This document shows positions 1 to 64,000 of a stretch of 64,000 nucleotides of DNA, in pieces. Source of the stretch: Bacteroidota bacterium. Lineage in GTDB: Bacteria > Bacteroidota > Bacteroidia > UKL13-3. Numbering within the stretch: the stretch's first letter is position 1; each line of letters starts with the position of its first letter. Position numbers and translations under genes: made by a program. The notes beneath the pieces were generated by a model. That model saw nothing but the letters and a program-made list of their open reading frames with translations, ran no database searches and had not been told where the DNA came from. Where the stretch lies: NCBI GenBank assembly GCA_040388375.1, contig JAZKBU010000004.1, forward strand, positions 372,001-436,000, in the 5' to 3' direction.

Positions 1-256
1 AGCCAAGCCAGTTAAGTCTTACACTCACACCTATGGCAGTATAATCGTTTGGCGTATAAGTTAAGTTGGCTCCTGCTTTTCCTATTACATTAATGTCGCT
101 TTTGTTCGTTAATGCAAATAAACTTACGTTTAATTGGTCGGAAATATCATCAATAAAATACTCCCGTGGTAACTGCTTTCTTCGCAACGAATCCTGAGCG
201 CTTAGTTGATTTAAAAAGCTTAGTAAGCCAAGTATTATGATGAGTATTTTTTTCAA
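1..256 (-). CDS. Partial DUF4421-like outer-membrane protein (N-terminal part)
   Basis: Reading leftwards from 256, an open frame runs off the window edge. It gives a hydrophobic signal peptide (KKILIIILGLLSFLNQLSAQ) followed by a segment with REYFIDDISDQLNVSLF and NLTYTPNDYTAIGVSVRL. This resembles the beginning of DUF4421 proteins of Bacteroidota, which are predicted outer-membrane beta-barrels of unknown role. The only start I can find is TTG at 256-254, because an in-frame TAG lies just upstream and there is no ATG before the signal peptide. The gene is divergent from the amidohydrolase at 323. The family call is moderate; the existence of a secreted protein here is fairly firm. Confidence 0.6.
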   Translation of the reverse strand, partial: MKKILIIILGLLSFLNQLSAQDSLRRKQLPREYFIDDISDQLNVSLFALTNKSDINVIGKAGANLTYTPNDYTAIGVSVRLNWLG

Positions 257-322
257 ACGTTTTTTAGAGCGCTAAAATGATAAAAGGTTTAATTGCTACT
301 ATAAAAATGATAGTTTCGCTGC

Positions 323-1954
323 ATGATTAAAAACTTATTTTACGGTGCAATTATAATCATTCTGCTAAATTCATGTAGTAGTAAACAAAAAGTAGATACA
401 ATTTGTTTTAACGGTCAAATTATTACCGTTGATACTGCCATGAGTAAAAAGCAAGCTTTTGCTATAAGGGATGGTAAGTTTGTTGAAGTAGGTAGTGATG
501 AAAGCATTCTTTCAAAGTATGAAAGTTTACAAAAAATAGACTTAAAGCAACAGTTTGTATATCCGGGTTTAATTGATGCACACAGTCATTTTTATGGCTT
601 GGGAAATTTTTTACAAATGGTTGATTTAACGGGAGCAAAAAGCTGGGATGAATGTGTGCAACGCTGTAAATTATTTTATGCACTGCACAAACCAACTATT
701 TTATTGGGTAGAGGTTGGGACCAGAATTTATGGGACAGCAAAAGCTTTCCAACCAATGATAAACTGAATGAGTTATTTGCTCAAATACCAGTTATGCTTA
801 AAAGAGTTGATGGCCATGCAGCCATGGTAAATGATTGTGTATTGAAATTAGCCCTTATAACAGAAAGCACGAAAGTGAGTGGTGGTTTAGTGGTAACTGC
901 AAATAATAAAGCAACAGGCGTGTTGGTTGATAATGCAGTAGATTTAGTGGAAGCAGTATTGCCTGCAATTACTACCAGCGATAAAATTAAAGCACTGAAA
1001 ATAGCAGAACAGCATTGTTTTAGCTATGGTTTAACAAGTGTATGCGATGCAGGATTGGAGTTAAACATTATACATTTAATTGATAGTTTACAACAAAGCA
1101 ATACATTAGGCATACGCTTATATGCCATGGTAAGTTTAAATGATGAAAATTTAAAAGAAGCACTTCAAATAGGCGTATATAAAACAGATATGTTAAACGT
1201 TTCCAGTTTTAAAATGTATGCCGATGGTTCATTAGGCTCGCGTGGTGCCTGTTTGATTGAACCATATAGTGATGATGTGCACAATAAAGGTTTTTTATTA
1301 ACGGATATTCATAAAATGAAAAAGTATATCCGGCAAATTGCGTTAAGTAAGTTTCAGTTAAACACCCATTGTATTGGCGACTCAACCAACCGATATATTT
1401 TAAAATTATACAGCCAGGCTTTAGGTAAAAGTAACGACAGGCGTTGGCGCATTGAACACGCCCAGGTTGTTAATCCTGCCGATTTAAGTTTATTTAAGGA
1501 GTATGCCATTATACCTTCAGTTCAACCTACACACGCTACCAGCGATATGTATTGGGCCGTAGATAGATTAGGCAAAGAACGCATTAAACAAGCCTATGCT
1601 TATCAAACATTGCTGCAACAAAACAATTGGCTACCATTAGGTACAGATTTTCCTGTAGAGTCGGTTTCACCTTTTTATACTTTTTATGCAGCAGTATCAA
1701 GGCAGGATGCTGATAAAAAACCTATAGATGGGTTTAACAAAGAAAATGCTTTAAGTCGTGAACAGGCTTTAAAAGGTATGACTATTTGGGCGGCTAAAGC
1801 AGCTTTTGAAGAAAACGAAAAAGGAAGTATTGAAACCAATAAAATGGCGGATTTTATAGTTTGCGATATTGATTTATTAAACGAAAAGGATTTACTTAAA
1901 ATACGCAATACCAAACCACAACAAGTATTTGTGGCAGGTAAAAAAGTAAAGTAA
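323..1954 (+). CDS. Amidohydrolase family 3 lipoprotein (YtcJ-like)
   Basis: A 543-residue metal-dependent amidohydrolase, likely acting on an amide or amidine-type substrate that cannot be named from sequence. A lipoprotein signal ends in LLNSC with Cys at about 18, so it should be membrane-anchored outside the cytoplasm. The metal-binding HxH motif lies in PGLIDAHSHF (about 81-90). Further family landmarks are SLGSRGA, RIEHAQVV and LGTDFPVESVSPF towards the C-terminus. Length matches YtcJ-like proteins (about 540). It is a single gene, divergent from the partial gene on the left and convergent with asd. Confidence 0.85.
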   Translation: MIKNLFYGAIIIILLNSCSSKQKVDTICFNGQIITVDTAMSKKQAFAIRDGKFVEVGSDESILSKYESLQKIDLKQQFVYPGLIDAHSHFYGLGNFLQMVDLTGAKSWDECVQRCKLFYALHKPTILLGRGWDQNLWDSKSFPTNDKLNELFAQIPVMLKRVDGHAAMVNDCVLKLALITESTKVSGGLVVTANNKATGVLVDNAVDLVEAVLPAITTSDKIKALKIAEQHCFSYGLTSVCDAGLELNIIHLIDSLQQSNTLGIRLYAMVSLNDENLKEALQIGVYKTDMLNVSSFKMYADGSLGSRGACLIEPYSDDVHNKGFLLTDIHKMKKYIRQIALSKFQLNTHCIGDSTNRYILKLYSQALGKSNDRRWRIEHAQVVNPADLSLFKEYAIIPSVQPTHATSDMYWAVDRLGKERIKQAYAYQTLLQQNNWLPLGTDFPVESVSPFYTFYAAVSRQDADKKPIDGFNKENALSREQALKGMTIWAAKAAFEENEKGSIETNKMADFIVCDIDLLNEKDLLKIRNTKPQQVFVAGKKVK

Positions 1955-1965
1955 ATAAAGCCTGA

Positions 1966-2961
1966 CTAAGCTTTAATTAATTGGTTTGCCAATAAGTATT
2001 CAGCTATTTGTACCGTATTGGTAGCAGCACCTTTGCGCAAATTGTCCGCTACAATCCATAAGTTTAAAGTGTTGGCCTGGCTTTCATCCCTTCTAATTCT
2101 ACCTACAAAAACATCGTCTTTACCATCGGCAAACAGCGGCATAGGGTATATAAAATTATCTACATCATCCTGCAAAGTAACACCAGATGTATGGGCTAAA
2201 ATGTTTTTGACTTCCGCTAAATCAAAATCGTTCTCAAACTCAATGTTTACACTTTCGCTATGCCCACCGGTAGTAGGAATGCGCACACAGGTAGCAGTAA
2301 CTTTTATACTGTCATCTCCCATTATTTTTTTAGTTTCCTTCACCATTTTCATTTCTTCTTTGGTGTAACCATTTTCTAAAAAAACATCTATATGTGGCAA
2401 AGCATTTTTATCAATTTGGTATTTATAAGCCATTTCACCCTGTATACCCTGGCGTTCATTTTCCATTTGCTGTACCGCTTTTACACCGGTACCCGTAACT
2501 GATTGGTAAGTAGAAACCACCACGCGTTTTATTCTATATTTTTTGTGCAAAGGTTGTAAAACCAATACCATTTGTATGGTTGAGCAGTTAGGGTTGGCAA
2601 TAATTTTATCGTTGGTGGTTAATACATGGGCATTTACTTCCGGTACTACTAACTTTTTAGTTTCGTCCATACGCCAAGCAGATGAGTTATCAATAACATA
2701 ACAACCAATTTCAGCAAACTTTGGAGCCCACTCTAAAGAAACACTTCCACCGGCAGAAAATAAAGCTATTTGCGGCTTTGCATCAATGGCTTGTTGCATG
2801 GTATGTAAAGTATATTCCTTGTTATTGAACATTATTTTTTTTCCTGCCGATTTATCAGAAGCAACAGGTATTAATTCAGTAACAGGGAAATTCTTTTCTT
2901 GTAATACTTTTAACATAACAGAGCCTACCAGTCCGGTAGCGCCCACCACAGCCAATTTCAT
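1966..2961 (-). CDS. asd: Aspartate-semialdehyde dehydrogenase
   Basis: This cytoplasmic enzyme reduces aspartyl phosphate to aspartate semialdehyde with NADPH, the branch point to lysine/diaminopimelate, threonine and methionine. The N-terminal nucleotide-binding loop is GATGLVG (residues 7-13), and the catalytic cysteine is in NPNCSTIQM (about Cys126). The GGHSESVNIEF segment carries substrate-binding residues. I start at the ATG at 2961, giving 331 residues, the family norm. An upstream ATG at 3009 would add a non-homologous hydrophobic leader; the adjacent ATG at 2964 is equally possible. It is convergent with the amidohydrolase and divergent from the synthase at 3187. Confidence 0.95.
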   Translation of the reverse strand: MKLAVVGATGLVGSVMLKVLQEKNFPVTELIPVASDKSAGKKIMFNNKEYTLHTMQQAIDAKPQIALFSAGGSVSLEWAPKFAEIGCYVIDNSSAWRMDETKKLVVPEVNAHVLTTNDKIIANPNCSTIQMVLVLQPLHKKYRIKRVVVSTYQSVTGTGVKAVQQMENERQGIQGEMAYKYQIDKNALPHIDVFLENGYTKEEMKMVKETKKIMGDDSIKVTATCVRIPTTGGHSESVNIEFENDFDLAEVKNILAHTSGVTLQDDVDNFIYPMPLFADGKDDVFVGRIRRDESQANTLNLWIVADNLRKGAATNTVQIAEYLLANQLIKA

Positions 2962-3052
2962 CATATCTTTTGTAATAAATATAAGCGCCAAAAATAGCCG
3001 ATAAAACAAGAATTAACAATTTTTAGAAAAGGAAATGTTTTCGACTTGGATG

Positions 3053-3122
3053 ATGTTGGTATATTTTCCTTTTTGGGTTAAATTTTGTTCAATTAATTAG
3101 AAAATACCATTTACACCAACAT
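3053..3122. repeat. Spaced inverted repeat between asd and the synthase gene
   Basis: ATGTTGGT at 3053-3060 is repeated as its exact complement ACCAACAT at 3115-3122. Inside it TATTTTC (3062-3068) is mirrored by GAAAATA at about 3100-3106. It lies in the divergent control region, and a TACATTTG (-7-like) element follows at 3155-3162 for the rightward gene. It could be a regulator site or chance; no function is shown. Confidence 0.3.
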
Positions 3123-3186
3123 TTATCAGCTATTTATTTTTAGCGTAATACCCTTACATTTGCCTCATTATTAAAATTTCTATTAG

Positions 3187-4446
3187 ATGGATTTATTTGA
3201 AAAGCTGAAGACTAAACCGGGTCCGCTTGGGCAACATGGTGATGATAGTTATGGGTATTATATGTTCCCTAAATTAGAGGGAGAAATAGGTCCTCGTATG
3301 TTATTCAGAGGTAAAGAAAAATTAAACTGGAGCTTAAACAATTATTTAGGTTTAGCCAATCATCCGGAAGTACGTAAAACCGATGCAGAAGCAACCGCTC
3401 AATATGGTTTAGCCTACCCAATGGGAGCTAGGATGATGAGTGGAAACACCAGTTTTCACGAACAGTTAGAGCGCGAGTTAGCAGCATTTGTTAGCAAACC
3501 CGATGCAATTTTATTGAATTTCGGATACCAGGGAATGGTTTCTGCTATTGATTGTTTGGTAGACCGCCACGATGTAATAGTATATGATGCCGAAAGCCAT
3601 GCATGTATTTTAGATGGCGTTCGTTTGCACATGGGTAAACGTTTTGTGTTTACACATAATAATATGGAAAGCTTAGAAACCCAGTTAAAGCGTGCGGAAA
3701 GACTCGTAGCTGAAACGGGTGGTTCAATATTGGTTATTACCGAAGGCGTATTTGGTATGACAGGTGCACAAGGCAATATTAAAGCCATAGCTGAGTTAAA
3801 GAAAAAATACAGCTTCCGTTTGTTTGTTGATGATGCGCATGGTTTTGGTACCATGGGTAAAACAGGAGCAGGCGTAGGCGAAGAACAAGGTGTAATGGAT
3901 GCTATAGATGTTTACTTTGGTACCTTTGCTAAAAGTATGGCAGGTATAGGTGGTTTTATAGCTGGTGAAAATTTAGTAATTAAACATTTACGCTACAATA
4001 TACGTTCTCAGATTTTTGCTAAAAGCTTACCAATGCCAATGGTAATAGGTGCTTTAAAACGCCTTTCATTGTTACGCGATTTCCCTGAAAACAAAGCCAA
4101 ATTGTGGACTATAGTAAGAGCTTTACAGAGCGGTTTAAAAGAAAATGGGTTCAATATAGGTGTTACTACCACACCGGTTACACCGGTAGTTTTAAATGGT
4201 ACTATACCCGAAGCAACTGCTATTACACATGAATTAAGAGAAGTGTATAATATATTCTGTTCAATAGTTGTTTACCCTGTAGTACCAAAAGGAATGATTA
4301 TATTGCGTTTAATTCCGACAGCGGCACATACTTTAGCAGATGTAACAGAAACCATTGCTGCCTTTTCAGTTATTAAAGAAAAACTGGATGCAGGTGCTTA
4401 TAAAGAAACAGCATTTGTTTCCATGGGCGATTTGGCTAAAGCGTAA
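3187..4446 (+). CDS. Alpha-oxoamine synthase family enzyme (serine palmitoyltransferase / cysteate acyltransferase type)
   Basis: A 419-residue PLP enzyme of fold type I. This family condenses an amino acid with an acyl-CoA or acyl-ACP. Seen: NNYLGL (51-56), the PLP-contacting VDDAHGFG (214-221), and the Schiff-base lysine in FGTFAKSMAGIGG (about Lys249). In Bacteroidota such enzymes start sphingolipid synthesis (serine plus palmitoyl) or sulfonolipid synthesis (cysteate plus acyl). Sequence alone does not settle the amino acid, and 2-amino-3-ketobutyrate ligase or KAPF-type activity is less likely because no tdh or bio gene is nearby. The N-terminal block with GPLGQHGDDSYGYY and KLEGEIGPRM appears typical of a Bacteroidota-specific subgroup. 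It is a single gene. Confidence 0.8.
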   Translation: MDLFEKLKTKPGPLGQHGDDSYGYYMFPKLEGEIGPRMLFRGKEKLNWSLNNYLGLANHPEVRKTDAEATAQYGLAYPMGARMMSGNTSFHEQLERELAAFVSKPDAILLNFGYQGMVSAIDCLVDRHDVIVYDAESHACILDGVRLHMGKRFVFTHNNMESLETQLKRAERLVAETGGSILVITEGVFGMTGAQGNIKAIAELKKKYSFRLFVDDAHGFGTMGKTGAGVGEEQGVMDAIDVYFGTFAKSMAGIGGFIAGENLVIKHLRYNIRSQIFAKSLPMPMVIGALKRLSLLRDFPENKAKLWTIVRALQSGLKENGFNIGVTTTPVTPVVLNGTIPEATAITHELREVYNIFCSIVVYPVVPKGMIILRLIPTAAHTLADVTETIAAFSVIKEKLDAGAYKETAFVSMGDLAKA

Positions 4447-4527
4447 GCCAGCTTACAATTAAATATATAATTTAGAAAAATTTTAGGTTTAATTTTTCTA
4501 TTTTTGAAAGTATAAACAAAAAAGAAA

Positions 4528-4998
4528 ATGAAAAAGATAGCAATCATATTAAGTGTATTTATAGTAGTACTAGGCTTATTTGCTTTTAAACCACAAACGG
4601 AAGAAGTAAAGTGGCTTAATTTTAACGATGGATATAAACTGGCTAAAAAGAAAAACAAAATAATTTTAGTTGATGTGTATACAGAATGGTGTGGCTGGTG
4701 TAAACGTATGGATAGAGATACCTATGCTAAACCAAGTATTGTAAATGCACTAAACAAAGATTACGTAGTGGTTAAATTTAACCCGGAGGTAACAGGTGTA
4801 ACTTATAGCTATAATGGTAAAACATACGATGGACCAGGCTTAGCTGGAGCTATTAGCAATAATAGTATTAGTGGTTATCCTACAACTGTTTTTATCAATC
4901 CTAAATCGCATAAAACAAAATTAGAAGTAGGTTATAAAAACGAAGCCGATATGAGCGTAATTTTAGTTGATATTCAAAAAAGTTTAAAAGGGCAATAA
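4528..4998 (+). CDS. Secreted thioredoxin-fold protein (thioredoxin_7 type)
   Basis: A 156-residue protein with an N-terminal hydrophobic segment (about 3-20) and then a thioredoxin fold. The redox motif is WCGWC (Cys55 and Cys58), in the context DVYTEWCGWCKRMDRDTY typical of thioredoxin_7/DUF255-like domains. GYPTTVFINP holds the cis-proline. It probably acts in the periplasm as a thiol-disulfide enzyme on unknown partners. It is expressed alone and closed by the hairpin at 5030-5058. Confidence 0.8.
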   Translation: MKKIAIILSVFIVVLGLFAFKPQTEEVKWLNFNDGYKLAKKKNKIILVDVYTEWCGWCKRMDRDTYAKPSIVNALNKDYVVVKFNPEVTGVTYSYNGKTYDGPGLAGAISNNSISGYPTTVFINPKSHKTKLEVGYKNEADMSVILVDIQKSLKGQ

Positions 4999-5029
4999 AT
5001 ACTTTTAGAACGCGTTATATGTAATTTAG

Positions 5030-5058
5030 AAAGGCTGCCTCAAAAGGGCAGCCTTTTT
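5030..5058 (+). terminator. Rho-independent terminator after the thioredoxin gene
   Basis: Stem AAGGCTGCC / GGCAGCCTT around a short AAAA-containing loop, followed by a T run. It lies about 30 bp after the stop codon. Confidence 0.85.
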
Positions 5059-5108
5059 ATATGCTTATTTGTTTGCCACATAGCCTCCTTTTTACGGCTC
5101 AAATTTTT

Positions 5109-5139
5109 TTTGGAAATGCCAATCCGTTTTTTATCTTCG
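5109..5139 (+). promoter_or_regulatory. Candidate promoter of the TetR gene
   Basis: TTTG at 5109-5112 and TATCTTCG at 5132-5139 are 19 bp apart. This matches the Bacteroidota pattern TTTG-N19-TAnnTTTG with one mismatch. The palindrome at 5140-5155 begins immediately after it. Confidence 0.45.
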
Positions 5140-5155
5140 CCTAACAAATGTTAGG
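5140..5155. promoter_or_regulatory. Palindromic operator candidate before the TetR gene
   Basis: CCTAACA-AA-TGTTAGG is a perfect 7-bp inverted repeat with a 2-bp centre. It sits between the -7-like element and the ATG at 5158, over the likely transcription start. Position and symmetry fit an autoregulatory TetR operator. No second copy was noticed before paaA. Confidence 0.55.
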
Positions 5156-5157
5156 TT

Positions 5158-5760
5158 ATGGCTGAATCGTTGAACATCAATAGAAAAGACCAGATAGTAG
5201 ATGCAGCCGCATTGCTATTTAAACAAAAAGGATATGTTTCCACCAGTATGCGCGATTTGGCAACTGAATTAGGTATAGAAGCAGCAAGTATTTATCACCA
5301 CATTAAATCGAAAGAAGAACTTTTAGAAAGCATTTGTTTCGATATGGCCAATAAATTTATATCAAACGCCAAAGAGGTAAACGATATTTATTTTAACGCA
5401 GAAGAGCGTTTGCGCATGGCTATTAAATTACACATAGAAACCATTACAGAAAATCAAAACCAATCTGCTGTGTTTTTAAGCGAGTGGCGTAATTTAAGTG
5501 AGCCTAAATTGGGCTTGTTTAAGCAATTACGTAATCAATACGAAAACCAGTTTACCATTATTTTAATTGATGGCGAAAATGAGGATATTTTTGACCAGAC
5601 AGACAAAAAATTTGCCGTGTTAAGTATTCTTTCAACTATCAATTTTGTAAACGAATGGTATAACCCGGAAGGTAAAATGAACGCTGCAGAAATAGCAGAA
5701 AAACTAAGTAATTTTATTATGGGTGGTTTACGCAAACGTTTGGTAACGGACGTATTATAG
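5158..5760 (+). CDS. TetR family regulator, probably of the paa genes
   Basis: A 200-residue TetR-type repressor. The N-terminal helix-turn-helix is clear: IVDAAALLFKQKGY, then TSMRDLATELGIEAASIYHHIKSKEELL (about residues 10-60). The rest is the helical ligand-binding domain. It ends 58 bp before paaA on the same strand. TetR-type PaaR repressors responding to phenylacetyl-CoA are known in other bacteria, so phenylacetyl-CoA is the natural guess for the ligand; this is inference from position. A perfect palindrome just before its start suggests it represses itself. Confidence 0.85.
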   Translation: MAESLNINRKDQIVDAAALLFKQKGYVSTSMRDLATELGIEAASIYHHIKSKEELLESICFDMANKFISNAKEVNDIYFNAEERLRMAIKLHIETITENQNQSAVFLSEWRNLSEPKLGLFKQLRNQYENQFTIILIDGENEDIFDQTDKKFAVLSILSTINFVNEWYNPEGKMNAAEIAEKLSNFIMGGLRKRLVTDVL

Positions 5761-5783
5761 ACCATAGCCAATAGACTATGGTC
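5760..5783. repeat. Inverted repeat between the TetR gene and paaA
   Basis: GACCATAG at 5760-5767 and CTATGGTC at 5776-5783 form a perfect 8-bp inverted repeat, followed by the related words GTCCATGGACTAT. It is not the CCTAACA palindrome of the TetR promoter. It may be a weak hairpin or a regulator site for paaA. Confidence 0.4.
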
Positions 5784-5818
5784 CATGGACTATCAACTGA
5801 CAACTAAGAAAAAAATAT

Positions 5819-6808
5819 ATGTACGGAAATGCTTACATCGATCCAAACGAAAAACCCAAATCAATTATTGATGGGGAGGATCCAATTAAATTAGCTGAAT
5901 TTGAAGCACGTATTGCACGTGGCGAAAAAATTGAACCAAGAGATTGGATGCCGCGTGAGTACAGAAAACAATTAATCAGGATGATTGAACAACACGGTCA
6001 TTCAGAAATTATTGGTGCTTTACCAGAAGGAACATGGATTACCCGTGCACCCGGTTTTAAACGCAAATTGGCTTTAATGGCTAAAGTACAGGATGAAGTT
6101 GGTCATGCACAACTATTATACAGTGCGGCAGAAACACTAGGTAAAAACCGCGAAGCCATGATTAACGATTTAATTACTGGTAAATCAAAATATTCAAACG
6201 TATTTAACTATCCTGCATATACCTGGGCTGATGCTTGTATTATAGCCTGGTTAATTGATGCCGGAGCTATTATTAACCAAGTAGCCAATGCCAAAGGAAG
6301 TTACGGCCCTTATTGCCGTGCCTTAGATAGAATTTGCACAGAAGAAAGTTTCCATTTAAAATACGGACACGATAATGTAGTAACATTGGCTACAGGAACA
6401 CCTACACAACGCAAAATGGTGCAAGAGGCATTAACCCGTTGGTGGCCACCTATTATGCATTTCTTTGGCCCAAGCGATAAAATTTCGAGCCATACAGAAA
6501 TACTAATGAAGTGGAAAGTGAAGATGGCTACTAACGATGATATGCGTCAACAATTCTTAAACATGTATGTACCCAAAATTTGGGATTTAGGTTTAACTGT
6601 TCCCGATGCTAATTTGAAGAAAAATGAAGAAACAGGTAAATGGGATTATACCGAGCCGGATTGGGATGAATTTAAACGCGTAATCAATGGTGGTGGCCCA
6701 TGCAATGCAGAGCGTTTAGCGGTGCGCAGAATGGCTGAAGAAAAAGGCCGTTGGGTGCGCCAGGCATTATTGAACAAGTCAGAAAAATATGTATTGCCAT
6801 TAGCTTAA
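5819..6808 (+). CDS. paaA: Phenylacetyl-CoA epoxidase subunit PaaA
   Basis: Catalytic subunit of the 1,2-phenylacetyl-CoA epoxidase, the oxygenase that opens aerobic phenylacetate degradation. The protein has 329 residues, close to the family's 310-330. It is a four-helix-bundle diiron protein: the ligand motifs are in [13 protein letters not shown] (91-103) and [12 protein letters not shown] (175-186). The N-terminal [12 protein letters not shown] and [13 protein letters not shown] are characteristic of PaaA. It is followed by paaB after 99 bp and then paaC. Confidence 0.97.
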
Positions 6809-6907
6809 GACTTATTGATTATTTCGGGTTGAATATTAATTATGAAGAGTTAAAACAAATAATTAATAAAAAACAACACGCAATAGATAACACGTAATAA
6901 TAAAGAA

Positions 6908-7282
6908 ATGATAAACTCATTAGACCCGAGGATAGCGAGGGAAAAAATAGCAGAAGACAATACCATTGCGCCATTAACCGATATGGATAATTGGGAAACG
7001 TATGAAGTATTTCATCAAAAAAAACGTGGTGACCAACATGTACACGTTGGTATTGTGCATGCCCCTAATGCAGAAATGGCTTTACTTTTTGGTAAAGATC
7101 AATTTGGCAGACGCGGTATAACAGCTAATATTTGGGTGGTAAAAACCAGCAATGTTTTTTGTACCGAATACGAAGACCAGGATATTTTTGAAACTACGCC
7201 TGAGAAACAATACCGCGAAGCAGGTGGGTATAAAGTAATGGATAAGATTAATAAATATAAGAAAGAGAATAAGGCAGTTTAA
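6908..7282 (+). CDS. paaB: Phenylacetyl-CoA epoxidase subunit PaaB
   Basis: Small structural subunit of the epoxidase, 124 residues, bridging the PaaA/PaaC heterodimers in characterised complexes. The core WETYEVFHQKKRGDQHVHVGIVHAPNAEMAL is split by family convention into WETYEVF and the HVHVG(I/S)(V/L)HAP block, both present here. ANIWVVKTSN and DQDIFETTPEKQYRE complete the PaaB signature. The first 30 residues precede the conserved core and are variable. It lies 31 bp before paaC and is probably in the same transcript. Confidence 0.95.
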   Translation: MINSLDPRIAREKIAEDNTIAPLTDMDNWETYEVFHQKKRGDQHVHVGIVHAPNAEMALLFGKDQFGRRGITANIWVVKTSNVFCTEYEDQDIFETTPEKQYREAGGYKVMDKINKYKKENKAV

Positions 7283-7313
7283 TCGCGAATTCAAATCTTA
7301 CAATTTTAAGTAC

Positions 7314-8063
7314 ATGGAACACATCAAAGAATTATTATATAAAATGGCCGATGACCTTTTGGTATTAGGTCATAGAAACAGTGAATGGACAGGATTAGGC
7401 CCAATATTAGAAGAGGATATTGCTTTCTCATCAATGGCACAGGATAAAATTGGTCACTCACAAGCCTTGTTTCAAATACTGCATGAATTAGGCGAAGCAG
7501 AGCCGGATACGAATGCATTTATGCGTGAAGCAAAACAGTTTCACAATGCACAGTTGCTTGAGTTGCCAAACGATGATTATGATTTTTCAACCATACGTCA
7601 TTTCTTGTTTGACCACGCAGACCAGTTGCGTTTTGATAACTTAGCCAACAGTAGTTTTGAACCACTGGCTAAGGTAGCACGTAAAATAAAAGGCGAGTTA
7701 AAATACCATGTTTTTCATGCTGATATTTGGTTAAACAAATTGGGCAATGGAAATGAGGAAAGCCATGCACGTATGCAAACGGCTTTAAATCATGCATGGA
7801 ATTATGCATTGGGTATATTTGAAGAAAGTAAATTGGAGAAAGAGTTAATAGACAACAATGTATTTGAAGGTGAAGTATCTTTAAAAAATCGTTGGTTAGC
7901 CGTTATCACTCCTCTTATAGAAAAAGCCAATTTAAAAATTCCTGATGAAAAACACTGGGCACCTGTTTTAGGAGGCAGAACAGGTTACCATACAGAGCAT
8001 TTAGAGCAACTGGTAAATGAAATGAGCGAAGTGTTTAAAATTGAGCCAAACGCTGAATGGTAA
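7314..8063 (+). CDS. paaC: Phenylacetyl-CoA epoxidase subunit PaaC
   Basis: Structural partner of PaaA, 249 residues. It has the same ferritin-like fold with partial metal-ligand remnants. Recognisable blocks are LGHRNSEWTGLGPILEEDIAFSSMAQDKIGHS (in part), RHFLFDHADQLRF and RTGYHTEHLEQLVNEM at the C-terminus. It is the last gene of this stretch and is followed by a strong terminator. paaD is not next but 4.7 kb further on, and paaE, the reductase, is absent from the window. Confidence 0.95.
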   Translation: MEHIKELLYKMADDLLVLGHRNSEWTGLGPILEEDIAFSSMAQDKIGHSQALFQILHELGEAEPDTNAFMREAKQFHNAQLLELPNDDYDFSTIRHFLFDHADQLRFDNLANSSFEPLAKVARKIKGELKYHVFHADIWLNKLGNGNEESHARMQTALNHAWNYALGIFEESKLEKELIDNNVFEGEVSLKNRWLAVITPLIEKANLKIPDEKHWAPVLGGRTGYHTEHLEQLVNEMSEVFKIEPNAEW

Positions 8064-8083
8064 ACAATAATTAAAGATAAAAA

Positions 8084-8117
8084 CAAAAAGCTACTGTTGA
8101 AACAGTAGCTTTTTTGT
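8084..8117 (+). terminator. Terminator after paaC
   Basis: Stem AAAAAGCTACTGTT / AACAGTAGCTTTTT around GAA, followed by T-rich DNA. Because both flanks are A/T runs it can also serve the leftward tolC gene that ends at 8154. Confidence 0.9.
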
Positions 8118-8153
8118 TTTAGAAAAAGTAAACAAACAAATTATTAAAGGCCA

Positions 8154-9443
8154 TTACCAATACTTTTCGCCACACAGTTTTGCCAATTCAATTTTAGCAA
8201 CACATAGTTGGTATTCGAATTGTAATTTACTCAATGCGGCTCTTTGAATGCCATTGGCTGCGTAGTTTAAATCCAGATAAGTAGCTACACCATTCCTGTA
8301 CCTTGATTGCGTTAACTCCAATACCGATTGTGCTGATTTAATCTGGCTTTCGGCATTCTTTAAGCGTTCCTCGTTACTGGCTACATCAGTAATAGCTTGC
8401 TTAATATCTTTACGGTATAAATTATTTAAACTTTGTAAACTGTATTCAGTTTGTTTTAACGATTGTTGAGCTACCGCCACCTGCGATTTGTTTTTACCAC
8501 CACTGTATATAGGAACATTTAAGCTTAAGCCTGCTAGATAATTAAATCTGTTTTCAAAAATATCAGGTTGATAGCCGTTTTTAAAACCCGCATTGGCACT
8601 GGCATTAAGTGTTGGTGTGAGTTGGCGTTTATTGTATTTTACATCCAATTGAGCTTGTGTAATTTTGCTTTTAACCAAAGCGTATTCACTGTTTTGGCTT
8701 TCAGCTAATTTAATATAATCATCAATGCTGCCATTTTTTACGCTAAAGTCAAATTGAGTTAATTGAATACTTGATTTACCCGTAGTAAACTCCAGTAGGT
8801 TCGATTGTTTTTGCAGTAAGTTTTTTAAATCAACTTTGCGGTTTTCTTCGTTGTCAATACTTGCATCAATATTGAATAAATCAACCTTTAATGCATCACC
8901 ATTTTTTAAACGACTTTCAATTACTATTTTATTTTGTTTGTAGTAATTAATAACACTATCCTGTATGGCAACAGCTTTTGTTAAATAAACCACATAGTAA
9001 TAAATGTTGGCTACCTGTGCAGCCAATTGAACTTTATTGTATTGTGTATTTTGTTTGCTGTAGTTAAGCTCTTCCTTCGATTTTTCAACAGTGGATTTTA
9101 AGCGACCAAAATCAAGTAACACATAACTGGCAGCAATATTGGCATTGAAATTATTATTGGGCTGAAACTGCAATATACGTGTAACACCGGGCCCTACAGG
9201 GAATGAAGACTGACTAATAGGGTCAACATAATTATAACTAACCGACCCGTTTACGTTTGGCAGGTAATTGCTTTGTGTAGTTTTTAAACGTTCAGCCGTT
9301 ATTAACTCCGCTTGTTGTAATTCTTTTAATTTGGGATAATAATTAAACGACTCATTGATGAGGCTCATTAACTCACTGTTTTGTTGCGCCTTTAAGTTGA
9401 TAATGTTTAATAATAAAACAAATACGATGATATATTTTTTCAT
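8154..9443 (-). CDS. TolC-family outer-membrane efflux protein
   Basis: A 429-residue outer-membrane channel of a tripartite exporter. A signal peptide (residues 1-19, ending NLKAQ) is followed by two repeated OEP segments of long helices rich in Gln, Asn and Leu. LNYAANGIQRAALSKLQFEY and the closing LAKLCGEKYW are typical of the family. No lipobox is seen. It lies 15 bp after the MFS gene and completes the emrA-emrB-tolC operon read leftwards. Confidence 0.9.
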   Translation of the reverse strand: MKKYIIVFVLLLNIINLKAQQNSELMSLINESFNYYPKLKELQQAELITAERLKTTQSNYLPNVNGSVSYNYVDPISQSSFPVGPGVTRILQFQPNNNFNANIAASYVLLDFGRLKSTVEKSKEELNYSKQNTQYNKVQLAAQVANIYYYVVYLTKAVAIQDSVINYYKQNKIVIESRLKNGDALKVDLFNIDASIDNEENRKVDLKNLLQKQSNLLEFTTGKSSIQLTQFDFSVKNGSIDDYIKLAESQNSEYALVKSKITQAQLDVKYNKRQLTPTLNASANAGFKNGYQPDIFENRFNYLAGLSLNVPIYSGGKNKSQVAVAQQSLKQTEYSLQSLNNLYRKDIKQAITDVASNEERLKNAESQIKSAQSVLELTQSRYRNGVATYLDLNYAANGIQRAALSKLQFEYQLCVAKIELAKLCGEKYW

Positions 9444-9458
9444 TGTTTGATAGTATAT

Positions 9459-11033
9459 TTAATGCGATTCTTCGGCAATTTTTGCTAAAGTTTCTTTATT
9501 GGTTTTTTGGGTACGAAGCATGAATAAAAAAGGAATAGTTATTATAAAGAATAAGCTAATCAGCAGGAATGAATCAAGGTAAGATAATAAAAATGCCTGC
9601 CTAGTTATGGTATTGTCAATAGAGCGATAAGCCAGTTGCTGTGCATCTAAACTATTAAATCCCTTGCTTAAAAACATTTGGGTCGATGATGTTATTCTTT
9701 GCAACATTTCAGGATCGTTAGAAGCAGTATTGGCTATTAGGTCAGTTCTGTGTATGGCAAAACGTTGTATAACAAAAGTGTTCATCATGGCGATACCAAA
9801 GGCACCGCCCAACTGCCTTAACATATTGGTGAGTGCTATTCCGGAGGGCAAATCTTTTGGAGCCAAACCTACTACTGCTTGGTTAATTAAAGGAACCGTT
9901 AAACAGGCTGTTCCAATTCCTCTAAACAATTGAGGAATGGCAAACCATGCTCTGCTTGCTTCAGCAGTGGCTAATGATGATAAATAACCATGAATAATAA
10001 ATGAAGCAAATCCAATAATTACATATACAATAGGAGGGGTTCCTGAGCCTAGTGTTTTACCAATAACAGGCATTAAGAATAAACCTATGATGGTTCCCGG
10101 AATAATAGATAAACCAGCTTCTGTAGGTGTATAACCCATAATCCGCTGAACCAATACAGGGAAAATAAACACAGAACCAAAGAGGCCGAATCCGCACACA
10201 AAAGTGAGAATATTACTGGCAAAAAGATTCCTGTTCTTTAGCACCTTTAAATTAATAATAGGTACTTCTACATGTAGCTGTCGCCAAATAAAAGTACCTA
10301 AGCCAGCTATAGCCGTTACCGTTAAAATTCTAATATTAGTATCTTCAAACCAATCGTCAGCCTGGCCTTTTTCCAATACATATTGCAGCGAGCCTACACC
10401 AATAATAAGCATCACAATGCCAAAATAATCAATATTGATAGCTTTTCGGTCAATGTTTAATTCATCCTCTTTTCTATCAATAAAAGTAATGGTAAGTATT
10501 GCGGCTAAAATGCCAAAAGGAATATTTATATCGAAAATCAAAGGCCATGAATAATTATCAACTATAAACCCACCTAAGGTAGGGCCAATAGTAGGGCCAA
10601 GTACTATACCCATACCAAAAATGCCTGAAGCCATGGCACGTTTTTTAGGTTCAAAAGCATCAAACAAAATGCCCTGCGAGGTAGAGAGCAATGCTCCTCC
10701 GCCTACACCTTGAATAAAACGCCAGGCCACCAACATCCATAAGTTATCGGCATTGCCACACATATAAGAGGCTATAGTGAATATGAAAATAGAAGTTAAG
10801 TAGTAGTTTTTGCGACCGAAAAAGCGTTGCAAAAATCCGGTCATTGGAATAATAATTACATTGGCAATGGCATAGGCTGTTACCACCCACGATGTATCTT
10901 CAATAGTGGAACCTAAGTTTCCGCTTATTTGCGAAAGAGCCACATTTACAATACTCGTATCAATCAGCTCCATAATGGCAGCCGATATGGTTGTAAAAAC
11001 AATCATGGCCCGTTTTATACCGGTAGGATACAT
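9459..11033 (-). CDS. emrB: DHA2-family MFS drug exporter (EmrB/QacA type)
   Basis: A 524-residue inner-membrane proton-drug antiporter with about 14 hydrophobic segments. Motif D1-like ELIDTSIVNVALSQI (about 22-36), the loop GRKNYYL, RFIQGVGGGALLSTSQG and the motif C region GMGIVLGPTIGPTLGGFIVDN (about 145-165) identify the DHA2 family. The ATG at 11033 is 1 bp from the emrA stop, so the two are translationally coupled. The substrate is unknown; EmrB relatives export hydrophobic weak acids, which would suit aromatic-acid neighbours (inference). Confidence 0.92.
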   Translation of the reverse strand: MYPTGIKRAMIVFTTISAAIMELIDTSIVNVALSQISGNLGSTIEDTSWVVTAYAIANVIIIPMTGFLQRFFGRKNYYLTSIFIFTIASYMCGNADNLWMLVAWRFIQGVGGGALLSTSQGILFDAFEPKKRAMASGIFGMGIVLGPTIGPTLGGFIVDNYSWPLIFDINIPFGILAAILTITFIDRKEDELNIDRKAINIDYFGIVMLIIGVGSLQYVLEKGQADDWFEDTNIRILTVTAIAGLGTFIWRQLHVEVPIINLKVLKNRNLFASNILTFVCGFGLFGSVFIFPVLVQRIMGYTPTEAGLSIIPGTIIGLFLMPVIGKTLGSGTPPIVYVIIGFASFIIHGYLSSLATAEASRAWFAIPQLFRGIGTACLTVPLINQAVVGLAPKDLPSGIALTNMLRQLGGAFGIAMMNTFVIQRFAIHRTDLIANTASNDPEMLQRITSSTQMFLSKGFNSLDAQQLAYRSIDNTITRQAFLLSYLDSFLLISLFFIITIPFLFMLRTQKTNKETLAKIAEESH

Positions 11034-11034
11034 G

Positions 11035-12075
11035 CTAGTTTGTTTTAATATCGACAGTTACACTTAAACCGGCTTTCAAAAACGCTTTTACTTCTGCTAT
11101 ATTTTCAATGGATAACCTTACCGGTACACGTTGTGTTACCTTCACAAAATTACCCGTTGCATTGTCAGGCGGAAGTAAGGAGAAACGAGCACCTGTAGCA
11201 TCGCTTAAGCTCATAATTTTTGCTTTTACTTTTAAGTTCGGATAACCATCCAACTTAATTTCAGCATCCATTCCTTCGTGTAAGTTTTCAATTTGTGTTT
11301 CTTTGAAATTAGCTGTAACCCAGTAATTTTCATTGTTTACAATGGTAAATAACGATTGTCCCGGTTGAACATATTGTCCCGGTTGTAAATTGGTTTTACC
11401 TACTTTGCCGGATGCAGGAGCTGTTATGGTAGTATAAGTTAAGCGTAATTGCGCATTGCTCAATGCTGCTTTTTTAGCAATAATAGAAGCGTTTACTTTT
11501 TCAATTTGTGCCTGACTGTTTCTTATTTGTGATTCGGCATAACTCACTTGGTCTTGGTTGGCACGGAATTGTTTTTGAGCAGTTTCATAATTAGCCTTGC
11601 TATCTTCCAATTGTTTACGAGTTATGGAGTTGTCTTTGAATAAACTTTGATCCCTTTCCAAATCAGCTTTGGCTTTGTTAAGCCGTACTTTCTGAACGTC
11701 TAAATTAGCTTCTACCACATGGCTGTTTACATTGGCACTTACCAGTTGTGCATTGGCGTTTGATAAATCGGCTTGTGCCGAAAGCACATCAGCTTTGGCT
11801 TGCTCTACTGCAATAACGTATTCACGTTTATCAATGGTTACCAATGTCGTTCCTACTTTTATAGTTTGGTAATCCTGAATGGCTATTGAATCAATATAAC
11901 CAGCCAAACGGCTTACTATAGGAATGGCATTGGTTTCAATTTGCGCATTGTCAGTGCTTTCGTGTGTAAACGAATGATATAATTTAAACCCGCCAAAAAT
12001 AGCTAAGGCTACACCCAGCGTACCAAAAATTAATAATGGGGCTTTTTTCTTTTTAGGTTGTGTTGTTGTTTCCAT
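11035..12075 (-). CDS. emrA: HlyD/EmrA-family membrane-fusion protein
   Basis: Periplasmic adaptor linking the MFS pump to the TolC channel. A short basic N-terminus is followed by one transmembrane helix (LLIFGTLGVALAIFGGF). Then come the lipoyl half-motif (DNAQIETNAIPIVSRLAGYI), a long coiled coil, and the second half (ITAPASGKVGKTNLQPGQYV). I start at ATG 12075, giving 346 residues beginning METTTQPKKKK; the longer frame from 12123 would run through the operator sites. It is the first gene of the efflux operon and is probably repressed by the divergent MarR protein. Confidence 0.92.
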   Translation of the reverse strand: METTTQPKKKKAPLLIFGTLGVALAIFGGFKLYHSFTHESTDNAQIETNAIPIVSRLAGYIDSIAIQDYQTIKVGTTLVTIDKREYVIAVEQAKADVLSAQADLSNANAQLVSANVNSHVVEANLDVQKVRLNKAKADLERDQSLFKDNSITRKQLEDSKANYETAQKQFRANQDQVSYAESQIRNSQAQIEKVNASIIAKKAALSNAQLRLTYTTITAPASGKVGKTNLQPGQYVQPGQSLFTIVNNENYWVTANFKETQIENLHEGMDAEIKLDGYPNLKVKAKIMSLSDATGARFSLLPPDNATGNFVKVTQRVPVRLSIENIAEVKAFLKAGLSVTVDIKTN

Positions 12076-12092
12076 AAAATATTTTGAGGGCA

Positions 12093-12134
12093 CAAAGTAA
12101 ACTAGGTTGACTATAAAAGTCAAGTAGGTTGACT
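12093..12134. promoter_or_regulatory. emrA promoter with two MarR-type operator boxes
   Basis: Two copies of AGTMAA-N5-TTGACT lie at 12096-12112 and 12118-12134, exactly 22 bp apart, about two helical turns. Within them TAGGTTGACTA is repeated directly at 12103 and 12125. On the leftward strand a TTG (12123-12121) and TACTTTG (12099-12093), 21 bp apart, form a promoter-like pair covered by both boxes. This fits repression of emrA by the adjacent MarR protein. Confidence 0.6.
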
Positions 12135-12194
12135 AATTATTTTTTATTTCTTAACATTGCAAACAAATAAGCTAGGTATTTTAGTAAATTTGAA

Positions 12195-12704
12195 ATGGTT
12201 ATGAAAACAATTGAATTAACGGGAAAAGAAGAAAAAACATTGCAGATGCATAACCCTAAAAATATAGGGCGCTTATTGAATATGTGGAAACGTTATTTTG
12301 ATAACTGGGCCAATGAACAGCTTTTTGAGCATGGGTATAGCTATTTTAAAATGGGCTATATGCCATTTATTATGAATATTTCCAATACAGGCAGTACCAA
12401 TAATGAAATTGCATTAAAAGCCAAAGTAACCAAGCAGGCAATGAGTAAAGTAGTGAAAGAGTTATTACAACATGGTATTATACGTGTAGAAAAACATGCA
12501 GATGATAAACGTGCTTCATTGATATTCCTGACCCCAAAAGGAAAAAAACTAGTGGTTGATACTAAAAGTTGTGTAATTGTTTTATCAGAAGAGTACAAAG
12601 AAATAGTGGGAACAAAAAACTTTGATATTATGATAGAATGCATGTTTAAAATAGTACAGCACCATGAAGCCAAAAATGAAGGCAAGCTATTACAAGTTTT
12701 TTAG
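12195..12704 (+). CDS. MarR family regulator of the efflux operon
   Basis: A 169-residue winged-helix regulator. The recognition region is TNNEIALKAKVTKQAMSKVVKELLQHGIIRVEKHADDKRA (about 75-115 in part), and its wing residues DDKRASL are the MarR hallmark. It probably represses the divergent emrA operon through the repeated boxes at 12096-12134. A TAAATTTG element at 12185-12192 lies so close to the ATG that the true start may be the in-frame ATG at 12201, with an almost leaderless mRNA. paaD follows after 31 bp, so the two may be co-transcribed. Confidence 0.88.
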   Translation: MVMKTIELTGKEEKTLQMHNPKNIGRLLNMWKRYFDNWANEQLFEHGYSYFKMGYMPFIMNISNTGSTNNEIALKAKVTKQAMSKVVKELLQHGIIRVEKHADDKRASLIFLTPKGKKLVVDTKSCVIVLSEEYKEIVGTKNFDIMIECMFKIVQHHEAKNEGKLLQVF

Positions 12705-12735
12705 ACCATTTTAAACTACTTTTGTTTTATAATTT

Positions 12736-13221
12736 ATGTTGACTGAACAAGAAATTTGGGAAGCTTTAGAGGTTGTTAAAGACCCTGAAATACCTACTTT
12801 AAGTATGGTAGATATGGGTATAATTACCAAAGTAGAGGTGCGTGGCGAAAGCAATGTGTATGTAGAAATGACACCTACCTTTACAGGTTGTCCCGCTATA
12901 AAAATGATGGAGAATATGGTGGCCGACAGATTAAAAGAAATTGGCATAACAACTGTAAACGTTAGTACTACTTTTGATACACCCTGGAATAGTAATAAAC
13001 TAACAGAACGCGGTTTACTATGTTTAAAAAAACATGGTTTAGCTCCACCACCCAAACATCAGGGCGAAATTACCCATGAATTATTAGAAACCAGTGTTTG
13101 CCCCCATTGCGGAAGCGCAAATACCGAAATGAAAACACCTTTCGGTCCTACCTTATGTCGTTCTATGCACTACTGTAATAGTTGCTTACAGGCATTTGAA
13201 CAGTTTAAACCTGTAGTGTAG
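12736..13221 (+). CDS. paaD: Phenylacetyl-CoA epoxidase maturation protein PaaD
   Basis: PaaD is needed to make an active epoxidase, probably by helping Fe-S or diiron assembly. The N-terminal MIP18 (DUF59) domain shows DPEIPTLSMVDMGI (16-29) and the conserved FTGCPA (about 49-54). The C-terminal zinc-ribbon-like part has Cys at 122, 125, 141, 147 and 150 (CPHCGS, then C-x5-C-x2-C), which distinguishes PaaD from general MIP18 proteins. It is separated from paaABC by the efflux operon and sits directly behind marR. Confidence 0.92.
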   Translation: MLTEQEIWEALEVVKDPEIPTLSMVDMGIITKVEVRGESNVYVEMTPTFTGCPAIKMMENMVADRLKEIGITTVNVSTTFDTPWNSNKLTERGLLCLKKHGLAPPPKHQGEITHELLETSVCPHCGSANTEMKTPFGPTLCRSMHYCNSCLQAFEQFKPVV

Positions 13222-13239
13222 GTTTGAATATTACTGCTA

Positions 13240-14298
13240 TTAGCGTGTAATTGTTTTAAGCAAAGCTGTTGCTTCTTTTTGCTTTTTCCCTTTGTGTTTT
13301 ATTAATTGCTTTAATACTTGCTTAGCCTCATTAATTTTATTTTGTTTAATAAAGTTGTTAGCCTTTAAGCATAAAATATCTTCATACAAGTATCCATTCG
13401 GATTGTCAACTATATTGCTTAGCCATATATAACAGCTGTCAAATTTATTTTTGTTATAGGCAATTTGTGCTTTGCTAAAGTTTGCCGAATCCAATTTGTA
13501 TACCTGAAAAAATGAAACAGAATCGTTAAGCGTTAAGTTTAAATTATTATTGTTAAAAAAGGCAGCGTAATTGTTATTAGATAATGCAGCAGGAGTACTG
13601 GCGGTTTTATCTTTAAAACTTTTTGTTACTACTGTAAAATCAGTTTCTGCTTTTAATTTTTCCTCTGCTTTAGTTGCAGTAGCGTTAGAGCTTATTTGTT
13701 CAGGAACTAATACGATTTCCTTATTTGCCTCATCGTTATTTTTACCAGTTGTTGCTACATCGTCTGCAAATGCTAGTTGTTGTTCAACCACAGCAGGTGC
13801 AGGCTCGCTAATATTTCTTTTAAGTGTAATAATTTCTTCCTTCGGTTTACTGTTATTTTCTGCTAAAATATCAGATGCAATTTCATTTTTTATAACAGTA
13901 TCACTTTGAAGAGCAACATTTTTTTCTTCAGTTAGTATAGGTTTTTTTTCTTCTTCTTTATTTACTTCATTCAATGCTACTTTTCCATGAGGTAGCTGTA
14001 TATAGTTATAAATTAAAAGGCCAAAACTAATCATTAGCGAAGCCGCAATAGCCCAGTACCAATTGTTTTTACTAACCTGTTTTTTTGCATCTACTAAAAT
14101 ATCAATTTCCCGGTTAATGGTATTTACCTTTTGCATTAATTGAGATGGATTATCCATAGCATCAATTCCATCTTTAATATCGGCACATACCTCACATGTT
14201 TTCACATGTTTTTCCATGTAAATCATATCGGTTTTACTTATGCTTTTATTAGCGTAAGCTTCCCAAATAGTATTATTTATGCACGTGGTAGTACCCAT
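13240..14298 (-). CDS. Probable anti-sigma factor (zinc-finger type) with long periplasmic domain
   Basis: A 352-residue single-pass membrane protein. The cytoplasmic N-terminus holds an HxxxCxxC motif (His31, Cys35, Cys38), as in zinc-containing anti-sigma factors. A transmembrane helix spans about 80-100. The periplasmic part is low-complexity and Lys/Glu/Asn-rich to about 250. It ends in a helical, TPR-like region with SVSFFQVYKLDSANFSKAQIAYNKNKFDSCYIWL (in part) that may bind a partner. Its start overlaps the sigma gene by 22 bp, so it is expressed and probably acts with it. The sensed signal is unknown. Confidence 0.75.
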   Translation of the reverse strand: MGTTTCINNTIWEAYANKSISKTDMIYMEKHVKTCEVCADIKDGIDAMDNPSQLMQKVNTINREIDILVDAKKQVSKNNWYWAIAASLMISFGLLIYNYIQLPHGKVALNEVNKEEEKKPILTEEKNVALQSDTVIKNEIASDILAENNSKPKEEIITLKRNISEPAPAVVEQQLAFADDVATTGKNNDEANKEIVLVPEQISSNATATKAEEKLKAETDFTVVTKSFKDKTASTPAALSNNNYAAFFNNNNLNLTLNDSVSFFQVYKLDSANFSKAQIAYNKNKFDSCYIWLSNIVDNPNGYLYEDILCLKANNFIKQNKINEAKQVLKQLIKHKGKKQKEATALLKTITR

Positions 14299-14906
14299 AT
14301 TAATAATGCTAAACCTAGTGTTATTCCTTTTTCCTCCAATAGTATTTTCAAATTGCGTTTGCCATTTTGTATATAGCTTTTTACTTCATTAACGGTATAG
14401 CCGGTTTGCTCTGCTATTTCAGTATAGCTTTTTTGTTTTAAGTAAAATAGTTCAATGCATTCCCGTTGTTTATCCTTGAGTGTTAAAATGCCTGCTTCTA
14501 AAGCCACTAATTTTTCTTCCTTTTCATGCTTGTCATCAGTATGATTCATAATGTTTGACAATTGCATAAAAAAACTTTCATTTTCTTCTTCCTGTTGGTC
14601 AATACTTACTAAAACATTGGGCTTACGCAGTTGAATCAGGCAGTAGTTTTTACACACCGTATGCAGCCAACTCTTAAAGTTATTTATCTGGTGGTTTTGT
14701 AAATCAATAAACAATTTTTCGAAAACACTCATGGTGGCATCGTGAGCCTTGTCTTCATCTTTTAAATATTTATAACATACTGCATAACACATTAAAGAGT
14801 GGCGTTTAAACAACTCGCCAAGTACCAGATTGTTTTTGGTGCTTTGGTACAGTATTACCAATTCTTCATCGTTTTGTATGTATGTTTTAGTTATCAAAAA
14901 AAACAA
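14277..14906 (-). CDS. ECF-type RNA polymerase sigma factor
   Basis: A 209-residue sigma-70 family protein. Region 2 is around LGELFKRHSLMCYAVCYKYLKDEDKAHDATMSVFEKLF (in part, about 28-66) with the WLHTVCKNYCL segment. Region 4 is LTLKDKQRECIELFYLKQKSYTEIAEQTGYTVNEVKSYI (about 150-190). The extreme C-terminus is unusually hydrophobic (TLGLALLIWVLPRA) and is encoded in the overlap with the anti-sigma gene. The target regulon is unknown; the divergent MuiA-like gene is a reasonable candidate by position. Confidence 0.88.
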   Translation of the reverse strand: MFFLITKTYIQNDEELVILYQSTKNNLVLGELFKRHSLMCYAVCYKYLKDEDKAHDATMSVFEKLFIDLQNHQINNFKSWLHTVCKNYCLIQLRKPNVLVSIDQQEEENESFFMQLSNIMNHTDDKHEKEEKLVALEAGILTLKDKQRECIELFYLKQKSYTEIAEQTGYTVNEVKSYIQNGKRNLKILLEEKGITLGLALLIWVLPRA

Positions 14907-14976
14907 ATATGAATTTTTTTTATGGAATATAAACGCTAAAAGTATCTATCAGGTAAAACCATTAAAAATTTAACAC

Positions 14977-16668
14977 ATGAAACTAAAAATGTTAAGTATG
15001 GCATTATTGTGCAGCACAATAATGTTAGCCGAAAATACCAGGCCTATTAAAGCAAAATTGCAAAAAGCAGTTGTTTACCTGCAAGGTGCTCATTTGTATT
15101 ACAACGAAACGGTTAATTTATCTGTCGGTATCAACGATATAGTTTTTGAAAATATTTCGCCCAATATAAATGCTACTTCTCTGCAAGCCAATAGTAGGGA
15201 GGCTACCGTAATGGAAGTGAGGCATACTATTAAATATCAAGAAAGGCCAACAATAGTTAAAACATATGAAAGAGAAATAGCACATGTTTTAGACTCGTTA
15301 GAAGATTTTAAATTTTTAGCTACAGAGTTAAACAACAAATCGATTGTAGTAAGCACCGAGAAAAATTTACTGCTCAATAATAAACTAATGAAAGGAGAAC
15401 TCATGAAAGATTCTTTGCTGCTGTTGCGGGAGAGCCTTGTTTTTTTAAGAGCCAAACTGAATGAACTATATGAGCAGGAACTAAAGATAGAAAAGAACAA
15501 AGCCAAGTGTAATAAAGTATTGAATAAATTAAATGAACGCTACGAATTGCTTATTAATTTGCAAAATAGCAATGGCGAAACAAACGAAGAAGAAGCGCAG
15601 CCAACCAATCAGGTGGTGGTAACTATTTTTGCTGAAACTGCAGGCCCAGCTCAAGTAAACTTTAACTATTTAATTGCCGAGGCTAGTTGGGTGCCTCAGT
15701 ACGATTTGCAGGCAACTACACAAACCAATAACTTTCAGTTAAGGTATTTTGCTGATGTAGTGCAGAACTCAGGATTAGATTGGAAAAATACCAGCTTAAC
15801 GCTAAGTACATCAAACCCAAATGAAGCCAATTTTAAACCAGAATTAACACCTTGGTACCTTAGTTTTTTAGAGTTTAAACAAACAAGAAGCATTAACTAT
15901 TTATCAAATACATTAGTGCCTGTTCAGGCTACGGTAGAGTCAAAATCACAACAAACGACAACAGATAATGATGGTATGAAACGGGAGTATAATGCAAGTG
16001 CGAACGCTACCATTATAGAAAAACCATTAACCGATTATATTTATGTAACACAAAACCTGATTAGGATGGAATATGAAATAAAGTTGAACTATAATATTGC
16101 CAGCGATGGAAGATCACACAGGGTATTAATTAACCAGCGTTCGGTGCCTATGTTACTGGCTTTTGCAGCTGTTCCTAAATTAAGTGAAGATGCTTTTTTA
16201 CAAGCAAAAATTGTAGGTTGGGAAGACCTGAATATTATACCCGGTAATGCACGATTATATTTTGATGGTACCTACGTTGGTGAAATGCTATTAGATGCCA
16301 GCAGCAATACTGATACATTAAGTGTAAATTTGGGAAGAGATAAAACAATTGCAATATCACGCAAAAAAATAAAAGAGAAATTTAAAGTGAAGTTTATTGA
16401 CAACGAAAAAGTAGAAATACGTACCATAGAAATAGCCATTAGAAATACCAAAGGCATAACGGTTGAAATGGATTTGGAAGATCAGATTCCAATAGTGCAG
16501 GGAACAGAAGAGATTAAGGTAAATTTAATAGATAGCGATAAAGCAGAGCTGGATGAACCAACCGGTAAACTGAAATGGCATATAAAATTAGGAGCCAAAG
16601 AGAGTAAAAAAATTACCTTTACTTATGAAATAAGGTACCCTAAAAACAAGCCGGTAAACGGTTTGTAG
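14977..16668 (+). CDS. MuiA-family protein (DUF4140/DUF4139)
   Basis: A 563-residue secreted protein with a short signal peptide (about 1-18). The N-terminal DUF4140-like part (KAVVYLQGAHLYYNE) is followed by a coiled coil (about 95-195, Leu/Lys/Glu rich). Then comes the DUF4139 beta-rich domain with AEASWVPQYDLQA, SSNTDTLSVNLGRDKTI and a C-terminal WHIKLGAKESKKITFTYEIRYPK. Family members have been called mucoidy inhibitor A, but the biochemical role is unknown. It is divergent from the ECF sigma gene, 70 bp away. Confidence 0.85.
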   Translation: MKLKMLSMALLCSTIMLAENTRPIKAKLQKAVVYLQGAHLYYNETVNLSVGINDIVFENISPNINATSLQANSREATVMEVRHTIKYQERPTIVKTYEREIAHVLDSLEDFKFLATELNNKSIVVSTEKNLLLNNKLMKGELMKDSLLLLRESLVFLRAKLNELYEQELKIEKNKAKCNKVLNKLNERYELLINLQNSNGETNEEEAQPTNQVVVTIFAETAGPAQVNFNYLIAEASWVPQYDLQATTQTNNFQLRYFADVVQNSGLDWKNTSLTLSTSNPNEANFKPELTPWYLSFLEFKQTRSINYLSNTLVPVQATVESKSQQTTTDNDGMKREYNASANATIIEKPLTDYIYVTQNLIRMEYEIKLNYNIASDGRSHRVLINQRSVPMLLAFAAVPKLSEDAFLQAKIVGWEDLNIIPGNARLYFDGTYVGEMLLDASSNTDTLSVNLGRDKTIAISRKKIKEKFKVKFIDNEKVEIRTIEIAIRNTKGITVEMDLEDQIPIVQGTEEIKVNLIDSDKAELDEPTGKLKWHIKLGAKESKKITFTYEIRYPKNKPVNGL

Positions 16669-16678
16669 GTTTAAACTA

Positions 16679-16724
16679 GAAACAGAAAGGACTTTTCAAC
16701 TGATTGAAAAGTCCTTTCTGTTTT
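16679..16724. terminator. Bidirectional terminator
   Basis: A 19-bp perfect stem (16681-16699 with 16704-16722) around CTGA, with T-rich ends on both strands. It separates the convergent MuiA-like and rhomboid genes. Confidence 0.9.
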
Positions 16725-16738
16725 ATAAGTTCAATATG

Positions 16739-17629
16739 TTAGTCTTCACTGGCTTTAAACAAAATCTCTTTTTCCTTTTTGCTTAAACTTTCATAGCCAC
16801 TCTTACTTATTTTGTCTAATATAGCATCTACATCAGCTTGATTAGGTTTGTTAAAAGGAGCTTGTGGAGTTACATTACCTTTTGCTGCTTTGTGATGCAC
16901 TTTAAGGTTTGATTTAGCCTTGGTTTTAAATATTTTTTTGATGCTTTCACTTACCTGATGCATGCCATTGGTAAAAGTATTATTGGTATACAAATATTTT
17001 ATAAATAAGAAACCCGAAAGCGCCCCACCCAAATGGGCAATTCTGCCTCCGGGGTTATCAGTAGGAATATTAACTAAATCAATTAAAACAGATACAAGCG
17101 CAATATACCTTAACTGTAAAGGAATAATACCAAATAACAATATAGTATGACGAGGTAATAAAGTAGCAGTAGCCACCACTACAGCCAATACACCTGCCGA
17201 TGCACCCAATGCATAAGAACCGTCTAAATTGGCATTGAATACAGGAAAAACATTATAAGCTAAAATATACAAAAGGCCACCAAATAAGCCACCAATAAAA
17301 TAAGTTTGATATACGCGCGTATTGCCTAAGTATTCATGCAGCAACATACCAAACCAATACAACCAAAGCATATTAAAGAGCAAGTGTAAAAAGCCCGCAT
17401 GAAAAAACATGTAAGTAACAATTCCCCAAGGCTGTTTAATAAAGTTACTTAGCTTGGCATACAGAAAAAAATATTGCTCTGCACCCGCAATAAGCGGAGT
17501 AGCCTGAAACAACCAAAACAGTACATAAGCCAAAGCAAAAACCAAATAAACGGCTACATTAATAGCAATAATACGTGTTACCGCATGATGGCTATTCAGC
17601 TTATATTTTATATCATCCATTAAAGACAT
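16739..17629 (-). CDS. Rhomboid-family intramembrane serine protease (longer member of a pair)
   Basis: A 296-residue polytopic membrane protein with about six or seven transmembrane helices. The catalytic serine is in LGASAGVL (about Ser143) and the catalytic histidine in RIAHLGGALSG (about His199). The HLLFNMLWLYWFG helix carries the oxyanion-side Asn/His. A soluble basic C-terminal tail of about 80 residues follows the membrane domain and ends in a short acidic segment. It is 9 bp downstream of a second rhomboid gene, and both follow mutL. Substrates are unknown. Confidence 0.9.
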   Translation of the reverse strand: MSLMDDIKYKLNSHHAVTRIIAINVAVYLVFALAYVLFWLFQATPLIAGAEQYFFLYAKLSNFIKQPWGIVTYMFFHAGFLHLLFNMLWLYWFGMLLHEYLGNTRVYQTYFIGGLFGGLLYILAYNVFPVFNANLDGSYALGASAGVLAVVVATATLLPRHTILLFGIIPLQLRYIALVSVLIDLVNIPTDNPGGRIAHLGGALSGFLFIKYLYTNNTFTNGMHQVSESIKKIFKTKAKSNLKVHHKAAKGNVTPQAPFNKPNQADVDAILDKISKSGYESLSKKEKEILFKASED

Positions 17630-17638
17630 ACGTATATC

Positions 17639-18394
17639 TTAATAAAGAGTTCTTCTGTTTGTTTTGTTCCAGTATTTAATCAAAATAAAACCAAATAGCA
17701 TACCGCCTAAATGGGCAAAATGGGCAACATTATCACCCGGGTTGTTACTGGCTCCCGAAAACAGTTCCAGCGCTCCCATTATAATTACAAAGTATTTAGC
17801 CTTGATAGGAATAGGAAAAAACAACATCATTATTTCCGTATTCGGAAACATCATACCAAAAGCCAGTAAAACACCATATACAGCACCACTGGCACCCACT
17901 ACCGGAATATTAATAAGCAAATTGAGATTCGCTGCATTGGCGTCAGTAAAATTATATCCTTTGTTCAGTACTTCAGCCCCTTCGGTAATTACCTGATTAA
18001 ATACATCAACAGGTAACAAACCTTTTAAATGGTTAAACTCAAAATACTTAACGGCTAAGTATAATAATGCGCCACCTAAGGCCGTTACTACATAATAAAT
18101 GCTAAAGCGTTTCCAGCCCCAGAAGTTTTCAATGGTAGAGCCAAACATCCATAAGCTAAGCATATTAAAAAATATATGGTTCAGGCTACCATGCATAAAC
18201 ATATACGTTAATAACTGAAAAGGTTTAAAATTAACGCTGGTAGGGTAGTACAAGCCAAATATTTTTGTTAAATCAATTACGTTTCTATCTCGTAAAACGT
18301 AAGTAGCTAAAAAAAATAAGCCATTAATAATTAATAAGTTTTTTACCGCAATAGGTAATACATTATGGCTAGGTGGACGGTATTGTTTATACAT
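17639..18394 (-). CDS. Rhomboid-family intramembrane serine protease (shorter member of a pair)
   Basis: A 251-residue membrane protease. The catalytic serine is in VVGASGAVYGVLLAFG (about Ser169), and the histidine in NVAHFAHLGGMLFGF (about His228). The helix LNHIFFNMLSLWMFG matches the family. It has no C-terminal extension, unlike its neighbour at 16739. It lies 13 bp after mutL and 9 bp before the next rhomboid gene, so all three are probably one transcript. The pair looks like an old duplication, but the sequences are now quite different. Confidence 0.92.
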   Translation of the reverse strand: MYKQYRPPSHNVLPIAVKNLLIINGLFFLATYVLRDRNVIDLTKIFGLYYPTSVNFKPFQLLTYMFMHGSLNHIFFNMLSLWMFGSTIENFWGWKRFSIYYVVTALGGALLYLAVKYFEFNHLKGLLPVDVFNQVITEGAEVLNKGYNFTDANAANLNLLINIPVVGASGAVYGVLLAFGMMFPNTEIMMLFFPIPIKAKYFVIIMGALELFSGASNNPGDNVAHFAHLGGMLFGFILIKYWNKTNRRTLY

Positions 18395-18407
18395 TTTTAT
18401 TTATTTT

Positions 18408-20255
18408 TTATTTAAACATATTGGCCAGTTCAGCCATGTTTAAAGTAAGTAAACAAGCTTTACCATCAGGCGAATATTTAGGTTCGCTGCAGGCAAAAAG
18501 TTCATCTACTAAACGGTTCATTTCATCATTGGCAAGCAAAGTGCCAGCTTTAATGGCTGCCTTTTTGGCTAAAATTTTGGCAATAAGCTCGTGTTTGCTT
18601 TCGCTTTGGCTTTTGTTGTTTTTATAGTTTCCTATTAAATCAAGCAATAATTCCTGCTCATTGTTGTATTGCATTTCGGCAGGTACACCATTTACCACAA
18701 AAGTATTTTTACCAAATTCATTTACATCAAACCCCAGCGTGCGTATCTCCGGCATTATTTCCAATAGTATGCTTTCATCAGCCGTATTTAAAGTAATGGC
18801 TTTTGGAAATAGCTTTTGCTGGCTGGCTATGGGTTGGTTTTGTATGGCTATTAAATATTTTTCAAACAATATACGCTCGTGTGCCGCCTGCTGATGAATC
18901 AATAACAAACCACTTTTAATCTGCGTAGCTATATACGTTTGCTGTATTTGTAAAAATTGCTGACCCGTTTGGTTTTCGTTATGGTTAATAAGCACCTGTT
19001 GTGTGTCAACATCATTATTTTCAGTTGGTAAATCACTTTGCGCTATTTTAAATAAATCTTCCCAATTGGTAGTTTGTTGTTTTTTAAAATTGCGGGCACT
19101 GGCATATTCCGTTTTAAACAATTCGTTTTTGCCAAAGCTGTTATTGTTAGCAGCAGTTTGTGTTTCGGGGCCTTGTATATTTTTAAAATGAGTTACTTGT
19201 TTGTTGTATAAATCAGTTTGTAAAAACTGGTTGTCATCGTAGCTGTTATCAAGCAAAGGGGAGCTGAAATTTTCACCCAATACCTTGCGGGTAATGGCTC
19301 GTAAAATCTGGTAAATATTACGTTCGTCCTCAAACTTAACTTCCGTTTTTGTAGGGTGTATATTTACATCTATTTTCGATGGTTCAATTTCAATATTAAT
19401 GCAGTAAAAAGGGTATTGGTCTTTGGCAATAATATTTTCAAAACCGCTTACAATGGCATGGTTTAAATAAGCATCTTTTATAAAACGGCTATTCACAAAA
19501 ATAAATTGTTCACCCCTGGTTTTTTTAGCTATTTCAGGCTTTCCTATAAATCCACTTACATTCATAATGGTAGTTTCCTCCGTAAATGGCAATAAGTTTT
19601 CTGTTTTCTTGTCGCTGAAAAAATCAATAATGCGCAGGTTTAAATCAGTAGGTTTTAAACTATGTATTTTATCATCGTTGTGAAACAAATCAAAAGCAAT
19701 ATGCGGATTAGCCAAAGCAGCCCTTGTAAACTCATCCACTATATGCCTGAATTCAACCGGGTTTGACTTTAAGAAATTTCTACGTGCAGGAATATTGAAA
19801 AATAAGTTTTTAACAGCAATGCTTGTTCCTACATTTTGCGCTATGGCTTCCTGTTTAACAATATGGCTTCCTTCAATTAAAATATAAGTACCAATGGTAT
19901 CATCAGCCCTTTTGGTTTTTAGTTCAACCTGCGCTACTGAGGCTACCGAAGCCAGTGCTTCTCCTCTAAAGCCCATGGTTTTTATTTTAAATACATCTTC
20001 AATGGAATTAATTTTTGAAGTAGCATGTCTTTCCCAACACATACGTGCATCCGTTTCACTCATGCCTTTACCATTATCAATAACCTGTACCAATGCTTTT
20101 CCTGCATCTTTAACAATGAGTTGTATATGAGTAGCACCAGCATCAATACTATTATCCAACAGTTCCTTTACAATACTTGCTGGGCGTTGAATAACTTCGC
20201 CAGCAGCTATTTGATTGGCAACGTGCTCAGGTAAGAGTTTTATTATATCCGACAT
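18408..20255 (-). CDS. mutL: DNA mismatch repair protein MutL
   Basis: MutL links mismatch recognition by MutS to strand removal. The 615-residue protein begins MSDIIKLLPEHVANQIAAGEV; an upstream ATG at 20339 would add an unrelated hydrophobic leader. GHKL ATPase motifs are intact: LLDNSIDAGATHI, VIDNGKGM, HATSKI and TMGFRGEALASV. A variable linker (about 335-430) is rich in Asn/Gln. In the C-terminal domain the usual DQHA(X)2E(X)4E endonuclease site reads HQQAAHERILFE. The ACR and CPHGRP elements also look degenerate (AKKAAIKAG; SPDGKAC). The endonuclease may therefore be inactive. Confidence 0.95.
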   Translation of the reverse strand: MSDIIKLLPEHVANQIAAGEVIQRPASIVKELLDNSIDAGATHIQLIVKDAGKALVQVIDNGKGMSETDARMCWERHATSKINSIEDVFKIKTMGFRGEALASVASVAQVELKTKRADDTIGTYILIEGSHIVKQEAIAQNVGTSIAVKNLFFNIPARRNFLKSNPVEFRHIVDEFTRAALANPHIAFDLFHNDDKIHSLKPTDLNLRIIDFFSDKKTENLLPFTEETTIMNVSGFIGKPEIAKKTRGEQFIFVNSRFIKDAYLNHAIVSGFENIIAKDQYPFYCINIEIEPSKIDVNIHPTKTEVKFEDERNIYQILRAITRKVLGENFSSPLLDNSYDDNQFLQTDLYNKQVTHFKNIQGPETQTAANNNSFGKNELFKTEYASARNFKKQQTTNWEDLFKIAQSDLPTENNDVDTQQVLINHNENQTGQQFLQIQQTYIATQIKSGLLLIHQQAAHERILFEKYLIAIQNQPIASQQKLFPKAITLNTADESILLEIMPEIRTLGFDVNEFGKNTFVVNGVPAEMQYNNEQELLLDLIGNYKNNKSQSESKHELIAKILAKKAAIKAGTLLANDEMNRLVDELFACSEPKYSPDGKACLLTLNMAELANMFK

Positions 20256-20330
20256 ATTTATTAAACACAAAAAACCGATAAAATAAGCACAATATGAAAT
20301 AAAGTTTATGCATATTTTTTGCAAAATAGA

Positions 20331-20359
20331 TTGCTTCATTTTTTACTTTATTATATTTG
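20331..20359 (+). promoter_or_regulatory. Candidate pth promoter
   Basis: TTG at 20331-20333 and TATATTTG at 20352-20359, 18 bp apart, match the Bacteroidota consensus. The ATG follows only 11 bp after the -7-like element, so the leader would be a few nucleotides long. Confidence 0.55.
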
Positions 20360-20370
20360 ACCATTAATCA

Positions 20371-20931
20371 ATGAAATATTTAATAGTAGGTTTAGGAAAT
20401 ATAGGTGCTGATTATGCGCAAACGCGCCATAATATTGGTTTTGATATTGCCGATGTATTGGCACAAAAACACCAGGTTAGTTTTGATGTAAACAAGCATG
20501 CAGAATATGCTGTAGCAAATACCAAAGGACGACAATTACATATTATAAAGCCTACTACTTACATGAATTTAAGTGGTAAAGCAGTTCGTTTTTGGATGCA
20601 GGAATTGAAAATTCCTATTGAAAATATTTTTGTTTTGGTGGACGATTTAGCCATAGATTTTGGCAAACTTCGTATTCGTGGAAATGGTAGTGATGCTGGC
20701 CACAATGGATTGAAAAATATTACCGAAGTTTTAAATACCCAAAACTACCCAAGACTAAGATTTGGTATTAGCAACAACTTCCCAAAAGGCCGACAAATTG
20801 ATTATGTATTGGGGCAGTGGAGCACCGATGAAAAAAAAGAAATACCATTTCTTATTCAAAAATCGGTTGATGCCGTGGAGTCTTTTGCCTTTAGAGGTTT
20901 AGCGCAAACCATGAATGAGTTTAATAAATAA
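20371..20931 (+). CDS. pth: Peptidyl-tRNA hydrolase
   Basis: This enzyme releases tRNA from prematurely terminated peptidyl-tRNA in the cytoplasm. It has 186 residues, the usual size. GLGNIG contains Asn10 and TRHNIGFD the catalytic His20. The block VDDLAIDFGKLRIRGNGSDAGHNGLKNI (in part, about 90-117) holds the conserved Asp and the GHNGLK signature. The stop codon shares a base with the ATG of the next gene (TAATG), suggesting translational coupling. Confidence 0.96.
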   Translation: MKYLIVGLGNIGADYAQTRHNIGFDIADVLAQKHQVSFDVNKHAEYAVANTKGRQLHIIKPTTYMNLSGKAVRFWMQELKIPIENIFVLVDDLAIDFGKLRIRGNGSDAGHNGLKNITEVLNTQNYPRLRFGISNNFPKGRQIDYVLGQWSTDEKKEIPFLIQKSVDAVESFAFRGLAQTMNEFNK

Positions 20932-22010
20932 TGCGTTTATTTATTAACCATATTCCATTTGTAATTGAATCGTTAAACGATTTAAAAACAATTGATACAA
21001 CCCAATTAAACAACAACCAACTAAAAGCATTTTTCTTTATTGAAAAATGGTATAAAGAAGAGCCCTTTACCTTTCATAGCTCAGGCAGTACAGGCATTCC
21101 AAAAGCATTTACTTTTGCAAAATCCGATGTTGTTTGGTCAGCTACGCAAACTATTGAGTACTTAAATTTAGTGGATGATAAACACCATTTTTTTATTTGT
21201 TTAGATATAGGTTTAGTTGCCGGGGCAATGCTTCTAGCACGTGCTATTTTGCTCAATGCTGATATAACTATTGTAAGTCCAAGTAGCAATCCATTTCAAG
21301 CTATAGATGTAAACCATGCGTACACCATAACCTCCTTAGTGCCTATGCAAATACAAGTAATTTTAGCAGAAGCAAATGGGGCAGGCATATTGAACAAATT
21401 TAAACATATATTATTGGGTGGAGCACCCATACATGCACAGTTAAATGCAGCTATTCAGCAGTTGGATTGCGAAGTATGGCACACGTATGGAATGACCGAA
21501 ACCCTTAGTCATATTGCTTTGCGTAATATTAAACGTGATGCTGAATTTCATTTATTGCCAAATAATTTTATAGCTTTAGATGAACGCCATTGTTTAAAAA
21601 TTAAAAATATAGTTACCCAAAATAAGTGGTTACAAACCAATGATATTGTAATTATAAGCAAGCAAACTTTTATGGTGGTTGGGCGCTATGATTTCATCAT
21701 TAACAGCGGTGGTTTTAAAGTAAATGCTTTAAAGGTTGAAGAAGAAATATTGATTTATTTGAACCAGCAACAGATACAAAACGTAGTGTTTTTTATAAGC
21801 AGTATTCCTGATGATTTATTGGGGCAGAAAGTAGTTTTAGTAATAAAGCAAGGGGCTTTTGCCAAACAATTATTTGAAAGCCTGCAAACAGCTTTAAAGC
21901 AAGTGCTACATCCTTATGAGGTACCAAAGGAAATGGTAGAAGTACCTCGTTTTTTTTATACACTTAGCCAAAAACTAGATAGAAATAAAATTATGTTACA
22001 AATAAAGTAA
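20931..22010 (+). CDS. menE: AMP-binding ligase, probably o-succinylbenzoate-CoA ligase
   Basis: A 359-residue adenylate-forming enzyme. MenE activates o-succinylbenzoate with CoA in menaquinone synthesis, the respiratory quinone of this phylum. The ATP loop is SSGSTGIPK (about 49-57). HTYGMTETLSHIALR is the A5 motif, VGRYDFIINSGGFKV the hinge region, and SQKLDRNK the C-terminal lysine motif. The short length is typical of Bacteroidota MenE proteins. No other men gene is in the window, so the substrate rests on family resemblance. Translation is coupled to pth. Confidence 0.75.
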   Translation: MRLFINHIPFVIESLNDLKTIDTTQLNNNQLKAFFFIEKWYKEEPFTFHSSGSTGIPKAFTFAKSDVVWSATQTIEYLNLVDDKHHFFICLDIGLVAGAMLLARAILLNADITIVSPSSNPFQAIDVNHAYTITSLVPMQIQVILAEANGAGILNKFKHILLGGAPIHAQLNAAIQQLDCEVWHTYGMTETLSHIALRNIKRDAEFHLLPNNFIALDERHCLKIKNIVTQNKWLQTNDIVIISKQTFMVVGRYDFIINSGGFKVNALKVEEEILIYLNQQQIQNVVFFISSIPDDLLGQKVVLVIKQGAFAKQLFESLQTALKQVLHPYEVPKEMVEVPRFFYTLSQKLDRNKIMLQIK

Positions 22011-22013
22011 ACA

Positions 22014-22046
22014 TAAAAAAAGCTGCCCTTTTGAGGCAGCTTTTTT
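22014..22046. terminator. Bidirectional terminator between menE and accD
   Basis: Stem AAAAAAGCTGCC / GGCAGCTTTTTT with a 7-nt loop, between two convergent genes. It ends directly beside the accD stop codon at 22048. Confidence 0.9.
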
Positions 22047-22047
22047 A

Positions 22048-22914
22048 TTATTCAGCTTTTGCAAAAGGCTTTTCAGCCCAAAGATGCAATAGCGTACTTA
22101 ATTGTTGTTTTAGTTGCGTACGTGGTACTATCATGTCTACAAAGCCATGTTCCAATAAAAACTCTGAGCTTTGAAAACCTTTTGGTAAGTCTTTACCAAT
22201 GGTTTCACGTATAACACGTGGTCCGGCAAATCCTATCAATGCTTCAGGTTCTGCTATATTCACATCACCAAGCATAGCAAATGATGCTGTAACACCACCT
22301 GTGGTTGGGTCGGTAAGTAAACTTATATAAGGTACTCCTGCCTGACCTAACAAAGCTAGTTTAGCCGAAGTTTTGGCCATTTGCATTAAACTGAATGCAG
22401 CCTCCATCATACGTGCTCCGCCTGATTTTGAAATAACCATAACCGGAATTCTGTTTTCGCGTCCGTAATCAATAGCACGGGCAATTTTCTCACCTACCAC
22501 GCTTCCCATACTTCCACCAATAAATCCAAAATCCATACAAGCTACTACCAGTGGCATATCATCTAAATTTCCAACACCTACACGCATGGCATCATCCATT
22601 CCTGTTTTTTTAATGGTTTCAGCTAAGCGATCTTTGTATGCTTTTGTATCTTTAAATGTTAAAGGATCAGTAGGTTTTATCTGGCTGAATAATTCTTGAA
22701 AAGTGCCTTCGTCAAACAATACTTCAAAATATTCTCTCGAGCCTATTTTATCGTGGTAATTGCAGTGCATACATACATACTTATTTGTTGCATGGTCTGA
22801 ACTCAATACCGCTTTTTTACAGCGCGAGCATTTATGCCACAATCCATCTGGTACTGATTTTTTATCAGACGTTGATGTCGTGATTCCTTCTTTTACTCTT
22901 TTAAACCAACTCAT
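22048..22914 (-). CDS. accD: Acetyl-CoA carboxylase carboxyltransferase subunit beta
   Basis: Half of the carboxyltransferase that makes malonyl-CoA for fatty acid synthesis. It has 288 residues. The N-terminal zinc finger has CSRC and CMHC (Cys29, Cys32, Cys48, Cys51). The crotonase-fold core shows VACMDFGFIGGSMGSVVGEKI, SGGARMMEAAFSLMQM and TDPTTGGVTASFAMLGD, which hold the oxyanion-hole glycines. accA is not in the window. It lies 72 bp after the aldolase gene. Confidence 0.97.
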   Translation of the reverse strand: MSWFKRVKEGITTSTSDKKSVPDGLWHKCSRCKKAVLSSDHATNKYVCMHCNYHDKIGSREYFEVLFDEGTFQELFSQIKPTDPLTFKDTKAYKDRLAETIKKTGMDDAMRVGVGNLDDMPLVVACMDFGFIGGSMGSVVGEKIARAIDYGRENRIPVMVISKSGGARMMEAAFSLMQMAKTSAKLALLGQAGVPYISLLTDPTTGGVTASFAMLGDVNIAEPEALIGFAGPRVIRETIGKDLPKGFQSSEFLLEHGFVDMIVPRTQLKQQLSTLLHLWAEKPFAKAE

Positions 22915-22986
22915 TTTTTGTAGTTTATAACTTTAAGCTTTTGGTAACCCAATAGAAAAATGAAGCTACCAAAAGCCTGATTGCAA

Positions 22987-24039
22987 TTACGCAATAGTAA
23001 TACTGTTATCTAAATAAACGTCTTGAATAGTGTTTAATAAAGCTATTCCTTCGTTCATAGGTTTTTGGAAAGCTTTACGACCACTGATTAAACCTTGTCC
23101 ACCTGCACGTTTGTTAATTACTGCTGTTGTTACTGCTTCAGCTAAATCGCTTGCACCTTTACTTTCTCCACCTGAGTTAATTAAACCTTGTCTGCCCATA
23201 TAGCAATTAGCTACTTGGTAACGGGTTAAATCAATAGGGTGGTCAGTAGTTAACTCGCTATATACTTTAGCATGTGTTTTACCGTGTTTAGTAGCATTGT
23301 AACCACCATTATTGGTAGGTAATTTTTGTTTAATAATATCAGCTTGAATAGTTACTCCTAAATGGTTTGCCTGACCTGTTAAGTCAGCAGCAGCATGGTA
23401 ATCAACACCATCTACTTTAAATGAATTATTACGTAAGTAACACCATAAAATAGTAGCCATACCTAATTCATGTGCGCGTTCAAATGCAGCAGCTACTTCT
23501 TGTATTTGTCTGCCTGATTCATCAGAACCAAAATAAATGGTAGCACCTACTGCTACAGCACCTAAATTGTAAGCCTCATCAACTGAACCAAACATAATTT
23601 GGTCAAATTTATTAGGGTAACTTAAAAACTCGTTGTGGTTAATTTTAACAATGAAAGGAATTTTATGTGCGTATTTGCGCGACATAGAAGCCAATACTCC
23701 GTATGTAGAAGCAACCGCATTACAACCACCTTCAATAGCTAATTTAACAATATTTTCAGGGTCGAAGAAAGCAGGATTTGGTGCAAATGAAGCTCCGGCA
23801 GAATGCTCAATACCTTGATCAACAGGCAAAATAGACATGTAACCGGTATTTGCTAAACGACCATTACCATATAATTGAGCAAGGCTACGCAATACTTGTG
23901 GAGTACGGTTGGTTTGTGCAAAAATACGATCTACAAAATCGCTACCTGGTAAATGAATATTTGATTTGCTAATAGTTTTACTTTCGTGATTTAAATAGTA
24001 ATCGGCTTTATCGCCAAGTAATTCAACAATTTTCGACAT
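22987..24039 (-). CDS. fbaB: Class I fructose-bisphosphate aldolase (DhnA/FbaB type)
   Basis: A 350-residue TIM-barrel aldolase that splits fructose 1,6-bisphosphate in glycolysis or works in reverse. Family blocks seen are [17 protein letters not shown] (about 66-82), [41 protein letters not shown] and a C-terminal [16 protein letters not shown] with [12 protein letters not shown], which bind phosphate. I could not assign the Schiff-base lysine with certainty. It is a single gene with a long upstream non-coding region. Confidence 0.9.
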
Positions 24040-24564
24040 AGTGTTATTTTTTAAAATGTATAGTTTTTAAATTTTTGAGCGGTGCAATTTATGCATTTTT
24101 ATGAATATATCATTTTTTTGCAGGCATGCTTGTAAGCAGTTGGAAATTAAATATTTTAATATGCTTATGGAGAGTATTTTGGTAAAAACAAAACACCCCA
24201 CTTCCTATTGGAAAGTGAGGCGTAATAGTTTATTTATAGGGCTTTTGGTTATTGGTTGGCTTCTGTCTAGTAATCCACTTAACAAATCAAAACTGATAAC
24301 ATTATCAATTACATTTATTTATTATTAGTTTTATCTAGAACCGATGAAGTAAAAAATAGGTAGCAATAACTTCACCCATTTTGTAACAGTTTGATTGCAA
24401 GGCATTAGTTAAAACATTCATTAATGTTCTTGTTTCATTTTGGGAGATATTTTGTTTATTTAAGAACCAAATAGAATTGTATTTCCTGTTTTATTTAACT
24501 TAGTAATAATTGTAAAGCCATTTGGTTTGCCTTAAATTTGGCGCTTTATTTTTTAAGATAATTC
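24040..24564. other. 525-bp gap between aldolase and cytochrome genes
   Basis: This AT-rich divergent region should hold the leftward aldolase promoter and a rightward promoter at 24510-24540. An imperfect hairpin lies at about 24193-24217 (CCCCACTTCC against GGAAAGTGAGG), and short ones at about 24344-24375 and 24414-24430. A 75-codon frame at 24101-24328 has no recognisable features and I do not call it. No tRNA or known RNA is recognised. Confidence 0.5.
24510..24540 (+). promoter_or_regulatory. Candidate promoter of the cytochrome gene
   Basis: TTG at 24510-24512 and a perfect TAAATTTG at 24533-24540, 20 bp apart, sit 24 bp before the ATG at 24565. Confidence 0.55.
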
Positions 24565-25254
24565 ATGAAAAACCTTTTTACAACTTTTGCATTAATAGTA
24601 TTTGCTGTTTTTTTATTAGCTACCTGTAAACACGAAGCCACTCAAATAATTATAACCAAAGATACCACCAATAACAACCCACCCGTAACACCTACACCAA
24701 CTTACGATTCGGTATGCTTTAATACGCAAATATTGCCTTTAATTACTTCTAGTTGTGCGCAAAGCGGCTGTCACGACCCTATTACTGAAGAGGAAGATTT
24801 AAACTTAACAACTTATTCAGCTATTAGTAAGTTAGCTAAAGATGGCGATTTGATTGAATATATTACCCATACAAAAGAATCAAAAAGAATGCCTCCACCA
24901 CCTCAGCCACGTATGGATACAGCCAATATTAGTTTAATTAAAAAATGGATTAAGGAAGGAAGAAGGAATACCATTTGTAATACCAGCAATTGCGATACTA
25001 CCAATGTAGCCTACGGTACACATATAGTTCCTTTAATGAATACGTATTGCAAAGCTTGCCACAATACAGGTAATAAAGAAGGTAATATAAATTTAGATAA
25101 TTATAGCGATGTGAAAAGTCAAACGCTTAGCGGAAACTTAATTTGTTCCATAACCAATACCGGCTGTAAGTTTATGCCACAGGGAGGCGCTATGTTAAGC
25201 ACTTGTAATATAAGGAAAATAAAAATTTGGGCGGCTAATAATTGCCCTCAATAA
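24565..25254 (+). CDS. Lipoprotein with two c-type cytochrome-like motifs
   Basis: A 229-residue lipoprotein: the signal peptide ends in LLATC (Cys about 21), followed by a Pro/Thr/Asn-rich linker. Two similar halves each begin IxPLxxxxC. The first has CAQSGCHD (C-x4-CH), the second the canonical CKACHN (CxxCH). Both are followed by a Met-containing segment (RMPPPP; CKFMPQGG) that could supply the sixth heme ligand. It resembles Bacteroidota proteins annotated as cytochrome c-like domains. The electron-transfer role and whether the C-x4-CH site binds heme are uncertain. It stands alone. Confidence 0.7.
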   Translation: MKNLFTTFALIVFAVFLLATCKHEATQIIITKDTTNNNPPVTPTPTYDSVCFNTQILPLITSSCAQSGCHDPITEEEDLNLTTYSAISKLAKDGDLIEYITHTKESKRMPPPPQPRMDTANISLIKKWIKEGRRNTICNTSNCDTTNVAYGTHIVPLMNTYCKACHNTGNKEGNINLDNYSDVKSQTLSGNLICSITNTGCKFMPQGGAMLSTCNIRKIKIWAANNCPQ

Positions 25255-25265
25255 GAAAACCTGCT

Positions 25266-25769
25266 TTACCAGGCTTTAGATTCTTTGCTCCAATATTCTA
25301 CCCTTACTCCGGCACTTTGTACATTTTGTAAAATATCATCGCGCATGTTTTGCTCCAGTGTAAATACGTGAATGCCTTGTTGTTTAAACTTCATTCGGGG
25401 TTTAAACTGTAATTGGTAACTGTATAAATTGCCTAAGCCTTTGCCCAACCATTTTCCCCTGTCGTCAGCTAAAACAAATTCTACACGCTCTTTACTTACC
25501 GATTTATCCGGTAGGGTTTCGCTAACCCACATAAACAAATTGCTGTACTTATAGTCGCCATTTATACGCAGGTTAATAAACAGGTTATAGTATTTAGTAG
25601 TATCAGAAATATTGATATCAAACTGTAAAGGCATTTTGTAATCCCACGCTAAAGCTGGTATTTCTTTGTTTTCATCAAATAAACGGTTTTCATCAGCACA
25701 AGAAGTAATGATGAACGATGCAACTAAAAAATAAATTATAATAAAGGCTTGTTTACTCTTTTTTATCAT
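25266..25769 (-). CDS. gldH: Gliding motility lipoprotein GldH
   Basis: GldH is a lipoprotein needed for gliding in Flavobacterium and is part of the accessory set around the T9SS/gliding machinery. The 167-residue protein starts MIKKSKQAF; the lipobox is FIITSC (Cys about 24). The core shows WDYKMPLQFDINISDTT, YYNLFINLRINGDY, YSNLFMWV and VRVEYW at the end, typical for GldH. The longer frame from 25850 is rejected because it lacks a signal peptide. Its start overlaps the PSP1 gene by 17 bp; holB-PSP1-gldH is a recurring order in the phylum. Confidence 0.85.
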   Translation of the reverse strand: MIKKSKQAFIIIYFLVASFIITSCADENRLFDENKEIPALAWDYKMPLQFDINISDTTKYYNLFINLRINGDYKYSNLFMWVSETLPDKSVSKERVEFVLADDRGKWLGKGLGNLYSYQLQFKPRMKFKQQGIHVFTLEQNMRDDILQNVQSAGVRVEYWSKESKAW

Positions 25770-27072
25770 TGGGTTTATTATTGTTGGGCCTGTTATTATT
25801 TTTGTTTTTATAGCGCGGCTTGTGGGAAGCAGCTTTAGTTGGAGTGCCATTTTCTGCAGTAGCTACCACATTGTTATTTGGTTTTGCTTCTGCATTTGCA
25901 GGAGAAGTATTATTATTAGGTCTGTTGTTGTTAGGTTTATGGTTCCTGTTGTTTTTGTTTCTATTATTGTTATTGCGTTTTTTATCCTTATCGTCCAAAC
26001 GCGTAACGCTATCCATTCCCATATCGTTTTTAAACTCCAGCTCTACCACTTTATTAACCTGCGTTTTAACTTTTACCACCAAATCAGGTTTTATACCTTC
26101 TTTGTTTTGGCTAATATATTGGTTAACGGCTTCTACACCTAGCTCAATCCACTCGCCACTTGTTTCGCCAGTTGGCGCAAAAAACAAGGTTCGTTTTAGT
26201 ATGTCTGACTTTACTTGGCGGTAACGTAAATCACCGGCAAATTCCAATATAGTATTGTCTTTTTCAGGAAAATCTTTAAGCGATTCCTGATAAACATCTA
26301 ACTCAAAGTTTAAACAACATTTTAGTTTACCACATTGCCCTGAAAGTTTCAGCTGATTGATAGATAAATTTTGGTAGCGTGCTGCATTGATATGAACCAT
26401 TTTAAAATCGGTTAACCAGGTACTGCAACATAACTCGCGTCCACAACTACCTATAGCACCTAAACGGCCCGCTTCCTGGCGGTAACCAATTTGTTTCATT
26501 TCTATACGCACTTTAAACTCATCAGCTAATTTTTTAATAAGTTCTCTAAAGTCCACTCGCTCCTCTGCGGTATAGTAAAAAGTAGCTTTTCTTCTATCTC
26601 CTTGGTATTCCACATCACTTAACTTCATGTTAAGGCCAAGTTGTAGCGCATGTGTACGTGCTTTAAACATGGTTGGAATTTCAAGCTCTTTATTTTCTTT
26701 AAATCTTGTTTCGTCCGTTTCGTTAGCCCTGCGGGTAATTTTTTTGATATGCTCACTTTCAGGAGTTAGTCCTACTTTTTTTAATTGTAGTTTTACTAAT
26801 TCACCTTTTAAATTTACTACACCAATATCGTAACCGTTTTCTAATTCAACAACAACGGTATCACCATTGGTTATATCAAGATTATGTAAGTTTCTGTAAT
26901 ATTCTTTACGCGTGCCCTTAAAACGTACTTCTACTACGTCAAAAGGTTTTGTATGTGGCGGCATTACTATGTCGCTTAACCAATCGTATGTATTTAATTT
27001 ATTGCACCCTCCGGTGCTACACCCTCCACTTGAGCAGCCACCCGTGCTGCAGCCTCCGCTTGAACAACCCAT
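25753..27072 (-). CDS. PSP1/RicT-like protein with Cys-Gly N-terminus
   Basis: A 439-residue cytoplasmic protein. The N-terminus is a run of Cys/Gly/Ser with a repeated C-S-(S/T)-G-G unit (nine Cys within the first 23 residues or so, ending CNKLNTYDWL). The PSP1 domain follows, with VEVRFKGTRKEYYRN, GSCGRELCCSTWLTDF (about 206-221) and SGQCGKLKCCLNFE (about 245-258). A tail from about 360 is Asn/Lys/Arg-rich and low complexity. In Bacillus, RicT works in an Fe-S complex that affects RNA processing and development; a similar metal-binding role here is inference. It lies between holB and gldH. Confidence 0.85.
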   Translation of the reverse strand: MGCSSGGCSTGGCSSGGCSTGGCNKLNTYDWLSDIVMPPHTKPFDVVEVRFKGTRKEYYRNLHNLDITNGDTVVVELENGYDIGVVNLKGELVKLQLKKVGLTPESEHIKKITRRANETDETRFKENKELEIPTMFKARTHALQLGLNMKLSDVEYQGDRRKATFYYTAEERVDFRELIKKLADEFKVRIEMKQIGYRQEAGRLGAIGSCGRELCCSTWLTDFKMVHINAARYQNLSINQLKLSGQCGKLKCCLNFELDVYQESLKDFPEKDNTILEFAGDLRYRQVKSDILKRTLFFAPTGETSGEWIELGVEAVNQYISQNKEGIKPDLVVKVKTQVNKVVELEFKNDMGMDSVTRLDDKDKKRNNNNRNKNNRNHKPNNNRPNNNTSPANAEAKPNNNVVATAENGTPTKAASHKPRYKNKNNNRPNNNKPNDKKE

Positions 27073-27174
27073 TTACTTTTATTTATTATTAAATAATTAA
27101 ACATCAAAAAATTTAAAGTTTTTGTGGTGTGCTAATTCCTCAAAAACACAATTAAAACAGTGCAAAATACAGCA

Positions 27175-28320
27175 TTATTTTTTTGCTGTTACCTGTTGTA
27201 ATTGTTTGCCAATATACATAGAAAGATTTAAATACATAATACGAACACTTGCATTACGCTCCACATGGAATATAGCTTCGTCAATAGCGGTTGAAATAAG
27301 ACCCAAATTGTCAGGCGTAAACACACTGCTAAACTGGTTAAGGAAAGCCAGTTCCGCCTCACTGTTTTTACGTAATGAAGCATGCCCGTATTTAAAAATA
27401 AAAGCAGAGCGAATCATTTGACTACTGTAAGTTAAAAAACTTTTTACCTGTTCTCTTCCTGCATTGGCTAATCTATCTACCACCAAACCTAATTCATCGG
27501 TAGCAGAGCCTTCTTTATTCATTTTATTGTAGGTATAAGCTTTACGCATCCAGTCAATAAACAAGCTTAAATAATCATCGTGGTCAATATCAATTAAATG
27601 CAAAGCTAAATTGTAATTACCACTTACTAGTCGCGATAAAGCTTGTGCTTTGTTAGCATCTATTTGGTGTTGTGTAGTTAAAACCTGTTCAATATCGTTA
27701 TCCGTTATTTGAGGTACTTTTATTAATTGAGCCCGCGATAGAATGGTAGCTAAAACTTTTTCCGTATCGTTAGCTACCAAAATAATAAGTGTATTTTCTG
27801 GTGGTTCTTCTAATAGTTTCAGTAAAATATTGCCCTCGTTTTTCATGTATTCGGGCATCCAGATAATTATTGTTTTGTATTTGGCTTCGTATGCTTTCAG
27901 GCCTAGTTTTCTTATAATATCCCTGCATTCATCAGCGGTAATATTTCCCTGTTTGTTACCTGCACTATCCAGTTTGCTTAACCAATCAAAATCATTGAGG
28001 TAAGGGTTTTCAATAATAGCTTCCCTAAACTCGCTAATCAGTTCAACACTTAATTTGTTTGGCGATATAGTTGGATAGGTAAAGTGTAAATCAGGATGAA
28101 TATATTTTTGGTATTTAACACAACTTGAACATACACCACAACTATCCGTTTCACTGGCATCTAAACAATTAATGTATTGGGCGTAGGCAATGGCTAAGGC
28201 TAAATTACCACTTCCTTCAGCACCTAAAAAAAGTTGCGCATGGCTAATGCGCCCTTCTTTAGTGGTTTGAATAAGTTTTTGTATTAAAGGCTTTTGGCCT
28301 ACAATAGTTTTAAATTGCAT
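27175..28320 (-). CDS. holB: DNA polymerase III delta-prime subunit
   Basis: A clamp-loader subunit, 381 residues. I start at ATG 28320 (MQFKTIVGQKPLIQKLIQT); the upstream ATG at 28356 adds a short hydrophobic leader not expected in this family. HAQLFLGAEGSGNLALAIAYA replaces the P-loop region. The zinc-binding cluster is CLDASETDSCGVCSSC (about 56-71). IWMPEYMKNEGNILLKLLEEPP and ILSRAQLIKVPQ are delta-prime/gamma family blocks. It is first in the holB-PSP1-gldH cluster. Confidence 0.88.
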   Translation of the reverse strand: MQFKTIVGQKPLIQKLIQTTKEGRISHAQLFLGAEGSGNLALAIAYAQYINCLDASETDSCGVCSSCVKYQKYIHPDLHFTYPTISPNKLSVELISEFREAIIENPYLNDFDWLSKLDSAGNKQGNITADECRDIIRKLGLKAYEAKYKTIIIWMPEYMKNEGNILLKLLEEPPENTLIILVANDTEKVLATILSRAQLIKVPQITDNDIEQVLTTQHQIDANKAQALSRLVSGNYNLALHLIDIDHDDYLSLFIDWMRKAYTYNKMNKEGSATDELGLVVDRLANAGREQVKSFLTYSSQMIRSAFIFKYGHASLRKNSEAELAFLNQFSSVFTPDNLGLISTAIDEAIFHVERNASVRIMYLNLSMYIGKQLQQVTAKK

Positions 28321-28401
28321 TACCTGCAAATAACAAAAAAATATTGCTAAGGGCAAAGCCCGGCAGTTAAATAAATACGTTTGTTATAAACAAGTACTGT
28401 T

Positions 28402-29223
28402 TTATTTATTAAGCACTAGTAAAGGAGTAGTAGTATGGTAAGTCATTTGCTTACTGAAACTGCGGTGAAACAGCCTGTCAAAGAAACCACGATTGTGTTT
28501 GGCTAATACTACCATATCTATTTGGTGGGTTTCAATTTGTTGGTTAATGGCATCTGTAATTTCCATATTCTCAACAGTAACAAGTTGTACATCACCTAAT
28601 TCTTTTTTGTTTTTCACAAAGAAGCTTCCTTCTATGTCAAAATAATGATCGCTTTCAGTGGCCACGTGCAATACTGTAATATCAGCATGGTATAAGTCGG
28701 CAAAGTATTTTAATTGCGATAAAGTTGGAAATTCAGGTTCGTTATAGTCAGACGAATAAAGTATATGTTTAAAACCAGTTGAAGTAACGGAAGGTGGTAT
28801 AACAAAAACAGGTACTTCTGATTTACCTACTACTGATGCGGCATTGCTTCCAATTAATACAGATTCGATGCCACTGGCACCTGTGGTTCCCATAATGATT
28901 AAATCGACACTGTTTTTTTCGGTAAAATCGATTATGGCGTTGCTTACAAAGGAGCCTATGGTTTTATGTGTTTTGTATTTTATTTGGCTTGGCAACAAAG
29001 TTTTGCTTTCTAACGCTTTAAAGTTTTCGTCAGTAAAACTTTCTGCTTGCTCAATAAAAGCTTGATAATTATCCATCGGATAATTGACATCAACAATGGG
29101 AATATTTTGAACATGCAATATGTGCAAAGTTGCATTTGCTTTTTTGCATAAATCAATGGCAAATGTCAGTGCATTACTGGCCACTGATGAAAAATCTGTC
29201 GGGCAAAGAATATTGTTAAGCAT
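28402..29223 (-). CDS. Universal stress protein with two UspA domains
   Basis: A 273-residue tandem UspA protein. Domain 1 (about 1-145) begins MLNNILCPTDFSSVASNAL and ends with the ATP-binding GTTGASGIESVLIGSNA pattern (G-x2-G-x9-G-S). Domain 2 (about 150-273) has ILYSSDYNE and a degenerate AKHNRGFFDRLFHRSFSKQ loop, so it probably does not bind ATP in the same way. Such proteins act in stress survival; the exact role is unknown. It is monocistronic. Confidence 0.88.
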   Translation of the reverse strand: MLNNILCPTDFSSVASNALTFAIDLCKKANATLHILHVQNIPIVDVNYPMDNYQAFIEQAESFTDENFKALESKTLLPSQIKYKTHKTIGSFVSNAIIDFTEKNSVDLIIMGTTGASGIESVLIGSNAASVVGKSEVPVFVIPPSVTSTGFKHILYSSDYNEPEFPTLSQLKYFADLYHADITVLHVATESDHYFDIEGSFFVKNKKELGDVQLVTVENMEITDAINQQIETHQIDMVVLAKHNRGFFDRLFHRSFSKQMTYHTTTPLLVLNK

Positions 29224-29337
29224 AACGGAATAGGTTTATTTATTTCAAAGGTAATAAACAAATTGGCATTAATAGGTTATTTAAATGTCAAGTTTAGGCT
29301 GATTGTTTTCACCATAAAAACTAACTAAAAGCAATTT

Positions 29338-30282
29338 TTATTGCTTGGCATTTAAGTATTCAATATAGCTTTTAATATGCCTATCCTTTTTAGTTGGATA
29401 GATGTCGTCAATAGTAACCATGATACCAGTTTCCTCTACATAACCAAAGTGGCTGTTTACAGCAGTTCCAAAGGTTTTCATGGTTGGACTCAGGTTCATG
29501 TAATTGTTAAACAAAGGTGGAATATACTCACCTAAAGAACGAACCATTTTGTTTAAGTATAGATGCCCTTCTTTAAAAGGTAAACCATGTATATTTTTTA
29601 AAAACGCAGTGCAATCCGTTTCCGTTTTTAAAGGGTTAGGTATTAAAACCAAACCATCTTTTTCAGGGAAATAATAATCCATAAAAGCCAATATATAATC
29701 CCGGGCTTCTTTACTAAAATGTTGGTAGTTAGTTACCTTGCCAAAAAAGTATTTTATGTGTGGGTGCAAAACGGTTAAAGCACCTAAACCATCCCATAAA
29801 TTGTCTAGGCTAAATAAACCTTTTCTGTTATCAAGCGATGGTTGGTATTGCGGTTGTACAAAGCTTCTGCCCAACTCTATAGTATAAGGAAAATAATCAG
29901 TTTTAAGTTTATCGCTATAGCTGAAAATTTCAGCCGTTGAAAGGTGGTAGTTACCATCTTTATCTACCACATCATTGCATAATGCATAACGGTAACCACC
30001 TACTATTTCTTCATCTTCGGGGTTCCAAACTATCAGTTGCTTGTATGCATATTTGCCGTTATCGTGTTCATCAATATCAGCACTTTTACCTGATCCTCCT
30101 CCGGCCTCTCTAAATGAAATTTCGCGCAAACGACCAACTTCAAGCATAAGATTAGGCGCAGTATTTCCGTCAAAAATATATATTTCGTTAGTAATATTGT
30201 TGGTAGGTCTTACAAACCTTTCAGCTGTAAGTTCGCTTTTTAGCAGGGCTCTATCTATTTTGTCAACTATTTGCTGCATCAA
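29338..30282 (-). CDS. glsB: GNAT-type N-acyltransferase, GlsB/OlsB-like
   Basis: A 314-residue acyltransferase of the OlsB/autoinducer-synthase-like fold. In Bacteroides, GlsB adds a 3-hydroxy fatty acid to glycine as the first step of glycine-lipid synthesis. Seen here: VGRLREISFREAGGGSGKS (about 48-66), DEHDNGKYAYKQLIVWN, IVGGYRY and ELGRSFVQPQYQ, matching the family order. The partner O-acyltransferase gene lies just upstream on the same strand, which strengthens the call. The amino acid acylated (glycine, ornithine or another) cannot be read from sequence. Confidence 0.75.
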   Translation of the reverse strand: MMQQIVDKIDRALLKSELTAERFVRPTNNITNEIYIFDGNTAPNLMLEVGRLREISFREAGGGSGKSADIDEHDNGKYAYKQLIVWNPEDEEIVGGYRYALCNDVVDKDGNYHLSTAEIFSYSDKLKTDYFPYTIELGRSFVQPQYQPSLDNRKGLFSLDNLWDGLGALTVLHPHIKYFFGKVTNYQHFSKEARDYILAFMDYYFPEKDGLVLIPNPLKTETDCTAFLKNIHGLPFKEGHLYLNKMVRSLGEYIPPLFNNYMNLSPTMKTFGTAVNSHFGYVEETGIMVTIDDIYPTKKDRHIKSYIEYLNAKQ

Positions 30283-30440
30283 TCTTATAATAGTTGCAAG
30301 ATGTAAAAAATATTTGCATTTTGTAGGCTAATGATAAAAATATTAAAAATTAAATACACTTCAAGTATCAATAAGTAAAACTAATACAGCTTATACTGTT
30401 GTTTACTAATTATATATCCAAAAACTAAGTTAAACTTATA

Positions 30441-31262
30441 CTATTCAAAACGGGCTTGGCTATTTTCTTTTAGTTGGTATATGAAATGTTTAAGTGCTTG
30501 CGCCCATTGGTAAGTGTTTTTGGTTTTGTTAAAAGCAGTAGCAGGTATAGGTTGTCCAAATGTAAAATGAATAGTTTTTCCGTTTTGTTTAAACATTTCA
30601 GCGGGTAAAAAAAACATTTCTAAATTGGCTTTTATGCCTAACCATTTTCTAATTATAGCTATGTTATAAAACTTATTGCTATTGCGGGCATTAATATAAG
30701 TAGGAATAATAGGCAATTGGTTTTTTATAGCCTGGTTAATGAAACTTTTTTGCCAAGGTAAATCTATAATTTTTCCGTTTTGTTTCCGACTGCATAAACC
30801 TGCGGGAAATATTAAAATACAGTGACCTTCAGCATAAAGTTGCTCTATTCTTAGCAGGTTGTTTTTAGTATTGGTACCGTGTTTATTTACCGGTATAAAT
30901 ATTTCTTCTAAACTTTTAAACTGCATCAGCAAGTCGTTTACAATAAATTTTAAATCGCTACGCACTTTACCTACTTCAGCTATAAAAGCCAAACCATCTG
31001 CACCACCAATTGGGTGGTTAGCAGCTATAATAACACCGCCTGTTTTAGGAATATTTTCTATACCCGTAGATGCTGATTGAGCACCAAGCGCAGCAATAGC
31101 ATTGGTACCAAATGTAATGCCATTGCTATTTTCATTGGCTATTACAAAGTTGTTTATTTCGTCTTGGTGTATGGTTTTTTTAATCCAACTCAATAAAAAG
31201 CCAGGCAACAGTTTATACAATTGCGGATTTTTATCTTCAAAAGCTTTGTCTATATCTATCAT
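30441..31262 (-). CDS. glsA: PlsC-type O-acyltransferase, GlsA/OlsA-like
   Basis: A 273-residue lysophospholipid-acyltransferase-like enzyme. In glycine or ornithine lipid synthesis it adds the second acyl chain to the hydroxyl of the GlsB/OlsB product. The active-site motif reads NHPIGGADG (His83, Asp89), a H-x5-D spacing instead of the usual H-x4-D. The glycerol-site counterpart is ILIFPAGLCSRK. HFTFGQPIPATAF is near the end. It lies 158 bp upstream of the GlsB-like gene on the same strand. Confidence 0.75.
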   Translation of the reverse strand: MIDIDKAFEDKNPQLYKLLPGFLLSWIKKTIHQDEINNFVIANENSNGITFGTNAIAALGAQSASTGIENIPKTGGVIIAANHPIGGADGLAFIAEVGKVRSDLKFIVNDLLMQFKSLEEIFIPVNKHGTNTKNNLLRIEQLYAEGHCILIFPAGLCSRKQNGKIIDLPWQKSFINQAIKNQLPIIPTYINARNSNKFYNIAIIRKWLGIKANLEMFFLPAEMFKQNGKTIHFTFGQPIPATAFNKTKNTYQWAQALKHFIYQLKENSQARFE

Positions 31263-31373
31263 TGGGATTTATTATTTTGAAGTTATCAAAGCGATCTCAA
31301 TATTGTAATTGACTTTGCTTTGATAATATAGCTATCATGGGCAAAATACTGTTTATAATTTGCCAAAAGCTTT

Positions 31374-32666
31374 TTACTTATTCATTAAATCTTCAATATG
31401 ATCAGCTTCTATAGGAATATGTGCCATTAAATCGTCACAACCGGTTTCAGTAATTAATATTTCATTTTCTAAACGAATACCTATAGCTTCTTCCTTAATA
31501 TAAATACCCGGTTCACAGCTAAAAGTCATACCTGCTTTCATCGGCTCGTAGCGCATGCCTACATCATGTACGTCAATGCCTAAAAAGTGACTGGTTCCAT
31601 GCATAAAATATCTTTTATAAGCCGGCCAGTTCGGATTTTGTTTTGCTATATCATCAGCCGTAAGTAAACCTAGTTTTACCAGTTGCTCTTCCATAATTAA
31701 ACCCACTTGTGCCTGATATTCCATTAACATGACACCCGGTTTTAGTAGTTTTTTTGCTTCGTTCATTACATGCAATACTGCATTGTATACTTGTTTCTGA
31801 CGAGGCGTGAATTTGCCGTTTACAGGCAATGTCCTAGTCATATCGCTTGCGTAGTTAGCATAGTCAGCACCGCTATCTATTAAAATTACATCCCCATCTT
31901 TACATTGTTGGTTATTGTCGTTGTAATGCAAAATACACGAGTTTTGGCCGCTGGCTACAATAGGCTGGAATGAATGTCCGTTACCCCTGTTGCTTATATA
32001 GGTATGAATAATCTCTGCTTCAATTTCGTATTCCCAAACACCGGGTTTTATAAATTTAAAAAGCCTTTGAATCATTTTTTCACTTAAGCCAATGGCATTA
32101 TTCATTAATGCCAATTCGTATTTAGATTTGATGGAACGTAAACGTTGTACAATAGGTGCTGCACGTTCAAAATTATGCAAGGGGTATTTTTCGCGCATGC
32201 TTTGAGCAAAACGCAAATCCTTGTATGGCGTTGTTACAGAACTACGGTCGTTTTCGTTTAAGCTTAAGTAAATGTTTTGAGCATAGTTAATGGCAGGGCG
32301 AATTTTGGTTTCAAAATCATCCAACCAAAATACATTGGCTATACCGCTTACCTCTTGCGCTTGTGCCGGAGTAAGCTTGTAGCCATTCCAGGTTACCATT
32401 AAATCATTGGTTTGTTTTATAAACAAAGCTTCACGCAATTCAGGTGTCGGGCTATCAGGATAAATAACCAAAATGCTTTCTTCCTGATCTACTCCGCTTA
32501 AATAAAAAATATCGCTGTTTTGTTTAAACTTATGGGTAGCATCGCCATTCCAAGGATGTTCATCGTTTGAATTAAAAATAGCAATACTGTTTTGTTTTAA
32601 TTGTTTTATAAAATTGGCTCTATTTAACTTAAAAAGCTCGTTGTTAATGGGACCGTATTTTTGCAT
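31374..32666 (-). CDS. pepP: Xaa-Pro aminopeptidase (aminopeptidase P)
   Basis: A cytoplasmic dimanganese peptidase that removes N-terminal residues before proline. It has 430 residues in two domains. The N-terminal creatinase-like domain shows FYLSGVDQEESILVIYPD. The pita-bread catalytic domain has the metal ligands in ILIDSGADYANYASDMTRTLP (two Asp), HGTSHFLGIDVHDVG (His), SCEPGIYI (Glu) and GIRLENEILIT (Glu). It is a single gene. Confidence 0.93.
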   Translation of the reverse strand: MQKYGPINNELFKLNRANFIKQLKQNSIAIFNSNDEHPWNGDATHKFKQNSDIFYLSGVDQEESILVIYPDSPTPELREALFIKQTNDLMVTWNGYKLTPAQAQEVSGIANVFWLDDFETKIRPAINYAQNIYLSLNENDRSSVTTPYKDLRFAQSMREKYPLHNFERAAPIVQRLRSIKSKYELALMNNAIGLSEKMIQRLFKFIKPGVWEYEIEAEIIHTYISNRGNGHSFQPIVASGQNSCILHYNDNNQQCKDGDVILIDSGADYANYASDMTRTLPVNGKFTPRQKQVYNAVLHVMNEAKKLLKPGVMLMEYQAQVGLIMEEQLVKLGLLTADDIAKQNPNWPAYKRYFMHGTSHFLGIDVHDVGMRYEPMKAGMTFSCEPGIYIKEEAIGIRLENEILITETGCDDLMAHIPIEADHIEDLMNK

Positions 32667-32970
32667 AATATACTAGAGTTATAAGTTGCGAATTTATTTT
32701 AATTTTTGAAATGGACACATTTGATTTTTTGAGTGGTTGTTTTTTATGAAAATGAAATTAATAATTATTTATATTTAACCAATGATATTCCAAACATATT
32801 AGTTTTGCGAAACTATAATGTGGATTACCATAAAGATAAACTGCAATAATAGTTTTTTATAGCTACCCCATTTCCCCATGAATTTTATAATTCCTTTCTT
32901 TATGTAATATTTTTTTAGATTTATATTTAACCTTTGGGTATTCACTTTTTTCTTTTACCAACCTGAATCA
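32667..32970. other. 304-bp AT-rich divergent region
   Basis: Between pepP and the P-type ATPase. A TAGTTTTG at 32800-32807 (rightward) and a TATGTTTG on the leftward strand (32798-32791) match the -7 element, but neither has a convincing upstream TTTG at the right distance. I see nothing else in it. Confidence 0.4.
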
Positions 32971-35568
32971 ATGAAAAAGCAGCAAACGAATTGGCATTTA
33001 TTTCCGCTTACTGAAATAACAAAATTATTAAGTACCAAACCAGAAGGCTTGACCAATGCCATTGCCTTGCAACGCTTAACAGAATTTGGAAAAAACCAGT
33101 TGGAGGATAAAAAGAAAAAAACGGTTTGGCACATGATTTTGAATCAGCTTAAAGATTTTATGATTCTGATCCTTTTTGCAGCAGCTGTTATTTCTGGCAT
33201 TTTGGGCGATTTAACAGATACCATTATCATATTTGCCATCATCATTATTAATGCAATTGTTGGATTTATTCAAGAATACCGAGCCGATAAAGCCATTGAA
33301 GCATTGAAAAAAATGGCAACCAGTAATGCAAAGGTAATCCGTGAAAATAAAACCATTGAAATTCTTTCATCAGACTTGGTTCCGGGTGATGTGTTATTGC
33401 TGGAAGCCGGAAATATTATAGCCGCAGATATTCGTTTTTTTGAAACACATCAGCTTAAAGTAGATGAATCGGCTTTAACTGGTGAATCGGAAAATGTAGA
33501 AAAATATCCCGAAGAATTACCCGAAGGTGATTATGCATTAGGAGATAGAACCAATATTGGCTTTAAAGGTACTTTTATAACCAATGGAAGGGCACTTGCT
33601 TATGTGGTGGAAACAGGAATGAATACAGAACTAGGTAGCATTGCAAAAATGATTCAAACCGATGAAACCGTTACACCTTTGCAAAAAAGATTGGCTGCTT
33701 TTGGTAAAAGATTATCGGTAGTTATTTTAATTATTTGTGCCATCATTTTTGGTTTTGGTTTGTTTCGGGGTGAAAATATTTTAACCATGTTACTTACCGC
33801 TATTTCGCTAGCAGTAGCTGCTATTCCGGAGGCTTTACCAGCCTTAGTAACTATTGCACTTGCTTTAGGTGCAAAACAATTGGTAAAAAGTAAAGCCTTA
33901 ATAAGAAAACTTCCTGCTGTAGAAACACTGGGTTCTGTTAATGTAATTTGTACGGATAAAACGGGAACACTTACTTTAAATAAAATGACGGTGGAAGAAG
34001 TTTTTGAAACATCGGACAAAAGTTTTAACACCATTTTTGAGACTGAAAATTCATTGTTTAGTGCCATGGCTTTAAACAATGATGTGTCAAAAAATAAAGA
34101 AGGAAATTGGATGGGCGATTCAACCGAGGTAGCTATGGTACAATATGCTTTTGATAAAAGCTTTAAGAGAAAATCCTTAGAAAATAAATATAAAAGATTA
34201 GCTGAAATTCCTTTTGATTCTACCCGAAAATGTATGACTACTTTTCATCAAACTGAAAACGGAGTAATTGCTATTACCAAAGGTGCGGTGGAAATTTTAT
34301 TGAAAAAACTTTCAAAGAATCAAACGAAAGAAGTCAAAGATTTTGAATCAAATGCTAATAAAATGGCAGAACAAGGTTATCGGGTTTTGGCTTTTGCCAT
34401 GAAAACATTTGAAACGATGCCAACGGATTTGAAAGCGGAAGATATAGAAACATCGTTAACTTTAGTAGGTTTTGTAGGATTAATGGATCCACCTAGAGAA
34501 GAAGCAAAAAAGGCTATTGAACAATGTAAAAAAGCCGGAATTATTACTGTAATGATTACTGGTGACCATAAATTGACAGCTCAATCTATTGCTAAACAAT
34601 TAGGCATTCTTAGTTCTGATGAAGATAAAATATTAAGTGGTGCTGAATTGGAAGATTTAAGTAAAAGCCAGTTTAAAAAAATAGTAGAAAGTGTAAGAGT
34701 ATATGCGAGGGTAAATCCTGAACAAAAACTACAAATAGTAAAAGCTTTACAAGAAAAAAATCATTATGTAGCCATGACAGGAGATGGAGTGAATGATGCG
34801 CCTGCTCTTAAAAATGCTGATATTGGCATAGCCATGGGCATAAATGGAACAGAGGTTTCGAAAGAGGCTTCTCACATGATATTATTAGATGATAATTTTT
34901 CGACCATTGTGAAAGCAGTTAAGCATGGCAGACGAGTTTTTGATAATATTTTAAAGTTTATCAAATACATTATGACAGGTAATTCAGGTGAAATTTGGGC
35001 TATTTTTTTAGCACCATTTTTAGGTTTGCCTATTCCATTATTAGCCATTCATATTCTATGGATTAATTTAATTACAGATGGATTGCCAGGGCTTGCATTG
35101 GCATCGGAACCAGCTGAAAAAAACATTATGAATAGACCACCCAGAAATGCTAAACAAAATATTTTTGGTGGAGGTATGGCTATTCATATTTTGTGGGTAG
35201 GGTTTTTAATTGGAGCAACTACACTTGGACTCCAAGCCTGGGCTATTTATAGTGGTAAAACACATTGGCAAACCATGGCATTTTCAGTGCTTTGTTTTAG
35301 TCAACTAGGGCAAGCTATGGCTGTACGTTCAGAGCAGGAATCCATCTTTAAAATTGGTATTTTTTCAAATAAGCCCATGCTTTTGGCAATCTTAATAACT
35401 GTTGGTCTTCAATTGTTGGTTATTTATCTTCCTTTTCTGAATAATGTATTTAAAACACAACCGTTAACTTTTTTAGAGCTGGCTATTACCATTGCTGTTT
35501 CAAGTATTGTATTTTGGGCAGTAGAATTAGAGAAAAGAGTGAAAAGGTTTAGAATGGCGAAAAATTAA
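32971..35568 (+). CDS. Calcium-type P-type ATPase (P2A)
   Basis: An 865-residue inner-membrane cation pump with about 10 transmembrane helices. The cation-ATPase N-terminus is followed by TGES (180-183), the phosphorylation site CTDKTGTLTLNKM (Asp329), MTGDHKLTA and TGDGVNDAPALKNADIGIAMG. Residues that bind Ca2+ in SERCA pumps are kept: Glu in PEALP (286-290), Glu in GNSGEIWAIF, and Asn/Thr/Asp in LWINLITDGLP. Export of Ca2+ is therefore likely; Mn2+ is possible. It stands alone between AT-rich flanks. Confidence 0.9.
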   Translation: MKKQQTNWHLFPLTEITKLLSTKPEGLTNAIALQRLTEFGKNQLEDKKKKTVWHMILNQLKDFMILILFAAAVISGILGDLTDTIIIFAIIIINAIVGFIQEYRADKAIEALKKMATSNAKVIRENKTIEILSSDLVPGDVLLLEAGNIIAADIRFFETHQLKVDESALTGESENVEKYPEELPEGDYALGDRTNIGFKGTFITNGRALAYVVETGMNTELGSIAKMIQTDETVTPLQKRLAAFGKRLSVVILIICAIIFGFGLFRGENILTMLLTAISLAVAAIPEALPALVTIALALGAKQLVKSKALIRKLPAVETLGSVNVICTDKTGTLTLNKMTVEEVFETSDKSFNTIFETENSLFSAMALNNDVSKNKEGNWMGDSTEVAMVQYAFDKSFKRKSLENKYKRLAEIPFDSTRKCMTTFHQTENGVIAITKGAVEILLKKLSKNQTKEVKDFESNANKMAEQGYRVLAFAMKTFETMPTDLKAEDIETSLTLVGFVGLMDPPREEAKKAIEQCKKAGIITVMITGDHKLTAQSIAKQLGILSSDEDKILSGAELEDLSKSQFKKIVESVRVYARVNPEQKLQIVKALQEKNHYVAMTGDGVNDAPALKNADIGIAMGINGTEVSKEASHMILLDDNFSTIVKAVKHGRRVFDNILKFIKYIMTGNSGEIWAIFLAPFLGLPIPLLAIHILWINLITDGLPGLALASEPAEKNIMNRPPRNAKQNIFGGGMAIHILWVGFLIGATTLGLQAWAIYSGKTHWQTMAFSVLCFSQLGQAMAVRSEQESIFKIGIFSNKPMLLAILITVGLQLLVIYLPFLNNVFKTQPLTFLELAITIAVSSIVFWAVELEKRVKRFRMAKN

Positions 35569-35631
35569 GTGTGCAGTTTTTTGAAACAGGCAGATGATGT
35601 TCCATTTCTCTTAATACCATCCAACAATTTA

Positions 35632-35985
35632 TCATATACTCAAAGTCACACTGGCATTGCCACCATCAAATTTACCTGCTGGGTTGTATTTGGTAATTTT
35701 AACCGTAATGTTGGCTAAATGATTGTAGTCAGTTTTTAGCTGTGTAATAATATCGGCTGCCACTGTTTCAATAAAATCCCTGGGTTGTTCCATTTCTTTT
35801 TTTACTATGGCAAATACCTTTTCGTAATTCAATACATCTTCAAGCGTTTCAAAGCTTTTGTTGTTGTTTACGTTTTCACTCAAAGTAACATCTATCCTGA
35901 ATTTACCGCCATTTACCTTTTCATAGTCATATAATCCGTGGTAGGCAAAAAATTCAAGGTTCTCTAAACAGGTTTCTACTTTCAT
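35632..35985 (-). CDS. folB: Dihydroneopterin aldolase
   Basis: Converts dihydroneopterin to hydroxymethyl-dihydropterin in folate synthesis. I start at ATG 35985 (MKVETCLENLEFFAYHGLYDYEK), giving 117 residues, the family size; the frame open to 36144 has no homology upstream. Landmarks are FFAYHGLYDYEK with its conserved Glu/Tyr, VLNYEKVFAIVKKEM, FIETVAADI and a final VKITKYNPAGKF with the catalytic Lys. It is convergent with the P-type ATPase and divergent from the acyl-CoA dehydrogenase. Confidence 0.92.
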   Translation of the reverse strand: MKVETCLENLEFFAYHGLYDYEKVNGGKFRIDVTLSENVNNNKSFETLEDVLNYEKVFAIVKKEMEQPRDFIETVAADIITQLKTDYNHLANITVKITKYNPAGKFDGGNASVTLSI

Positions 35986-36087
35986 GAGGTTATTAAATAA
36001 TGGAACAAAAAAACTATTTTCGCACCACAATAAAAAACCAGTCGCTTTTGCCAAAGCTACATGAGCAGCGGTTAAACAAATAAACAC

Positions 36088-37305
36088 ATGACAACAAACG
36101 CACAAGAATTCACAAAAGCCAACAAGCAAGATGTTTACAACCATCCAGATTATTATTTATTGGATGAATTATTGAGTGAAGAACATAAATTAATTCGTAG
36201 CGCAGTACGCGATTACGTAAAAAAAGAACTTTCACCCATTATAGAAGATGTGGCTCAAAAAGCAGTATTTCCTGTTCACATGGTTAAACAACTGGGAGAA
36301 TTAGGTTGCTATGCCCCTCAATTACCAATTGAATACGGTTGCGGAGGAATGGATTATATTACTTATGGTATTATGATGCAGGAATTAGAGCGTTGCGACT
36401 CAGGCGTACGTTCTACTGCTTCGGTACAAGGAAGTTTAGTAATGTATCCTATTTATAAATTTGGTAGCGAAGAGCAAAAGCATAAATATTTACCCAAATT
36501 AGCCAAAGGCGATTTATTGGGATGTTTTGGTTTAACAGAACCTAACCATGGTTCAGATCCGGGTGGAATGACTACCAATTTTAAACCTGCCGGTGATGGT
36601 AAACACGTTATTTTAAATGGCGCTAAAATGTGGATTTCCAATTCACCTTATGCTGATATAGCAGTAGTTTGGGCTAAAAACGAAAACGGAAAAATAAAAG
36701 GAATTATAGTAGAGCGTGGTATGGAAGGTTTTACCACTCCGGAAACGCATAACAAATGGAGCTTACGTGCGAGTGCTACCGGTGAGTTAGTGTTTAACGA
36801 TGTAAAAGTTCCTGTTGAAAATATTTTACCGGGTGTAGAGGGATTAAAAGGTCCATTGACTTGTTTAAACTCTGCACGATATGGTATTAGTTGGGGTGCA
36901 TTAGGGGCTGCTATGGATTGTTACGATACCGCATTGCGTTACAGCAAAGAGCGTATTCAGTTTGGTAAACCTATTGCTGGTTTCCAATTGCAACAAAAAA
37001 AGTTAGCTGAAATGATTACCGAAATTACCAAAGCACAGTTGTTAACCTGGCGCTTAGGTGTTTTAATGAACGAAGGCAGAGCTACTCCGGCACAAATAAG
37101 TATGGCTAAGCGTAACAATGTTGATTTGGCTTTAAATGTAGCCCGCAATGCCCGTCAAATGCTGGGTGGTATGGGTATTACAGGCGAGTACCCTATTATG
37201 CGCCATATGATGAATTTAGAATCGGTAGTAACTTACGAAGGAACACACGATATACATTTATTAATTACAGGACTAGATGTTACAGGTGAAAATGCTTTCG
37301 CATAA
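36088..37305 (+). CDS. gcdH: Acyl-CoA dehydrogenase, probably glutaryl-CoA dehydrogenase
   Basis: A 405-residue FAD enzyme. The pattern fits glutaryl-CoA dehydrogenase, which oxidises and decarboxylates glutaryl-CoA to crotonyl-CoA in lysine and aromatic catabolism. Seen: RSTASVQGSLVMYPIYKFGSEEQK (in part), GLTEPNHGSDPGGM, WISNSPYADIAVVWAK, and the catalytic Glu in VVTYEGTHDIHLLITG. SWGALGAAMDCY and RQMLGGMGITGEYP support the subgroup. It is a single gene ending in a terminator. The substrate is inferred from motifs only. Confidence 0.85.
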   Translation: MTTNAQEFTKANKQDVYNHPDYYLLDELLSEEHKLIRSAVRDYVKKELSPIIEDVAQKAVFPVHMVKQLGELGCYAPQLPIEYGCGGMDYITYGIMMQELERCDSGVRSTASVQGSLVMYPIYKFGSEEQKHKYLPKLAKGDLLGCFGLTEPNHGSDPGGMTTNFKPAGDGKHVILNGAKMWISNSPYADIAVVWAKNENGKIKGIIVERGMEGFTTPETHNKWSLRASATGELVFNDVKVPVENILPGVEGLKGPLTCLNSARYGISWGALGAAMDCYDTALRYSKERIQFGKPIAGFQLQQKKLAEMITEITKAQLLTWRLGVLMNEGRATPAQISMAKRNNVDLALNVARNARQMLGGMGITGEYPIMRHMMNLESVVTYEGTHDIHLLITGLDVTGENAFA

Positions 37306-37329
37306 TTAACCTAATATGATTATATGAAT

Positions 37330-37366
37330 AAAAAATCCCATCTAAGTATTTAGGTGGGATTTTTTT
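37330..37366 (+). terminator. Terminator after gcdH
   Basis: Stem AAAAATCCCATCTAA / TTAGGTGGGATTTTT (one G-U pair) with a 4-nt loop and T run. Confidence 0.9.
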
Positions 37367-37417
37367 ATGCTGAATTTTTACTCTTTCAAAACCCGATTAA
37401 ATAGTAATTTTGTTATG

Positions 37418-38197
37418 ATGAAAAAAGTTGGAATTGTTTTATCAGGTGGAGGAGCCCGTGGTTTTGGACACTTGGGTGTTTTAAAAGCATTAGAAGAAAT
37501 TGATATTACTCCTTCCATTATGGCCGGTAGTAGTGCCGGAGCCATTGTAGCTGCTTTTTATTCAGCAGGATATGAGCCGGAGGAAATAATGGAAATAGCC
37601 CGCAAAGGGAACTTTTTCAGTATGTCAAACTTAATGCTGCGTAAAGCCTCGGGTTTGTTTGCCATGAAGTCGTTTGAACAAATTTATTTAAAGTGTTTTC
37701 CCAAAGATTTAATAGAAGCATTACCCATACCCGTTTGTATAGCCGCAACTGATATGATAAAGGCAAAAACCAAATATTTTACAGAAGGCAGTTTAGCTAA
37801 AGCATTGATGGCTTCTTCTTGTTTACCTTTGGTTTTTGAACCTATACACTATAACGATGGCATATATTTAGACGGTGGAATTTTAAATAACCTGCCAGTG
37901 GAAGCCTTAGTTGGTAAATGCGATTTTATTATTGGTGTACATGTAAATGAAATGAGCCCTAAGCTGGCAGACTTTAAACTAAAAGACATGTTGGATAGAA
38001 CTTTTCATTTAACGATGAGTAAAACGGTTTACGATAAAGCAAGCCAATGCGATTTGTTTATTGATCCACCAAATATGAGCCGGTTTGGTATGTTTGAAGT
38101 ACAAAAAGCAGAAGAAATATTTTTATATTGTTACCATTACACCAAAGAGTTGCTCAATCAAAAGGAAGTATTTGATTGCATAGAAGATTTGGTGTAA
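37418..38197 (+). CDS. Patatin-like phospholipase
   Basis: A roughly 260-residue cytoplasmic patatin/RssA-type lipid acyl hydrolase. The oxyanion loop GGGARGFGHLGVL is at the N-terminus, the nucleophile serine in AGSSAGAIVA (G-x-S-x-G), and the catalytic Asp in YLDGGILNNLP. The frame is open back to 37367, but that start lies in the preceding terminator. ATG 37415 or 37418 directly precedes KKVGIVLSGGG and is preferred. TAATTTTG at 37405-37412 lies so close that the mRNA may be leaderless. Confidence 0.88.
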   Translation: MKKVGIVLSGGGARGFGHLGVLKALEEIDITPSIMAGSSAGAIVAAFYSAGYEPEEIMEIARKGNFFSMSNLMLRKASGLFAMKSFEQIYLKCFPKDLIEALPIPVCIAATDMIKAKTKYFTEGSLAKALMASSCLPLVFEPIHYNDGIYLDGGILNNLPVEALVGKCDFIIGVHVNEMSPKLADFKLKDMLDRTFHLTMSKTVYDKASQCDLFIDPPNMSRFGMFEVQKAEEIFLYCYHYTKELLNQKEVFDCIEDLV

Positions 38198-38213
38198 ATA
38201 ACCCTTACAGAAA

Positions 38214-39803
38214 TTAACAGAAAGCAAAAGTATCACCATCAAATAATCCTTTATCGCTTAGTTTTAAATGTGGAATAACCAGTAACGCCATAAACGATAA
38301 ACTCATAAAAGGAGCTTGTAAGGTGGAACCCAGTGTTTGTTTGGTAAAAAGGTCTAGCTCCGTATAATTTTTTGAAACAAGCCAAGCATCTTGGTCACTC
38401 ATTAAACCCGCAACAGGCAAAGGCAATACTTTTTTAACAGTATCGTTAACCACACTTAACCCACCTGTATGTTCAATTATCAAATTAACAGCATTACATA
38501 TACTTTCATCATCAACTCCTACTACAATAATATTATGACTATCGTGTGCTACAGAACTGGCTATAGCGCCTTGTTTTAAACCAAAGTTTTTTACATAAGA
38601 CAAAGCAATAGGTGCTTCCGCATATCTATTGATAACAGCTATTTTTAAGATGTCATTTTCCTTGCTTAATGCTTCTTGTGGAACGACTAGTTTATTAGTG
38701 ATTAACTGCCCATCTATACATTCAATAACCAATTCAGTTTCTTTGGGCGTATGAGTAAAATCAATAGGTTTTTTAGGCGTACATTTAAATTGATTGATAG
38801 GTTCAATATGGACAGGTTTAATAAAAGATTGCCCATTGTCAGCTACCAATTGCCCTTTAATATAGGTTTGGTCAATATGGAATTGAGTTAAATCACGGGT
38901 AATAATAAAATCAGCCCAATCGCCCACTTTTAAAGTACCTGTATCCAGTTTGTAATGTTCAACAGGATTGATGCACGCAACACGTAATACTTTAAACAAA
39001 TCATGTCCTTTGGCAATGGCTCTTGCTACCAATTGATTAATATGTCCTAGTTCTAATGCATCGGCATGTTTATCATCGCTACAAAACATCAGCATTTCAG
39101 CATGTTTATCCATTAATGGAATAAGCGCTTCAAAGTTTTTAGCGGCACTTCCTTCCCTGATAATTATTTTCATGCCATGTTCAATTTTAAACAAAGCTTC
39201 ATCGTAAGTAAAACATTCATGGTCCGTACTTATTCCCGCATTAATATATTGTTTGGCTGTATCACCCGTTAATCCGGGAGCATGGCCATCAATAGGTTTC
39301 TGGTATTGCTGAGCAGCTTTAATTTTAGCCATTACTTCCGCATCGTTATGCAAGACCCCCGGAAAATTCATCATTTCAGATAAATAACGAATTTCAGGTC
39401 TGGCTAAAAGTTGCGTTACTTCATTTACATCTAACCGAGCACCAGCCGTTTCAAAAGCAGTAGCCGGCACACAACTTGGAGCCCCAAAATAAAAGTAAAA
39501 CGGTACTTGTTTGGCATTGTCAATCATAAACTCTACTCCCGTTAAGCCTAACACATTGGCTATTTCGTGAGGGTCGCTAACTGTACCTACAGTGCCATGT
39601 GAAACCGCCATACGGGCAAATTCACTTGGTACCAATAAACTACTTTCTATATGTACATGCGCATCAATAAACCCGGGTAAAATATACGTATCAAGTTGCT
39701 CGTTAATGGCTGTAATACCAGTAATTTTCCCTTCATCAACAGTTATTAATGCAGCATATATTTGTTGATTGCCTATATCAATAAGGTTAGATTTTATTTG
39801 CAT
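38214..39803 (-). CDS. ade: Adenine deaminase
   Basis: Converts adenine to hypoxanthine and ammonia in purine salvage. A 529-residue two-domain amidohydrolase. The metal-binding motif is [15 protein letters not shown] (about 42-56), followed by [39 protein letters not shown] and [12 protein letters not shown], all Ade signatures. The C-terminal domain has [16 protein letters not shown]. It differs from the adenosine-deaminase-like type. It runs leftwards, separated from ndk by the latter's terminator. Confidence 0.95.
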
Positions 39804-39860
39804 GTAGCCAATTTAGTTTGAGAAGGCAAATTAACTTATTACGGGTAAAGTTAGGGCAAT

Positions 39861-39892
39861 AAAAAACCCATTTAGTGTTTTACTAAATGGGC
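39861..39892 (-). terminator. Terminator after ndk
   Basis: Stem CCCATTTAGT / ACTAAATGGG with loop GTTT. On the leftward strand it is followed by a T run, 24 bp after the ndk stop. Confidence 0.88.
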
Positions 39893-39915
39893 TCCTTTAT
39901 GATTATTTTTTTGAA

Positions 39916-40332
39916 TTAGAATCTTTCAAAGTTAGAGAAGAAGAAAGAAGCTTCACCGGCTGCATTCTCATCGCTATCGCTACCATGTACCGCATTCGCT
40001 TCAATTGAATCAGCGTATAAGTTACGAATTGTTCCAACGTCAGCTTTTTTAGGATCAGTTGCACCGATTAAAGTTCTGAAATCAGCTACAGCATTTTCTT
40101 TTTGTAACACGGCTGCTACAATAGGACCACTGGTCATAAAGCCAACTAAATCCTTAAAGAAAGGGCGCTCACGGTGAATACCGTAAAACTCACCAGCCGT
40201 TTTTTCAGTTAAGTGAATATATTTCATAGCTACAATTTTGTAACCAGCTGAAGTAATATGATCTAAAATTTTACCGATATTGCCATTTGCTACTGCATCA
40301 GGCTTAATCATTGTGAATGTTATATTGCTCAT
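39916..40332 (-). CDS. ndk: Nucleoside diphosphate kinase
   Basis: Transfers the terminal phosphate between NTPs and NDPs. 138 residues from ATG 40332 ([20 protein letters not shown]), the family length; an earlier ATG at 40389 adds an unrelated leader. The phosphate-accepting histidine is in [12 protein letters not shown] (about His116). [12 protein letters not shown] corresponds to [12 protein letters not shown] here, the nucleotide-binding region. It is flanked by its own terminator and that of ahcY. Confidence 0.96.
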
Positions 40333-40463
40333 TGTATTTTCTTTAAATTTTTGCGCTGCAAAGGTATTTATAATACCCTTTACGAACAAGCTAATTCACA
40401 CTTATAATGGTATTATTTTATAAATAATTATCATAAATATAATGTTAGAGATTTTGACAGGCA

Positions 40464-40499
40464 TAAAAAAACCCTGAAAAAATTAATTTTCAGGGTTTA
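40464..40499 (-). terminator. Terminator after ahcY
   Basis: Stem AAACCCTGAAAA / TTTTCAGGGTTT with loop AATTAA. It is followed on the leftward strand by a T run. Confidence 0.88.
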
Positions 40500-40519
40500 G
40501 AATTATATTTAATGGTTAA

Positions 40520-41833
40520 TTAGTATCTGTACATTTCAGCTTTGAAAGGACCTTCTACTTTTACACCAATATACTCAGCTTGTTTAGCATCTAACTTAGT
40601 TAATTTAGCACCAATATGCTCTAAATGTAAGAATGCAACTTTTTCATCTAAGTGTTTAGGTAATACGTAAACTTTGTTTTCGTATTTATCACTGTGGTTC
40701 CATAATTCAATTTGAGCCAAAGTTTGGTTTGAGAATGAATTACTCATTACAAAACTTGGATGACCCATAGCACAACCTAAGTTAACTAAACGACCTTCAG
40801 CTAATATAATAATTTCGTTACCGTTTACATTATAAATATCAACTTGTGGTTTAATAGTATCTTTAGTTTTACCAAAATTACCGTTTAACCAAGCCATGTC
40901 TATTTCATTGTCAAAGTGACCAATGTTACAAACGATAGATTTATCGCGCATAGCTTTGAAATGACGGTCAGTAATAATATTTACGTTACCGGTAGCAGTA
41001 ACAAAAATATTAGCACGGCCACAAGCTTCTTCCATAGTTACTACTTCAAAACCATCCATTGCAGCTTGTAAAGCACAAATAGGATCGATTTCAGTAACCA
41101 ATACTCTTGCACCAGCACCACGTAATGACTCAGCAGAACCTTTTCCTACATCACCGTAACCAGCAACAACAGCGACTTTACCAGCCATCATAATATCAGT
41201 TGCTCTACGAATAGCATCAACCAATGATTCTTTACAACCGTATTTGTTATCAAATTTAGATTTAGTAACCGAATCGTTAACGTTGATAGCAGGCATTACT
41301 AAAGTACCTTTTTTCATACGTTCGTATAAACGGTGAACACCGGTAGTAGTTTCTTCTGATAAACCTTTGATATCTTTAGTTAACTCAGGGAAACGGTCAA
41401 AAACCATATTGGTTAAATCCCCACCGTCATCTAAAATCATGTTCAATGCTTTACCGCCTTCAAAAGCACGTAAAGTTTGCTCAATACACCAGTCAAACTC
41501 TTCCTCATTTTGACCTTTCCAAGCGTAAACAGGGATACCGGCAGCAGCAATAGCAGCAGCAGCATGATCTTGAGTTGAGAAAATATTACATGAACTCCAA
41601 GTTACCTCAGCACCTAAAACTTTAAGTGTTTCAATTAACACGGCAGTTTGAATAGTCATGTGTAAGCAACCAGCAATACGAGCACCTTTTAACGGTTGTT
41701 GAGGGCCATACTCTTTTCTAATTGACATTAAACCCGGCATTTCTGCTTCAGCTAATTTAATTTCTTTACGGCCCCACTCGGCTAAACTGATGTCCTTTAC
41801 TTTATAAGGAGCTACTGATTTTGTTTCTGACAT
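40520..41833 (-). CDS. ahcY: Adenosylhomocysteinase
   Basis: Hydrolyses S-adenosylhomocysteine to adenosine and homocysteine, clearing the product of methylation. 437 residues. Substrate-domain blocks are [16 protein letters not shown] and [20 protein letters not shown]. The NAD-binding loop is [20 protein letters not shown] (about 215-235). The C-terminal KMDKxxY-like NAD clamp reads [17 protein letters not shown]. Single gene with its own terminator. Its upstream region is shared with the bacilliredoxin gene. Confidence 0.97.
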
Positions 41834-41920
41834 ATTATTTTTTAATTTATAAGTATCTTATTTTGATGCAAAAATAGTATAAAATGACACTTATGAAAAT
41901 TTGATTTTAATTGTTTTACA

Positions 41921-41999
41921 AATTGTCATGTAAAATTCCTGCTTTTGAAATAACGGTATTACCGGATAAATTGTTTTAAAGTTAAATTAAATGACAATT
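41921..41999. repeat. Spaced inverted repeat in the ahcY/bacilliredoxin control region
   Basis: AATTGTCAT at 41921-41929 is mirrored exactly by ATGACAATT at 41991-41999. A smaller palindrome CGGTATTACCG lies between them at 41954-41964. Another AATGACA half occurs at 41883. It could be a regulator site for either divergent gene. On the ahcY side TATTTTTG (41876-41869) is a -7-like element. Confidence 0.35.
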
Positions 42000-42075
42000 A
42001 GACTTATTTAAACTATTTGGAAACAAAATTGTAAAATTGCAGTTATCTAATTATATAAATTTTAATAAAAATATT

Positions 42076-42495
42076 ATGCCATATCCAGAAATGTTAGTAG
42101 CCCCAATGCGTCAACAGTTAGTTGATGCGGGTTTCAAATCACTAATGACAGCCAGCGAAGTAGAAACCGCTATGAAAAATACAGAAGGAACCCAGTTAAT
42201 GGTTTTTAATTCAGTTTGTGGATGCGCTGCAGGAACTGCACGCCCGGGAGTGATGAAAGCCATTAAAGAGTCAAGTAAAGTACCCACTGAGTTATTGACG
42301 GTATTTGCGGGCCAGGAAGTAGAAGCAGTTGCTAAAGCCCGTGAGTTTATAGCACCTTACCCCCCTTCATCACCTTCAATTGGCTTATACAAAAATGGCG
42401 AGTTGGTTCATTTTGTGGAGCGCCACAATATTGAGGGCAGAAGTGCCGATATGATAGCAGAACATTTAAAAGCGGTGTTCGAAGAATATTGCTAA
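42076..42495 (+). CDS. Bacilliredoxin (BrxA/BrxB, YphP/YqiW family)
   Basis: A 139-residue thioredoxin-fold protein. The family signature CGC is in NSVCGCAAGTARPG. In Firmicutes these proteins remove bacillithiol from oxidised proteins; Bacteroidota homologues often accompany bacillithiol synthesis, but no bsh gene is in the window. PYPPSSPSIGLYKNGELVHFVERHNIEGR is a conserved C-terminal block (in part). I start at ATG 42076 (MPYPEMLVAPMRQ) rather than the TTG at 42037. Confidence 0.88.
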   Translation: MPYPEMLVAPMRQQLVDAGFKSLMTASEVETAMKNTEGTQLMVFNSVCGCAAGTARPGVMKAIKESSKVPTELLTVFAGQEVEAVAKAREFIAPYPPSSPSIGLYKNGELVHFVERHNIEGRSADMIAEHLKAVFEEYC

Positions 42496-42522
42496 TAGTA
42501 TATTTAACCAAATATTAATAGG

Positions 42523-42558
42523 AAAAGTCTGACAGCTTCAAGTTTGTCAGACTTTTTT
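42523..42558 (+). terminator. Terminator after the bacilliredoxin gene
   Basis: Stem AAAAGTCTGACA / TGTCAGACTTTT followed by a T run, about 30 bp after the stop codon. Confidence 0.9.
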
Positions 42559-42628
42559 ATTTAATAGCCTTGCCTAAAACATATATGCTTAGAGCCAGCG
42601 TAAAATTTAGCTATTAAAAAAATAAACC

Positions 42629-42658
42629 TTGCTCAATAAATGTTTCAAATTATATTTG
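42629..42658 (+). promoter_or_regulatory. Candidate promoter of the cobalamin uptake operon
   Basis: TTG at 42629-42631 and a perfect TATATTTG at 42651-42658, 19 bp apart. Transcription would start near 42664, just ahead of the riboswitch. Confidence 0.6.
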
Positions 42659-42689
42659 CGCTGCATTTTGGTTTTGAGAATAATAACGT

Positions 42690-42865
42690 AGTTTATTTAA
42701 AAAATTAAAAGGGAATTAGGTGAAAAACCTAAACAGTACCCGCTGCTGTGAGTATCTCAATTTTAGTAAATACTAAAATTAATTTTTGTTTCCACTCTTT
42801 GTCACTATCGTAACGATGGGAAGACTGAATAAAAATGATACGAGTCAGAAGACCTGCCATATGCA
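42690..42865 (+). promoter_or_regulatory. Cobalamin (B12) riboswitch
   Basis: Conserved aptamer pieces occur in order: GGGAATTAGGTGAAAAACCT (42711-42730), AACAGTACCCGCTGCTGTGA, CCACT at about 42792, GGGAAGA near 42818, and the B12-box-like GAGTCAGAAGACCTGCC at 42842-42858. These match AdoCbl/MeCbl riboswitches, including the GGTGAAA...CCCGCTGCTGTGA core common in Bacteroidota. A leader of about 165 nt continues to the TonB receptor ATG at 43028. I see no clear T-tailed terminator in that leader, so control may be at translation. Binding cobalamin should switch off the uptake genes. Confidence 0.92.
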
Positions 42866-43027
42866 AAAAAATATTGTAGCTTTCGGGAATAAAAGCGTGC
42901 AGTGGTTTCGACTCAATAATACTTTTAAAAAGTTTTATCATCGGTATCATTACTCAACTTAGTTTGAAAAGACTGGTTCTTTCATACTAATTGATTTCCC
43001 GGCTACACCTATTTTAATTTTTTTGAA

Positions 43028-44899
43028 ATGAAAAAATATTGTTGTGTAGTTGTAGGTATTTTATTGACTAATTTGGCTTGGGGCCAAACTAGCCAAACAG
43101 ACTCTGCGCACCAGTTAAACCAAGTTTTTATTAAAGGGTTACGTGCCACAAACCTGAATAGTGCCAGTGTTATTCAAACACTATCCACCACCGATTTATT
43201 AAGCAGGCAAGGCAGTACAATGGCCGAAGTATTGCAGGAAAACACCCCCATATTTATTAGGAACTATGGCTCCGGAGGTTTAGCTACCGCCAGTTTCAGG
43301 GGCAGTAATGCCTACCATACACCGGTAATCTGGAATGGAATCAATATCCAGAATCCAATGAATGGACAAATCGATTTCAGTTCTATTCCTGTTTTTTTAA
43401 GCGATGAAATTAGCTTGCAGTATGGAGGAAACGGAGGCGTATGGGGCAGTGGAGCTATGGCTGGCTTGCTTTTTATTAATAGTGCCGTAAGTACCAATAA
43501 AAAGTTAAAAGTAGAGCTATTGGCCAGTGCGTTCGACTATGGTGTATTTCAGCAGGGAGCCAAAGTTAGCTTTAACTATAAAAAACTATTTTCAAGCACA
43601 AAGGCCTTTTTAAATACAGGCGATAACAGCTTTATGTATCGATACAGGGGGCAGGATTTCTATCAAAAGAATGCCCATTTAAACGACAAAGGATTTCAAC
43701 AGGTATTGGCTTATCAGGCCAACGCAAAAAATACCATAACTGGATTGTTTTGGTACAATGAAAGCGACAAGCAAATTGCCCCTAGTTTAAATGCCGCATT
43801 TAATAATGCCAATCAAAAGGATAAAAATGCAAGAGCCGCTATTACTTGGAATAATAAAACAACTAAGCATAGCAATGAGGTAAAACTGGCTTATTACTAC
43901 GATGAAATATTTTACAGCAGCTATGATATACCTCAATCATTAAGCAAAAGCAATACATTTAATTTAACAGGAGAGCATCAAATAACATTCAATAGCCAAA
44001 ACAGTATTCATTTTGGTATTAATAATTGGCTTGCTTTTGCCAATGTAGATGGTTACGACCAGCAGGTAAACCAGAACAGGTTGGCCGGATTTGCCTATTA
44101 TAAATCAGGCATTAAAAAAATAAAAATGCAGCAACAATTTGGCTTAAGAAGCGAGTTGGTAAATGAAAAATTTATCCCTTTGATGCCAAGTTATTATATG
44201 CAGCTACCCCTTGTAAAAAATATATTATTTAAAATAAACATAGCCCGCACCTATCGCTTACCAACGTTTAACGATTTATACTGGAAAAACGGAGGCAATA
44301 TAAATTTACAACCGGAACAAGGCTGGAGCAGCGATTGTGCTTTTTCATACCTAAAGAATAAGGACAAATGGAACTATGATATAACCCTATCGGTTTTTTA
44401 CAGAAACACCGAAAACTATATTCAATGGATTCCTATCAATGCAGCCATTTTCTCTCCTATTAATATTGGCAATGTAAATGCCAGAGGAATTGAATTCATA
44501 GCAAAGTCAACTGTTCAAACTTCAGAGAAATCAAGTATTAAGGGCAGTTACTTAGGTAGCTTTTTGCAAGCAGTTGACCAAAACAGTGACTTGCAATTAA
44601 TATTTACACCCAGGATAAAGCATGTATTTAATATTTTGTTCCTGTACAAAAGCTTAACCTTAAAATACAACCACATTTATAACGGGGTTAGCTTTACAAA
44701 ATCAGACCACAGTGAGTGGAACGATGATTTTGACATAGGCAACTTTGTTGTTTCAAAAAGCTTTGCGCTTAATCAACAAAACAAACTCAATTTACAGGTA
44801 GCAGTGAACAATGTATGGGATAAAAGTTATTTGGTTATGCCAGACAGACCTATGCCTTTACGTAACTACCAATTTACAATTCAATATACTTTAAATTAA
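43028..44899 (+). CDS. btuB: BtuB-like TonB-dependent receptor for cobalamin
   Basis: A 623-residue outer-membrane transporter. A signal peptide (about 1-19, NLAWGQ) precedes a TonB-box region and plug domain: MAEVLQENTPIFIRNYGSGG, TASFRGSNAYHTPVIWNGI and GSGAMAGLLFINSA. The remainder is a beta-barrel ending NYQFTIQYTLN with the terminal-strand aromatic pattern. The riboswitch directly upstream identifies cobalamin or a precursor as substrate. It is the first gene of the operon and is followed after 15 bp by the DUF4465-type protein. Inner-membrane BtuCDF genes are not in the window. Confidence 0.88.
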   Translation: MKKYCCVVVGILLTNLAWGQTSQTDSAHQLNQVFIKGLRATNLNSASVIQTLSTTDLLSRQGSTMAEVLQENTPIFIRNYGSGGLATASFRGSNAYHTPVIWNGINIQNPMNGQIDFSSIPVFLSDEISLQYGGNGGVWGSGAMAGLLFINSAVSTNKKLKVELLASAFDYGVFQQGAKVSFNYKKLFSSTKAFLNTGDNSFMYRYRGQDFYQKNAHLNDKGFQQVLAYQANAKNTITGLFWYNESDKQIAPSLNAAFNNANQKDKNARAAITWNNKTTKHSNEVKLAYYYDEIFYSSYDIPQSLSKSNTFNLTGEHQITFNSQNSIHFGINNWLAFANVDGYDQQVNQNRLAGFAYYKSGIKKIKMQQQFGLRSELVNEKFIPLMPSYYMQLPLVKNILFKINIARTYRLPTFNDLYWKNGGNINLQPEQGWSSDCAFSYLKNKDKWNYDITLSVFYRNTENYIQWIPINAAIFSPINIGNVNARGIEFIAKSTVQTSEKSSIKGSYLGSFLQAVDQNSDLQLIFTPRIKHVFNILFLYKSLTLKYNHIYNGVSFTKSDHSEWNDDFDIGNFVVSKSFALNQQNKLNLQVAVNNVWDKSYLVMPDRPMPLRNYQFTIQYTLN

Positions 44900-44914
44900 A
44901 ACTAAATATATAAA

Positions 44915-46555
44915 ATGAAAAATAGAATCTACACAAAAATCAGCGTTTTAGCCACTGCCTTTTTATTGGGAGTTGGAGCTAATGCACAAACGGTTTCAAC
45001 TTTCGAGTCAGTTGAATTAGGCGGAGCAAACAACGTAAAAATTCCTAGCAACGGCAGTGTTGTTGGCCAGTTTACCAGTGGCTCATGTAATTTTAAAAGT
45101 GTTTACCAAATTGGTTTTGGCGGTTACTGGAGTGCAGGTTGGGCTTACTCAAAAGTAAACGATACCACTACCCAATCATTTGATAACTTATATAGTTCTT
45201 ATGCAAATAAAGGGTATAACAATAGCCCGGCTTATGTAGTAGGACAAAACAATACAGTTCTTAGCTTAAGTACTGCAGCACAAAATACCACACTAAAAGG
45301 TTTGTATGTGAGCAATGCAACATTTGCTGCTTTAAGTATGAAAACAGGTGATGCATTTGCCAAAAAATTTGGTGGTACAACTGGAAACGATACAGATTGG
45401 TTTAAACTAGAAATTAAAGGATACAGCAGTGGTACTTTAAAAAGCCAGGCAGTTGATTTTTATTTAGCCGATTTCAGATCAAGCAACAACGCAAACGATT
45501 ATATTATTAAAGACTGGACTTGGGTTGATTTATCAGGTCTTGGTAATGTAGATAGTTTAATGTTTGAATTAAGCTCAAGCGATGCAGGCCAGTTTGGTAT
45601 GAACACCCCTGCTTTTTTTGCAATTGATGAAATTATTTCACAAACAGATACCGCTACTTTTGAAAATTTAACTTTTCCTTTTGGCCAAAACTATTGGAAC
45701 AGAGGCAGCAAAGTATTTACCGAAGTATATACTGACGGTAATGCCAATTTTGTAAGTGCTTATACTGTTAGTCCTTCATACAACTACTGGAGTAAAGGAT
45801 TTGCTATTTCTAATTATACCGATAGTGTTACTGAAGGATTGGATAATATTTATGCAAGTGCAAATGGAAAAGGTAGCAATGGTTCAGCTAAATATGCTAT
45901 TGCAAACAACAACTCAATCATTAAACTAACCAGCACTGCTATTGGAAAAAGAGTATCAGGCTTATATGTAAACAATGGTACTTATGCTTATTACAGCATG
46001 TTAAAAGGCGATGCATTTGCTAAAAAATTCGGTGGTGCAACTGGAAACGATCAAGATTGGTTTAGATTAAATATTAAAGCATGGCACAACGGAACAAAAT
46101 TAAACGATAGCGTGTTGTTTTATTTAGCTGATTTTAGATTTACTGATAACAGCCAGGATTATATATTAAAAAATTGGGGATGGGTTAATTTAACCAGCTT
46201 TGGTAATGTTGACAGCTTACAGTTTACTTTAGAGTCAAGCGATGTAGGACAATTTGGAATGAATACCCCTGCTTACTTTGCTATTGATGATTTTACTACA
46301 TTAAACTCAGGAGTTGGTGTGGCTGATATCAATAAATTAAAAAGCTTAACAGTATATCCAAATCCAAGTGCTAGCTATATTCAATTAATGGCTGATGAAA
46401 AAATAGAAACAGTAAATATATACAATGTACAAGGTCAGGAAGTATTGACTACTACAGGTAATAGTGTAGATGTAAGTTTACTGGAGCAGGGAGTATATAT
46501 GGTAAGTGCAACAACAAGCAACGGAACCATTAAAAGTAAATTTATTAAAGAATAA
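44915..46555 (+). CDS. T9SS-exported protein with two tandem DUF4465-type domains
   Basis: A 546-residue secreted protein: signal peptide (about 1-24), two homologous domains (about 25-245 and 246-465), then a T9SS sorting domain (SLTVYPNPSASYIQL to the end). The two halves share GDAFAKKFGGxTGND, DWF, YLADFR, NVDSL and GQFGMNTPAxFAIDD. This architecture fits DUF4465, a family met in Bacteroidota cobalamin-regulated loci and possibly related to the B12-binding BtuH proteins (hedged). By position, 15 bp behind the receptor, it should capture cobalamin at the cell surface. No ligand-binding residue can be assigned from sequence. Confidence 0.8.
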   Translation: MKNRIYTKISVLATAFLLGVGANAQTVSTFESVELGGANNVKIPSNGSVVGQFTSGSCNFKSVYQIGFGGYWSAGWAYSKVNDTTTQSFDNLYSSYANKGYNNSPAYVVGQNNTVLSLSTAAQNTTLKGLYVSNATFAALSMKTGDAFAKKFGGTTGNDTDWFKLEIKGYSSGTLKSQAVDFYLADFRSSNNANDYIIKDWTWVDLSGLGNVDSLMFELSSSDAGQFGMNTPAFFAIDEIISQTDTATFENLTFPFGQNYWNRGSKVFTEVYTDGNANFVSAYTVSPSYNYWSKGFAISNYTDSVTEGLDNIYASANGKGSNGSAKYAIANNNSIIKLTSTAIGKRVSGLYVNNGTYAYYSMLKGDAFAKKFGGATGNDQDWFRLNIKAWHNGTKLNDSVLFYLADFRFTDNSQDYILKNWGWVNLTSFGNVDSLQFTLESSDVGQFGMNTPAYFAIDDFTTLNSGVGVADINKLKSLTVYPNPSASYIQLMADEKIETVNIYNVQGQEVLTTTGNSVDVSLLEQGVYMVSATTSNGTIKSKFIKE

Positions 46556-46612
46556 CGATTATGCCTTTAATATAAAGGCATCAATCAATTTGTTTAGCCA
46601 AACATATATTCT

Positions 46613-46662
46613 ATAAAGTGGCTTTGGTATTTATTTACCAAAGTCACTTTATTAAATTTTTT
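46613..46662 (+). terminator. Hairpin inside the cobalamin operon (internal terminator or attenuator)
   Basis: A 17-bp stem (46613-46629 with 46636-46652, one G-U pair) is followed by TAAATTTTTT. A smaller perfect hairpin ATGCCTTT/AAAGGCAT lies at 46561-46581. Both lie in the 207-bp gap between the two T9SS-tailed genes, so expression may step down here. Confidence 0.65.
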
Positions 46663-46762
46663 GCTATTTGTTACAGCTGTTTTACCTTTAATTTGAGCTT
46701 GACTATGAAGGTAAGTTTAAATACAATCAATACAGTTTTAAATACATCAATAAAGTTATAAA

Positions 46763-47752
46763 ATGAAAAAAAGTTTAGTCCTTATTTTAATCATTATAAG
46801 CACGGGTAAGTTGAGTGCACAATTCGATAACCAGGTAGGTTTTGGTGCAAAAAATGCTATCCATAAAGATAGCAGTATTATAAAAGCTTGGGCTACCAAA
46901 ACTACTTTGCAAAGAGGCTGGCAGGATATTAGCGATACAAGCCTTGGTAAAGCAACGGTGGGCACTCCTTTTTACACCACAGGCATAGCCGATGGAACGG
47001 TATTAAGCTTAGGCGATTCGGGTATTGCAATTCTGCAATTTGAAAGACCAATTACCAATGGGCAAGGCTATGATTTTTGTGTGTTTGAAAATGGCTTTAC
47101 CCTTAATTCAGGTGTGGCGGAAGCTTTTTTAGAATATGCGCACGTAGAAGTAAGTAGCGATGGCGTTCAGTTTTTCCGTTTTCCTTCCCAATCAAAAATA
47201 GATACACTGGTTCAAAAGGCTTCTTTCGATTATATGAATACCAATTTGGTAGATGGTTTAGCAGGTAAATATATTGCTAACTATGGAACCCCTTTCGATT
47301 TAGCAGTTTTAGCCAATCAGCCAAACCTGAATATAAATAAAATTACCCATGTAAAAATTATAGATGTAGTAGGAAGCATTAACAATGTATACGCTACCCG
47401 TGATAATTTAGGTAATAAAATAAACGACCCATGGCCAACACCATTTGCAGCAGGTGGTTTCGATTTAGATGCCGTAGGTGTTATGAATCAGGCAGAGCCT
47501 AATGGCATTGCTAACAGTGAGCATGAAGTATTTAAAGTATATCCAAATCCGGTAAAAGCAGGTGATAAAATATACATCAACAATAGCCAGCAAGCATCCA
47601 TTAGTTTGTTTGATGCCAATGGAAAATGTTTGTTAACCAAAGAAACAAGTGAAGATAGTTTTATTGATACTGAAGGATTACACAAAGGCGTATATGTTTT
47701 ATTGGTTAACGGGCTCAATAAAACATATGCTAAAACATTAATGTTAAACTAA
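46763..47752 (+). CDS. T9SS-exported surface protein of the cobalamin operon
   Basis: A 329-residue secreted protein: signal peptide (about 1-19), a beta-rich domain with VLSLGDSGIAILQFERPITN, GYDFCVFENGF, EVSSDGVQFFRFPS and AGGFDLDAVGVM, then a T9SS sorting domain (VFKVYPNPVKAGDKIYI to the end). The FENGF and GFDLDAV blocks match a widespread family annotated only as cell surface protein, often beside B12 receptors. It lies 3 bp before the beta-propeller lipoprotein gene. Function beyond likely surface cobalamin handling is unknown. Confidence 0.75.
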   Translation: MKKSLVLILIIISTGKLSAQFDNQVGFGAKNAIHKDSSIIKAWATKTTLQRGWQDISDTSLGKATVGTPFYTTGIADGTVLSLGDSGIAILQFERPITNGQGYDFCVFENGFTLNSGVAEAFLEYAHVEVSSDGVQFFRFPSQSKIDTLVQKASFDYMNTNLVDGLAGKYIANYGTPFDLAVLANQPNLNINKITHVKIIDVVGSINNVYATRDNLGNKINDPWPTPFAAGGFDLDAVGVMNQAEPNGIANSEHEVFKVYPNPVKAGDKIYINNSQQASISLFDANGKCLLTKETSEDSFIDTEGLHKGVYVLLVNGLNKTYAKTLMLN

Positions 47753-47755
47753 ACA

Positions 47756-48796
47756 ATGAATAAATATTGCCTTTATATTTTAGTTGTTTGTTTTGCTTTA
47801 ACTGCGTGCGATAAGCCACCACAAACAAAGGCAATTCAAACCTTGCCTGACTCTACGTTGGGAGGTGTTTTTATTGTAAATGAAGGTAACTATACCCAAA
47901 GCAACGCTACTTTAGGTTTTATAGACTATAGCACCAATAAAACATACGATAATGTTTTTGAAAGCAAAAATAACAGGAAGCTGGGCGATGTTTTTCAGTC
48001 AATGACTGTTATAAACGATAATGCCTATTTGGTTATTAATAATTCAGGTAAAGTAGAAGTAATCAATGCCAAAACATTTCAGTCAGTAAATACCATTAAA
48101 GGCTTACGCTCCCCGCGTTATATTTGCAAAACAAGCTACAACAAAATATACGTGAGCGATTTATATGCAAACAAAATCTCCGTAGTTGATTTAAGCACTT
48201 ATGAAACCACCAAAACCATTGATTTATTTGGATGGAGCGAAGAAATGATTTCGTATAAAGGGAAAACTTATGTAACCAATGTTAAAACAAACCACATAAG
48301 TATTATTGATGAATTAACCGACCAGATTACAGATAGTATAGCAACACCGTTTGCACCCAAAAGCATCGTACAGGATTCAGCCCATAATTTATGGATACTC
48401 TGTGGCGATGTGAATGCTACGGATAAAAAACATTTTATAGTTCAGATAGATATCAATACACAATCCATTATACATCAATGGCAGATAACAACTCCACAAA
48501 CAGCTGCCAGTAAACTACACATAAACAAAGCGGGCAATACCCTGTTTTGGATAGATGAAGGTATTTTTAAAATGGGTATTTACGAGCAGCAGTTACCTAC
48601 ACAGGCATTTATTGAAAAAGCAGGCAGGCTTTTTTATGGGTTTAATATTGACAATAAGCGTAACCAGATATGGGTTAGCGATGTAAAAGATTTTAATACC
48701 ACCAGCGATATATACCGCTACGACCTGAATGGAAGTTTAATAGAGAAACTAAACGGAGGGAAAATAACAAGCGATTTTTACTTTTATGCAGATTAG
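47756..48796 (+). CDS. BtuG-like beta-propeller lipoprotein
   Basis: A 346-residue lipoprotein with lipobox ALTACDK (Cys about 18). The rest is a repeated YncE/DUF5074-type beta-propeller: GGVFIVNEGNYTQSNATLGFID, NKIYVSDLYANKISVVDLSTYE, GKTYVTNVKTNHISIIDEL and NQIWVSDVKDF mark successive blades. BtuG of Bacteroides is a seven-bladed surface propeller that binds B12 with extreme affinity and hands it to BtuB. The fold, lipid anchor and operon position support the same role here. Equivalence to BtuG is inferred, not shown by identity. Confidence 0.8.
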   Translation: MNKYCLYILVVCFALTACDKPPQTKAIQTLPDSTLGGVFIVNEGNYTQSNATLGFIDYSTNKTYDNVFESKNNRKLGDVFQSMTVINDNAYLVINNSGKVEVINAKTFQSVNTIKGLRSPRYICKTSYNKIYVSDLYANKISVVDLSTYETTKTIDLFGWSEEMISYKGKTYVTNVKTNHISIIDELTDQITDSIATPFAPKSIVQDSAHNLWILCGDVNATDKKHFIVQIDINTQSIIHQWQITTPQTAASKLHINKAGNTLFWIDEGIFKMGIYEQQLPTQAFIEKAGRLFYGFNIDNKRNQIWVSDVKDFNTTSDIYRYDLNGSLIEKLNGGKITSDFYFYAD

Positions 48797-48798
48797 AG

Positions 48799-48993
48799 AT
48801 GGCAAATCGAATTAATGAAGATATAAAAGCCAATAAATTACCTGCCAAAAATGAATTAAAAGAAGGAGAACATTTTTATTTTAATGAACAGGGCTATATG
48901 GTTTTTACCGAGGCCTATCACAAATTACGTGGTTACTGTTGTGGCAATGGCTGTAAGCATTGCCCGTATAATCATAAAAACGTTCAGTTTTAA
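48799..48993 (+). CDS. Small DUF5522 protein
   Basis: A 64-residue protein with HFYFNEQGYMVFTEAYHKLRG (in part) and a compact cysteine cluster YCCGNGCKHCPYNHK, typical of DUF5522, found in many Bacteroidota. The Cys group could bind zinc or an Fe-S cluster. It begins 2 bp after the propeller lipoprotein and is probably co-transcribed. Whether it relates to cobalamin or merely shares the transcript is unknown. Confidence 0.8.
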   Translation: MANRINEDIKANKLPAKNELKEGEHFYFNEQGYMVFTEAYHKLRGYCCGNGCKHCPYNHKNVQF

Positions 48994-49075
48994 TTTTGTA
49001 AAATTACCTGCGGCCTTTTTGTAAGCAGTTGTATTTTAATGAATAATCAGTATTTTGCAAATCTAATTATTCATC

Positions 49076-51439
49076 ATGAAGAGATATTTTACAATTACTT
49101 TATTAAGTTTACTTTTAGTTGGTACAAACCCATTGTTTGCACAAAGAAGCAACTGTGGCGTTTCACCGGAACCCAATACATTTACCCAAAAAGACGGAAG
49201 TGAAATTACCGTATTAGCTTACGGAAACGAACAAGAACATTATTTAGAAACAAAAGATGGTTATACCATTTTAGCCAATAGTGAAGGTGTTTTTGAATAT
49301 GCTACTATTGATAACACTGGTAATTTAGTACCAAGCGGCATAAAAGCCAATAACAAAGTTACCTTTAAAGGCAAAGCAACACCTGAAAAACACCTGCGTT
49401 ACAGCCATAGCCAAAAAGCTATTTTAGCTGAAATATTTACGCAATTAGAATCAAAACCAGGTTTAGGCAAAAAAGCACCACAAGGATTCCCCAATAAAGG
49501 AGTTAATAAAGTTTGTGTACTGTTAATTCAATATCCTGATTTGTTGGCTACCATTGATAAAACGGTATACCAGAATTTATTTAACCAAGTAAACTATACA
49601 TCAACAGGTAGTTTTAGAGATTATTATTTAAAAACATCATACGGGCAGTTAACCTTAAACAGCGATGTATATGGTTGGTACACGGCAGATAATGGCTATA
49701 AATTTTACGGAAAAAACAATGTTAACTATTCAGCAAATACACGTGCTTTAGTACGCGATGCAGTAGAATCAGCAGATTCTGCAGGAGTAGATTTTTCTGC
49801 ATATGACAATGATTTAGATGGAGAAGTGGATGGATTGCTTATACTACACTCAGGTATTGGAGCAGAAGAACAAAGCGCACCTAATGCCAACGATTATATT
49901 TGGAGTTTTAGAAGCAGTTTAGGTTCAGGTTCGGTGGTTACCAACGCAGGCGTTAGTGTTAATTCATATTGTATGTTTCCCGAAAAAAGATACAATGGTG
50001 GATCATATACGGCAGTAGGTATAGGTGTAATTAGCCACGAGTTTGGACATATACTTGATTTACCCGATTTATACAGTACACAAAGCAGAGGTGAGGGAGC
50101 AGGTAACTTTACCAATATGGCCGGTGGTCCGTGGTTAAACAATGAAAAAACACCTTGCCTTTTTGATGCTTGGAGTAAAAGCGTAATGGAGTGGTTACAA
50201 CCAACCGTTATTTCGCAAAATGGTACGTACACTATTAAAAAAGCAGCAGTTGACTCTAACTTCTGCTATAGAATTAATACCCCTAAAGCCAATGAGTATT
50301 TCTTGTTAGAAAACAAACAGCTAAAAGGCTTTGACCGCTACATACCCGGAAAAGGTTTAGCTATCTGGCATATCAATACCAATACCGCCCGTTTACTTTC
50401 GCAAGGTGGGGGTAATAATGTAAACAACGATACTTCCAAATACGGAATGGGTTTAGTGCAGGCAGACGGATTAAGAGGCTTGGAAAAAGCAACCAACAGG
50501 GGTGATGGAGGCGATTTATTTCCGGGTACAACAACTAATAGAAGCTTTAGCGGCACTACCAACCCTTCATCAGCATTATATCCTACAACAAGTGGTGGTG
50601 TAAGAGCATCTTCAAATGTAGTTATATCAAACATAACGCTGAATGCAGATAGCTCTATTACCTTTACTTTAGGCAATAAAGCCTCCGCTTCATACAGTGC
50701 AGCCAGCTTAAATGGTTGTGTTCCGTATACTGTTACCTTAAATAACAACTCGTTATTTGCCAATAAATACAAATGGATTTTTGCCGATAGCATTGGAGAA
50801 AGCAGTGAAACCAATCCTACACACGTATTTACGCAAAAAGGAAGCTATAAAGTAACTCTTTATGTGTTAGATTCAATTGACAATATTGTTGATTCAAACA
50901 GTCAAACATTTGTTATCAATGAAAGTCCTAAAGCAGCCGCTTTAATTAACAGATTGGGACCAGATTCATTCCTGTTAACCAACACTTCAACCAATTATGA
51001 TTTTGTTACCTGGCGTTTTGGTTCAAGCAGTAACAGCAGCCAGGAACCTGTTATTTTAAAAGCATCAAGTCCAGGAAAAATGTCGGCTATGCTTATTGCT
51101 TACAAAGCTACTTGTACCGATACTTTTAACTTTGAATTAGATATTTACAACCTCGGTATTAATGAGTTCAGCTTATTGCAAAATGTATCTGTTTTTCCAA
51201 ATCCATTTACAAACCAGTTAATGGTTGACATAGAATCATTGTCGAGCGGTGATGCAACAGTAACCATGAGCAATATTATTGGCCAGCAAATATTTGCCAA
51301 AGAAATAGCTTTAAGCAAAGGTAAAAACACCCTTGATTTGAGCAACGAAATAGGTACGCAAATGCAAGGCACTTACTTTTTAACAATAAGAGCAAATGAT
51401 AGCTTTTTTGTTTATAAGGTTCTTAAAATCAACAGATAG
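49076..51439 (+). CDS. M6-family metalloprotease with PKD and T9SS sorting domains
   Basis: A 787-residue secreted protease. A signal peptide (about 1-22) and propeptide-like region precede the catalytic domain with VCVLLIQYPD, and the zinc site ISHEFGHILDLPDLY (HExxH at 321-325). NMAGGPW is the downstream Met-turn-like block. A PKD-like domain (about 545-620, NPTHVFTQKGSYKVTLYV) follows. The C-terminus is a T9SS sorting domain (VSVFPNPFTNQLMVD to VLKINR). It probably degrades extracellular protein. It is monocistronic. Confidence 0.9.
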   Translation: MKRYFTITLLSLLLVGTNPLFAQRSNCGVSPEPNTFTQKDGSEITVLAYGNEQEHYLETKDGYTILANSEGVFEYATIDNTGNLVPSGIKANNKVTFKGKATPEKHLRYSHSQKAILAEIFTQLESKPGLGKKAPQGFPNKGVNKVCVLLIQYPDLLATIDKTVYQNLFNQVNYTSTGSFRDYYLKTSYGQLTLNSDVYGWYTADNGYKFYGKNNVNYSANTRALVRDAVESADSAGVDFSAYDNDLDGEVDGLLILHSGIGAEEQSAPNANDYIWSFRSSLGSGSVVTNAGVSVNSYCMFPEKRYNGGSYTAVGIGVISHEFGHILDLPDLYSTQSRGEGAGNFTNMAGGPWLNNEKTPCLFDAWSKSVMEWLQPTVISQNGTYTIKKAAVDSNFCYRINTPKANEYFLLENKQLKGFDRYIPGKGLAIWHINTNTARLLSQGGGNNVNNDTSKYGMGLVQADGLRGLEKATNRGDGGDLFPGTTTNRSFSGTTNPSSALYPTTSGGVRASSNVVISNITLNADSSITFTLGNKASASYSAASLNGCVPYTVTLNNNSLFANKYKWIFADSIGESSETNPTHVFTQKGSYKVTLYVLDSIDNIVDSNSQTFVINESPKAAALINRLGPDSFLLTNTSTNYDFVTWRFGSSSNSSQEPVILKASSPGKMSAMLIAYKATCTDTFNFELDIYNLGINEFSLLQNVSVFPNPFTNQLMVDIESLSSGDATVTMSNIIGQQIFAKEIALSKGKNTLDLSNEIGTQMQGTYFLTIRANDSFFVYKVLKINR

Positions 51440-51659
51440 TAAAATAGTTTATTGAAAAGTGCCGATTTAAGAAGTTTGGCACGAAAAAATAATAGAAATT
51501 TTATTATACTATAAGATTTTGTCTTTCAGTGCTTAATAAATTAATATAGAAAACAATTTTAAATTTATATGGTTAAATGATTAAAAGGCTGTAAAATTAT
51601 ACGACATTTGCAAGTCAATTTTTAAACGTTTAATTAAGTAAAGAGGGAATATTTAAGCC

Positions 51660-52523
51660 ATGAGGCAACTAAAAATAAGCAAACAATTTACCAATCGCGA
51701 AAGCAAATCGTTAGACAAATACCTTAACGAGATAAGCAAAGTTCCGATGATAGATGCGCAAGAAGAAGTAGAGCTTGCAAGGAGAATTAGAGAAGGAGAT
51801 CAGGTAGCTTTGGAGCGTTTAGTAAATGCCAACTTACGTTTTGTGGTTTCCGTTTCAAAACAATACCAAAACCAAGGTTTAACCTTAGGCGATTTAATTA
51901 ATGAAGGAAATCTTGGATTAATTAAAGCAGCTAAACGTTTTGATGAAACCCGTGGATTTAAGTTTATTTCTTATGCCGTTTGGTGGATTCGTCAATCTAT
52001 TTTACAGGCATTGGCAGACCAAAGCCGTATTGTTCGTTTACCTTTAAATAAAGTAGGTTCAATTGGTCGTATTGGAAACACTGCGGCTAAATTAGAGCAA
52101 GAATTAGAGCGTGAACCAACAGTAGAAGAAATTGCTGTTGCGATGGATATTCCGATTTTGGAAGTAGAAAACGCATTAAGAAGCACAGGTCGCCATTTAT
52201 CAATTGATGCACCTTTAACAGAAGGAGAAGACAATACATTATTAGGTATATTAGATAGCAATGATGAGCCTCGTCCCGATGTACAGTTAATCAACGAGTC
52301 ATTACAAAAAGAAATTAACCGCGTTATTTCTACTTTAAGCGAAAAAGAGAAAGACGTATTGAAATTCTATTATGGTTTAGACGGAGGCCCTGCACACACT
52401 TTAGAAGATATTAGCGAGAAAATAGGCTTAACCCGTGAACGCGTGCGCCAAATCAAAGAAAAAGCACTACGCAGGTTACGTAAATCATCGAAAAGCAAAA
52501 TTTTAAAAACATATTTAGGCTAA
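51660..52523 (+). CDS. rpoD: Primary RNA polymerase sigma factor
   Basis: The housekeeping sigma-70 of this cell. At 287 residues it lacks the long region 1.1 and non-conserved insert of proteobacterial RpoD, as in other Bacteroidota. Region 1.2 is [15 protein letters not shown]. Region 2 has [30 protein letters not shown] (in part) and [15 protein letters not shown]. Region 3 starts at [11 protein letters not shown]. Region 4 ends with [18 protein letters not shown]. It recognises the TTTG/TAnnTTTG promoters noted in this window. It is closed by the terminator at 52547. Confidence 0.95.
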
Positions 52524-52546
52524 TCATATTTGTGTTAGTTTAACAT

Positions 52547-52582
52547 CAATCCCAATTGTATTTTGCAATTGGGATTTTTTTA
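52547..52582 (+). terminator. Terminator after rpoD
   Basis: Stem ATCCCAATTG / CAATTGGGAT and a T run, 25 bp after the stop codon. Confidence 0.88.
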
Positions 52583-52601
52583 TTTTAATACCCCCTACAT
52601 T

Positions 52602-54617
52602 ATGGAAACTACGCATAAATACACCAACGCATTAATCCATGCATCCAGTCCTTATTTATTACAACATGCACACAACCCTGTAAACTGGTTAGAGTGGAAT
52701 GATGAAACACTGGCTTTGGCCCAAAAGCAGGATAAAATGTTGCTGGTGAGCATAGGTTACTCCGCTTGCCATTGGTGTCATGTAATGGAGCATGAGAGCT
52801 TTGAGAACGAAGAAGTAGCTGCCATTATGAACGAGCATTTTATATGCATAAAAGTAGACAGGGAAGAGCGCCCCGATATTGACCAGATATATATGGATGC
52901 CGTACAACTGCTAACAGGGCAGGGAGGCTGGCCTTTAAACTGCTTTGCATTGCCTAACGGACAACCTTTGCATGGTGGAACATACTTTCCTATGGAACGA
53001 TGGAAACAAACCTTGCTTTCCATAGCTGATTTTTATAAAACAAAAAAAGACGAAGCTTATGGCTTTGCCGATGATTTAACCAATGGCATAAAAAAGTTAG
53101 ATGTTATTTTACCCAACAATGAAACAAGCATAAAGGTAGAAACCATAGAAAAAGCCGTACATGACTGGAGCAGTAATTTCGATTTAAATTTAGGCGGTTA
53201 TGTATGGTCGCCCAAGTTCCCTATGCCTAATAACTGGCAGTTTTATTTACAGTTTTACAAGCACTCAAAAGATAAATTATATTTACAGGCCGTAACCGAA
53301 ACCCTGAATGGAATGGCCAATGGCGGTATATTTGACCAGATAGCAGGTGGCTTTGCCCGTTACAGCACCGATGTATATTGGAAAGCACCTCACTTTGAAA
53401 AAATGCTTTACGATAACGGACAATTAATGGGCTTATATGCAGAAGCCTATCAATTAACCCATAACGAGCTGTACCGCGATGTGGTATATAAAACCCACCA
53501 TTTCATCAGCTATGAGCTGACCCACGCTACGGGTTTGTTTTATTCTGCTTTAGATGCCGATAGCGAAGGCGTGGAAGGCAAATATTATATATGGACCAAA
53601 ACAGAGCTGCAACAATTATTAGGCGATAAAGAACCCTTGTTTAGCCTGTATTATTCCGTTGATGCCTATGGCAATTGGGAGCATGGAGCCAATATATTGT
53701 ATAAAACACGCAGTGCCGAAGAGTTAGAGCAGCTTACGGGTAAAGACATAGCAGCTATTGAAGCAACCATACAGCAGTGCAATATTATTTTGGTACAGGA
53801 ACGCAACAAGCGCGTAAAGCCCGGCTTGGATGATAAAATAATAACCAGTTGGAATGCCTTAATGGTAAGCGGCTATTGCCAGGCTTACAAAGCGTTTAAC
53901 GATGTAGCTTTTTACAACGCAGCCCACAAGGCTATAGATGGTCTACTAGATGAGCTTTGGGTAGATAAAACCCTGTACCGCATTTATAAAAATGGCAAGA
54001 TAAGTATACCTGCTTTTGCCGAAGATTACGCCTGCTTATGTAAAGCCTTCATTGATTTTTACCAGATAAGCTTTGACGAAAAATACCTGCATAAAGCCAA
54101 TGAGCTGATGCAATTAAGCATTGCCTGTTTTTACGATGAAACCCAACAATTGTTTTACTTTAAATCAAATACCGATAAAGCATTGGTAGCCCGTAAGCTT
54201 GATTTAAACGATGATGTAATACCTAGTGCCAACAGCACCTTTGCACATTGCTTACAGGCACTGGCTTATTATTTTGATAATACCGAATACGAAAAAATGC
54301 TACAGCAAATGTTGCTGCTGGTACAAAGTAAATTTGCCAAAAGCACCAGTGGTTATACTAACTGGATGCAGGTATGTTTAAACCAACTACAAGGCGTAAA
54401 ACAAATAGTAGTAGCAGGAGCCGATGCCAGGGATGTAATAAAGCAACTGCAACAACCATACAGGCCCCATACTTTATTTGCTATAGCCACCGCTGAATCC
54501 ACCATTCCGTTGGTACAGGATAAGCCTTTGGTAGCCGATAAAACCGCTATATATGTTTGCACCGATAAAACATGTGCCTTACCTGTTTTTAGTGCAGATG
54601 AGGTGGGTGTTAAATAA
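52602..54617 (+). CDS. DUF255 thioredoxin-domain protein (YyaL/SSP411 family)
   Basis: A 671-residue cytoplasmic protein. An N-terminal thioredoxin fold has [15 protein letters not shown] (Cys56, Cys59) and [15 protein letters not shown], diagnostic of DUF255. This is followed by a large alpha/alpha-barrel resembling glycosidase or cellobiose-epimerase folds ([42 protein letters not shown]). The biochemical role is unknown. The start is ATG 52602, not the TTG at 52563 inside the preceding terminator. Its last 97 bp recur, 12 changes, at 55205-55301. Its stop overlaps ATG 54617. Confidence 0.92.
54521..54617 (+). repeat. Direct repeat, copy 1 (3' end of the DUF255 gene)
   Basis: The last 97 bp of the intact gene. 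By hand alignment 85 of 97 positions match the copy at 55205-55301, with no gaps. Confidence 0.9.
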
Positions 54618-54640
54618 TGATAAGTTTAAAAGAGAAGAAT

Positions 54641-55198
54641 ATGAAATACATTTTGATAACCATTTTAATCGCAAGTACTTTTATGGCGTGCGAAAAAGAT
54701 AAAGAAATTAGTGATAATCCAACACCTATAAATAATCTTATTAATAATGCAAGCTTTGAAATTAATGGGAAAGGGAGTGTGAACGGCTGGAATTTAGTGA
54801 AGGACTTTAGAACTTTTCCTGATACTTTTTCAAATACAGTCCCAGTAGGTGGAGGGCAATTTTCACTGCGGTTGGAGGGCACAAAGGATGTTAAGTGGAA
54901 TCCATATGCTGAAACCTATATAACTAATATCTCAGGAAAAAAAATCATTTCACTTTCAGCATATATAAGGTCACTATATGGTGGACAGGATATTTATCTT
55001 TCTTTATACCATATAAGGGGAGGCCAGGTAATTGATAGTAAATCTGATTCCCATCTGGCTTTTAACGACTGGAAAAAATTCAGCGTGATAGACACGCTTT
55101 CTTTGCAGAACCAAGACTCATTAAGAGTAAAAATTATGCAAAGCACCAGCCAAAACAGTGGAGCATATATTGACTTGGTTGAATTGACAACCAATTAG
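54641..55198 (+). CDS. Small lipoprotein with a carbohydrate-binding-like beta domain
   Basis: A 185-residue lipoprotein from ATG 54641 (MKYILITILIASTFMAC, lipobox TFMAC, Cys about 17); an in-frame ATG at 54617 overlaps the previous stop. After the linker the domain shows LINNASFEINGKGSVNGWNL, GGQFSLRLEG and SGAYIDLVELTTN, a pattern like CBM4/9 jelly-roll modules. The ligand is unknown. It lies exactly between two copies of the DUF255 gene tail, so it may have been inserted or left by a tandem duplication. Confidence 0.75.
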   Translation: MKYILITILIASTFMACEKDKEISDNPTPINNLINNASFEINGKGSVNGWNLVKDFRTFPDTFSNTVPVGGGQFSLRLEGTKDVKWNPYAETYITNISGKKIISLSAYIRSLYGGQDIYLSLYHIRGGQVIDSKSDSHLAFNDWKKFSVIDTLSLQNQDSLRVKIMQSTSQNSGAYIDLVELTTN

Positions 55199-55204
55199 AA
55201 CCAA

Positions 55205-55301
55205 TAAACCTTTGGTAGCCGGTAAAACTGCTATATATGTTTGCACGGATAAAATAGGTGCATTGCCTGTTTTTAGTGTGGATGAGGTGGGTGTTGAATA
55301 G
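55205..55301 (+). pseudogene. Duplicated 3' tail of the DUF255 gene
   Basis: This non-coding stretch reads, in frame, [31 protein letters not shown]-stop. It matches the last 32 codons of the DUF255 gene ([31 protein letters not shown]-stop). There is no upstream remainder of the gene and no start. It is the relic end of a second copy, and the rest has been replaced by the lipoprotein gene or lost. Confidence 0.88.
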
Positions 55302-55379
55302 TGACTAAAAAGATTATTATTGAGTAATAAAAAACTATCGAGTAGTGTGTATAAAAAGTAACCTAATTAAGACGACACC

Positions 55380-55931
55380 ATGACAATAGAAGAAAATCCG
55401 TTTTATCATAAAAAAGGTGACTATGAGTCTCGCAAAGACCTTTTAATTCATTATTTAAAAGTGCTGCATGAAAGTAATAAACCTATAACATTTAGCGACC
55501 TTTTCCTTGATAATATGCCTGGAGGAGGAATGCCTGAATTTGAATCTGTAATGACAGAACTTGAAACTAAAAATTGGATTATCAAGACTGAAAAAGATGG
55601 TGGACCAGTTCCCGGACTACCATTTCATCGTAAAGTTGACAAAAGATATTCTATAAGTTTGGAAGGTGTTGAGTATTTAGCAGCAGTTGGCCTTATAGAC
55701 GATAAACATAAGAATACTATGGACAATAAGTACCAAAACATTACAAACTATGGTAACATGGTTGTTGGTGACAACCCTAAAGAAGTAAATCAAACCTCTT
55801 CCAACTTTGAAATTAATCCTAAATATAATAAGACCAAGCCGGACAATATGAATAAAATAGCTACTATAGTTGGTATTGTTTTGACTATTGTTGGATTAAT
55901 TATTGGTTATTTACAATTGGTAAAATCCTAG
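55380..55931 (+). CDS. Unknown protein: winged-helix-like N-terminus, C-terminal membrane anchor
   Basis: A 183-residue protein I do not recognise. Residues about 18-105 look like a winged helix (LIHYLKVLHESNKPITFSDL, FESVMTELETKNWIIKTE, RYSISLEGVEYLAAVGL). A polar linker contains NITNYGNMVVGDN. The last 25 residues are one transmembrane helix (IATIVGIVLTIVGLIIGYL). It ends 43 bp before the DUF2971 gene and is probably co-transcribed. Membrane-tethered winged-helix proteins of this shape occur in accessory and defence regions, but no function is shown. Confidence 0.7.
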   Translation: MTIEENPFYHKKGDYESRKDLLIHYLKVLHESNKPITFSDLFLDNMPGGGMPEFESVMTELETKNWIIKTEKDGGPVPGLPFHRKVDKRYSISLEGVEYLAAVGLIDDKHKNTMDNKYQNITNYGNMVVGDNPKEVNQTSSNFEINPKYNKTKPDNMNKIATIVGIVLTIVGLIIGYLQLVKS

Positions 55932-55974
55932 TAAAAGAAGTATAGTAACACTAAAAAACTTGATTTCAAGGACC

Positions 55975-57051
55975 ATGAAACTTTATAAATACAGACCTTT
56001 ATCGGAATTTTTATTCAAGGAATTATACTATCAAGAAATTTACTTTGCATCATATAATGAATTAAATGACCCATTGGATTTAAAGGCTAAAATTGATTTT
56101 ACAACTAATGATATTAAACAAATTTCAAATTTGCTTAAAGTAATGTTCAAGACGTCTTTTAAGATGAATTTTGAATCCATTTCACATTCAGAAGAAGAAA
56201 ATAACAAATCATTGTATAAATTTAATACAAATAATGTTTCAAAGAATAAACTTCAAAAGGAAATATTTAAACAATTACAGGAAATTAAAACACCAAATGA
56301 AATAATCACAATCTATGAACTTGAACAGGTTTTAAAGAGTACCACAAGTAGTCTTAATTTCGAATTTGATATAGAAAATTTTAAAAAAGAAATAAATAGG
56401 TTGACTATAAAATTTTTGGCAAACAGTTATACAACATGCTTTTCTGAAAATAATGATAATCCATTGATGTGGTCACATTATGCTAGTAAACATTCTGGTA
56501 TTTGCATTGAATTCTCATTACCATCTGAAGGTTTATTTCCATACAGAATGATAGGGAAAAGAGAAACAAATGAAGAAAAATACAAAAGTAAAGCCTCCGA
56601 GTGGAGTGTAAAAGAACTTGTTTACTCAGGTCGTTTAAAAAAAGTAACTTATGAAGAAGAACAACCATATATTAATTTTTTTGACTTTTTTCCCGTTTTT
56701 GATAATGAGTACGATTGTGATTTAATAGGATTATCCAAAAGTTGGACACATGGGTTTGCTTACGAACTAGAAAATATTTTTTCTATCAAAACAAACCCAT
56801 GGAAATATGAAAATGAATGGCGGGCTATTGAGATAAATTTCGGTGATTCTAAGGAACCTGAAGATAGAATACGCCATTATCCCATTGAATGTTTAAGTGC
56901 AATTTATTTTGGGTGTAATACTCCTGAAAATGTAAAAAATAGGATTTATAAAATTTTTAATAGATGGAGCAAAACTATTCAGTTTTATGACTGTGAAATA
57001 GTTTCTGGCAAACTTATGGAATTTAGAGAATGGCAGCACCTTGACGAGTAA
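55975..57051 (+). CDS. DUF2971 protein
   Basis: A 358-residue protein starting at ATG 55975 (MKLYKYRPLSEFLF). Family marks are LYKYRPLSE, FASYNELNDPLDLKAK, the central TCFSENNDNPLMWSHYASKHSG (in part) with the conserved W-x-H-Y, ICIEFSL and YENEWRAIE. DUF2971 has no established activity; members are scattered by transfer and often lie in genomic islands, including near defence genes. The gene is more AT-rich in its first half than its core neighbours. It pairs with the winged-helix membrane protein just upstream. Confidence 0.82.
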   Translation: MKLYKYRPLSEFLFKELYYQEIYFASYNELNDPLDLKAKIDFTTNDIKQISNLLKVMFKTSFKMNFESISHSEEENNKSLYKFNTNNVSKNKLQKEIFKQLQEIKTPNEIITIYELEQVLKSTTSSLNFEFDIENFKKEINRLTIKFLANSYTTCFSENNDNPLMWSHYASKHSGICIEFSLPSEGLFPYRMIGKRETNEEKYKSKASEWSVKELVYSGRLKKVTYEEEQPYINFFDFFPVFDNEYDCDLIGLSKSWTHGFAYELENIFSIKTNPWKYENEWRAIEINFGDSKEPEDRIRHYPIECLSAIYFGCNTPENVKNRIYKIFNRWSKTIQFYDCEIVSGKLMEFREWQHLDE

Positions 57052-57099
57052 CCTGCAATTTTTATGGTTAGCAAAGCATTCTACTAGATATGATATAAA

Positions 57100-57137
57100 A
57101 CAAAAAAGCTACTCCATTACAGAGTAGCTTTTTGTTT
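57100..57137. terminator. Bidirectional terminator after the DUF2971 gene
   Basis: Stem AAAAAGCTACTC / GAGTAGCTTTTT with A/T runs on both sides, between convergent genes. The stem resembles that after paaC. Confidence 0.88.
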
Positions 57138-57166
57138 TCAATTATGCACTATTCAAGTTTTAACCC

Positions 57167-57883
57167 CTAAAACTTTTCTCTTTGAAAGCCCCAGGCACGC
57201 CATTCGTTTTTATAGGTGTCGGGGTAATTGCCTTGTATTACCCTGGCTAAGGCTACCAGTACCTTGCTTATGTTTTTCTTCTGTTCGTTCTTATTACCTA
57301 TAATACCGCTTACATCTTGGTCCGTATTGGTAGCTAAATGAGTAAGCGTAGTATACTGGGTTATAAGCGGGGTAAAGTAAGCTGTACCTATAGAAGTTTT
57401 CTTATCGTAACCCGCTGCAAGCAAAGCAGGCAATATGAGCCTTAAAGCAAACAAACGGTTGTTACGTTCAAGCGGTAGGCGGTAAGTGCGGTTTTCCAGT
57501 ACAATACCAAAGCGGGCATAAGTAGCACGGGCTTCCTCCATAGACCTTGAATCTGCGTCAATGGCCTTCTTAAGCAAGGTTATGCCAGCGTCTAAAGCAT
57601 CGTTACATCGTTGCAGGTCGTGCGTTATACGCGGTCGGTCCTTACCTGTATTGCTTTTGCTGTTTAATAAAAGCGCGAAGGCTGCTACTTCTTCGCTAAA
57701 ATCTTCGGCTGTTTTCCAAAGCAACGTAATGTTGTTTTTGGTGAGCCAAACATCGGAAACGGTAATAGCTAAGGTGCTTAAATCAGCATCTCTGTTAGCT
57801 ACATTACTTTTAACGGTTTTTTTTGCGGGTTGTTCAGGAACATCATCCGGAGGTTCAGGAACATTGTTGTCTGTTCTTTCCAT
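57167..57883 (-). CDS. Unknown conserved-looking helical protein
   Basis: A 238-residue cytoplasmic protein I do not recognise. The first 30 residues are Pro/Glu-rich and disordered. The rest is mainly alpha-helical without signal peptide or membrane segment (LWKTAEDFSEEVAAFALLL, ALDAGITLLKKAIDADSRS, RLFALRLILPALLAAGYDKK). It ends YKNEWRAWGFQREKF. It is alone on the minus strand in the accessory pocket, with the tandem-repeat array upstream of its start. Its GC content is higher than that of the adjacent DUF2971 gene. Confidence 0.6.
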   Translation of the reverse strand: MERTDNNVPEPPDDVPEQPAKKTVKSNVANRDADLSTLAITVSDVWLTKNNITLLWKTAEDFSEEVAAFALLLNSKSNTGKDRPRITHDLQRCNDALDAGITLLKKAIDADSRSMEEARATYARFGIVLENRTYRLPLERNNRLFALRLILPALLAAGYDKKTSIGTAYFTPLITQYTTLTHLATNTDQDVSGIIGNKNEQKKNISKVLVALARVIQGNYPDTYKNEWRAWGFQREKF

Positions 57884-58327
57884 AATAAGAAAATTAATAT
57901 AACAGGATAACGAAGCTTATTTTAAAGTAGTGTGGCTGTACATATTTTTTATAAAAATGTATGGAAACTCCTACATGGGTGGTTTAAACTTTTTAAGGGT
58001 ATAAAGGAGTTCCTTTATGCCTATATTTTTTTCAAAATGCCCATAAAGGAGTTACTATATGGCTATAATTTTTCTGAAATGCCTATAAGAGAGTTCCTTT
58101 ATAGCTATAATTTTTTCAAAATGTCTATAAAGGAGTTACTATGTGTCCATAAATTTTCTGAAATGCCCATAAAGGAGTTACCGGATGTTTTTATTTTTTG
58201 AAATAGAAACGAAAGGAAGTTGCCTAAATAAAATAGTAATTACTTTTTTAAAGCATCAGGAATTATTTAATGGTACAGTACTTGCAAGGGAGGCTATAAA
58301 AAAATAAACCCCTAAACAAATTATAAA
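57884..58327. other. 444-bp non-coding region holding the repeat array
   Basis: The region contains the leader of the minus-strand gene, a degenerate repeat-like stretch (57959-58000), the array at 58001-58210 and about 117 bp of AT-rich leader for the lipoprotein at 58328. An 89-codon frame spans 57932-58201 but looks non-coding: differences between repeat units nearly all change the amino acid. Confidence 0.6.
58001..58210 (+). repeat. Five 42-bp tandem repeats with an alternating A-B pattern
   Basis: Units start at 58001, 58043, 58085, 58127 and 58169, each exactly 42 bp and each opening ATAAAGGAGTT (ATAAGAGAGTT in unit 3). Units 1 and 3 share GTTCCTTTAT and TTTTTTCAAAATG; units 2 and 4 share GTTACTAT and TTTTCTGAAATG. 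The real period is therefore 84 bp. Unit 1 contains a perfect palindrome ATAAAGGA-GT-TCCTTTAT. Unit 5 is degenerate after its first 15 bases. There are no spacers, so this is not a CRISPR array. Confidence 0.92.
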
Positions 58328-58663
58328 ATGAAACAATTAACAATTCTCGGATTTACATTTCTACTACTATTGAATTATTCGTGTACCAAAGAAAGTAGTA
58401 GTAGTACACCAAGTGGAAAAATAACTTTTTGGATAAGCAGAGACAATGGTTGTGGTTATGTCGATGTATCAATAGATAGCACCAGTGTAGGACAAATAAC
58501 AAACTGGCAAGCCATTGCTCCAAGCAGCTGTACTGCATCTAAGATTTCATTGACTGTTACAACTAAACGAGGTAAAAAGTCGGTTACATTTAAAAATGTT
58601 TGTGGTACTGCAACTGTATCAATTGATTTAAATAGTGATTGTTTGGTTTATAAGGTGTTTTAA
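58328..58663 (+). CDS. Small lipoprotein of unknown function
   Basis: A 111-residue lipoprotein: the signal peptide ends LLNYSC (Cys about 19). A Ser-rich linker precedes a small domain with four cysteines (NGCGYVDVSIDS, SSCTASKISLTV, FKNVCGTATVSI and a final SDCLVYKVF) that could form two disulfides. There are no close neighbours on its strand. The hairpin at 58703 and terminator at 58738 follow. Confidence 0.7.
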   Translation: MKQLTILGFTFLLLLNYSCTKESSSSTPSGKITFWISRDNGCGYVDVSIDSTSVGQITNWQAIAPSSCTASKISLTVTTKRGKKSVTFKNVCGTATVSIDLNSDCLVYKVF

Positions 58664-58702
58664 AGACTTTAGCTTTTTGTACATTTTGCCCGTGGTTCAG
58701 CC

Positions 58703-58727
58703 GTTGTTGGTGTTCTTCACCAACAAC
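58703..58727. repeat. Perfect hairpin
   Basis: GTTGTTGGTG / CACCAACAAC around TTCTT, without a T run. It lies between the lipoprotein gene and the terminator at 58738. Confidence 0.6.
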
Positions 58728-58737
58728 TATAGTGATA

Positions 58738-58779
58738 AAAAGAAAAGAGGCTTATGGAAACATAAGCCTCTTTTCTTTT
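58738..58779. terminator. Bidirectional terminator
   Basis: A 19-bp perfect stem (AAAAGAAAAGAGGCTTATG and its complement) around GAAA, with T-rich ends, between convergent genes. Confidence 0.9.
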
Positions 58780-58795
58780 GTAAAATATATTCTTT

Positions 58796-61327
58796 TTATT
58801 TCTCCGTAAACGCCTGATCAATCTTTAGTTTTAAATTGGCATAATGCGCTTTGGCTTCTTCGGTGCTACCACCTTTGCAGGTAGTTAAAATTTGTTTCAA
58901 TTGGGCTAATGCAGCCGCTTGCGAAACAGCATCGTAACGGCTTGATTTAAATAAGGAGATTAAGTTCTCCGTATAGGCGTTCTGTAAGTTCTGGCGGAAA
59001 GTATTCGGGTTGCTTGCATCGGTTGCAAAGCATGCTTTCGTCAAATCGTTCATCATTTCCAAAGCACTATATTTATTTCCATATAGTTTTGAATCAGTTA
59101 AACGTTTTAAAGTAGTTGGGTTTAACAAATGCATCAATAGCATGGTTTGGTAACCAAGCACACGTGCATGTACTTTAGGGTCCTCATTGGTACCAAAAAA
59201 GTTAAAGCCTCTGCGTTGTAATTGTAAGTAGTTATACAAATCATTTTGTACGGCAAAAGCATCAGGTGCAAAAGCATATTTGCTTAAAGTTTCCATGGCA
59301 CGTTTTTGCTCTTTGTAGTCAACCGGTATTAAAGGTTTAGTAGCACCTGTTTGTCCTATAAAGCTTCTGTCTACATACACACCGCCTATATAACGGGCTA
59401 TTACATTTACCTGGCTAAAATATTCCGATTGTGCTATGCTGTAGGCCTGGCGTAACTCCTGGTAGCTTTGGCCCGGCTTGCTGTATTTGTCTTTTATTTT
59501 AGCAAACAACTGGTTGGCTAGTTTTATGCGGTCTACACCAAAAGTAATGGCATCGCCACTCATGTCGTTTACGTTAATGCGTGGGTCTATGCCACTGCCA
59601 AAGCCACGCATATCATCTGCATCGTTTCCAAAAATTAATAAAGTATCAGCCGAGCGTGAAAGTATTTTGGCTAAACGTTCTTTTTCTTTGGCTTCATCGT
59701 TTACAGCAGCAGAGTATCCAAACTCAATAGCCCAATTGTCGTAAGGTCCGGGGCAGGTAGTAAAGTAGTCGCCTTGTTTGGTTTTATCCAACGCTACGTT
59801 TACAGCAGGGTAATCCATAACCGAAGCCGTTAAGCCTATTTTACGTGTAATGTTTTTATCGTTCAACTGGCTTGGCTTCAACATTTGGCTGGCTTTCATG
59901 TTATGGTTTAAGCCCATGGTATGGCCCATTTCATGCAGTACCAAATAGTATAATGATTGTTTAATATAATCGCGTTTTTCAATATCATTTAATCCTTGCA
60001 GTTGCAATGCATTTAAACCAAATAAAGAAGTTTGGTGCAATTGGTTACTTGCATCACAAAAAGTATGCTTGTCAGGGTTCAATGGGTTTTGCATACCGGT
60101 AGCCGCATCAAATAAATCTTCCTGGCGTAAGCGGTTGGTTATAAATATATATTCCAACATAATATCTGCACCTAATATTTCTCCCGTTCTTGGGTCAACA
60201 AAGCTTGGTCCGTAACCGCCAAATGGTGGTTGTGGTGACGATGTCCAACGCAATACATTGTAACGTATATCCCCGGCATCCCAGGTAGCAGTATCTGGCT
60301 GTTCTTTTACTACCACGGCATTTTTAAAACCCGCTGCTTCAAAAGCCAGGTTCCATTTTTCGCCTGCTTCTTTTATAGTAGCTCTGAATTCTTTTGGCGT
60401 AGTGTTTTCAATCCACCAAACTATAGGTATTATCGGTTCAGAAAGGGCAGCGTTAGGGTCTTTTTTCTCTAAATTCCAGCGGTGTATTAAATCGCGGTAC
60501 GCCACAGCGTTGGTAGTAGTCATGTCTTCTACCTGCTCACTGAAATAACCAATACGCGGGTCGTCAAAACGAGGTTTAAAATTGTTTTTAGGGGCTTCTA
60601 TTAACGAGTGTTGTAATACAATGCTTACCGCACGTTCGTCCGTTACTTCTTTTCCTCCGCCTGCCACAGGCATTGGATTATCGTAAACATATTCAACAAC
60701 TAAGTCGGTATTTTTTTCGTAGTTTTTTAAGCTGGTAAACTTGGTTTTATCCCTGCTTAAACCACCCAACGAAAACATTTGCATGCCCGGAGGTAAACCA
60801 AAGAATGGCGATGGTTTTACCTGACACATACTTTCACTTAAAAATATGGTACTGGCATCTAATAGTATTTCTCCTTTTTTAGCATCCTCCGCCATTATTT
60901 TCTGGTTAACCAGTATAGCAGGGCTTATATTGGCTTTGGCCGATTTACTGATGGGGTTTAAGGTATCAAAATAGTACCCCGTGTTTTGTACCACAAATTC
61001 TATTTTATCAAAATAACGTTTAATGGTAAATACTTTATTATCCCTAAAGCTTCCCCTGTGGTGTCCTGCGGCTACTACGCCATCTTCCGTATACGAAAAG
61101 TAAATGTATTCTTTGTTCAGCTGATCTTTCTTAATCAGCATCAATACATTTCCTGTAAGCGTATCCTGGTATAATGGAAACAAACCATCTATTTTTTTGC
61201 ACGATTTTGTTTTATCGGCAATGGAAACAGTTTTGGGTGCAGGTGCTGCATTGGCTACAGGTGGCTTTTTGGTAGCACACGATGAAACAATAATAGAAAG
61301 GATAGCAAGGGAGTAAATTTTACGCAT
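58796..61327 (-). CDS. Zinc-dependent metalloprotease lipoprotein (DUF5117/DUF4953 type)
   Basis: An 843-residue lipoprotein with lipobox IVSSCAT (Cys17). The N-terminal DUF5117/5118-like region is beta-rich (LFPLYQDTLTGNVLMLIKKDQL, RRYFDKIEFVV-like segment). The catalytic domain has the extended metzincin motif LHEMGHTMGLNHN near residue 460, with SVMDYP as the Met-turn. The C-terminal helical part (about 560-843) is typical for the family. The substrate is unknown; location should be the periplasm or outer membrane. Confidence 0.88.
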   Translation of the reverse strand: MRKIYSLAILSIIVSSCATKKPPVANAAPAPKTVSIADKTKSCKKIDGLFPLYQDTLTGNVLMLIKKDQLNKEYIYFSYTEDGVVAAGHHRGSFRDNKVFTIKRYFDKIEFVVQNTGYYFDTLNPISKSAKANISPAILVNQKIMAEDAKKGEILLDASTIFLSESMCQVKPSPFFGLPPGMQMFSLGGLSRDKTKFTSLKNYEKNTDLVVEYVYDNPMPVAGGGKEVTDERAVSIVLQHSLIEAPKNNFKPRFDDPRIGYFSEQVEDMTTTNAVAYRDLIHRWNLEKKDPNAALSEPIIPIVWWIENTTPKEFRATIKEAGEKWNLAFEAAGFKNAVVVKEQPDTATWDAGDIRYNVLRWTSSPQPPFGGYGPSFVDPRTGEILGADIMLEYIFITNRLRQEDLFDAATGMQNPLNPDKHTFCDASNQLHQTSLFGLNALQLQGLNDIEKRDYIKQSLYYLVLHEMGHTMGLNHNMKASQMLKPSQLNDKNITRKIGLTASVMDYPAVNVALDKTKQGDYFTTCPGPYDNWAIEFGYSAAVNDEAKEKERLAKILSRSADTLLIFGNDADDMRGFGSGIDPRINVNDMSGDAITFGVDRIKLANQLFAKIKDKYSKPGQSYQELRQAYSIAQSEYFSQVNVIARYIGGVYVDRSFIGQTGATKPLIPVDYKEQKRAMETLSKYAFAPDAFAVQNDLYNYLQLQRRGFNFFGTNEDPKVHARVLGYQTMLLMHLLNPTTLKRLTDSKLYGNKYSALEMMNDLTKACFATDASNPNTFRQNLQNAYTENLISLFKSSRYDAVSQAAALAQLKQILTTCKGGSTEEAKAHYANLKLKIDQAFTEK

Positions 61328-61422
61328 AAATGAGTTTGGGTATAAAAAGCAAATGTGCTTTTTAAATTAAAAATAACAAAACCATTTATGTAATATAAGA
61401 AATGAGTATGCGTTTTAACTAA

Positions 61423-61482
61423 AGGTTTGTCGAGCTGAGCCGAGACAGGTACATTTACCGTTTTCGACTCCGCTCAAACTGC
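61423..61482. repeat. REP-like palindromic intergenic element
   Basis: An imperfect inverted repeat: GTCGAGCTGAGCCGAGAC (61428-61445) against CGTTTTCGACTCCGCTCAAAC (61459-61479 in part), loop ACAGGTACATTTACC. The words CGACTCCGCTCA and GAGCTGAGCCGA resemble an element dispersed in intergenic regions of many bacterial genomes. It is much more GC-rich than the surrounding DNA. Confidence 0.65.
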
Positions 61483-61485
61483 CAA

Positions 61486-61917
61486 TTATTTGCCGGTGCT
61501 TCCGTAACCTCCGGCACCTCTGTTGGTTTCACTTAGCTCAGTCACTTTAACCCACTCAGCAGCTTCGTGTTTAGCTATTACCATTTGTGCTATGCGCTCA
61601 CCGTTTTGTATGGTAAAATCGTCAGTACCCAAATTAACAAGCAATACCTTTATTTCGCCTCTATAGTCAGCATCAATAGTGCCGGGACTGTTTAATACGG
61701 TTATGCCATGTTTAAAAGCCAATCCGCTTCTGGGTCTTACTTGTGCTTCGTAACCTATGGGTAATTCCATAAACAAGCCCGTAGGTATCAATGCTCTTTG
61801 CATAGGTTTTAACACAACAGGGCTATCTATAAATGCTTTTAAATCCATGCCTGCTGCATGTTGTGTTTCGTAAGCAGGTAAATCATTGGTGGAGGTATTA
61901 ATTATTTTTATTTCCAT
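61486..61917 (-). CDS. dut: dUTP diphosphatase
   Basis: Trimeric dUTPase that removes dUTP and yields dUMP for thymidylate synthesis. 143 residues. All five motifs are present: [36 protein letters not shown] (with the catalytic Asp), GERIAQMVI and the C-terminal [10 protein letters not shown]. It lies 18 bp after the flippase gene, and its stop is beside the REP-like element. Confidence 0.96.
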
Positions 61918-61935
61918 AAAGTAAGCGGATGCTGT

Positions 61936-63384
61936 TTAGCGTATGTATTGTTTGCGTTCGTTTAATATGCCAAGGCCAATAAAAGCCATTATAATAACTG
62001 CTTTGGTAACCAGTAAAGCTGAGCCTGTAAAAGGAATAAACGGTGTTAAATAAAAAAGAGCTACCGCTACCAAAGTATACAGCGTACATTTTACAATATT
62101 ATAGTTAATAGGGTAATATTTTTTGCCCATTAAATAACATACTATCATCATGGTAAAGTAGCATATAAAAGTGGTCCAGGCAGAGCCCGTATAACCCCAA
62201 ATAGGAATCAATATAACATTTAAAAGAACCGTTATACCTGCACCCATCAGTGAAATATTAGCGCCTTTTTTGTTGTTATCTGACAGCTTATACCAGATAG
62301 ATAAATTATAGTAAATACCTAAAAACATATTGGCCAACAATAAAACAGGCACAATATGTAATCCTTCATGAAACTTTATATTGATGAAATTCTTAAATAC
62401 ATCAATATACATAGTAACCAGCAGGAATAAGGTTAAGCATACCAGTACAAAATAATCCATTACCGTTGCATAAATGGTTTTCTTATCGGTTGATTGGGCA
62501 TGGCTGAAAAAGAAAGGTTCAGCCGCAAAACGAAAAGCCTGTATAAACAAGGTCATGAGTATAGATAGCTTATAATTGGCCGCGTAAACACCGTTCATAT
62601 CATTGGCCAATGCCACATCCGGGTAAAGGTATTTAATCAATACCCTGTCAAGCGTTTCGTTAACCATGCCCGCTAAACCCACTATAATCAATGGTGCCCC
62701 GTAATGCATCATTTTACGCCAGATTATTTTATCAAAGCCTATTTTAATTTGCTTCAACTCAATAAACAATAAAGGTATGGTAATAATACTTGCTATCAGG
62801 TTACTTATAAAAATGTATTTAATACCAATGGTTCCATCGTATAAAGGAATAATAACACCCTTGTTTTGCATATAAGGTCCCAGCAATAGAAAATATAAGT
62901 TTAAACCAATATTGGTAAATATGCTTATGTTTTTAATAAGCGCAAATTTCAACGCTTTGTTCTGTTGCCTCAGGTAAGCAAAGGGTAAGGAAGCAATAGC
63001 ATCCAACCCGATGATAATAGCAAAATAAGAAACGTATTCAGCATGGTCAGGATACCTGATTAAGTCAGCAATAGGTTGGGCAAAACCACTGAATAAAAAA
63101 ATAAAAGCAACAGATGAAACAAGTACAGAAATAAGAGCTGTTGAAAATACCTTTGGGTTGTCTTTGTTTTCGCTCGCAAACCTAAAAAAGGCAGTCTCCA
63201 TTCCATACAAAAGCACTACATTGAAAAAAGAAACATAACCATACATTTCCGCATTGGTACCAAAGTCGGCCTTGCTGAACAAAGCCGTATGTAAAGGAAC
63301 CAGCAGGTAATTTAAGAACCTGCCCAATATGGTGCTTAGTCCGTATACAGCCGTTTGCGATACCAGTTTTTTTATTGAACTCAT
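61936..63384 (-). CDS. Polysaccharide flippase (Wzx/MATE-like)
   Basis: A 482-residue polytopic membrane protein with about 12-14 helices, of the oligosaccharide flippase superfamily. The start VSQTAVYGLSTILGRFLNYLLVPL (in part), FGTNAEMYGYVSFFNVVLLYG, RYPDHAEYVSYFAIIIGLDAIASLPFAYLRQ (in part) and GYTGSAWTTFICYF are typical. It likely moves a lipid-linked glycan across the inner membrane; which one is unknown. Its ATG overlaps the M28 peptidase stop by 4 bp (ATGA), and dut follows closely. Confidence 0.88.
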   Translation of the reverse strand: MSSIKKLVSQTAVYGLSTILGRFLNYLLVPLHTALFSKADFGTNAEMYGYVSFFNVVLLYGMETAFFRFASENKDNPKVFSTALISVLVSSVAFIFLFSGFAQPIADLIRYPDHAEYVSYFAIIIGLDAIASLPFAYLRQQNKALKFALIKNISIFTNIGLNLYFLLLGPYMQNKGVIIPLYDGTIGIKYIFISNLIASIITIPLLFIELKQIKIGFDKIIWRKMMHYGAPLIIVGLAGMVNETLDRVLIKYLYPDVALANDMNGVYAANYKLSILMTLFIQAFRFAAEPFFFSHAQSTDKKTIYATVMDYFVLVCLTLFLLVTMYIDVFKNFINIKFHEGLHIVPVLLLANMFLGIYYNLSIWYKLSDNNKKGANISLMGAGITVLLNVILIPIWGYTGSAWTTFICYFTMMIVCYLMGKKYYPINYNIVKCTLYTLVAVALFYLTPFIPFTGSALLVTKAVIIMAFIGLGILNERKQYIR

Positions 63385-64000
63385 TTTTTAGGGCTATTGC
63401 TTATACTTAACTTTATATAGGCCGATGCAAAATCGTAAATCAACTTATAAGCCTCATTGTATTTGCTTAGCGTAACAGCCTTAGCCGTATCGTCAATATC
63501 GTGGTAAAAATGGTAATCGCCCATTAGGTAAAAGAAAAAAGATTTTACACCCGCTTCCGTAAAAAAATAATGGTCACTGTTTTGTGCTTTACCTCTGGCA
63601 TTGATGGTGGGTAAATAGCCTCCCTGGTCGTTTACATAATTAAGTAGTTTAAACTCATCAGGGAAAATAGTTCCGTTTACAGCCGTTAAACCTTTATCGC
63701 CCGTTGCCATTAAATCAATATTGATTAACAAAGCCATTTTCTCCAAAGGTATTAATGGGTTTTGGGTAAAATAGTACGAGCCAAACAAGCCTGCTTCTTC
63801 GCCTGCAAAAGCAATAAATGCAACAGAATAATCAAGTGGATTTTTGCTGATATAACTCGCCAAATCAAGCATCATGGCTATACCGCTGGCATTGTCATTA
63901 GCGCCCGGGAACATAGCGGGGCCAAACATGCCCAAGTGGTCATAGTGGGCAGTAAATACAATAAACGAATCAGGATAAAGCTTTCCTTTTGATACACCAA
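63381..64000 (-). CDS. M28-family peptidase, partial (N-terminus beyond the window)
   Basis: The frame continues without a start to the window edge; the part seen is about 206 codons. It encodes FIVFTAHYDHLG, the aminopeptidase metal site GANDNASGIAMMLDLA, the catalytic FAGEEAGLFGSYYF and a C-terminal SDHYFFTEAGVKSFFF, all M28 hallmarks. An internal ATG at 63935 is not the start because homology extends upstream of it. It is the first gene seen of the M28-flippase-dut cluster. Confidence 0.9.
   Translation of the reverse strand, partial: GVSKGKLYPDSFIVFTAHYDHLGMFGPAMFPGANDNASGIAMMLDLASYISKNPLDYSVAFIAFAGEEAGLFGSYYFTQNPLIPLEKMALLINIDLMATGDKGLTAVNGTIFPDEFKLLNYVNDQGGYLPTINARGKAQNSDHYFFTEAGVKSFFFYLMGDYHFYHDIDDTAKAVTLSKYNEAYKLIYDFASAYIKLSISNSPKK

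Follow-up and report, generated by a model that had tools for sequence, protein, structure and literature searches.

Microbial communities are shaped by the exchange of vitamin B12; most of what is known about the surface machinery involved comes from gut Bacteroides. The closest described systems are the cobamide operons of B. theta with BtuB, BtuG, BtuH, BtuJ, BtuK and BtuL (PMC12751083, PMC8941943). In this species, BtuJ and BtuH are lipoproteins, and the accessory proteins BtuK2 and BtuL did not bind B12, as reported in PMC12751083. The contacts of BtuH2 to B12 include Asn399 and Phe401 (PMC8941943). DUF4465 is the B12-binding BtuJ family, with binding demonstrated for eight divergent members, one of them from Fluviicola taffensis (PMC13398666), and 229 of 824 DUF4465 sequences were reported to carry a T9SS tail (IPR026444; PMC12751083).

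In this study, we analyzed a 64 kb window, i.e. the whole stretch of DNA under investigation, in which the part from 42629 to 48993 is most probably a vitamin B12 (cobamide) scavenging locus with a Bacteroides-type BtuB/BtuG pair and with BtuJ- and BtuH-type capture proteins exported by the T9SS.

Locus organization and riboswitch

The locus starts with a cobalamin riboswitch, followed by genes for a BtuB-like receptor, a tandem DUF4465 protein with T9SS tail, a second protein with T9SS tail (46763-47752, here named P3), a BtuG-type lipoprotein and a DUF5522 protein (Table 1). The riboswitch score lies far above the gathering threshold, no other RF00174 match in the window reached this threshold, and the open reading frames were found where expected, which bears out the original prediction of a riboswitch-fed B12 uptake locus. 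Among 64 genomes of the same GTDB family, 60 have a cobalamin riboswitch. MetH is encoded in the genome, pointing to the use of B12; no btuCDF genes were identified in the interval 42629-48993.

The promoter form TTG-N19-TATATTTG, which we take to be of the Bacteroidota type, overlaps the first bases of the RF00174 match. In 21 of 38 related loci, a loose version of the pattern (TTG-N17-21-TAnnTTTG) lies close to the start of the riboswitch, compared to 47 of 7600 mononucleotide shuffles. A scan for sigma-70 promoters was uninformative (22 sites vs. a shuffle mean of 28.7).

Table 1. Features identified in the B12 locus (window positions)
Feature	Position	Strand	Basis
Promoter, presumably Bacteroidota-type, TTG-N19-TATATTTG	42629..42658	+	Sequence; upstream of riboswitch
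Cobalamin riboswitch aptamer	42651..42875	+	RF00174, full-length match to model 1-189 with 77.9 bits (gathering threshold 31.5)
BtuB-like TonB-dependent receptor, 623 aa	43028..44899	+	PF07715, 46 bits; PDB BtuB receptors
Tandem DUF4465 protein with T9SS type A tail, 546 aa	44915..46555	+	PF14717, 329.2 bits, two stretches; PF18962
DUF4465 domain 1	45122..45634	+	Three examined tyrosine positions are F137, A139, F234
DUF4465 domain 2	45776..46294	+	Three tyrosines kept: Y357, Y359, Y454
T9SS type A sorting tail of DUF4465 protein, residues 480-546	46352..46552	+	TIGR04183
Terminator-like hairpin, 17-bp stem, then T tract	46613..46652	+	Between DUF4465 gene and P3
P3, BtuH-like, 329 aa	46763..47752	+	Outside T9SS tail no Pfam family
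P3 core domain (residues 41-243), BtuH-like	46883..47491	+	VIA-align to 7biz, 8blw
T9SS type A sorting tail of P3, residues 259-328	47537..47746	+	TIGR04183, 46.2 bits
BtuG-type beta-propeller lipoprotein, 346 aa	47756..48796	+	DUF5074, PF16819, 90.7 bits
DUF5522 small Cys-rich protein	48799..48993	+	PF17653, 80.8 bits

Receptor, propeller lipoprotein and tandem DUF4465 protein

The BtuB-like receptor matched four PDB entries at E<=0.001 (8p98, 8p97, 8bmx, 8blw; best 5.6e-48), two of which bear the name vitamin B12 transporter BtuB. Against the NCBI equivalog TIGR01779 it reached 68.4 bits, which is below the cut-off of 599.7. The best PDB matches of the protein encoded at 47756 include propeller chains of the same entries (8p97_B, 3.2e-48), which we take to be BtuG, and a lipobox (LTAC) was read by eye. 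Together with the DUF5074 match, this agrees with the predicted BtuB-like receptor and BtuG-like propeller lipoprotein, which are of the Bacteroides kind. The DUF5522 reading frame starts 3 bases past the BtuG stop codon, and DUF5522 is again located behind BtuG in several relatives.

For the protein encoded at 44915, a structural comparison with BtuG and BtuH had been proposed. A DUF4465 match and a T9SS tail were found in this protein, and its identity as a BtuG was rejected, because no propeller match was obtained. The protein is a BtuJ relative (BtuJ1 9fct, 1.8e-21), not BtuG or BtuH, and it has two DUF4465 domains; binding of B12 is predicted from its sequence. Domain 2 keeps the B12-binding tyrosine in the HI loop of BtuJ1 (Tyr245; NTPAY, Y454). 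Domain 1 lacks this HI-loop tyrosine (NTPAF, F234), and the position of the DE-helix Tyr146 is occupied by F137. DUF4465 is present in 55 of the 64 genomes of the same GTDB family, and in all 39 loci fetched for their DUF4465 gene this gene adjoins a BtuB-like gene.

T9SS tails and predicted export

As predicted, the two probable capture proteins besides BtuG carry T9SS tails, with 49.3 bits for the DUF4465 protein and 46.2 bits for P3 at a curated TIGR04183 cut-off of 23, and the same genome contains a PorU sortase (1232 bits) and three PorP-family proteins. The two tailed proteins are relatives of BtuJ and BtuH, and as both of these are lipid-anchored in B. theta, the proposal that the tailed proteins take a different route is well founded by sequence. 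The DUF4465-T9SS combination itself had to be dropped as a novelty, because it was already counted in PMC12751083, so that this half of the finding is in print. TIGR04183 was detected at E<=0.01 in all 40 DUF4465 proteins scanned (from 40 of the 55 domain-bearing genomes of the GTDB family), in 31 of 33 P3 proteins and in 79 of 80 named P3 proteins.

The tails could simply replace the lipid anchor, so that both proteins stay bound to the surface and work as in Bacteroides, with no capture protein being released. We consider this rather probable, as PorU, which is present here, commonly attaches cargo with type A tails to anionic lipopolysaccharide. On sequence grounds, both anchoring and release are conceivable fates of the tailed proteins after their predicted export.

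Transcription of the genes behind the hairpin

The hairpin at 46613-46652 makes a single transcript uncertain, and with it the riboswitch control of the genes starting at 46763 and 47756. One alternative is that the riboswitch governs only the BtuB-like and DUF4465 genes, with P3, BtuG and DUF5522 being transcribed from an own promoter and, in this genome, not regulated by B12. In addition to the 17-bp stem and T tract, a promoter-like match (TTG-N18-TAATTTG) located 3' of the hairpin is in line with this alternative, and all eight same-genus gaps that were folded are long and contain a strong hairpin (131-207 bp in the seven with clear ends, and 127 bp in L110, where the gene start was assumed). 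Among these gaps, the promoter-like match occurs only in that of the window. However, in 12 of 15 loci from other genera with both genes the distance between DUF4465 and P3 is 10 bp or less, P3 keeps an own riboswitch in several genomes in which it has been relocated, and intergenic hairpins often merely reduce downstream expression. We regard the alternative as unlikely, though not negligible.

P3 as a BtuH-like protein

The predicted AlphaFold2 model of P3 had a pLDDT of 88.7 for the whole protein and 96.6 for the core. Of the two proteins originally suggested for comparison, BtuH gave the best fold match, while BtuG was rejected due to the lack of a propeller match. By VIA-align, BtuH2 7biz ranked first (Z 12.6, 161 residues, rmsd 3.9), followed by BtuGH 8blw (Z 11.5, 162 residues, rmsd 3.5), and both entries were on top in both P3 runs; the unrelated folds PAPP-A2 (Z 11.0) and CBM32 (10.1) were close behind. 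With Foldseek, 8blw_B ranked first for the P3 core (8.5e-4) as the sole match below 0.001, and the full-length model gave beta-glucuronidases first, with a TM of about 0.2-0.3 by query length. Residues 255-329 matched the T9SS tail structures 8qb1, 8glk and 8glj. A relation to DUF4465 was also rejected, since no DUF4465 Pfam match was obtained for 33 P3 proteins (E<=0.1) and the best folds were BtuH.

When the P3 profile was compared to 177,635 PDB sequences, 8blw_B was again first, within its BtuH part, with E values of 0.0088 and 4.7e-4. The hhalign comparison of P3 with BtuH was modest and partial (probability 74, E 2.8e-5, 56 columns), and the profile link spans only about 60 residues. A PDB search with the single P3 sequence gave matches confined to the tail. 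In other genomes, the profile also retrieved BtuH lipoproteins and BtuG-BtuH fusions adjoining BtuB/BtuG, and the retrieved BtuH proteins were confirmed by the PDB (8blw 2.3e-112, 7biz 1.9e-69). Of 18 weak profile matches 17 were fetched, and six (L246, L253, L257, L258, L260, L261) are not BtuH; no B12 gene was found near them. One of these six, L253, is a short lipoprotein whose end resembles P3.

Within the aligned stretch, Asn399 and Phe401 of BtuH2, which contact the nucleotide loop and the lower ligand, with Asn399 being the phosphate contact, correspond to N110 (97 of 97) and F112 (90 of 97) of P3. Gln333 and the ring-side residues His476, Tyr510, Trp511 and Trp577 of BtuH2 lie outside this stretch, and no P3 equivalent was seen by eye. 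The signal-peptide region of P3 contains no Cys, hence there is no BtuH-type lipid anchor, and a T9SS tail is present instead. A loose lipobox pattern was found in eight of 80 P3 relatives, and by eye an ordinary cleavage site mostly follows the pattern. Based on sequence and model, P3 is predicted to bind B12.

P3 could also belong to the B12 regulon without binding B12, as an accessory or adaptor protein (CBM-type sugar-binding, surface-attachment or docking domain) that aids capture by DUF4465 and BtuG. The CBM32 and PAPP-A folds closely trailing BtuH, the ring-side contacts not found in P3, and the precedent of BtuK2 and BtuL, encoded in B12 operons of B. theta, speak for such a role. Against it stand BtuH as the best match in both fold and profile and the retained phosphate contact Asn399 and, mostly, Phe401. 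In three close relatives (L185, L187, L201), P3 is located behind its own riboswitch with opposite-strand genes on either side; P3 as the only gene found between these neighbors suits a direct role. We regard a non-binding P3 as rather unlikely.

Occurrence of P3 in other genomes

The P3 family comprises at least 560 loci among 84,980 species genomes, and Bacteroidota groups account for almost all of the 80 nearest named loci. In 62 of these 80, an RF00174 match precedes P3 in the same orientation, and a BtuB-, BtuG- or DUF4465-type neighbor or fusion was likewise present in 62. A riboswitch or a BtuB/BtuG/DUF4465-type gene was found in 72, and neither was found in the examined DNA of the other eight. 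In a more even sample of the phylum, 16 of 20 P3 loci were linked to B12 (13 by a BtuB- or BtuG-type neighbor, three by a riboswitch within 1 kb upstream); in the remaining four (L065, L069, L082, L083) neither link was found. Two DUF4465-P3 fusions (L177 and L193) were observed among the 80 named loci, and in UKL13-3 P3 overlaps cobT, ahead of cobS and a phosphatase. P3 is thus tied to B12 genes in a conserved manner.

Proposed mechanism

In the scavenging locus as we read it, the riboswitch would silence expression when B12 is plentiful. As in Bacteroides, import across the outer membrane would be carried out by a complex of BtuB and the lipoprotein BtuG, and the two-domain BtuJ-type protein and P3 would act in capture at the cell surface or just outside. 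Both would be exported by Sec and then by the T9SS with removal of the C-terminal tail, and would either be attached to surface lipopolysaccharide or released. Scarce corrinoid bound by these proteins would then be handed over to BtuG/BtuB. It is improbable, in our view, that the tandem BtuJ-type protein and P3 are T9SS-released soluble corrinoid carriers, a counterpart of hemophores recaptured by BtuG/BtuB, with P3 as the founding member of a family of secreted corrinoid binders spread across the Bacteroidota, and with the Phe-for-Tyr tandem DUF4465 reading a different cobamide or precursor.

A T9SS-exported BtuH-like family would provide a testable capture protein for environmental bacteria and a likely function for proteins without a Pfam model.

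Comparison with known systems

With the B. theta cobamide operons, the locus shares the riboswitch, BtuB, the BtuG lipoprotein and BtuJ-type and BtuH-like extra proteins. In B. theta, BtuJ and BtuH are lipid-anchored and BtuJ is enriched in vesicles (PMC12751083), whereas here both counterparts have T9SS tails and no lipobox, and the BtuJ-type protein is a tandem. The described T9SS-tailed DUF4465 set has the same combination of domain and tail, and the section of PMC12751083 on it does not mention a tandem form, an operon or a partner. In tandem DUF4465 copies, the HI-loop tyrosine is replaced by phenylalanine in 33 of 34 domains.

A weak match below the cut-off to the LIC_13355 family lipoprotein of Leptospira (NF033170) was obtained for 29 of 33 and 59 of 80 P3 proteins. 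LIC_13355 was studied as a binder of laminin and plasminogen, and the words cobalamin and vitamin are absent from PMC11891782. No description of P3 was found in the open-access literature on BtuG, BtuH, DUF4465 or T9SS and cobalamin. The new part is therefore P3, a widespread BtuH-like family without a Pfam model, as judged by comparison with BtuG, BtuH and DUF4465. P3 shares with BtuH (BT_1956, 7biz; BtuGH BT_1490, 8blw) the fold, a partial profile, Asn399, mostly Phe401 and the company of BtuB/BtuG. It is shorter than BtuH, lacks both a PKD and a propeller partner domain, shows no placeable GWLGE motif or other ring-side contacts, and carries a T9SS tail where BtuH is lipid-anchored.

Organization of the operon and its host genome

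As originally predicted, a cobalamin riboswitch, a BtuB-like receptor, two proteins with T9SS tails and a BtuG-like propeller lipoprotein were found, all on the plus strand and followed by a DUF5522 reading frame (see table). For the BtuB-like receptor, four PDB matches were obtained at E ≤ 0.001 (8p98, 8p97, 8bmx and 8blw), two of which bear the name vitamin B12 transporter BtuB. The top PDB matches of the BtuG-type propeller include the partner chains of the same four entries, which we take to be BtuG from the title of 8blw and from general knowledge. The DUF5522 gene, encoding a small Cys-rich protein, starts three bases past the btuG stop codon and occupies the same place in several relatives.

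Features of the riboswitch-associated operon (window positions)
Feature	Position	Strand	Basis
Bacteroidota-type promoter (putative)	42629-42658	+	sequence pattern
Cobalamin riboswitch RF00174	42651-42875	+	77.9 bits
BtuB-like receptor	43028-44899	+	
Tandem DUF4465 protein with T9SS tail	44915-46555	+	
P3 with T9SS tail	46763-47752	+	
BtuG-type lipoprotein	47756-48796	+	
DUF5522 protein	48799-48993	+	

The genome carrying the window (G000) encodes PorU, three PorP-family proteins and only one DUF4465 protein. MetH is present as two separate matches at G000:C6:273646-277702; the longer, which contains one TAA, covers model positions 318-1182, and the other covers 1-322. The only other cobalamin riboswitch of the genome (G000:C7:157005-157141, minus strand; locus L115, G000:C7:150000-165000) is located upstream of two genes which by eye encode a class I ribonucleotide reductase (beta and alpha subunits).

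The tandem DUF4465 protein

We take the InterPro entry IPR026444 to denote the T9SS tail. Since the available text of PMC12751083 lists it for 229 of 824 members of the DUF4465 (BtuJ) family, the T9SS form of this family is already known. B12 binding has been demonstrated for eight divergent members, one of them from Fluviicola taffensis (available text of PMC13398666). In the GTDB family of the window genome, a T9SS tail was matched in all 40 DUF4465 proteins scanned, representing 40 of the 55 family genomes having the domain.

The numbering of the BtuJ1 residues Tyr146, Tyr148 and Tyr245 was verified on the 9fct alignment. The HI-loop tyrosine (Tyr245), a supposed hallmark, is replaced by Phe in 33 of the 34 domains of 17 tandem proteins (the window protein and those of loci L096-L099, L101, L102, L105-L108, L110-L114 and L122), while single-domain proteins have Tyr in 19 and Phe in 4 of 23 cases. 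This tandem-specific Phe is not mentioned in the available text of the DUF4465 papers cited here. The sole exception is domain 2 of the window protein, in which all three tyrosines are kept (Y357, Y359 and Y454); domain 1 has F137, A139 and F234 at these positions.

P3 shares the fold of BtuH

At E ≤ 0.1, P3 (329 amino acids) matched no Pfam family other than that of its tail, and comparison of 33 P3 relatives with Pfam gave only tail-type and scattered weak matches. A T9SS tail was found at E ≤ 0.01 in 79 of the best 80 P3 proteins. AlphaFold2 modelling reached a pLDDT of 88.7 for the whole P3 protein and, with a 97-sequence alignment, 96.6 for the core. The original prediction had counted P3 among the probable capture components. 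In structure, its core (residues 41-243) is closest to BtuH2 (7biz), whose B12-binding domain it matches with Z 12.6 over 161 residues (rmsd 3.9), followed by the corresponding domain of BtuGH (8blw; Z 11.5, 162 residues, rmsd 3.5). With the full-length model, beta-glucuronidases ranked first in Foldseek, with TM values of 0.2-0.3 by query length. The next folds for the core were PAPP-A2 (Z 11.0 over 123 residues), by Z thus tied with 8blw, and CBM32 (Z 10.1). In Foldseek, the core gave 8blw_B at rank 1 and as the sole match below 0.001. Sequence profiles agree with this likeness to BtuH: the P3 profile searched against 177,635 distinct PDB sequences also had 8blw_B on top, inside its BtuH part, with E-values of 0.0088 (19 sequences) and 4.7e-4 (97 sequences).

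P3 also gave a match below the cut-off to the LIC_13355 lipoprotein family, as did 29 of 33 members and 59 of the best 80 relatives. A short conserved core is common to P3 (alignments A1 and A5) and these Leptospira lipoproteins, which were tested as host-ligand binders in PMC11891782, the available text of which does not mention cobalamin.

The contacts of BtuH2 to B12 are Gln333, Asn399, Phe401, His476, Tyr510, Trp511, Trp577 and Leu578 (available text of PMC8941943); this numbering equals the printed 7biz alignment index plus 100, with all eight letters in agreement. Asn399 corresponds to N110 of P3, kept in 97 of 97 sequences, and Phe401 to F112, kept in 90 of 97. The six other contacts lie outside the P3-aligned part, and equivalents in P3 are not evident by eye. 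P3 therefore has the BtuH fold and part of the BtuH site in common with BtuH2; judged from sequence and model, it would bind B12 as well.

At E ≤ 0.01, the P3 profile matched in 62 of 395 phylum genomes. Of its 18 weak matches 17 were fetched, and 11 of these are lipobox proteins (by eye) with BtuH sequence, including two BtuG fusions. Searched with their alignment, the PDB gave 8blw (2.3e-112) and 7biz (1.9e-69), and hhalign aligned these eleven proteins to P3 with a probability of 74 (E 2.8e-5, 56 columns). Ten have a B12 box or a gene or domain of BtuG or BtuB type beside them; the eleventh (L254) is at a contig end. Near the remaining six (L246, L253, L257, L258, L260 and L261) no B12 gene was found, and all but L253 resemble other proteins. 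L253:6861-7490 encodes a 209-amino-acid lipoprotein with a P3-like end and, by eye, no T9SS tail; no B12 gene was found in the 15-kb stretch containing it, and it may be a genuine P3 relative outside a B12 locus.

Association of P3 with B12 genes

At least 560 P3 relatives were present in 84,980 species genomes; the best 80 were analyzed, so the locus counts hold for near relatives. Of these 80 loci, 62 have an RF00174 match upstream of P3 on its strand. In 62 loci, too, P3 is fused to a protein of BtuB, BtuG or DUF4465 type or has such a gene as a same-strand neighbor no more than 4 kb away, where the receptor profile used may match other receptors too. Combined, 72 loci have one or the other, and eight have neither (L143, L151, L152, L157, L158, L160, L172 and L175). 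In L175 (Bacteroidetes bacterium UKL13-3), P3 overlaps cobT, followed by cobS and a phosphatase gene. DUF6580 was seen upstream of P3 in two loci with no riboswitch nearby, at L175:8647-9225, beside cobT/cobS, and at L158:1893-2459.

Three close relatives (L185, L187 and L201) have their own riboswitch followed by P3 as the sole gene between opposite-strand genes, and in L135 an opposite-strand gene follows P3, and 369 bases lie between the riboswitch and the end of a preceding gene on its strand (ORFs of at least 120 amino acids). DUF4465 and P3 are fused in one protein in L177 and L193, the latter with a tail under the Pfam cut-off. A riboswitch-bearing P3 locus (L145) belongs to a Bdellovibrionales bin, the only non-Bacteroidota group named among the best 80; being from a metagenome, it is possibly misbinned.

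In a less selected sample (395 phylum genomes, 44 with a single-sequence P3 match, 20 loci fetched), 13 loci have a BtuB- or BtuG-type neighbor, in three more (L066, L070 and L071) a riboswitch precedes P3 by less than 1 kb, and four (L065, L069, L082 and L083) have neither of these. Within the family of the window genome, P3 is part of the operon in 22 of 39 fetched loci, L112 and L113 being cut by contig ends; in L128 (a UBA6183 genome) it lies away from the operon under its own riboswitch.

A hairpin ahead of P3

The DUF4465 gene and P3 are separated by a terminator-like hairpin with a 17-bp stem (−22.7 kcal/mol) and a T tract. Expression of P3 and BtuG in this genome may accordingly be weaker or driven by a different promoter. 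All eight gaps folded from the genus (46556-46762 in the window and those of L096-L099, L110, L111 and L114) contain a strong hairpin, formed by at least three unrelated sequences, some of which resemble dispersed palindromic repeats. In other genera, 12 of 15 loci have the DUF4465 and P3 genes no more than 10 bp apart.

Proposed mechanism and comparison with known systems

From the observed parts, tails, regulatory RNA, homologies and conservation, the following mechanism appears the most likely. At low B12, the riboswitch would permit expression of the operon. BtuB and BtuG would form the import pair, while the BtuJ-type and BtuH-like proteins would be exported via the T9SS, either anchored or released, capture corrinoid and hand it over.

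The operon had been regarded as a distinct variant of the known uptake system. This stands for the BtuH-like P3 with its T9SS tail, a family not found in searches of open-access papers; the BtuH survey of PMC8941943 dealt with gut Bacteroidetes. It does not stand for the combination of T9SS tail and DUF4465, which is in print (available text of PMC12751083), and the BtuB/BtuG core is already known from described systems.
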